Source of the DNA: an uncultured Peptococcaceae bacterium
GTDB taxonomy: Bacteria; Bacillota; Desulfotomaculia; Desulfotomaculales; Desulfallaceae
Assembly: GCA_913064925.1 (NCBI GenBank)
Contig: CAJYBN010000002.1
Span: 1-33,105, forward strand
Direction of reading: 5' to 3'
DNA: 33,105 nt
Shown: positions 1-33,105 of the stretch, in pieces
How the letters are laid out: the number at the start of each line of letters is the position of its first letter
Numbering within the stretch: the stretch's first letter is position 1
Notes under the pieces: generated by a model
The model's input: only the letters and a program-made list of their open reading frames with translations
Databases searched by the model: none
Told to the model about the DNA's origin: nothing
Translations under genes and position numbers: made by a program

Positions 1-841
1 AAAAGGGGGAAAGGTAAACCGCATTGTCGCCCGCCACGTTTTCCACCACTACGCGGCCGTCCGCCACCAGCCCGGCCAGGGCCTCTTCCACCAGCTCTTC
101 CCCCACCTGCAGCATCTCGGCCGCCTTGGCCTTTAGCTGCCCGTAAGGATAGTAAACATGCCCTTCCTCCATCAATTCATTTAAAGCGTATATAACCCCC
201 TCCTTCACCCGCATGGGGGAATTGGCGTCGAAGCCCAAATTGCGGGCTATCTTATCCGCAGTTACAAAACCGATGCCGTGAATGTCCGCGGCCAGCCGGT
301 AGGGATTTTCCGTCACCGCCTCCACGGCGGCACTGCCGTAGGCCTTGAATATTTTGGCGGAATAAGCAGCGCTGATGCCGTGACTTTGCAGGAACAGCAT
401 AATGTCCTTGATTTCCTTCTGCTCCTGCCAGGCCTTGGTGATCATGGCTATGCGCTTTTCGCCGATACCTTCCACCCTGGCCAGCTGGTCAGGGGAATTT
501 TCAATGACCTCCAGGGTTTGCAAGCCGAATACCTTGACGATGCGCTTGGCCATGACGGGCCCGATGCCCTTGATCAACCCGGAACCCAGGTACCTTTCGA
601 TGCCGTTTACCGTGGCCGGAACCACAGTTTCATACTTTTCCACCTGGAACTGTTTGCCGAACTTGCCGTGGTGTATCCACTTGCCCGTCAGCTTCAGGGA
701 CTCGCCGGGGTTAACGCCGGCCAGGTTGCCCACAATGGTGGTCAGTCCCTTTTTGCCTCTCTCCTGCAGCCTGGCCACGGTAAAGTTGTTCTCTTCGTTA
801 TGGTAAGTTATTCTTTCCAGGTAACCAAAAATGGTGTCCAT
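1..841 (-). CDS. recD2: ATP-dependent RecD2-type helicase, N-terminal part (3' end outside the window)
   Basis: Minus-strand translation from ATG at 841: MDTIFGYLERITYHNEENNFTVARLQERGKKGLTTIVGNLAGV...YLGSGLIKGIGPVMAKRIVKVFG...ARVEGIGEKRIAMI; OB-like N-terminus and HhH motifs typical of RecD2. Absent from the ORF track because it has no stop in the window. Confidence 0.9.
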   Translation of the reverse strand, partial: MDTIFGYLERITYHNEENNFTVARLQERGKKGLTTIVGNLAGVNPGESLKLTGKWIHHGKFGKQFQVEKYETVVPATVNGIERYLGSGLIKGIGPVMAKRIVKVFGLQTLEVIENSPDQLARVEGIGEKRIAMITKAWQEQKEIKDIMLFLQSHGISAAYSAKIFKAYGSAAVEAVTENPYRLAADIHGIGFVTADKIARNLGFDANSPMRVKEGVIYALNELMEEGHVYYPYGQLKAKAAEMLQVGEELVEEALAGLVADGRVVVENVAGDNAVYLSPF

Positions 842-1077
842 GGTTCGACTCCTGCGCAATGCAGTATTATGCTCTTATTCAATATTTTTTTTCATATCCC
901 TGCCGAATTTGCCCGGAGCGGCAAATACCTCGTCCCAAGGCCGGTTAATAAAATTAGGTCCATTCATACAGCGATCCGGCTTAGCTTCTCCCTGGTAGAG
1001 GGTGGCGCCACTTTCCGGGGAAAACCCCCAGAAATCCCGGTATGCACCCGCGCCGCGGGCCGGGCGGTTTTTAACTA

Positions 1078-1106
1078 TTGCAACGGCACTGAAAAAAGGA
1101 TATAAT
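1078..1106 (+). promoter_or_regulatory. sigma-A promoter for the riboswitch-tupA transcript (TTGCAA-N17-TATAAT)
   Basis: TTGCAA 1078-1083, 17-nt spacer, TATAAT 1101-1106. Confidence 0.65.
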
Positions 1107-1143
1107 TATTATGCAGTAAAGGAGAGATTAACAGGTTAACGCA

Positions 1144-1178
1144 CCCTTTATTGCCTTGTTCGCAATGAAGGGCTTTTT
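1144..1178 (+). terminator. terminator-like hairpin upstream of the riboswitch
   Basis: CCCTTTATTGC-cttgtt-GCAATGAAGGG followed by CTTTTTGTTGT. Confidence 0.5.
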
Positions 1179-1195
1179 GTTGTCACCCAAAATAA

Positions 1196-1306
1196 CATAC
1201 TGTCTCCGAGCCCGGCAACCTAAAGCGTTTTGCCACGGTTCCAGGGCCGATAGGGTACGGCGGGAAACCTCCGTGCCTCCCGGTGTGGAAAGGAGGTTTT
1301 ACATGC
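1196..1306 (+). ncRNA. Molybdenum/tungsten cofactor (Moco/Tuco) riboswitch
   Basis: Conserved blocks CTCCGAGCC ... GCCACGGTTCC ... AACCTCCGTGCCTCCC ... GGAAAGGAGGT, upstream of a tungstate-binding protein gene. Confidence 0.85.
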
Positions 1307-1321
1307 AAGGCTGTTGACATG

Positions 1322-1362
1322 CCGGGTTAGTGTGCTTGTACACGCAACCCGGTTCATTTTTT
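1322..1362 (+). terminator. intrinsic terminator, expression platform of the riboswitch
   Basis: CCGGGTT-aGTGTgcttgtACACgc-AACCCGG followed by TTCATTTTTT. Confidence 0.75.
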
Positions 1363-1431
1363 GAGGAGAACAAAACAAAAAACCAGCGGAACGCGTTTAC
1401 GCAATAGTTTTACACAGGGGGAATGTATACG

Positions 1432-2301
1432 GTGAAAAAAAGAATGTTTACCATCATAACGCTGTTGATGCTGATGGCCGCCTCTCTGGCCGGCTGCACG
1501 GGCAATGCCGGGGAGCAGGCGGGTGAGCCCGCCCAAAAAGAACCCGCGAAAAAAGAAGTCATTCTCGCCACCACCACCAGCACCCGGGACAGCGGGCTAC
1601 TGGACGTGCTGGTACCTATCTTCGAACAAAAAACCGGTTACATAGTAAAACCCGTGGCGGTGGGCACCGGCATGGCGTTGAAAATGGGACAGGAAGGCAA
1701 TGCCGACGTGCTGCTGACGCACGCCCCGTCGGCGGAACAACCGCTGGTAGACAGCGGAGTGGTGGTTAATTACCAGTTGGTGATGCACAACGATTTCGTC
1801 GTTCTGGGGCCGCCGGATGACCCCGCCGGGGTCAAGGGCACCGTTGACGCGGCCGAGACGTTCAAGAAAATTGCCGCTAAAGGCGCCCTGTTCATTTCCA
1901 GGGGCGATGATTCCGGTACGCACAAAAAAGAACGGGCCATCTGGCAAAAAGCCGGCATTGATCCCCAAGGGCGGCAGTGGTACCAGGAAACCGGGCAGGG
2001 CATGGGCGCTACCATCACCGTGGCCAACGAAAAACTTGGCTACACCCTGAGCGACCGCGGCACCTTCCTGGCCCATGCCGAAAACATTGACCTGCAAATA
2101 GTTTCCGAGGGTGACGATATGCTCAAGAACATCTATCACGTCATGCAGGTAAACCCCGAAAAGTTCGACAGGATAAACGAGGCCGGCGCTGAGGCCTTTG
2201 TCAGGTTCATGATCGATGAAGAAACGCAGCGCATAATCAAGCATTTTGGCGTGGACAAGTACGGGCAGCCGCTCTTCTTCCCGGACAGGCTGGACAATTG
2301 A
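1432..2301 (+). CDS. tupA: Tungstate ABC transporter substrate-binding lipoprotein TupA
   Basis: Lipobox LAGC; ILATTTSTRDSGLLDVLVPIFEQKTGYIVKPVAVGTGMALKMGQEGNADVLLTHAP; GTG at 1432 is better spaced from AGGGGGA than ATG at 1423. Confidence 0.88.
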   Translation: MKKRMFTIITLLMLMAASLAGCTGNAGEQAGEPAQKEPAKKEVILATTTSTRDSGLLDVLVPIFEQKTGYIVKPVAVGTGMALKMGQEGNADVLLTHAPSAEQPLVDSGVVVNYQLVMHNDFVVLGPPDDPAGVKGTVDAAETFKKIAAKGALFISRGDDSGTHKKERAIWQKAGIDPQGRQWYQETGQGMGATITVANEKLGYTLSDRGTFLAHAENIDLQIVSEGDDMLKNIYHVMQVNPEKFDRINEAGAEAFVRFMIDEETQRIIKHFGVDKYGQPLFFPDRLDN

Positions 2302-2403
2302 AGCATGGGAACCGGGAAATGCATATCCTTTCTTGACCTGACCCAAAAAATGGACAGCGGCAGGGGATTTCCACCAAAAACCCTTGCCGCTTGCCGCTGG
2401 TAA

Positions 2404-2625
2404 TTATTCGTCCCGCCAAACCGCGGGAATGGCCTGTTCCCCCAGGTACGCCCCGCCAAGTGCCCGGCCATGGATGCAATGGTGTCCGTATCGCCGCCTA
2501 AGCTGACGGCAAAGCAAACCACCTCCGCGAAAGATTCGGACGTCGCAAAAAAGAATAAAGTGCCGCAGGGACGGCCTCGGAAGCCCGGATGGGTTCCGCA
2601 ACCATAGCAAAACCCCCATCAAATT
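2404..2625 (-). pseudogene. C-terminal remnant of an ADP-ribosylglycohydrolase family protein, at least two frameshifts
   Basis: Three minus-strand frames stitched together: EAVPAALYSFLRRPNLS / VVCFAVSLGGDTDTIASMAG / ALGGAYLGEQAIPAVWRDE*; GGDTDTIA is the family signature. Confidence 0.7.
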
Positions 2626-2737
2626 CGCCCGCTCAGGGGCGACAATTTAATAACCATAAATCTTTTTCGCCAAGCAACGTCCCGCGTGCAGCGGCGCGCA
2701 AAATACCCTTTCACCGGCGGGACCGGCTCGCAGCGGC

Positions 2738-3457
2738 TCAAAGCAAACCGGTCCTAATAGTGGCGGCAAACGCGGCGGGTAGGCCGGCCGATTCCACGGC
2801 TCTGGCCGCGGCTTCATAGTCGTACGGTACTTTTATAAATTGCACGTTCACACTTTCTTCAGCGACGTCCAGAAGAGCATAAACCGCCCGCGGGTCCCCG
2901 TGGCCGGGCCTTCCCACGCTGCCGGCGTTGATGATGTGCCGCCCCCCGATGACCCTGTGGTAGAAAAGATGGGTATGCCCGCAAACCAAAACGCTGGCCC
3001 TCGCTTCTTCCATCATGGACAGCACGTAGCCGGCGGGCGCGTCCTCGTAAAGGTACTCGTTCAACCTGCGGGGACTGCCGTGCACGAACAGCACGTTGTA
3101 CAACCCCGCTTTCCTGGTGATCGTTTCCGGAAGCGTTTGCATGAACAGCTTACTGGAACGGCCGGTATTTTCCGTTGTCCAGAGGATAGACCGCATACCC
3201 CGTTCACGGGCTGCATCGTCCTTGTAATCGCACCCGCAGACCATGCGCCCGTTGGCTATAGCATCGTCGTAGTTGCCCATTACCGTCGGAATGGCGTTCT
3301 CCTCGATCACCTGCACGACGTCATCGGGAAAAGCCCCGTAACCGACCAGGTCGCCCAGGCACACAACCAGGTCCGGACCGCGCCCGGCGATATCCGCCAA
3401 AACCGCCCGCAGGGCGTGCTTATTGGCGTGTACGTCGGAAAAAACCGCTATTTTCAT
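2738..3457 (-). CDS. Calcineurin-like metallophosphoesterase (YfcE/MJ0936-like)
   Basis: MKIAVFSDVHANKHALRAVL, CLGDLVGYG, MGNYDDAI, CGHTHLFYHR, NAGSVGRPG motifs. Confidence 0.9.
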   Translation of the reverse strand: MKIAVFSDVHANKHALRAVLADIAGRGPDLVVCLGDLVGYGAFPDDVVQVIEENAIPTVMGNYDDAIANGRMVCGCDYKDDAARERGMRSILWTTENTGRSSKLFMQTLPETITRKAGLYNVLFVHGSPRRLNEYLYEDAPAGYVLSMMEEARASVLVCGHTHLFYHRVIGGRHIINAGSVGRPGHGDPRAVYALLDVAEESVNVQFIKVPYDYEAAARAVESAGLPAAFAATIRTGLL

Positions 3458-3579
3458 GCTTCCCCCCGCATAACTGATTTAACATACAGTTCAGCGCCAC
3501 CACCAGCAGCACGAAAACCAGAGTCTTGCGAGTGCCCATGACGTTCCTGCCTGATCACCAGCATGCTGGGCAGGCTCAT
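3454..3579 (-). CDS. Putative 41-aa small protein overlapping the metallophosphoesterase start by ATGA
   Basis: ATG at 3579: MSLPSMLVIRQERHGHSQDSGFRAAGGGAELYVKSVMRGEA*, stop TGA inside the ATGA of the downstream start; weak RBS. Confidence 0.3.
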   Translation of the reverse strand: MSLPSMLVIRQERHGHSQDSGFRAAGGGAELYVKSVMRGEA

Positions 3580-3610
3580 CGTTTCACCCACACTTCAATT
3601 TTATAATTAA

Positions 3611-3638
3611 TTACATATATAAGTATAATCTTATGTAA
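3611..3638. promoter_or_regulatory. Inverted repeat TTACATA-N14-TATGTAA abutting the -10 box, candidate operator
   Basis: TTACATAtataagtataatctTATGTAA directly downstream of the -10 of the minus-strand promoter. Confidence 0.45.
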
Positions 3639-3667
3639 ATCCTAACACCCCTTCTTCAGTTTGTCAA
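3639..3667 (-). promoter_or_regulatory. sigma-A promoter (TTGACA-N17-TAGGAT)
   Basis: Minus strand TTGACA (3667-3662), 17 nt, TAGGAT (3644-3639). Confidence 0.6.
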
Positions 3668-3727
3668 CGCGTCCCCTTCTTTTGTTTCGGGACCGGTCCG
3701 ACCAAGAGGTCGCGCTGCGTACGGTTG

Positions 3728-3754
3728 AAAAAAAGCCCGGTTTTCAAGCCGGGC
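3728..3754 (-). terminator. intrinsic terminator of the radical SAM gene
   Basis: Minus strand GCCCGGCTTGAAAACCGGGCTTTTTTT. Confidence 0.85.
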
Positions 3755-3785
3755 CGCCGAAATACTGTTTAGCAAAAGGGAGAGG

Positions 3786-4727
3786 CTATCTATTTATTAT
3801 TTTATAAAACTTGCCTCTTTTTTGCTGCTCGCCCACTATTTGTCCTTTTTCCAACAGCATCTGCAAGTATTTATTTACTTCAAGCAGTGGCAAACGCAAA
3901 ATATAGGAAAGGTCTTCCGCAGTACACGGCCTTCTTTTTAAGGTCAACAGTATGCTCTGTTCTTTGCCGCTAAAGCTCGTAATACCATTGCGCGGCTTAA
4001 ACTTACCTATAATCTCAACGTTGTCACCTAAATACTTGGCAAATTGTTGTATCTCTTCGTCCCGTGCCGTCCTGACCCACGGTTCCGCGCCGGGCCTGTC
4101 CAGGGTGTTCAACTGGATGCGGTCCGGGTTGATTTTTTGGACTGCTTTTCGCAACATGGCAATGTGTTCTTCGCCGTCATTCAAGCCGGGAACAATAAAT
4201 ACCTCCAGGCGAATTTCACCGGGGTACTCCTTTCTAAATTGAGCCAGCCCGGAGATGACTTTTTCACAGGATAAACTGCCGTGCGGCCGGTTCAGTTTCT
4301 TAAATACATCTTCTGCGGCAGCATCCAATGAAGGAATGACTAAATCGGCCCGCCTCAGCGCAACCCGTACTTCTTCTTCCGTGAAAAGCGTGCCGTTGGT
4401 TAAAACTGCTACATTGTACCGGGGGAAATATTCCTTAATGAAATGGATTATAATGTCAATTTTACTGTGTAAGGTTGGTTCCCCGGATCCAGAAAAGGTT
4501 ACATAGTCAAGTTCGGGTTCCTTTTGCAAATACTCCCGAAGTTCATAGATTACTTCCTTCACCGGAGCATATTCTTTTCTTGTAGCGGTTAAACGGGTAG
4601 TTCTGCCACACTCGCAATATACACAGTTTAAAGTACATGTCTTATAAGGAATGATGTCAATGCCGAGGGAAACACCAAGCCGCCGGGAAGGAACCGGGCC
4701 GAATAAATATTTATATTTCATTTTCAT
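3786..4727 (-). CDS. Radical SAM protein, COG0731-like
   Basis: FGPVPSRRLGVSLGIDIIPYKTCTLNCVYCECG (CX3CX2C), TFSGSGEPTLH, C-terminal winged-helix-like region. Confidence 0.88.
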   Translation of the reverse strand: MKMKYKYLFGPVPSRRLGVSLGIDIIPYKTCTLNCVYCECGRTTRLTATRKEYAPVKEVIYELREYLQKEPELDYVTFSGSGEPTLHSKIDIIIHFIKEYFPRYNVAVLTNGTLFTEEEVRVALRRADLVIPSLDAAAEDVFKKLNRPHGSLSCEKVISGLAQFRKEYPGEIRLEVFIVPGLNDGEEHIAMLRKAVQKINPDRIQLNTLDRPGAEPWVRTARDEEIQQFAKYLGDNVEIIGKFKPRNGITSFSGKEQSILLTLKRRPCTAEDLSYILRLPLLEVNKYLQMLLEKGQIVGEQQKRGKFYKIINR

Positions 4728-4937
4728 GCTCCTTTTCTGGTATAATTATAGCATATGTCCAAAAAACTGAAACCCATCTTCCCCTGGGAAAAGTACAGGT
4801 ATATTGGGAACAGCTCCTTATTAGGCGAATTTTAACCTCTTTCATACCACATACGAATAAGTCTTTGTTCCCTAATACAGCCTGAGCAACTGTAAAGAAA
4901 CAACAATACTTACATCTTGCCGCTTATAAAAAGTATA

Positions 4938-4975
4938 GCGCATTCCTGAAACCAGAGGAATGCGCCATTTTTTTA
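4938..4975. terminator. Strong hairpin/terminator between ferredoxin and radical SAM genes
   Basis: GCGCATTCCT-gaaaccag-AGGAATGCGC; TTTTTTT on + side, ATACTTTTTA on - side. Confidence 0.65.
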
Positions 4976-4983
4976 GCAGAAGA

Positions 4984-5829
4984 TTAATCAACTGTAATAA
5001 CCTCTCTTTTAATAACATTGCCCTTGACCCCAATCTGAACGGTTTCCAGTGGAATATCATAACCGCTCCTTTTTAGTGCTTCTCCGACAATCCGCACAAA
5101 GCCCCTGCAGCAGGCTATTTCCATGTAGACGACCGTGATGCTATTAATATTTACGCTCTCCAGGATTTGCGTGATTTTTTCCTCATAAGCCGCAGCATCG
5201 TCAAACTTGGGGCAGCCGGCGGCAACCGCCCTTCCCTTGATGAAATCGTCGTGGGTGTTGCTGTAGGCAAAAGGAACGCAATCGGCTATCAAGACAAGGT
5301 CAGCATTTTTCAAAAACTCTGCAGCCGGTGGGATTAAATAAAGCTTGACAGGCCAGTGACGCAAGGCGGAACCACCGCCGGACTCCCCGGCTTGGTTTTT
5401 CTGCCCTTTTTGGCCCAATGCCGTTTCCGTAACTTCCGCTTGCCCGGAACCACCTTCTCTGCCCCAATGGTGCACCTGTCCCGCAGGACACCCCGCACCG
5501 CGCCCGGACTGCTCACAGCCCGTTTCCGCAAGCCCGTGGGCAAGCAAATGTTCCCGGTGTTTTTCAGCCAACTCGGGCGATTGCTTTTCCAAATGTGCCA
5601 GTACCGCGCAAGCGTCGTATTCTTCGGCGTCCCTCTCTTCCACATTTAGCGCTCCCTGGGGGCAGTGCCCCAAGCAGGCGCCTAAGCCGTCGCAAAAACT
5701 CTCTTTAACCAGCCGTGCCTTGCCGTCCACGATTTGCAGCGCCCCTTCGGGGCAGCCCGGCAGGCACAACCCGCAGCCGTTGCACTTTTCTTCGTCAATC
5801 TTGATAATTTTTCGCTTGATTTTAGCCAT
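4984..5829 (-). CDS. 2x[4Fe-4S] ferredoxin domain protein with C-terminal conserved domain
   Basis: CNGCGLCLPGCPEGAL and CDGLGACLGHCPQGAL; probable start MAKIKRK overlaps the stop of the upstream gene (ATGGCTAA). Confidence 0.85.
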   Translation of the reverse strand: MAKIKRKIIKIDEEKCNGCGLCLPGCPEGALQIVDGKARLVKESFCDGLGACLGHCPQGALNVEERDAEEYDACAVLAHLEKQSPELAEKHREHLLAHGLAETGCEQSGRGAGCPAGQVHHWGREGGSGQAEVTETALGQKGQKNQAGESGGGSALRHWPVKLYLIPPAAEFLKNADLVLIADCVPFAYSNTHDDFIKGRAVAAGCPKFDDAAAYEEKITQILESVNINSITVVYMEIACCRGFVRIVGEALKRSGYDIPLETVQIGVKGNVIKREVITVD

Positions 5830-6448
5830 CTTGACCAACCTCCTGGATAAGCTCAGCAATTTTTTGCTTAAGGACTTGCACCACCCGCCGGTATTCCGCA
5901 GGTTCTTTTCCCCGGGGATCGGGAATATCCCATTTAATCACGGCCGGCTTTTCCAGTTCCGCGGGGAGTTCCACCTCCGGTCCCATGAGGACGAATATGT
6001 CCACCGGCCCGATCCTTTTTACGTCCTTGGGCTTGCCGCGCCAAGTGATGTTTTCCTCGCCGAGCACCTTCACCGTTTCCAGGTCGACGACCTCTACCGG
6101 AGACACCCCGGCACTGACGAACCCCAGCTTGGGGGAAGTGTTCATTTCTTTGGCCAGCGCCTCAGCCAGCACGCTGCGCGCCGCGTTATCCACGCCGATA
6201 AAGGCCACCCTTTGCCGTTTCAGTTTTTTGTACAGTTCCTCTCCTACGCAATATTTCGCGTACTTACACCACTGAATACACGATTCGAGGTCATTATATA
6301 CTGTGAACCCGCAATGATCGCATTCTACCTGCACGTCGTTGGAAAAAACCTCCACTTCACTGCCGCATTCCGGGCACTTTTTTATTTTCAGCGTAGGAGT
6401 ACCGGCCAGCGATCCCGGACACCTGTTCATCAATGACATCACCCCCAT
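5822..6448 (-). CDS. Cys-rich N-terminal domain fused to LMW-PTP/ArsC-like domain lacking the catalytic Cys
   Basis: CPECGSEVEV...CDHCGF...SCIQWCKYAKYC then VAFIGVDNAARSVLAEALA (P-loop with Gly instead of Cys) and WDIPDPRG. Confidence 0.8.
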   Translation of the reverse strand: MGVMSLMNRCPGSLAGTPTLKIKKCPECGSEVEVFSNDVQVECDHCGFTVYNDLESCIQWCKYAKYCVGEELYKKLKRQRVAFIGVDNAARSVLAEALAKEMNTSPKLGFVSAGVSPVEVVDLETVKVLGEENITWRGKPKDVKRIGPVDIFVLMGPEVELPAELEKPAVIKWDIPDPRGKEPAEYRRVVQVLKQKIAELIQEVGQDG

Positions 6449-6524
6449 AAAGAAAAAGTTTTTCTTTTCAGCAAACCCTTTATTGATATACTAACCAAGT
6501 TACCCAGTATTGGAAGTTTGCTAA

Positions 6525-6570
6525 GTCACTTTGCCGGCGTGATTTTTATCACTTTTCCCGGCATCGTGAT
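6525..6570. repeat. Two tandem ~24-bp direct repeats containing a GTGAT-N4-ATCAC palindrome
   Basis: GTCACTTTGCCGGCGTGATTTTTATCACTTTTCCCGGCATCGTGATTTT; perfect palindrome GTGATTTTTATCAC at 6539-6552. Confidence 0.6.
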
Positions 6571-6844
6571 TTTCGTCAACAACGCGACCGTTGCCTGTTC
6601 CTCCACGACGCAATGATGCACACTATAAACAGAAAGCGCAGCATTCTCGCTGCGCTTGATACCTGTGATGCACGATAAGCCGAAAGTGACAACATCAAAA
6701 GCAGCCGCCTGACGTATCTACGTTGCCCGGAACTCAACATTTGAGTGCCGGGTGAAGTAGTAGACGCCCATAGACCGGGTCCCCGGCGACAGCCGGTTTA
6801 GCTCACGAGAGGGGCCTAAGACCTGCATTTTTGCGGGCAGACCC

Positions 6845-9583
6845 TCAATGACATGAGAAACTTTCGGGATGCCTCCGGGCTTGTCCCGGAAAAGGTACAC
6901 GAATTTTAACGGCACACACCTTCAGCTCGGGTATTTTGCAGATAGGATCTGTCGACGCAATGGTCAATACATTGGTTGGGGTTTCTTTAAAATGAAAAGT
7001 CATAAAGATGCTGCCCGGGGGAACAAAATCGGTTACCTGGACCCTGGTTGTAACCTTTCCGCGCCTTGATTCCACCACAATTCTATCTTTGTCCTTAATG
7101 CCGTACGCTTCGGCATCTTGCGGGTGCATCATCGCTAATTCTTCCGAGCGCAGTTCTTCCAGGTGGGAGCGCCTGCTCATGGTACCCGTGTGGAAGTGGT
7201 ACAGCATTCTACCGGTGATTAACAACAGCGGGTATTCTTCATCCGGTTCTTCCGCCGGGGGCACGTGCTCTACGCTGTGGAATTTGCCTTTGCCCCTGGC
7301 AAAACCGTCTGCGTGCAAATATGCTGTTCCGGGGTGACCGGGTGTGGGACAGGGCCAGTGTATACCTCCTTTTTCCAACCTGTGGTGGCTGATGCCGCCA
7401 TAAAGGGGTGCGCACCGGGCTATTTCCTCCATTATTTGTTCCGGTCCCCCGGGATACTGCCAAAAATGGCCCATTTTTTGCGCCAGCTCAATAATGATCT
7501 GCCAATCGGGTTTGGCGCTGCTGGTCGTGTCAATTGCTTTTCTTACCAGCTGTATACGGCGCTCAGTGTTGGTAAAGGTGCCATTCTTTTCCGCAAAGGT
7601 AACCGCGGGCAGCACGACTTCCGCCAGTTGAGCTGTTTCGGTCAAAAATATGTCCTGCACCACCAGGAATTCCAAAGCTTGCAGGGCTTCAACCACGCGG
7701 TTGCCGTCCGGATCCGATAATACAGGATTTTCACCCATGATGTACATGCATTTTATTTTGCCCTGCCGGGCTGCATCCGTCATTTCGGTTACCGTTAAAC
7801 CAACCTCTTGCGGCAATTTTGCCTGCCAGAACCGCTCAAAATTACTTTGCACATGCGGATCGTCCACCGGCTGGTAAGAAGGATAGTAATTGGGTAAACA
7901 GCCCATATCGCAGGCGCCCTGGACGTTATTTTGGCCTCTCAGGGGATCTACCCCCGTACCTGGCCGCCCGACATTGCCGGTTAAAATGGCTAAATTGGCC
8001 ACGGCCATCACGTTGTGAGTGCCGGATGCGTGCTGGGTAATGCCCATGGCGTAAATAATGGTGGCCTTTTCCGCCTTGCCGTACATACGGGCGGCTTGCT
8101 CAATTAAACCAGCTTCTACCCCGGTGATTTCCGCCACCCTTTCAGGCGTATATTTAGCTACAGTCTTCTTAAATTCTTCAAAACCTTCAGACCTTTCAGC
8201 CACAAATTGCTTATCCCACAAATCGTCTCTTAAAATTACGTGAGCCAGGCCGTTTAACAGTGCAATGTCAGTTCCCGGACGGTGTCTCAACCATAAATCG
8301 GCGTATTTCACCAGTTCAATTTTCCTGGGATCGGCTACAATCAGCTTTTTGCCGTTCTGTACGGCCTGTCTAATCCTGTATCCCGTCACCGGGTGAGCTT
8401 CGGTGGTATTAGATCCGATTACCAGTATCACATCGGTTTCCAGTATTTCGTTGATGGAGTTGGTCATTGCCCCGCTGCCAAATGCCGTTGCCAGACCGGC
8501 AACCGTGGAGCTGTGTCAGAGGCGGGCACAATGGTCAATGTTATTTGTCTGCAGTATGCTGCGCATGAATTTTTGAAACAGGTAATTTTCTTCGTTGGTG
8601 CACTTGGCGGAGCTCAAGCCCGCGAAGGCTCGACCGCCCCACTCATTTAAAATGTCTTTAAATCTGGCTGCCACGTAATTAAGCGCCTCATCCCAGCTAA
8701 CTTTTATAAATTTACCGTTCCTTTTAACCAGCGGGTCGGTAAGCCTGTCGGGGGAATGCACGTAATCCCAGCCAAACTGGCCCTTGCTGCACAAGTCTCC
8801 CAGGTTAGGCCCGGACCTGTCTGCCGCCACCCCGATAATGCGGTTGTCTTTGACCTTTAATTTAAGCTGGCAGCCAACACCGCAGTAGGGACAGGTGGTG
8901 GTAACCTTTTTTATTTCCCAGGGCCGCCCGGCCCACAGTGTGGATTTTTCCACCAGCGCCGCTACCGGGCAAACATTGACGCACATGCCGCAAAAAGTAC
9001 AGGTGGTTTCCTGCAAGGTATCGTCATAAGCCGATGTCACCTTGGTCTCAAAGCCGCGGTGCATAAAATCGTAAACGTAGGCGCCGTTTATTTCCGCACA
9101 AACTGTCACGCACTTGCCGCATCTGATGCATTTGCTGTAATCCCGGATGAAAAAAGGGTTGTTTGTGTCAATGGGATATTCTATGACCTCGCCCTTGTAG
9201 GGAGTGTCTTCCACTTTGTACCGGTAGCAGTAATCCTGTAACCGGCAATCCCCGTTACGCTCGCAGGTCAGACATCTCAGGTCATGATTGGCTATCAGCA
9301 GCCGGAGAATTTCCCGCCGGGCATTTATTACCCGGTCCGACTCGGTTAAAACCTCCATGCCATCGCTTACCGGCGTGGCGCAGGCCGCCATCAGCTTGCG
9401 AGCGCCTTTAACTTCCACTACGCACATGCGGCAGGCACCGGTGCCGGTAACATATAACCTTTCCTCGTAGCACAGCGTAGGAATATCAATGCCGTTCTCT
9501 TCCGCCGCTTTTAAGATTGTATAGTGCTTGGGTACGTGATACGTGGTTCCGTTTATGGTCACTTTGACCTTGTCCAAAACCAT
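6845..9583 (-). CDS. fdhA: Selenocysteine-containing formate dehydrogenase catalytic subunit (NuoG-like N-terminal FeS domains plus molybdopterin domain); UGA(Sec) at 8516-8518
   Basis: ORFs 8516..9610 and 6845..8467 are in the same frame: ...[50 protein letters not shown]...; likely start MVLDKVKVTINGTTYHVPK at 9583. Confidence 0.93.
8487..8503 (-). promoter_or_regulatory. bacterial SECIS hairpin
   Basis: Minus strand GTTGCC-GGTCT-GGCAAC about 13 nt after the UGA; apical GGUCU as in E. coli fdhF. Confidence 0.85.
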
Positions 9584-11366
9584 CACCTCCAGCCAGTACA
9601 ATGGCGCCAAATGGACATTTTTTTAAGCACTCGCCGCACTTTTTACACATTTCCGGGTCAATGCGATGGGGTTCTCCTTTTTTACCGGTTATGGCCCCAA
9701 CCGGGCAGTGTTTTAAGCAGAGGCCGCAGGCTTTACACTTTTCTTCTATAATCCGGTACGACAGCAAGGCCTTGCAAACACCGGCCGGGCATAACTTATT
9801 TTTTACATGCATCTCATATTCGGGCCTAAAATACTTGAGCGCGCTGAGCACCGGGTTGGGTGCCGACTGACCCAGGCCGCATAGGGAAGTATCAATAATG
9901 GTATGACCCAGGCTTTCCAATAAATCCAAATCTTGCAGCTCTCCTCTTCCCTCTACAATTCTTTCTAATATTTCCAGCAGCCTGGTGTTTCCTTCCCGGC
10001 AAGGAGTGCATTTGCCGCAGGCTTCCATCCTGGTAAACGAAAGAAAAAAACGGGCCAGTTCGACCATGCAGGTGTCTTCGTCCATGACCACCAAGCCGCC
10101 GGAACCCATCATGGCTCCCGCATCGATCAGCGAGTCATAATCAATGGGTAAATCCAAGTGCTGCGCTGATAAGCCCCCGCCGGAGGGCCCGCCAATCTGG
10201 ACGGCCTTGAATTTCTTACCGTTGGGAATCCCCCCGCCGATGTCAAATATTATTTCCCTTAAAGTTATGCCCATGGGAACCTCCACCAGGCCGGTGTTTT
10301 TAATCTTTCCCGTGAGGGCAAAAATTTTGGTACCTTTGCTTTGTTCCGTTCCAATGGCAGCGTAGGCTTCGGCTCCCATGTCAAAAATAATTGGCAGGTT
10401 GGCCAGGGTTTCCACGTTGTTGACAACGGTTGGGCGATCCCACAGGCCCTTGACCGCCGGAAAGGGCGGGCGGGGTCTGGGCATACCCCGGTTTCCCTGT
10501 ATGGATTCGATTAAAGCCGTTTCTTCGCCACAAACAAAGGCGCCGGCCCCCTGTTTGATATGTATGTCAAAATTAAACCCGCTGCCTAAAATATTCTCGC
10601 CGAGGAAACCTTTTTCCCGCGCTTCTTTGATGGCTATGTCCAGTCTTCGCACCGCCAGGGGGTATTCGGCTCGGATATAAACAAAACCTTCACCGGCCCC
10701 GATGGCATAACCAGCCGTTAACATGCCTTCCAAGACCCGGTGGGGGTCACCTTCCAAAATGCTGCGGTCCATAAAAGCCCCCGGGTCTCCTTCGTCGGCA
10801 TTACATATAATATATTTTTTATCCCCCCGGGCCTTACGGGCATACTCCCACTTTAAGCCGGTGGGAAAACCGCCCCCGCCGCGCCCCCGCAGGCCGGCCT
10901 TTTTAACCTCATCGATGACAGCGTCCGGCGACATTTTAAATACCTTTTGCAGGGTACGGTAACCTCCCGCATTTAAGTAATCTTCTATACTTTCAGGGTT
11001 GATTAAACCGCAATTTTTCAGTACCAGCCGCTTTTGTTTTTGGTAAAAGGGCACGTCATTCCTGGTTTTAACCCGGTTCCCGGTGTCGGGATCTTTATAT
11101 AACAGGTCTTCATACACACTTCCCTCCTGCAGGCTGTCCACCAGCTTGGCAACATGTTCTTTTGTAACCCGGCAGTAAAAATATCCTTCCGGCTCAACCA
11201 GCACCAGTGGACCCTGTTCACAAAAACCATGGCACCCGGTATATTTCAACTCAAACTGTTCTCCCAGTCCCCGGCCGGCAAGCTCGCTTTCCAGTGCGTC
11301 GTAAACCTCGCGGGAACGGGAGGAGACGCAGCCTGTTCCCCCGCAAACAAGTACTTTTCTTCTCAA
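9486..11366 (-). CDS. NuoF-like NADH-binding flavoprotein subunit (HndC/HydB family) with C-terminal 2x[4Fe-4S]
   Basis: GLRGRGGGGFPTGLKWEYARKA, CNADEGDPGAFMDR, ACGKCTPCREG, CKACGLCLKHCPVGAI, CKKCGECLKKCPFGAI. Confidence 0.93.
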   Translation of the reverse strand: MRRKVLVCGGTGCVSSRSREVYDALESELAGRGLGEQFELKYTGCHGFCEQGPLVLVEPEGYFYCRVTKEHVAKLVDSLQEGSVYEDLLYKDPDTGNRVKTRNDVPFYQKQKRLVLKNCGLINPESIEDYLNAGGYRTLQKVFKMSPDAVIDEVKKAGLRGRGGGGFPTGLKWEYARKARGDKKYIICNADEGDPGAFMDRSILEGDPHRVLEGMLTAGYAIGAGEGFVYIRAEYPLAVRRLDIAIKEAREKGFLGENILGSGFNFDIHIKQGAGAFVCGEETALIESIQGNRGMPRPRPPFPAVKGLWDRPTVVNNVETLANLPIIFDMGAEAYAAIGTEQSKGTKIFALTGKIKNTGLVEVPMGITLREIIFDIGGGIPNGKKFKAVQIGGPSGGGLSAQHLDLPIDYDSLIDAGAMMGSGGLVVMDEDTCMVELARFFLSFTRMEACGKCTPCREGNTRLLEILERIVEGRGELQDLDLLESLGHTIIDTSLCGLGQSAPNPVLSALKYFRPEYEMHVKNKLCPAGVCKALLSYRIIEEKCKACGLCLKHCPVGAITGKKGEPHRIDPEMCKKCGECLKKCPFGAIVLAGGDGFGQGQSDHKRNHVSRTQALYNLKSGGRERH

Positions 11367-11833
11367 TGGACCACCGCCGCCTCCTCCCTGTATTTTTCTA
11401 TAAGTTTGGGTACTTGACCGGGTGTCAGTTTACCGTAAGTTTCATCATTAATCGTTATCACCGGTGCCAGGCCACATGCCCCCAAACAAGCTACCTGGTC
11501 TAAAGTAAAAGTCAAGTCGGGTGTGGTGTGGCCCACCTTGATACCCAGTTCATCTTCCATCGCGAACAATACTTCCGCCGCTCCTCGCACATGGCAAGCG
11601 GTACCCATACAGACTTTAATGATATACCTGCCTCTGGGCGTAAGGTGGAACTGGTGGTAAAAAGTAGCCACGCCGGCTACCTTGGCCAAAGATATACCCA
11701 TTCCCGAAGCAATTTTTTCTAAAATTTCTCTGGACAGGTAACCATGCACCTTTTGGACTTCCTGCAGCAGGGGAACCAGTCCCCCCGGGATATGCCAGTA
11801 TTTTTCCAGCAGTTCATCTATGCCGGTATGCAC
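11363..11833 (-). CDS. NuoE-like [2Fe-2S] subunit (HndA family)
   Basis: CMGTACHVRGA ... CLGACGLAPV. Confidence 0.92.
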   Translation of the reverse strand: MHTGIDELLEKYWHIPGGLVPLLQEVQKVHGYLSREILEKIASGMGISLAKVAGVATFYHQFHLTPRGRYIIKVCMGTACHVRGAAEVLFAMEDELGIKVGHTTPDLTFTLDQVACLGACGLAPVITINDETYGKLTPGQVPKLIEKYREEAAVVH

Positions 11834-11839
11834 CTGTCA

Positions 11840-12697
11840 TCACTCCTCCACCCGTTTATACAAGTAAATAAACCAGTAGGCCAAACCTACAAAGACCCCC
11901 CCGCCGATGATATTTCCTATTGTTACCGGAATAAAATTTTTTATGATTGCATTTGGGACAGATAAAAGAACAATATCCAAGTGGGGGGCAGACGATGACA
12001 AAGCCTGCTGTACCGCAGGGACTGTTTTTAACATTAAAGCCATGGGAATAAAGTACATATTGGCAATGCTATGTTCAAAGCCCGATGCTACAAAGGCCGT
12101 GATGGGAAAAATAACGGCAAGCAGCTTATCCGTTAATGTGCGCCCGCTGTAACTCAGCCAAACCGCCAGTACCACTAATGTGTTGGCCAAAATGCCCCGC
12201 ACCATGGCGGTGAAAAAATCATTGCTTACCTTGCTAACACCAATTTTTACTGCTTCTACGGCAAAGGAATATTCTTTTAGAACCCATTGATTGGAATAAT
12301 AAACCAGTAATACTATACCAAAGGCCCCGATAAAATTACCGATATAGACCAGAAGCCAGTTGCGCATTAAATCTTTGAAGGTAATTTTTTTGGTCATATA
12401 GGCTATAAGCAATAGAGTATTGCCGGTAAAAAGCTCTGCTCCGGTGATAACCACTAAAATTAAGCCCATGGAGAAAACCAGGCCTCCCAGCAGCCTGGCC
12501 AGGCTGAAACCTACCTGGGCGTCAAATACCACCATAGTGTAAAATTCTCCCGCCAGGGCAATAAAAGCACCGGCCAAAATACCCAGCATCATGGTAGTTC
12601 TTAATGAGTACTTGGCCTTCTTTACTCCCAAGCTTTCGGCTTTTTCTGTTACCGCATCAGGTGTCAGGATATCTACAGTAATGTTTTGTTCACTCAT
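11840..12697 (-). CDS. focA: Formate/nitrite transporter family protein
   Basis: FNT-type membrane protein: GAELFTGNTLLL, NWLLVYIGNFIGA, GFEHSIANMYFIP, TIGNIIGGGVFVG; 6 bp upstream of the nuoE-like gene. Confidence 0.92.
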   Translation of the reverse strand: MSEQNITVDILTPDAVTEKAESLGVKKAKYSLRTTMMLGILAGAFIALAGEFYTMVVFDAQVGFSLARLLGGLVFSMGLILVVITGAELFTGNTLLLIAYMTKKITFKDLMRNWLLVYIGNFIGAFGIVLLVYYSNQWVLKEYSFAVEAVKIGVSKVSNDFFTAMVRGILANTLVVLAVWLSYSGRTLTDKLLAVIFPITAFVASGFEHSIANMYFIPMALMLKTVPAVQQALSSSAPHLDIVLLSVPNAIIKNFIPVTIGNIIGGGVFVGLAYWFIYLYKRVEE

Positions 12698-12753
12698 AAA
12701 CGGCCCTCCAACTATAGATACTTTATTTATTTTTACCGGAAATGCTTAATATA

Positions 12754-12795
12754 ACAAAAAGACGCCCCACTTTCGTGAGGCGCTCTTCTTTTTAA
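12754..12795. terminator. bidirectional-looking intrinsic terminator downstream of the FAD oxidoreductase gene
   Basis: GACGCCcCAC-TTTC-GTGaGGCGctc flanked by A-run and T-run. Confidence 0.8.
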
Positions 12796-12834
12796 AACAA
12801 AGGGTAAATGCACTGCTTCTGAAAATTATTTATC

Positions 12835-14016
12835 TTAGGCTAAAACGTTATGCTGTGAATTAAACATTTTGCCTTCAGCAAAACGATTAATGTCCAGCAT
12901 ACTTATATCAAAACTGGGCTTCTCGTCACGTACCAACTGCGCTACAATTTCGCCGATTGCCGGAGCCAACTTGAATCCGTGCCCGCTAAAACCTATCGCA
13001 CAAAAATAACCTTCCGGTCCTGCAGGGCGACCAATGGCCGGATTCCAGTCCGGAGTCACGCCATCGCTGCCGCCAAAAACAGTTTGCAACCGGGCCTCGG
13101 ATAGGAACGGCAATCGCTGGACTACTTTTTCAATTAATGCACAAAGCGTATCCATATCCGGATTAAATGAATAATTATCCGGATTAATTTCCTTGGCTGG
13201 ATCCTCTTTGTCCATCCCCAGCAGAATTGTACCCCCGCTTTCCGGCTTAATAAAAAATAAATTATCTTTGATCGAATTGTCAATTACGGTAGGGATCATG
13301 CGATGGTAAAAGCAGTCCGGCAGCAGCAGGCCATGCTGTAATGACATTATCTTTACCGGCACTTGAATATGAATTAGGTCATTAACCCGTTTACCCCACG
13401 GGCCAGCGGCATTGACAACCAGCCTGGTGGCAATTTTCCCGTGATCCGTAATTACACCAGCGATACGGTTTTTTTCTATTTCAATCCCTTCAACCAAAAC
13501 CCCGGTACAAAATCGCACACCAAAATCTTTAGCTCTTTTGGCATAACCTACTGTTACTGCGTAAGGATCGGCGTAACCGGCTTTTTTATCAAAAATGCCT
13601 ATCCCTACTCCATTGGTATCCAGCAAACCTACCGGCAAGAATTCCTTAAGTTCAGCGGGCTCAATTATATCTAATTCTACCCCCACCGACCTCTGCATAG
13701 CAGCATTTTCTTCAGCAGCCCGGCGGTCTTCCTCCCCTACCAACAACAACAATCCATTTTGGACAAAATTAATGGGCTCGCCCATTTCTTCTTCAAAGCT
13801 TTCCAGCTTCCTGCGGCTGTACAAAGCAAGTTCAACAAGCAACCTGTTAGAATAATGATGGCGGATCAAACCGGCAGCATGCCCGGTAGCTCCAGCTGCC
13901 AGCCCTGATTTTTCCAGAACCACGATTTTCCCCGTCCCAAGCTTGGCCAGGTGAAAGGCGATACTGGCTCCCATTACCCCGCCGCCTATAATTACTACAT
14001 CCGCGGTTTCAACCAT
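12835..14016 (-). CDS. FAD-dependent oxidoreductase (DAO family; sarcosine/glycine oxidase-like)
   Basis: ADVVIIGGGVMGASIAFHLAKLG Rossmann motif; IGFSGHGFKLAPAIGEIVAQL. Confidence 0.88.
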   Translation of the reverse strand: MVETADVVIIGGGVMGASIAFHLAKLGTGKIVVLEKSGLAAGATGHAAGLIRHHYSNRLLVELALYSRRKLESFEEEMGEPINFVQNGLLLLVGEEDRRAAEENAAMQRSVGVELDIIEPAELKEFLPVGLLDTNGVGIGIFDKKAGYADPYAVTVGYAKRAKDFGVRFCTGVLVEGIEIEKNRIAGVITDHGKIATRLVVNAAGPWGKRVNDLIHIQVPVKIMSLQHGLLLPDCFYHRMIPTVIDNSIKDNLFFIKPESGGTILLGMDKEDPAKEINPDNYSFNPDMDTLCALIEKVVQRLPFLSEARLQTVFGGSDGVTPDWNPAIGRPAGPEGYFCAIGFSGHGFKLAPAIGEIVAQLVRDEKPSFDISMLDINRFAEGKMFNSQHNVLA

Positions 14017-14060
14017 TATGCTCCTTCCTTTCCGCCCACAACTAACCCGTTACTATACGT

Positions 14061-15359
14061 TTAAAAATTTGGAACAGTGGTTCTTTCATATTCATCCCAC
14101 TGCCCCAGCGGAGCAGTAGCATCTATACCTAACTTGGATTGATGAATCCTGTGCGGGTCACGTGGAAAACCTACCGCTCTGGGAATAACCATGGTACCCC
14201 GTTCCGGGCAAAATCTGGTTGATACCGCCCACCATACATCCAGCGGATCGAACACGTCGACATCATGATCAACCACGACGCAGTTCTTCAGCCAGCTGTA
14301 GCTGCCAAATGCCGCCATTAATACGTTTTTGGCCTCTTCTTCAAATCTTTTTTCAATGGAGATAAAACAGGTGAAAATCATTGGTACAAGGCTAAGCGCT
14401 TTAATTTTTGCACCGGTTCCTTCCACGGCCTCATAAACTTTGGCCTCCCTGGACAAAGCCAGCAAGTGGGTATCTTCAATTGAACCCGCTTTAATTGCCT
14501 GCAGAAAGGGCTTTGTTCGCCTGGTGATGGCTTTGATATGCAGAACGTGGTTTTCCATAACCGGCACATAGTACCCCATAAAATCGCCAAAGGGACCTTC
14601 CGCTTCCCGTTCTTTTGGATAAACTACCCCCTCAATTACCATTTCGGCCCTTGCCGGCACTTCCAGGTCAACTGTTTTGCACTTGACCATTTCCACCGGC
14701 TCCCGGCGGAATCCACCCGCCATGGCAAATTCATCTACCCCAAAGGGCGGGCTTGAAGCTGCGGCAACCATATCCAACGGGTGATTGCCGAGCACAACAG
14801 CCACTTCCAGCGGCATGTTTCGTTTTTCCGCTTTTTCATAAATCTGGCCCAAATGTTGGGGGGGCATCATGCGAATACCCAGTTTATGGGATCCTTTGAG
14901 CTGCATCCGGTTGAATGATGCATTTCGGATACCCGTCTCCGGGTCACGGGCAATCACGATTCCCGCGGTAATATAGCGGCCCGCGTCACGCTCGGAATGA
15001 ATTAAAAACGGAAATTCTTCTATATTAACCTTGGAACCGGTCAGCACCACTTCCTGGACGGGCCCGTCTGGCACTATCTTTGGTTCAATAAGATTCTTGG
15101 AGCGTTTAATATATTCCGTCACCACTTCCTCGCGGGAACACCCAAAAGCTAGTGCTAAAAATTCCCTTCCGCCCAAAATATTGTTCACCAGCGGGTACTC
15201 AAAGCCTTCAATATTTTCAAAAATAACAGTCTGACCGGACCTTTCCTTTTGGCGCATTATTGCAGGAATCTTTTTTAGTGGAACAGCATCCTTAAGTCTA
15301 TACACCTTTCCCTGCTGTTCCAAAATCTCTAAAAAATCCCTTAAGTCCTGTATCATCAT
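14061..15359 (-). CDS. UbiD family (prenyl-FMN dependent) decarboxylase
   Basis: FNRMQLKG, GNHPLDMVAAASSPPFGVDEFAMAGGFR, PARAEMVIEGVVYPKEREAEGPFGDFMGYY. Confidence 0.92.
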   Translation of the reverse strand: MMIQDLRDFLEILEQQGKVYRLKDAVPLKKIPAIMRQKERSGQTVIFENIEGFEYPLVNNILGGREFLALAFGCSREEVVTEYIKRSKNLIEPKIVPDGPVQEVVLTGSKVNIEEFPFLIHSERDAGRYITAGIVIARDPETGIRNASFNRMQLKGSHKLGIRMMPPQHLGQIYEKAEKRNMPLEVAVVLGNHPLDMVAAASSPPFGVDEFAMAGGFRREPVEMVKCKTVDLEVPARAEMVIEGVVYPKEREAEGPFGDFMGYYVPVMENHVLHIKAITRRTKPFLQAIKAGSIEDTHLLALSREAKVYEAVEGTGAKIKALSLVPMIFTCFISIEKRFEEEAKNVLMAAFGSYSWLKNCVVVDHDVDVFDPLDVWWAVSTRFCPERGTMVIPRAVGFPRDPHRIHQSKLGIDATAPLGQWDEYERTTVPNF

Positions 15360-15943
15360 TTAATCTCCCTTCCTTTGTTGTTAACGGCCAAAAACCCCTG
15401 TATAAATCTATAGCCCTGCACCCCTCCTACTTCACCCGTGCTACCGTCAATCACGCGGGAAACCTTTGGTCCCCGGGTCCCGTTAACACCGACCAGCCAG
15501 AAGGGCTTATATACCAGCTGCCAGTTTACTATTGTTTCCCGGGCTTTTGGCGATGCGCAAAAAATATGTTTTAGTGAAAAACGGCTCCTGGCTTTAAAGG
15601 CCTGGATCCCCAATTGCCCGGCCTCTTCAACCGACAAAATTGGACGGAGCAAAGATGCATCCTCGTTCCTCAAGCTGCCCTGTTCAAGCAAGGTGGCAAT
15701 TAACGTAAAACAGCCCCTTATTGCATCGACAGCAAAATATACTTTTGTAGACTTGGATCCCAGCCAACTTTTGGTATCTAAACGTACTTCAAATAGATAA
15801 AACGGATAATAATAAAGGGCACAATCTTTATTTAAATCCATATTTTTCTGAGGCCCGTAAATCCGGTTAATGAGTTCGGGGATATTGTTCCTGTTTATGT
15901 TTAGGGGGGCATATAAAGTTAAACCCTTTCCTGTTTCTGTCAA
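15356..15943 (-). CDS. Hypothetical 195-aa protein, translationally coupled to ubiD, apparently with internal duplication
   Basis: ATGA overlap with the UbiD start; repeats YYYPFYLFEVRL...KVYFAVDAIRG and VYKPFWLVGVNG...KVSRVIDGSTGEV. Confidence 0.75.
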   Translation of the reverse strand: MTETGKGLTLYAPLNINRNNIPELINRIYGPQKNMDLNKDCALYYYPFYLFEVRLDTKSWLGSKSTKVYFAVDAIRGCFTLIATLLEQGSLRNEDASLLRPILSVEEAGQLGIQAFKARSRFSLKHIFCASPKARETIVNWQLVYKPFWLVGVNGTRGPKVSRVIDGSTGEVGGVQGYRFIQGFLAVNNKGREIK

Positions 15944-15998
15944 GCGTTTCCCTCCGTTTAAACCGGTTCAACCTCAATAAATACGCCGGGAGAACCAA

Positions 15999-17447
15999 TT
16001 AAATTTGGCTATAAGCCTCCCAAAGCGGTTCAACTATTTCTTTCGGGGGTTGGGTAACCAGGCTGCCGATGATGAAAGCCAGCGGCCCGGCAATTAAACC
16101 AAGCAGCAAACCTGGTATCACCGGATCACCCAAAATCGCCCACAATGGAACCAAAATCATCCCTACCAACATGCCGGCGATAGCTCCATGCTTAGTGGCT
16201 CGCTTCCAGAAAATAGTGCCGAACATGGGCATTAAAAATGTAACCACAATCATACCGAATGAAAAAAGTATGATCCAAAATATTATAGCCGGCGGTTTAA
16301 GGGCAACCAGCAGCGGAATAATCACCATTAAGGCAACTGCAATGCGATCATATAATACCGGGTGTTTTTCATAAACTTGTGGTGCTACGATACTAAAAAT
16401 GTCCTGGCTCAAGGCTGATGCGGCCACGAGTATGATACTGCCAACTGTCGACATAATAGCGGAAAGTATTGCCGCTATAAAAATTCCCCCCAGCCATACC
16501 GGTAAAACACTGGATACCAAAGCGGGAATGACCCGATCCGGGTTATCAACAGCCGGCAGAATAATATGCGCCATCATCGCCGACGGCAACAGACTCCAAA
16601 GGAGAATTACCGAGAAAAAGCTGCAAATAACCAGGGAGATTCGGGCAACTCTAACATCCCGCATACTAAATAATGTTACCACTTGTTGCGGCATAGCCAG
16701 TCCAACCGTCAGAGCAATAAAGATAAACACGATAATCAACAGCACAGGCACCTGCCCGCCGCCGGTTATAGTAAGCATGTCCGGGTTAACCTTCGCTATT
16801 TCCGCATTTAAACGGGCCGGGAAATCAAACCCGCCGACTTTACCAAAAGCAGCCATGCTGGTATAACTAAACAAAACAATTGCCCCAACAAGCATAATTA
16901 CACCCTGGATAAAGTTGGCCCATGCTGTAGCCAGGTAACCTCCACAAATACTGTATATACCAACCACCAAAACACCGATCAGCACAGCATACATATAGGG
17001 GATATTAAGAAGCATAGCAAATACTTCACCCATAGCTTTAAGCTGGGCCGTAACGCTGCCAATGAGGCCGATTAAAATAGCAATTGACCCCAGCACCCTG
17101 ACCGTCCTGGAATCGTACCGCTTTTCCAAAAGCTGGGGAACAGTAATAGTGTTAAAATGGTCGCACGCCACTTTTAAACGTTGACCAAAAACGCGGAAAG
17201 CAAAAAAATACCCCAAAGGTGACAGAAATCCTTGTAAAAACGCGGGCATACCGGAAGCGTAAGCCATTCCGGGCGTACCAACCATCATGGCACCGCTTTC
17301 AAAGGTGGATGCAAATCGAAAGGCGGTAAACACAGGCCCAAATTGTTTTCCCCCCAGGTAATATTGTCCGGAATTCTTAACTAACCGGCTTGTTAAAATA
17401 CCCACCACAATCAATGTAATAAAATAAACAGCCACAATGCCCCACAT
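15999..17447 (-). CDS. Sodium:solute symporter (SSS) family permease
   Basis: Multi-TM; YYLGGKQFGPVFTAFRFASTFESGAMMVGTPGMAYASG; GSIAILIGLIGSVTAQLKAMGEVF. Confidence 0.9.
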   Translation of the reverse strand: MWGIVAVYFITLIVVGILTSRLVKNSGQYYLGGKQFGPVFTAFRFASTFESGAMMVGTPGMAYASGMPAFLQGFLSPLGYFFAFRVFGQRLKVACDHFNTITVPQLLEKRYDSRTVRVLGSIAILIGLIGSVTAQLKAMGEVFAMLLNIPYMYAVLIGVLVVGIYSICGGYLATAWANFIQGVIMLVGAIVLFSYTSMAAFGKVGGFDFPARLNAEIAKVNPDMLTITGGGQVPVLLIIVFIFIALTVGLAMPQQVVTLFSMRDVRVARISLVICSFFSVILLWSLLPSAMMAHIILPAVDNPDRVIPALVSSVLPVWLGGIFIAAILSAIMSTVGSIILVAASALSQDIFSIVAPQVYEKHPVLYDRIAVALMVIIPLLVALKPPAIIFWIILFSFGMIVVTFLMPMFGTIFWKRATKHGAIAGMLVGMILVPLWAILGDPVIPGLLLGLIAGPLAFIIGSLVTQPPKEIVEPLWEAYSQI

Positions 17448-17464
17448 AGCTTGTACCCCTTTCG

Positions 17465-17575
17465 CTAGCGTTTACTCATTGCCCAGAAAATGCCGTAAAT
17501 GACCACAAAGAGAAAACTGGTCCACGGTAGAACGTAATAAAACAAAAAACTGGAAGTAGGCATGTTCCAGACCAT
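17465..17575 (-). CDS. 36-aa single-pass membrane peptide immediately upstream of the symporter
   Basis: MVWNMPTSSFLFYYVLPWTSFLFVVIYGIFWAMSKR*; 17 bp before the symporter start; not in the ORF track because of length. Confidence 0.65.
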   Translation of the reverse strand: MVWNMPTSSFLFYYVLPWTSFLFVVIYGIFWAMSKR

Positions 17576-17576
17576 T

Positions 17577-18599
17577 TTATTTTACCTCCTCCCATTTAAG
17601 CCCGAGTCCTACAATAATTTCCCCGGAATTAACCACCGGGTTAATGCGCAGTCCAAGAACATAAGCCTTGCCCGGGGATACCAAGCATTCCCGCTCTTCT
17701 CCGTAAAAATCCAGCACCCGGGCAATTGGGGTGTTGCCTGCAATCTCGTCACCGGGTTGCACTTCTGGTACGGCAAGGCCACCCCGGCGGGTATTTAGAA
17801 AAGCACGCTCGGTAATTATCATTTGTCCGGACGGGCGCCTCGGCTCACCATCTAACATTCTTAAATAGCGCAAAATGTTTTGCAATCCATTAACCGCCCG
17901 GTTTACGTTTTCCCATTCCACCCGGCCGCCCGCGCCAAGTTCAACCATAATAGCCGGAATATTATTAAGTAAACACTGCACGTCTAAAGCCCCGCGCAAT
18001 GAGCCGGGCAATTCTCCTTTAGCAGTAGAAAGATCTACCCGGCAATTAGCCTTTAAACCCATAAGTAAAGCCATTTCCTCAGTTTTAACCAATGTTTCCG
18101 CGGCAACCCCTGACAAATTCTTATAAACAGTGTAAGGAACTGCCGCGTATGAACTACCGAGGGCATGTAAGTCAACCATATAACTGGCGTGTTTTTTTAC
18201 TTCCCGGAAAAAATGATAAGCCATTTGCTCCGACAACCAACCGCCTTCACGCCCGGGAAATTGCTGATCCATGTCCAGCTGATCTTCCGGTGTAAACTTT
18301 TGCATTCCCTTAAGTGCCAAAGGGTTGCAAACAGGAGTAGCTATTATGGTTCCTTTCAGGTCCGAAGAGTTAATTGACTTTATGAGTTTTAATATGGCAA
18401 AGATCCCGCTGACTTCTTCGCCGTGTACCGCCGCATTGATCCAAAGCACCGGGCCCTCCTGGGCGCCTCGGATAACGGTAACCGGTACACGCACCTCCCC
18501 GCCATAAGCCAGCTCAGCTACTTTGATATACCCATTCCTGCTTTCCCCTTGACTACAGCTAACCGAACCTATACTGAGCAATACATTACCTCCTCCCAA
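17577..18599 (-). CDS. Succinylglutamate desuccinylase/aspartoacylase (M14-like) family deacylase
   Basis: VTVIRGAQEGPVLWINAAVHGEEVSGI (zinc ligands HGEE), YMVDLHALG, PAIMVELGAGG. Confidence 0.88.
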   Translation of the reverse strand: MGGGNVLLSIGSVSCSQGESRNGYIKVAELAYGGEVRVPVTVIRGAQEGPVLWINAAVHGEEVSGIFAILKLIKSINSSDLKGTIIATPVCNPLALKGMQKFTPEDQLDMDQQFPGREGGWLSEQMAYHFFREVKKHASYMVDLHALGSSYAAVPYTVYKNLSGVAAETLVKTEEMALLMGLKANCRVDLSTAKGELPGSLRGALDVQCLLNNIPAIMVELGAGGRVEWENVNRAVNGLQNILRYLRMLDGEPRRPSGQMIITERAFLNTRRGGLAVPEVQPGDEIAGNTPIARVLDFYGEERECLVSPGKAYVLGLRINPVVNSGEIIVGLGLKWEEVK

Positions 18600-18627
18600 C
18601 CTTAATAATCTAACTACAAAGTTAAAC

Positions 18628-19134
18628 TTAAATACAATCTTCTTGGTTATCCTGATTTTTTAGGCGAAAAGCTGCCTTAGTCAATAACAACTCCCGCTTA
18701 TGCTTCCCTAAATCCTCTAACCGCACCAACCGCAAGGCGCCAAGCGGGCAGATTTTAACACATTCCGGATCTGACCCGCCACAGAGATCACACTTGACAA
18801 TGGTTTTCTTTTCGGGATGTATAAATATAGCGCCGAACGGACAAGCAGCAACACATTCAAAACAACCAATGCACTCTTCCTCATTTATCTCAACAATCCC
18901 AGTCACCTTATTTTTAGTTAGTGCACCCGTAGGGCAATCAGCCACACATTTGGGCTTATAACACTGGCGGCAATAAACAGGCAAATCCAGACCCCAATCG
19001 TCCCTTTTCATAATGCGTATGCGCGCCTTTTCTGCAGCACACTCACCCTCATGTCTTAAAGAGCAGGCCAACTCGCAAAGGCGACAACCCCCACACTGGT
19101 CTTTGTCAGCCCATAAAACGGTTAAATACCTCAT
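18628..19134 (-). CDS. 4Fe-4S electron transfer protein (HycB/AOR-partner type)
   Basis: CGGCRLCELACS, CRQCYKPKCVADCPTGAL, CIGCFECVAACPFGAI, CDLCGGSDPECVKICPLGAL. Confidence 0.92.
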   Translation of the reverse strand: MRYLTVLWADKDQCGGCRLCELACSLRHEGECAAEKARIRIMKRDDWGLDLPVYCRQCYKPKCVADCPTGALTKNKVTGIVEINEEECIGCFECVAACPFGAIFIHPEKKTIVKCDLCGGSDPECVKICPLGALRLVRLEDLGKHKRELLLTKAAFRLKNQDNQEDCI

Positions 19135-19208
19135 TAATTATTTACCCCCTGCTCTTACATACTGCGGTTGGCTGGTAATTTCATTTTTTGGGCCGGTACA
19201 GGGCAGGC

Positions 19209-21113
19209 TTAATTTTGATCCGGGGCATAATCTTGCAGGCCCAATTCTTGTAATTTTGCTTTTGTGGGAATACCCTCTTTATCCCAACCCCTGAACTCGT
19301 AATATTCATCGAGCATTTCTTCGAATTTACCGGCCTCTATTAATTCACCCTTCGAAGGCCCTGCAGGCTGTTTTTCGGTGAACCACCTGACCGGCAAGGT
19401 ATCGTCCTTTCGACGCATACCTTCTCTAACATTGAATATTTTTTCAATATTGTAGATCCGCTCTCCGATTTTAAACAGATCACTTTCGCTAAAATTAAAG
19501 CCGGTTAACGAATTTAGCATAGCTTGTACATCACTCGGCCCGAGGAAATCGAGACTTGCCCAATAACTTGCTGCTTTACAGAACTCCGCGGAGTCCACCA
19601 CCGCCATGAAATTTTCCGACCAAGCTACCAGGGACCCTTTACCGTAATAATTTCGATAGTCAACTACGCTTCTAGCTTTATCTTTACCAATAATGTTTCC
19701 AAAAATGGCCTCGCTTTCTTCCGGAGTGATGCCCAGGTATTCCAGGACAGGGGACCCCCGCAAATGATCCGCCCCCCGTGTACTAACCGCTTGGGCTAAA
19801 GCCCCCCCTTTGGTAGACCGATAATCCCCGACATTTGTAGGCATACCTTTGATAACCATGGCAAACTGTTCGGAACCGGGGTATTTCTCGGCTACCTTTT
19901 GCACCCCTTCAGCCAGGATATCGCCAAACCCTTCACGAAGAGCAATCTGATTAACCAGGGAAATAATCGTATCCTGATGCCCCCAGCTCAAATCAAGGCC
20001 TTTTATATCTTCACCCGGTAACATCCCCCGCTGCCATAGTTCCATGGCAAAAGCTATTACTGACCCTGTTGAAATAGTATCCAGCCCATACTGGTCACAC
20101 AGAGTACTTGCCAGCAACGCTGTCTTTAAATCGGCATTGCCGCACATGGCTCCCAAAGCAGCAATATTTTCATATTCCGCAGCATTGCCGACCAAACGGC
20201 GGCCATCCTTCTTGATATGGTAAGCATGCCCGCAAAGAATCGGGCAACTGGCGCAGCCACGATTCTTAATTTTATATTGTGCGTGGAAAAGCTCAGCATT
20301 TAAAGTTTCAATACCTTCAAACCATCCTTGCTGGGAATTGCGCGTATTCAGCCTTCCGACTTCATTGGTGTGCCGGAGCAAAAACAAAGTGCCTGAAGTA
20401 TGCAGTGGTTTATAAAAAGAGGCTGATTTAATTTTGTCATGGGCCTTATAACAAGCTTCCGCAAATTTGTCGGGATAGGCCACCTCAACGCTGCCAGTAC
20501 CGCGTACTGCAATAGCCTTAAGTTTTTTGGATCCCATTACCGCGCCCATACCGGCTCGGGCGGCAATCCGTCCCATATTATTAACTACACCGGCAAATCT
20601 TACCAGGTTTTCACCTGCCTGGCCAATGGAAAGAACTTCTACTCTTTCATCTCCCAGTTCTTCCTTAATCATCCTTTCCGTTTCCCAGGTGTTTTTTCCC
20701 CAGAGATGTGATGCATCGCGTACCTGTACATGGTCATCTTTTATGTACAGGTACGCAGGTGTAGAAGACCGCCCGGTAATAACAATTTGGTCAAAACCCG
20801 CAAATTTTAACTCTGAACCAAAATAGCCTCCCGTATTGGAATCACCGAAAATTCCCGTTAACGGCGATTTGGCACTAATGGTAAGTTTTCCGGACGTAGG
20901 AACAATTGTCCCGTTGAACGGCCCAATACCAATGGCCAGAACATTATCGGGCCCCAACGGGTCAGTTCCTGGAGAAACTTCATCAAGTATAACTTTGGAA
21001 TTAAGACCTCTCCCGCCCAGGTAATTCGCTAAAGTGTGCTCAGCAATTGTTTCAATTGAAGTCAGGCCGCTGTTAAGGTCAACTCTTAACCTTCTACCCG
21101 CCCAGCCAAACAT
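19209..21113 (-). CDS. aor: Aldehyde:ferredoxin oxidoreductase family tungstoenzyme
   Basis: LANYLGGRGLNSKVILDE, SGKLTISAKSPLTGIFGDSNTGGYFG, AARAGMGAVMGSKKLKAIAVRG, CASCPILCGH. Confidence 0.94.
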   Translation of the reverse strand: MFGWAGRRLRVDLNSGLTSIETIAEHTLANYLGGRGLNSKVILDEVSPGTDPLGPDNVLAIGIGPFNGTIVPTSGKLTISAKSPLTGIFGDSNTGGYFGSELKFAGFDQIVITGRSSTPAYLYIKDDHVQVRDASHLWGKNTWETERMIKEELGDERVEVLSIGQAGENLVRFAGVVNNMGRIAARAGMGAVMGSKKLKAIAVRGTGSVEVAYPDKFAEACYKAHDKIKSASFYKPLHTSGTLFLLRHTNEVGRLNTRNSQQGWFEGIETLNAELFHAQYKIKNRGCASCPILCGHAYHIKKDGRRLVGNAAEYENIAALGAMCGNADLKTALLASTLCDQYGLDTISTGSVIAFAMELWQRGMLPGEDIKGLDLSWGHQDTIISLVNQIALREGFGDILAEGVQKVAEKYPGSEQFAMVIKGMPTNVGDYRSTKGGALAQAVSTRGADHLRGSPVLEYLGITPEESEAIFGNIIGKDKARSVVDYRNYYGKGSLVAWSENFMAVVDSAEFCKAASYWASLDFLGPSDVQAMLNSLTGFNFSESDLFKIGERIYNIEKIFNVREGMRRKDDTLPVRWFTEKQPAGPSKGELIEAGKFEEMLDEYYEFRGWDKEGIPTKAKLQELGLQDYAPDQN

Positions 21114-21150
21114 TTAAGCTAAAACTCCTTTCAATAAATACCAAAAAATG

Positions 21151-21179
21151 ATTAAATAAGACGTAATGTAACATGTCAA
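21151..21179 (-). promoter_or_regulatory. sigma-A promoter of the AOR operon (TTGACA-N17-TTTAAT)
   Basis: TTGACA at 21179-21174, TTTAAT at 21156-21151, 38 bp upstream of the AOR start. Confidence 0.7.
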
Positions 21180-21195
21180 TATTCGATAAATAGGG

Positions 21196-21329
21196 AAAAA
21201 ATAAAAAACCGGCCTCAGTTGAGTACCGATAAAGTTCGTCGTTAAACTCACCTAAGCTAAGCTCAAACTACGTACTTCTCAACTCAACTGGCTCTATATT
21301 TTGTGGAAGGTGCAATATACTTTTCTAGA
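21196..21329 (-). ncRNA. Candidate ~130-nt small RNA with own promoter and intrinsic terminator
   Basis: Promoter TTGCCA-N17-TATAAT (21364-21336); long-range CAGTTGAGT...ACTCAACTG pairing followed by GGCCGGTTTTTTATTTTTT; no ORF. Confidence 0.45.
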
Positions 21330-21335
21330 AATATT

Positions 21336-21364
21336 ATTATAATCCGCATATTGGATCCTGGCAA
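21336..21364 (-). promoter_or_regulatory. sigma-A promoter (TTGCCA-N17-TATAAT) of the candidate sRNA
   Basis: TTGCCA 21364-21359, 17-nt spacer, TATAAT 21341-21336. Confidence 0.6.
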
Positions 21365-21414
21365 GGAAAAATCAACTTTTTTCCCAGGTCACAAAACCGG
21401 CGCCCCAATTCTTA

Positions 21415-21450
21415 ATTAAATAAACAGACACAGCTTAAAGGCCGTGCCTG
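21415..21450 (-). terminator. terminator of the acyl-CoA synthetase gene
   Basis: Minus strand CAGGCACGGC-CTTTAA-GCTGTGTCTG followed by TTTATTTAATT. Confidence 0.65.
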
Positions 21451-21459
21451 CTTACTTAA

Positions 21460-23130
21460 CTAAACTTTTTTCAGCAATCCTTTCTTTTTATCCTCGACCG
21501 CCCATTCCTCTACCTTGTAATGCATTTTTTTACCAGTAGCTGTAAACGGGATCTCTTCCACAAATCTATAATAACGCGGCTTTTTATACAGCGCCAGCAT
21601 GGGGTGGTTGCGGCAATGCTCGTCCAGTTCCTTGACCGTGAGGGAAGGATCAGCCTTGATAACGTATGCCACCACCGCAGCACCCCGCGTTTCGTCAGGT
21701 ACACCAGTTACTATCGATTCCTTGACCTTGGGGTGCTCATTGAGCACTTCCTCAACCTGAACGGGATGTATATTTTCTCCCGCTGAAATGATCATGTCAT
21801 CCTTTCTGCCTACTACGGTTATGTAATGGTTTTCATCCCAGGTACCCAGGTCGCCGATATAAATCCAGCCCTTGTAAAAAACTTTCTTGGCATCATCCGG
21901 ATTATTAATGTAGCTGTAAGCACACTTGGCGGGCGCCTTAACGATAATTTCCCCCACCTCGGTGTTGTCGGTGGCTACATAGTCGTCCGGTTCAGCCAGG
22001 CGATCGGGATATATTTTTACCACTACGGCCTCGTCGTCGGTGCAGGACCGTCCGGCCGAGCCGGCCTTTTGCGGCAGATCATAGGGGCGCAAAAAGGTAT
22101 TCCAGAAAGCTTCCGTGGTGCCGTAACCGTTGAAAATGTTGGGGGTAAGCACTTTCTGGAATTTAATACACGCTTCTTTCTCCAGAGGGGCGCCCATGGT
22201 GATGATACCCTTGAGTTTGCTCAAATCCTTTTGATTTTTCAGCTGGTAATCATGTAATAGTTTTAACATGGGCGGGGCGCCGATTAAATAGGTTACCCCG
22301 TATTTTTCCACGTACTCGAGACAGGTGCGGGGGTGAAACTGCCTTAAAACAACAACCTCTCCGCCTATATAAAAAGTAGGACAGGGCCCGCCCGAGTGGA
22401 GGCCGCCCCGGTGGAACCAGGGGCTCATATTCATGGTTTTGTCCGCCGGTGCCAGTGGAAAATGCATGATCACGTCATGGGCTGTGAATATCTCGTTAAT
22501 GTTGTTTATTGGTACCCCCTTGGGCATACCGGTGGTGCCCGACGTATACAGGCGGGTGGTTTCGTCGTAAATATGGGTGGGGCGCGTAATTTCCGGGTCT
22601 TTATCTGAATAGTCCCTTACATACTCTTCGTAAGTAATCGAACCGGCAAAAGGTTTTTCCGTACCCCTGACGTCTACCATCACCACCCGGCGGGGTTTGT
22701 GTTTGGCCATCTCCAGAGCTTTTTCCGCCGTTTCTTTAATATCCGCGTCGTAAAAGTATACCTTGGGTTTGGAATCATCGATGATAAAGGCAGTTTCGCC
22801 TTCAGATAAGCGGAAATTGATGGGGCAGTTGATAGCGCCGATTTTTTGCGGAGCCAGATAGAGAAAGGTAAACTCGGCGGAGTTGAGCAACTGGTACATT
22901 ACGACGTCGTGTTTTTGCACGCCGTCGGCCAGCAGCGCGTGAGCCAGGCGGTTACATTCAGCGTTCAGCTCCGCGTAAGACCAGCTTTTTTCCCTGATCG
23001 GGCAGGTTAAGGCGGTCTTTTTCGCGTAGCGGCGCACGTTGCGAAGAAAACCGTTCAGATAGGTAAATTCGTGCTCGAAATAGTCTTTAAACATGGTAAC
23101 GTCGTATGTGTACCTGTCGGGCATTTGCAA
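21460..23130 (-). CDS. AMP-dependent acyl-CoA synthetase/ligase
   Basis: TRLYTSGTTGMPKGVP, NGYGTTEAFWNTF, GWIYIGDLGTWDENHYITVVGRKDDMIISAGENIHPVQVEEVL, TATGKKMHYKV. Confidence 0.92.
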   Translation of the reverse strand: MQMPDRYTYDVTMFKDYFEHEFTYLNGFLRNVRRYAKKTALTCPIREKSWSYAELNAECNRLAHALLADGVQKHDVVMYQLLNSAEFTFLYLAPQKIGAINCPINFRLSEGETAFIIDDSKPKVYFYDADIKETAEKALEMAKHKPRRVVMVDVRGTEKPFAGSITYEEYVRDYSDKDPEITRPTHIYDETTRLYTSGTTGMPKGVPINNINEIFTAHDVIMHFPLAPADKTMNMSPWFHRGGLHSGGPCPTFYIGGEVVVLRQFHPRTCLEYVEKYGVTYLIGAPPMLKLLHDYQLKNQKDLSKLKGIITMGAPLEKEACIKFQKVLTPNIFNGYGTTEAFWNTFLRPYDLPQKAGSAGRSCTDDEAVVVKIYPDRLAEPDDYVATDNTEVGEIIVKAPAKCAYSYINNPDDAKKVFYKGWIYIGDLGTWDENHYITVVGRKDDMIISAGENIHPVQVEEVLNEHPKVKESIVTGVPDETRGAAVVAYVIKADPSLTVKELDEHCRNHPMLALYKKPRYYRFVEEIPFTATGKKMHYKVEEWAVEDKKKGLLKKV

Positions 23131-23242
23131 TACCTCCTGCTCATGTTTTATACTTTTACCATAGAAATTCTATAATTTAGTTTTTTTTCCTACAGATTCT
23201 TAAGAGTTTTATTGAATTAGATAAACCGGAGGTGAATGGCGG

Positions 23243-24481
23243 TTGAACAGAGTAGTGGTCACTGGTATGGGGGCGGTAACCCCGATAGGCCTTGGTATTC
23301 AGGAATACTGGCACAACTTGATTGCCGGCAGGTGCGGAGTGGATAAAATTACCCTTTTTGACGCCTCCAACCTGCCGTGCCGCATTGGTGCCGAAGTAAA
23401 AAATTTTTCCCCGGCTGATTTTATGCCTGCTAAACTGGCCCGGGAAACCGACCGGTTCATTCATTTTGCCCTCGCCGCTGCCCAGATGGCCGCGGCCGAC
23501 AGCGGCTTGGATTTTAACCGGGAGGACCCCTACCGGGTGGGAGTGGTTTTTGGTACGGCCATCGGGGGAATTAGGACCATTGTAGAAGAACAAGCAAAAT
23601 TGTCTTCTACAACCGGCAGGTTGAGGGTTAGTCCCCACTTTATGCCCAAAATGATGACCAACCTGGCCGCGGGACAAATTTCCATTTTTTACGGCATTAA
23701 AGGGCCGAATCTCACAGTTACTACCGCCTGTGCCTCCGGTCTCGATGCAGTGGGCTGCGCTTTGCATATTTTGCGCCGGGGAGACGCTGATGTAATTATT
23801 GCCGGGGGAGCGGAATCATTATACTGCGCGTTGGTGCTTGCCGGGTTATGTTCCTCCAGGGCTGTTTCGGTACGCAACGATGAGCCGCAGAAAGCTTCCC
23901 GTCCCTTTGACCGGTACCGGGACGGTATGGTAATAGGAGAAGGGGCCGGCGCCCTGGTTTTGGAAACCCTTGAACACGCCGCCCGGCGCAATGCCGTGAT
24001 TCACGCTGAAATAGCCGGCTACGGAAACTGCGGGGACGGCTATCATGTTATGGCTCCGGCACCGGACGCGCACGGTGAGATTTATTGCATGCGCCGGGCC
24101 CTGTCCAGCGCCGGTATCTCGCCGGAGGAAATCGATTATATTAACGCCCACGCTACCTCCACCGTTCAAGGCGACCAGGTGGAAACGAAGGCCATTAAAG
24201 AGGTCTTTGGCAGCCGGGCATACCAAATACCGGTGAGTTCTACCAAAGGTGCCACAGGCCATATGATCGGAGCCGGAGGAGTGACGGAATTAATAGCCTG
24301 TATCAAGGCCATTCAGGAAGGAATAGTGCCGCCCACGATTAATTATACAGAGCCCGACCCGGAGTGCGATCTGGACTATGTCCCCAATGAGAGCCGCGAG
24401 ATGCCGGTGCGGGTAGCCATGAGCAATTCTTTCGGTTTCGGCGGGCAAAATGCCAGTGTAGTGGTCAGAAAGTTTGAATAA
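23243..24481 (+). CDS. fabF: Beta-ketoacyl-ACP synthase II-like (stand-alone KAS)
   Basis: TTG start after GGAGGTGAATGGCGG; MNRVVVTGMGAVTPIG; C/H/H triad in TTACASGLDAVG, NAHATSTVQGD, TKGATGHMIGAGG. Confidence 0.9.
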   Translation: MNRVVVTGMGAVTPIGLGIQEYWHNLIAGRCGVDKITLFDASNLPCRIGAEVKNFSPADFMPAKLARETDRFIHFALAAAQMAAADSGLDFNREDPYRVGVVFGTAIGGIRTIVEEQAKLSSTTGRLRVSPHFMPKMMTNLAAGQISIFYGIKGPNLTVTTACASGLDAVGCALHILRRGDADVIIAGGAESLYCALVLAGLCSSRAVSVRNDEPQKASRPFDRYRDGMVIGEGAGALVLETLEHAARRNAVIHAEIAGYGNCGDGYHVMAPAPDAHGEIYCMRRALSSAGISPEEIDYINAHATSTVQGDQVETKAIKEVFGSRAYQIPVSSTKGATGHMIGAGGVTELIACIKAIQEGIVPPTINYTEPDPECDLDYVPNESREMPVRVAMSNSFGFGGQNASVVVRKFE

Positions 24482-24499
24482 GGCGGCAGAAGCTATTTT

Positions 24500-25798
24500 T
24501 TATATCTCCCGCCTGTCAACCACCCGCTTGGCTTTACCCTCGCTGCGGGGAATAGTACGCGGCTCCACCAGCTTGATCCGGGCGGAAATGCCCAGCACAC
24601 TGTTGATGCGGGAACGCAGCCTGTATTCCAGATCCTCCAGGTAACGCACCTTATCGCTAAACATCTGGTTGGAAAGTTCCACCCAAATCTCCAGATCATC
24701 CATGGTGCCTTTCCGGTCCACCACCAAGAGGTAATGGGGTTCTGTTTCGCCGAATTCCAGCAGCACGCTTTCAACCTGGGAAGGGAACACATTGACTCCG
24801 CGAATGATTAACATATCGTCGGTACGACCAGTTACCCGGCACATGCGTACATGGGTACGCCCGCAGGGGCAGGGCTCCGGATTGAGAACAGTAATGTCTC
24901 TGGTGCGGTAACGGATAATGGGGAAAGCTTCTTTAGTCAAAGATGTAATCACCAGTTCACCCTGTTCCCCGAAGGGGACTGGTTCTCCCGTTTCCGGGTC
25001 GATAATTTCGGCAATAAAATGATCCTCAAAGATATGCATCCCTTCTTTTACCGGACACTCCATGGCTACCCCGGGCCCCATAACCTCGCTGAGTCCATAA
25101 ATGTCCAACGCGGTAATATGCAATTTCTCCTCCAACTGCCGGCGCATGCGTTCCGACCAGGGTTCGGCCCCGAAAACCCCCGCCTTTAAAGGCAGCTTTG
25201 CAAAATCAATCCCCTGATTCCGGCCTTCTTCGGCAAGATATAAGGCGTAGGAAGGCGTGCAAGTTAAAATGGTGGTACCGAAGTCCTGCATCAGCATGAG
25301 CTGTCTGGCAGTATTTCCGCCGGAAACGGGCACTACCGTGGCACCTAGTAACTCGGCACCGTAATGGATACCCATGCCGCCGGTAAAGAGACCGTAACCA
25401 TACGCATTCTGTACCACATCGCCCTTCGTTCCCCCGGCCATGACCAGCGCCCGGGCCATAAGGTTGGCCCAGGTGTTTATGTCATTTTGGGTGTATCCCA
25501 CTACGGTAGGTTTACCCGTTGTCCCGGATGACGCGTGCAGCCGCACCACTTCCTCCATGGGCACGGCAAAAAGACCGAAGGGATAGTTATCCCGCAGGTC
25601 CGTCTTCACGGTAAAGGGCAGGTGGCGCAAATCGTCCAGGGAACGTATATCCCGGGGAGTAATCCCCTGCTTTTCAAAGGCCTGGCGGTAAAACGGAACT
25701 TTATGGTAGACCCTTTCCACCGTGGCCTGCAATCTTTGTAACTGTAATTCCGCTAAATTATCGCGCGACATAGTTTCGTATTCACGGTCCCAATACAT
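24500..25798 (-). CDS. paaK: Phenylacetate-CoA ligase family (PaaK-like)
   Basis: [74 protein letters not shown]; start chosen at internal Met. Confidence 0.9.
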
Positions 25799-25832
25799 CA
25801 AGGTTTTCCCCTCTCTCTCTGATGCTATTTTT

Positions 25833-26576
25833 TTACAGCGCCATGGCAGGCCGTACGCGCCTGCCAAGGTAAGCCTGCTGCACCGTTGAGTCAGCCATTA
25901 TCTCCCCGGAACTGCCGCTAAAGGTAATCCGTCCCCTTTCCATGATCAGGACGCTGTCGGCTACTCTCAGCGCGGATCTGGTATTCTGTTCTACCAGGAT
26001 TATTGTTACACCGGTGTTTTTCAACCGGGCCAGGGTGGCCATTATCTCCCGCACCACCATTGGCGCCAGGCCGACCGACGGTTCATCGAGGAGTAACAGT
26101 TTAGGGCGTGCCATTAACCCTCTGCCAATAGCAAGCATCTGCTGCAGGCCGCCGCTCAAAGTCCCCGCCATCTCCCGCTCCCTGCCTTTGAGTGCCGGGA
26201 AAATCTCCAGTATTTCTCTTGCGTCACTGTGTATTTCTTGTTTAGCATGCCTGTAACGGTGAAATGCTCCCAGCAGGAGGTTATCCCATACGCTTAAAGA
26301 ATGAAAAATTTCCCTTCGTTCAGGCACCAGGCTGATGCCCTGCCGGACTAGATATTCCGGTGGTTTTCCGGCTATGGATTTTCCATTAAGCAATATGTCC
26401 CCTTTTGCCGGCCTGTGCAAGCCGGCCAGTGTCTCAAGCAAAGTGCTCTTACCGGCCCCGTTGGCACCAAGAATGGCGAGCAATTCACCCTCCTTGGCGT
26501 GCAGGGATAGCCCCCTGATTGCCTGCACGTATCCATGATAGACATCCAGTGCTTGTATTCTAAGCAACCTGATCAT
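25833..26576 (-). CDS. livF: Branched-chain amino acid-type ABC transporter ATP-binding protein LivF
   Basis: [16 protein letters not shown] Walker [34 protein letters not shown]. Confidence 0.92.
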
Positions 26577-27411
26577 CCTCCCCGAGGTAAGCTTTAATCA
26601 CTTCCGGATCAGCCTGGACTTCTTGTGGTGTCCCCTCCGCGATGACATGACCAAAATTTAAAACAAGAACACGATCGGCGACTTCCATAACGGTCTCCAT
26701 GTCGTGCTCGATCAGAAGCATGGTTAAGCCTTTTTCCCTTAGTTTTTTGAGGTAAGCGGCCAGGGACCTGGTTTCCGTACTGTTTAACCCCGCAGCGGGC
26801 TCATCGAGCAACACCAGGCGGGGGCCGGAGGCCAGCGCCCTGGCTATTTCCAGAAGCCTCTGCTGCCCGAAAGGCAGGGCCGCTGCCGGCAGGCCCGCCG
26901 CCTCTTCCAGCCCGATCTCCTCAAGTAGAGCCAGGGCTTCTTCCTTAATCCTTTTATCCTCCCTGTTTTTGCTGGGTAGGCAAAACAGCGATTTGACAAA
27001 GCCGGTTCTGCCTTTTAAATAGGCGCCGGTAAGCACGTTTTCCAGCACCGTCATTCCGCTGAACAGCTGAAGGTTTTGGAAGGTCCGCGTAATGCCGGCT
27101 GCAGCAATCTGGTATGGTTTAAGACCAACCAGCTGTCGACCTTCAAACCTGATGGTCCCGCTGTCAGGCGGAAGCGCACCGGTGATCAGGTTAAAAATCG
27201 TAGTCTTACCTGCACCGTTCGGGCCGATCAAAGCAAAGATACTCCCCTTGCTTACCTTGAACCCGACGTCCTTTACCGCGGCAACACCGCCGAAGAATTT
27301 CGTCAGGCCCTTCACTTCCAGGAGCAAATTTCCAACCTCCCTCTTTAACCTCAAATGTCCTTTGATGGTATCCCCGTGCCAGGCATCTTTTCCGGGGACA
27401 ATTTCAGGCAT
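26560..27411 (-). CDS. livG: ABC transporter ATP-binding protein LivG (true start probably downstream, near LLLEVKGLTKFFGG)
   Basis: GPNGAGKTTIFNLITG, FGQQRLLEIARALASGPRLVLLDEPAAGLN. Confidence 0.92.
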   Translation of the reverse strand: MPEIVPGKDAWHGDTIKGHLRLKREVGNLLLEVKGLTKFFGGVAAVKDVGFKVSKGSIFALIGPNGAGKTTIFNLITGALPPDSGTIRFEGRQLVGLKPYQIAAAGITRTFQNLQLFSGMTVLENVLTGAYLKGRTGFVKSLFCLPSKNREDKRIKEEALALLEEIGLEEAAGLPAAALPFGQQRLLEIARALASGPRLVLLDEPAAGLNSTETRSLAAYLKKLREKGLTMLLIEHDMETVMEVADRVLVLNFGHVIAEGTPQEVQADPEVIKAYLGEDDQVA

Positions 27412-28358
27412 TTGCCCAAAGCACCTAGACCTTCAGGCCGGAAAATCATCAAGAGAACTAATATAAGCCCAAAAAAGATAATTTGATACTCGCCGCCCGC
27501 CCCGGGTATCACCAGCGGGACCGCCCAGCGCAGGAATTCACCCAGGGTTACTACCACCGCTGCTCCCAGCAAAGGGCCCCAAAAAGTACCCAGGCCGCCG
27601 ATAACAGCCATCAGCACAAACTGCACCGAAGCATGGAAACCAAACGGTGACGGGCTGATAAAGGTTACATAAAATGCATAGAGCCCGCCGGCCAAGCCCG
27701 CCAGGAGGGCGCTGAAAATAAAGGCCTGGAGCTTAAGCTTGGCGGTATCTATCCCGGCATTTTCAGCGGCATGCTCGCTCTCACTGATGGCGCGGAGCGC
27801 TCTGCCCACCCGCGAGCGGACCAAGTTGTTTATCCCAGCCAGAATCAGGAATAAGGTAATCCACACCAGGTAGAAAAATTTAATATCGCTGTCAAAGGTT
27901 AACCCGCCGATGGAAAGGTAAGGAATGCCGGTGATTCCAGACGGGCCTCCGGTCAGTTCCTTCCCCTCGGTGAACGCAATGTGGACCAGTATGCCAAAGC
28001 CAAGGGTGGCCAGGGCTAGATAAAGCTCCCGCAGTTTAAGCGTCGGCCGCCCGATTATAGCTGCAATTACCCCCGGCAACAGGGCTGCGGCCGGGAGCGC
28101 TAAAACTGTAGGCCAGTGAAAGCGCGTAGTTAGGATGGCCACCGTATAGCCCCCCAGGCCGAAAAATGCGGCGTGGCCGAATGATACCTGCCCCGCATAG
28201 CCCATTAAAATCCCAAGTCCCTGTACGATAATCGTGTAAAGGCCAATAACGATAAGAATGCTCAGGAGATAATTACTTTTTATTAGCAGTGGAACGGCAA
28301 AAAGAAGCAGTACGGCTGCCGGCCGTAAAATAGCTTTTTTCCACATTAAGCAAAACAC
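27351..28358 (-). CDS. livM: ABC transporter permease LivM
   Basis: GYAGQVSFGHAAFFGLGGYTVAIL, LTGGPSGITGIP, multi-TM. Confidence 0.92.
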   Translation of the reverse strand: MFCLMWKKAILRPAAVLLLFAVPLLIKSNYLLSILIVIGLYTIIVQGLGILMGYAGQVSFGHAAFFGLGGYTVAILTTRFHWPTVLALPAAALLPGVIAAIIGRPTLKLRELYLALATLGFGILVHIAFTEGKELTGGPSGITGIPYLSIGGLTFDSDIKFFYLVWITLFLILAGINNLVRSRVGRALRAISESEHAAENAGIDTAKLKLQAFIFSALLAGLAGGLYAFYVTFISPSPFGFHASVQFVLMAVIGGLGTFWGPLLGAAVVVTLGEFLRWAVPLVIPGAGGEYQIIFFGLILVLLMIFRPEGLGALGKCLKLSPEKMPGTGIPSKDI

Positions 28359-28416
28359 CTCTGCTTTAAGCGCCCTTCGTTAGTATCCTGGTTAATTGGC
28401 TATTAAAAGTGCCCAG

Positions 28417-29307
28417 CTAAATCTTCCGTTCCCTGATTGCCCCGATAATACCCTCAGGCCTGATCAAGAGAACTGCAAGCAGAATGATTATGGCGATGGC
28501 ATCTTTCAACCCGGAAGAGATCAGCCCGGCGCTGTAAGACTCTAAAATGCCGAGAAGAATTCCTCCCAGCACAGCCCCGCCGACATTGCTCAGTCCTCCG
28601 ATAACCGCAGCCACAAAACCCTTAAGCCCCAGCATGAATCCCATATCATAAGTCGTCATGGTAATCGGGGCGATGAAGATACCGGCTGCCGCGCCCAGTG
28701 CGCCGCTTGCCGTGAAGGCCAGGAAAGATACGGTATGGGGGTTGATACCCACTAACCTGGCTGCCGCCCGGTTGATCACGGAAGCTTTTACGGCCTTACC
28801 CCAATAAGTCAGTTCGAAAAAGGCGTACAGCCCGGCCAGAGTTATCGCCGTAAGGCCGAAAATCCAGAGGCTCTGGGGGTTTACAGCGGCCCCCCCGATA
28901 AAGAGGGGGCCGCCCTTGGAAAAGGCGGGGAGTGAATATGTTTCTGTGCCCCAAATCAGGAGTGCCAGGCCGCGCAGGGATATGGACAGGCCAATGGTGA
29001 TAATGATCAGGGTAAGGCCCGACGCCCCGCGCGCCGTGTGGATCGCAAAACGCTCAAGAAATCCTCCCAGCATCGCCACCAGGAGTACCGAAACGGTGAA
29101 CGCTGCCGCCATGGGCATCCCAGCTGCGTACATACTGACGGCCAGCAGCGCCCCGAGAGCAACAAACTCCCCCTGCGCCAGGTTTAGGATACCGGTTATA
29201 TTAAAGGTGGTAACCAGCGCTAAAGCAATTAAGGAATATATGCTTCCCAGGGTAAGCCCGGTAAACAGAAGCTGCAAGAGTTGATCAGCGATATGCAAAG
29301 GAAACAC
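28417..29307 (-). CDS. livH: ABC transporter permease LivH
   Basis: GLTLGSIYSLIALALVTTFNITGILNLAQGEFVALGA, GLKGFVAAVIGGLSNVGGAVLGG. Confidence 0.92.
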   Translation of the reverse strand: MFPLHIADQLLQLLFTGLTLGSIYSLIALALVTTFNITGILNLAQGEFVALGALLAVSMYAAGMPMAAAFTVSVLLVAMLGGFLERFAIHTARGASGLTLIIITIGLSISLRGLALLIWGTETYSLPAFSKGGPLFIGGAAVNPQSLWIFGLTAITLAGLYAFFELTYWGKAVKASVINRAAARLVGINPHTVSFLAFTASGALGAAAGIFIAPITMTTYDMGFMLGLKGFVAAVIGGLSNVGGAVLGGILLGILESYSAGLISSGLKDAIAIIILLAVLLIRPEGIIGAIRERKI

Positions 29308-29310
29308 CTC

Positions 29311-30495
29311 TTATTCTAAGAGTTTCCATTTACCGTCTTGAATCTGAACCAGGACCATTGAATCTTCATCCAGGCCGTTGTGATCCTGCGGGGACATGTT
29401 GAACACGCCCGATACACCTATAAATCCCCGGGTCTTCTCAAGCTGATCCCGAATTGCCGCGCGGTCCGGGCCGGCTTTTTCAATGGCGCTCACCAGCAGG
29501 TTGAAGGCGTCCCAGGCATAGCCGCCAAAGGAATTGGGTGGTGCATTATATTTCTTGCTGTAATCATTAATGTAGCCTTCGAGTACCTTTTTCTGGGGAT
29601 CGCTGTCCGGAATTTGGTCAGCGACAGTTAACTTGCCAATGGGCAGGATTACGCCGTCCGCGGCATCCTGGGCCAGGTCGATAAACTTTTGGTTGCCCAC
29701 GCCGTGGCTGTGTATGAGCGGGATTGAGAGCCCTATATCCCGGAAATTTCTGGTTAATATCGAAGCGGAAGGCGGAATCGCCCACACTACCGCAGCCTGT
29801 GCCGGACTGGCCTTTACCCTGGTTAGCTGCGGTGTCATGTCTTTGTCACTGGCATCAAATTTTTCTTCGGCCACAACTTCAATACCGTTTTCCCGCGCCG
29901 CGGCGGCAAACGCCTTTTTACCCCCGTCACCGTAGGCATTGTTCATATAAAGAAAAGCCACTTTGGTTATACCCTGTTCCTTCAGGTAACCGATGATTTT
30001 GTTAACCGTCACTATATCACTCTGGGCGGTTTTAAAAACCCATTGCCGATCCTTAACCGGCTCAACGATGCTGCTGGCCGCCGCCAAAGAAATCATGGGT
30101 ACTTTCTCTTTTTGCACCGTATCGATCATGGCCATGGACGGGCCGCTGGAACTGCAACCCAGCACGGCCAGGACATCTTTTTCAATTAGCGTTTTAACCG
30201 CCAGCACTGCCTCGGTTTCGTCGCTCTTGTTATCAAGGATGATTAAATCCACCGGGTGACCGTTGATCCCGCCGCTTGCGTTCAACTGATCAGCTAGCAT
30301 AAGTAAAGTATCCCGCTCGGGCATGCCCAGCGATGAAGCTTTTCCGCTGATGTCAAGAACCGCTCCTATTTTATAAGGCTCTTCTCCCGGCGTGTCTTTG
30401 CCGGCAGCGTCCTGACCGGAAGCGCAACCACTAATTAGTATGCTTGCAGCAAACAATAAAGCCAGCAAAACGGCCAAATTTGTCTTCTTTATCAT
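29311..30495 (-). CDS. livK: ABC transporter substrate-binding lipoprotein LivK
   Basis: Lipobox ISGC; PYKIGAVLDISGKASSLGMPERDTLLMLADQLNASGGINGHPVDLIILDNKSD. Confidence 0.92.
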   Translation of the reverse strand: MIKKTNLAVLLALLFAASILISGCASGQDAAGKDTPGEEPYKIGAVLDISGKASSLGMPERDTLLMLADQLNASGGINGHPVDLIILDNKSDETEAVLAVKTLIEKDVLAVLGCSSSGPSMAMIDTVQKEKVPMISLAAASSIVEPVKDRQWVFKTAQSDIVTVNKIIGYLKEQGITKVAFLYMNNAYGDGGKKAFAAAARENGIEVVAEEKFDASDKDMTPQLTRVKASPAQAAVVWAIPPSASILTRNFRDIGLSIPLIHSHGVGNQKFIDLAQDAADGVILPIGKLTVADQIPDSDPQKKVLEGYINDYSKKYNAPPNSFGGYAWDAFNLLVSAIEKAGPDRAAIRDQLEKTRGFIGVSGVFNMSPQDHNGLDEDSMVLVQIQDGKWKLLE

Positions 30496-30587
30496 TTTTC
30501 TATCCCTCCTAAAAAAATTAGTAGTGAATACAAGTTATAAGCCGGTCAAAATGCTTCACATCACCTCCGGGTTAACTAATTAAAATG

Positions 30588-30706
30588 AATAAAGGCCACA
30601 GCTTTCGCGGGGACGAAAGCTGTGGCCTTCCGCGGTACCACCCCGGTTGGTTATATAAACAACCCTCTCTTTAAGGGTACGGGAATATTACATCCCCTGC
30701 AGGTGG
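30588..30706 (-). ncRNA. T-box leader, module 2 lacking Stem I (Stem III plus antiterminator/terminator)
   Basis: AACCGGGGTGGTACCGCGG at 30648-30630; terminator AAGGCCACAGCTTTCGTCCCCGCGAAAGCTGTGGCCTTT; only ~60 nt precede it after terminator 1. Confidence 0.88.
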
Positions 30707-30709
30707 ATT

Positions 30710-30990
30710 AAAAATAAATAACTTTTCATCCTAAGGGACGAAAAGTTATTTTCGCGGTACCACCCTCATTGGTCTAAAATAGACCCACTCATTAAGCAGG
30801 GTACGGGAAATATTCCTTATACCCCCTTCCTTTTAACGGTGGAAGTTTCCGTTCGAGCCTACTTGCCCTTTGGTTTCAGCCCGACAGTTCGGGGGAGAAC
30901 TTCAACGGATCATACTTTAGAAGCGCTTGCAGTCCCTGGCGCTTCCTCCCTGAAAAAGCTGTGTTCCGCCTACTTTTCCCCTTCATCACT
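30710..30990 (-). ncRNA. T-box leader, module 1 (Stem I, Stem III, antiterminator/terminator)
   Basis: Minus strand AAAAGTAGGC (AGUA), distal GGAAGCGC...GCGCTTC, AATGAGGGTGGTACCGCG at 30770-30753, terminator AATAACTTTTCGTCCCTTAGGATGAAAAGTTATTTATTTTT. Confidence 0.92.
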
Positions 30991-31016
30991 TTTACATTAT
31001 GGTTATTTTTTTATAT

Positions 31017-31044
31017 TTTATAACTTACTTACATTGCAGGTCAA
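31017..31044 (-). promoter_or_regulatory. sigma-A promoter of the T-box-liv-paaK operon (TTGACC-N16-TATAAA)
   Basis: TTGACC 31044-31039, TATAAA 31022-31017, just upstream of the T-box. Confidence 0.65.
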
Positions 31045-31133
31045 GAAAAATTTATCTGATTTTTTTTCCTGGATACTATAACCCCGTAAACCATGCCCGG
31101 TAGCGTTAAACATCTCATGCTAATTTACCCGGA

Positions 31134-31182
31134 TAAAAAATAAAGAAACCCCCACCCCGCCTAAGTGGATGCTTCTTTATTT
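31134..31182 (-). terminator. terminator of the fix operon
   Basis: AAATAAAGAAGCATCCAC...GTGGGGGTTTCTTTATTTTTT on minus strand. Confidence 0.75.
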
Positions 31183-31188
31183 TCACTA

Positions 31189-31527
31189 CTAAGCGAGCCT
31201 GAATTGAACCCCGTATCCTCCCCGGGGGTAACGCCAGCGGATGTTGCCGTGGGGACAGGCAATCCTGCAGGCTCCGCATTCCAGGCATCCTTCGTAACCA
31301 ATTGTCATGCGCCCGTTCCTCCATTCATAAACCTTCGCCGGGCAAAACACCGTGCAATCTTTGCCGGGGCACTTACCGGCGCACACCGAAGGATCAATTA
31401 TCGCCAAATGGGAATCCTCATCCGGTTTCCAGCGGTTTAAAAATAGTTTATCATCGAGATTAACCTCAATGTTAAGAGGTTTGTTATTTATTGCCGGTTC
31501 AGATTTCACTATTTCACCGCCTTCCAC
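31189..31527 (-). CDS. fixX: Ferredoxin-like protein FixX
   Basis: CAGKCPGKDCTVFCPAKVYEW and CLECGACRIACPHGNIRWRYPRGGYGVQFR. Confidence 0.93.
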   Translation of the reverse strand: MEGGEIVKSEPAINNKPLNIEVNLDDKLFLNRWKPDEDSHLAIIDPSVCAGKCPGKDCTVFCPAKVYEWRNGRMTIGYEGCLECGACRIACPHGNIRWRYPRGGYGVQFRLA

Positions 31528-32804
31528 GCTTTATAAAGATCCTTACCTAGAGAAAACAGGGATCTTTGTTGCAAGACCCGCTCTTTAATTGTTTTTTGTT
31601 TTTGCCATTTACTTATCCCGTCCACCGTTAGCATTTCATGCAGGGCCATATTGGTAAACGGAATATATTCATTAAGGTACTGGGGGTTAGTTTCCAGCAA
31701 GTGAGAAGCATTTTTATATTTCTTTAAATCCTTCATGACAAAACTATTTCGCAAATTTTCCTCGTAAGTGGACAACTCCCGGGCCGTAAATGCACCCATC
31801 TTATGAGCCCGGATAATAGCTTCAGCCGCCAGGCGGCCGGAGGTCACGGCCAAATTGCTGCCCTCCCGGTGAATACCGTTAACCAGCTGGGCAGCATCTC
31901 CTACCACCACCACACCGTTACCTACCAATTGGGGAACGGCATTATAACCCCCTTCGGGAATTAAATGGGCGTAGTATTCTACCGGTTTTCCATTTTTAAT
32001 TAGAGGGCGTACCATTGGGTGGCTTTTTAGATATTCCAGTAGCTCGTACGGGCGCACTTTCCTTTGCCTGATCTGGGACAGCAGCGCGCCAACGCCAATG
32101 GAAATATGCTCTTTATTAGTGTAAATAAATGCCGTACCCACCATACCCAGGGTGCTGTCTCCGTAGATTTCAATGGTGGCTCCCATGCCCGGGTCGAGAT
32201 TGAAACGCTCTTCAATTACCTCGGAAGGTAATTTCAGTTCCTCCATTACCGCCAGCGCCACTTGCCGGGGTTCCCATTCTTTATGAAAGCCTAATTGCTT
32301 GCTCAACATGGAATTGACCCCGTCAGCCAATACCACTACATTAGCGTAAAGATCGCCCTCGGGCCTGTTCGTGCGCACACCCACCACCCGGCCATTTTCC
32401 ACAATACAGGATTCAACCAGGGTTTCATTAATGATTATCGCCCCCGCTTCAGCGCATTTACGGGCAAACCACTGGTCAAACTGCCCCCTGAATACCGTAA
32501 AGCAGTTATACGGCTCCCTGGCCCATTCCTGTGCTTTATAGCTGGTGGTAACGGCCGATTGGCTATCCATCAGCCAGAATCTCTGTTCCACCACCGGTCT
32601 TTGCAGTGGAGCCTCCTTCCAAAATTCCGGTATTAACTCCTCCATGGCAGACCGGTAAAGTACCCCGCCCATAACATTTTTCGCCCCGGGATAGTCCCCC
32701 CGCTCAATCACTACAACAGACAGGCCTTCCCCGGCCATTTTATAGGCGGCGGCCAAGCCGGCCGCCCCTGCTCCCACCACAATGGCATCAAATTTATCCG
32801 GCAC
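31509..32804 (-). CDS. fixC: Electron transfer flavoprotein-quinone oxidoreductase FixC
   Basis: [65 protein letters not shown]. Confidence 0.94.
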
Positions 32805-33105
32805 GGCTGATCACCTCCCGACCTTTAAGCCGCTTATTTAAACCTGTTTTTTTCTGTGCCAGCAATTCCCGCAGTGGTTCCGTTAATATGGGAACGATCT
32901 TGAAAAGGTCTCCCACGATTCCGTACGTGCATTCCTTAAAAATTGGGGCGTCGGGGTCGTTATTAACGGCAATGATGGTATCCGAACCCCTGATCCCGGC
33001 TAAATGCTGGATCGATCCGGAAATCCCCAGGGCAATATATATTTTGGGTGCCACAGTAACACCGGTTTGTCCCACTTGATATTGTTGCTCAATCCACCCT
33101 GCCTC
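32794..33105 (-). CDS. fixB: Electron transfer flavoprotein alpha subunit (FixB/EtfA), C-terminal part, truncated by window edge
   Basis: [61 protein letters not shown]. Confidence 0.93.

Follow-up and report, generated by a model that had tools for sequence, protein, structure and literature searches.

A phenylalanine T-box leader with one Stem I and two discriminator-terminator modules

Can a single tRNA-selecting domain serve two transcription terminators? The question is posed by one leader in a 33,105-nt stretch of DNA from an uncultured Peptococcaceae bacterium (contig CAJYBN010000002.1), the whole of which we call the window. On the minus strand, this leader sits between a promoter-like site (31044–31015) and a liv-type transporter operon, the first gene of which begins at 30495. 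A first-pass annotation had described it as a "1.5x" T-box in which one specifier would have to serve two antiterminators.

Anatomy of the leader

A search with RF00230, proposed in the first-pass annotation, returned one full element and one fragment. At the gathering threshold, Rfam reports a single T-box (30995–30731, minus strand; model positions 1–219; 130.4 vs. 93 bits), and this full-length match contains module 1. Module 2 was seen in a restricted search as a partial match (30674–30609, minus strand) to model positions 154–216 only, corresponding to Stem III and the antiterminator; because its 36.2 bits lie below the Rfam cut-off of 93 bits, routine annotation overlooks it. The T-box cores on the minus strand, GGGTGGTACCGCG at 30765–30753 and GGGTGGTACCGCG inside GGGGTGGTACCGCGG at 30643–30631, lie 122 nt apart, each with its own terminator as the annotation had described. 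The specifier loop, GAA-G-UUC-U-CC, was read as UUC (Phe) after aligning it with RF00230 and further Phe leaders. The features are as follows, the energies being computed values.

31015–31044, minus strand: promoter-like site TTGACC-18-TAAAAT, ∼20 nt upstream of Stem I (consensus match only)
30886–30995, minus strand: Stem I, the sole one in the leader, with IDTM loops and specifier loop (RF00230, Stem I model)
30897–30899, minus strand: specifier codon UUC (Phe)
30835–30884, minus strand: Stem II and Stem IIA/B, F-box CCGUUA (RF00230 alignment)
30798–30826, minus strand: module 1 extra hairpin GGGUA...UACCC (conserved, with compensatory changes)
30771–30785, minus strand: module 1 Stem III (RF00230; five of six pairs changed on both sides)
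30734–30766, minus strand: antiterminator 1, T-box bulge UGGUACC, with UGGU at 30762–30759 (RF00230, conservation; −7.8 kcal/mol)
30716–30751, minus strand: terminator 1 (T1), 16 bp, then AUUUUU (−17.9 kcal/mol)
30675–30700, minus strand: module 2 hairpin-like segment, ending in UUCCCGUACCC as in module 1
30649–30664, minus strand: module 2 Stem III (partial RF00230 match; paired in 12 of 12 orthologs)
30608–30645, minus strand: antiterminator 2, T-box bulge UGGUACC, with UGGU at 30640–30637 (100% paired in 12 orthologs; −14.1 kcal/mol)
30591–30630, minus strand: terminator 2 (T2), 18 bp, with a weaker U tract, UUUAUUCAUUUU (−31.4 kcal/mol)
29311–30495, minus strand: first regulated gene, a liv-type periplasmic amino-acid-binding lipoprotein (Peripla_BP_6)
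24500–29307, minus strand: remainder of the apparent operon, livH, livM, livG and livF-like genes and phenylacetate-CoA ligase (PaaK)

Promoter-like sites occurred twice in the region vs. 1.3 times expected by chance. In module 1, the antiterminator and terminator helices overlap and are mutually exclusive, and both are conserved. T1 is rich in AU and runs into a good U tract; T2 is GC-richer with a poorer one.

From hairpin to terminator, module 2 spans 30700–30591 (minus strand) without a Stem I of its own. The Stem I model found exactly one Stem I in the leader, and the stretch from T1 to Stem III of module 2 is just ∼40 nt long, where a Stem I needs ∼110 nt; the claim that only the upstream T-box has room for Stem I was borne out. 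Full double T-boxes occur commonly (PMC9413887, PMC12452182), and the leader might have been an ordinary one whose second Stem I is cryptic or has diverged. The ∼40-nt interval refutes this reading on length, neither Rfam with an E-value threshold nor our own Stem I model found a hidden second Stem I in the window leader, and across the multi-module loci described below the Stem I model found none between cores spaced 84–143 nt; we regard it as hardly credible. Full double and triple T-boxes (thrS, trp, and his transporter operons) share serial terminators with the window leader, but in them the second unit has a Stem I and specifier of its own, whereas here it has neither Stem I nor Stem II.

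How, then, does the layout relate to known systems? A canonical single transcriptional T-box (RF00230) has the same UUC-specifier Stem I, Stem II, IIA/B F-box, Stem III, UGGUACC antiterminator, and terminator, but the window leader repeats the discriminator-terminator cassette. The glycine tandem-aptamer riboswitch likewise has unequal numbers of sensing and switching parts; its tandem aptamers with one expression platform are the reverse of one ligand-selecting part with two expression platforms. Vitreschak et al. in 2008 reportedly described a structural class of T-boxes with duplicated terminator-antiterminator elements. The window layout is of this known kind, the partially tandem T-boxes, in which one specifier domain is followed by duplicated antiterminator/terminator elements, and no anatomical difference from them is demonstrable. 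That name was given in a 2020 review, which states that their modes of action remain unknown (PMC7583486). What the present analysis observed is a duplicated hairpin before Stem III, a concordant discriminator-contacting base in the two modules, and the absence of aminoacyl-tRNA synthetase targets.

The block common to both modules, GGAATATTTCCCGTACCC / GTAATATTCCCGTACCC, had been taken as evidence for a duplication of Stem III plus antiterminator. The duplication stands, but its extent was slightly underestimated: the block is the 3′ arm of the extra hairpin preceding Stem III, the repeated unit includes this hairpin, which ends in UUCCCGUACC immediately 5′ of Stem III, and the duplicated unit comprises hairpin, Stem III, antiterminator, and terminator. 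As a general idea, sequestration of the T-box sequence GGUAC by CCCGUACC before Stem III was rejected, because leaders with a UAAC core retain CCCGUACC despite weakened pairing and because a Met T-box with only one module (L006) has this hairpin too.

Conservation, distribution and tRNA matching of module 2

To gauge constraint on module 2, we used 12 leaders orthologous to the window leader, which precede livJ-like or paaK genes. The pairs of antiterminator 2 and of its Stem III were kept in 100% of cells, antiterminator 2 being almost invariant, so that it offers conservation and no covariation evidence of its own. For T2, pairing was preserved in 98.5%, both partners having changed at three pairs, and the observed level of pairing and covariation was reached by 0 of 500 shuffles and lay far above slid controls. 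Module 1 showed the same paired conservation with more variation. As judged from these alignments, the second antiterminator and terminator are conserved as structures, as in a partially tandem T-box.

We found a two-core pattern (cores 84–144 nt apart) in 42 of 60 relatives, where the first-pass annotation had suggested looking for the same layout; the hits include 15 of the 16 genomes of the family, with this one counted. Read backwards, the pattern matched in 0 of 60 relatives, which rules out chance pairing of two T-box-like words. A wider contig search gave at least 115 stretches in many Bacillota genera along with some non-T-box false positives (repeats in Nostoc, Opitutia, Paraburkholderia, and others), which were excluded from the Stem I search and from all counts. 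We then built a Stem I covariance model and ran it on the two-core loci: one Stem I followed by two or three cores before any further Stem I was found in at least 129 leaders, at least 121 of them distinct, across Bacillota. Among the 129 listed, 123 have two cores and 6 have three. The listed specifiers are mostly Phe (UUC), the rest being Tyr, Ser, Trp, and Leu, with Trp UGG and some Ser and Leu specifiers assigned from alignment. The same genome carries a second Phe leader with one Stem I and two cassettes (L010; G000:C144:2584-2948; spacing 120), which precedes a DAHP synthase gene. Five three-core leaders from the Bacillus cereus group and Paenibacillus (L065, L067, L092, L121, L154) are Phe-specific with ∼88-nt spacing and precede SNF-family transporters, and L112 has three cores after one Stem I, spaced 93/90 nt; the cassette can thus be reiterated. 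Because standard Rfam annotation is silent on the second module, such leaders are under-counted. A separate observation concerns L045 (Alicyclobacillus fastidiosus), in which four Stem I matches fall within a short stretch on both strands, forming divergent T-box arrays that include a full tandem with an additional cassette.

Within the family, module 1 and module 2 can each be identified in different genera of two paralogous groups, and the duplication is therefore ancient and retained. The rarity implied by the first-pass annotation was wrong, the layout being widespread, old, and of a class already named (PMC7583486). This age also weighs on the idea that module 2 arose by a duplication that is recent or neutral, T2 serving as a mere backup or near-constitutive attenuator. 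Tandem duplication is a known route of T-box evolution, and the computed stability of T2 greatly exceeds that of antiterminator 2 (−31.4 vs. −14.1 kcal/mol); however, the duplicate is old, and the 12 orthologs fully conserve antiterminator 2, for which a terminator alone would have no use. We consider this account improbable.

Which tRNA does module 2 accept? The T-box bulge UGGN pairs through N with the tRNA discriminator base, which is A73 in Phe, Tyr, and Leu tRNAs and G73 in Ser and Trp tRNAs; no tRNA-Phe turned up among the tRNAs of this draft genome, and A73 for Phe is the general assignment. Among the distinct leaders listed, N of module 2 was C in 22 of 25 Ser/Trp leaders vs. 1 of 89 Phe/Tyr/Leu leaders, and N of module 1 was C in 23 of 25 vs. 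4 of 89. The single module 2 exception in the Phe/Tyr/Leu set, L144, resembles a misread Ser leader before serA. The association of module 2 N with the tRNA class of Stem I has a Fisher p of ∼3e-19, an overstated value because kinship is ignored. The Phe, Tyr, Ser, and Trp cases are spread over different genera and gene contexts, and the window leader has U as N in both modules. Because N of the second UGGN follows the specificity class of Stem I, module 2 tracks, across the class, the same tRNA that Stem I picks, although agreement between modules also follows in part from common descent of the duplicate. N was discordant (C/T or T/C) in 6 of the 121 leaders listed (L055, L056, L069, L073, L103, L125), which are candidates for modules with differing tRNA preference.

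These data bear on whether discriminator 2 binds a separate uncharged tRNA without Stem I, either cognate or any with the right discriminator base, which would give a general plus specific starvation readout. In favour, module 2 has all the parts of a discriminator unit, discriminators on their own are able to sense aminoacylation (PMC7583486), and one tRNA 3′ end could not occupy both modules simultaneously. The class-following base nevertheless speaks against a separate tRNA, and it disfavours the earlier suggestion that module 2 senses any uncharged NCCA end. Moreover, when only the elbow contacts of Stem I are removed, tRNA is bound as much as 60-fold more weakly and in vivo read-through is lost (PMC7583486), so that a module lacking Stem I should be a poor competitor. 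On balance, a separate tRNA seems unlikely. The "1.5x" anatomy, with one specifier for two antiterminators, is instead supported by the single Stem I and by the matching base of module 2.

Genes under control

The UUC specifier of the window leader fits the genes it regulates, a liv-type uptake system and PaaK, and orthologous leaders directly precede paaK. The phenylacetate-CoA ligase gene (window 24500–25867) lies under the Phe T-box here and directly so in several relatives (L173, L183, L188, L201–L203), which suggests phenylacetate salvage into Phe, not catabolism. Elsewhere in the window, a Moco/tungsten riboswitch (RF01055; 1192–1311, plus strand) lies upstream of a TupA-like tungstate-binding protein gene (1423–2301), and aldehyde ferredoxin oxidoreductase and formate dehydrogenase genes are also encoded.

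Across the class, the 114 first downstream genes fall into 29 Pfam families, and no aminoacyl-tRNA synthetase family was among the 25 listed. The major families are DAHP synthase (44), class-V aminotransferase/SerC (13), and SSF (10), followed by periplasmic binding protein (9), SNF (6), anthranilate synthase TrpE (6), the Na+/H+ antiporter family (5), SerA (4), and PaaK-type ligase (3), with IlvD, IlvB, prephenate dehydratase, and others also present. In contrast, 8 of the 11 single T-boxes of this genome precede synthetase genes (ileS, thrS, metS, pheS, alaS, glyQ, valS, and leuS-type, named by inspecting protein starts). The comparison of 8/11 with 0/114 gives a Fisher p of ∼1e-10 with kinship ignored. 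Both multi-module leaders of this genome precede other genes, and its pheS T-box (L007) is single-module with a UUC specifier. Among high-scoring single T-boxes of relatives, 11 of 26 lead into leuS-type or ileS operons, the genes again being named from their protein starts. The layout appears to guard genes for amino-acid uptake and synthesis, not those for tRNA-charging enzymes.

The single T-boxes yielded observations of their own. At the tip of its Stem III, the leuS-type T-box of this genome (L003/L028; G000:C243:2850-3140) carries an entire tRNA-Ala(GGC) gene, which has G3:U70 and an encoded CCA; the host T-box has the specifier CUC (Leu), and its operon is leuS or acyl-CoA ligase then leuS. 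The nested copy is the only tRNA-Ala(GGC) among the tRNAs detected in this genome. The same nested tRNA was found at the same position in ∼14 distinct loci of the order checked, with complementary Stem III arms. A tight pattern matched 19 of 150 relatives from 13 genera, some outside the order, with a backward control of 0 of 150; besides L003/L028, loci with the nested gene are L189–L195, L197, L216, L222, L229, L231, L239, L248, L249, and L252–L257. In one genus (G003, G007; L195, L197), the nested tRNA-Ala differs in sequence and is still GGC. The nesting has been conserved in several families and also outside the order. Plausibly, the leuS leader doubles as a tRNA precursor from which RNase P releases the tRNA regardless of termination. 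A limited literature search found no paper on a tRNA-Ala nested in a leuS T-box, which is perhaps more unusual than the two-cassette leader. At the 3′ end of L003, the contig terminates in an Illumina adapter-like sequence, AGATCGGAAGAGCG. In L011 (1501–1932), a T-box is followed by a subthreshold Guanidine-I riboswitch match before an ilvE-like gene; T-box plus guanidine riboswitch arrangements are of a known type.

A probable serial reading of one tRNA

Probably, then, the leader is a Phe T-box whose single tRNA-binding domain, formed by Stem I and Stem II, is used at two successive discriminator-terminator checkpoints. The observed basis consists of the anatomy with its single Stem I, the conservation of both modules, the cognate discriminator base in each, and the class of target genes. 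tRNA-Phe would be chosen once, via the UUC specifier. When uncharged tRNA-Phe sits on Stem I, its 3′ end would stabilise antiterminator 1 and let RNA polymerase pass T1. Module 1 may then fold harmlessly into its terminator hairpin behind the polymerase, releasing the tRNA 3′ end, which would have to be re-read by discriminator 2 (antiterminator 2) before the polymerase clears the strong T2. The ligand of discriminator 2 would most likely be the same Stem I-held tRNA, handed over from module 1. With charged tRNA or none, transcription would end at site 1, and leak-through would be stopped at site 2.

If both terminators act, two in series would multiply the leak and yield a tighter OFF state; the sharper response that the first-pass annotation envisaged could arise in this way. 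A tighter OFF state would suit a transporter or salvage operon, dispensable when Phe is plentiful and costly when unneeded, whereas synthetases would require basal expression and hence keep a single terminator. Against serial checkpoints, the second discriminator lies 122 nt past the first, the relay geometry being a model; the weaker U tract of module 2 could make termination there inefficient; and the agreement in N stems partly from common descent, with related leaders inflating the p-values.

More tentatively, and as a conjecture that could well go either way, the 3′ end of one Stem I-bound tRNA may be inspected two successive times as polymerase advances (three in some Bacillus and Paenibacillus leaders). 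Such a relay would resemble kinetic proofreading, would multiply the OFF state, and would be used only at uptake and biosynthesis genes, not at synthetase genes. Leaders with one, two, and three discriminators per Stem I and the same Phe specifier form a natural series in which the value of repeated tRNA reading is measurable. The leader and its more than 100 relatives lead to the prediction of a tighter OFF state that would be absent from synthetase genes.
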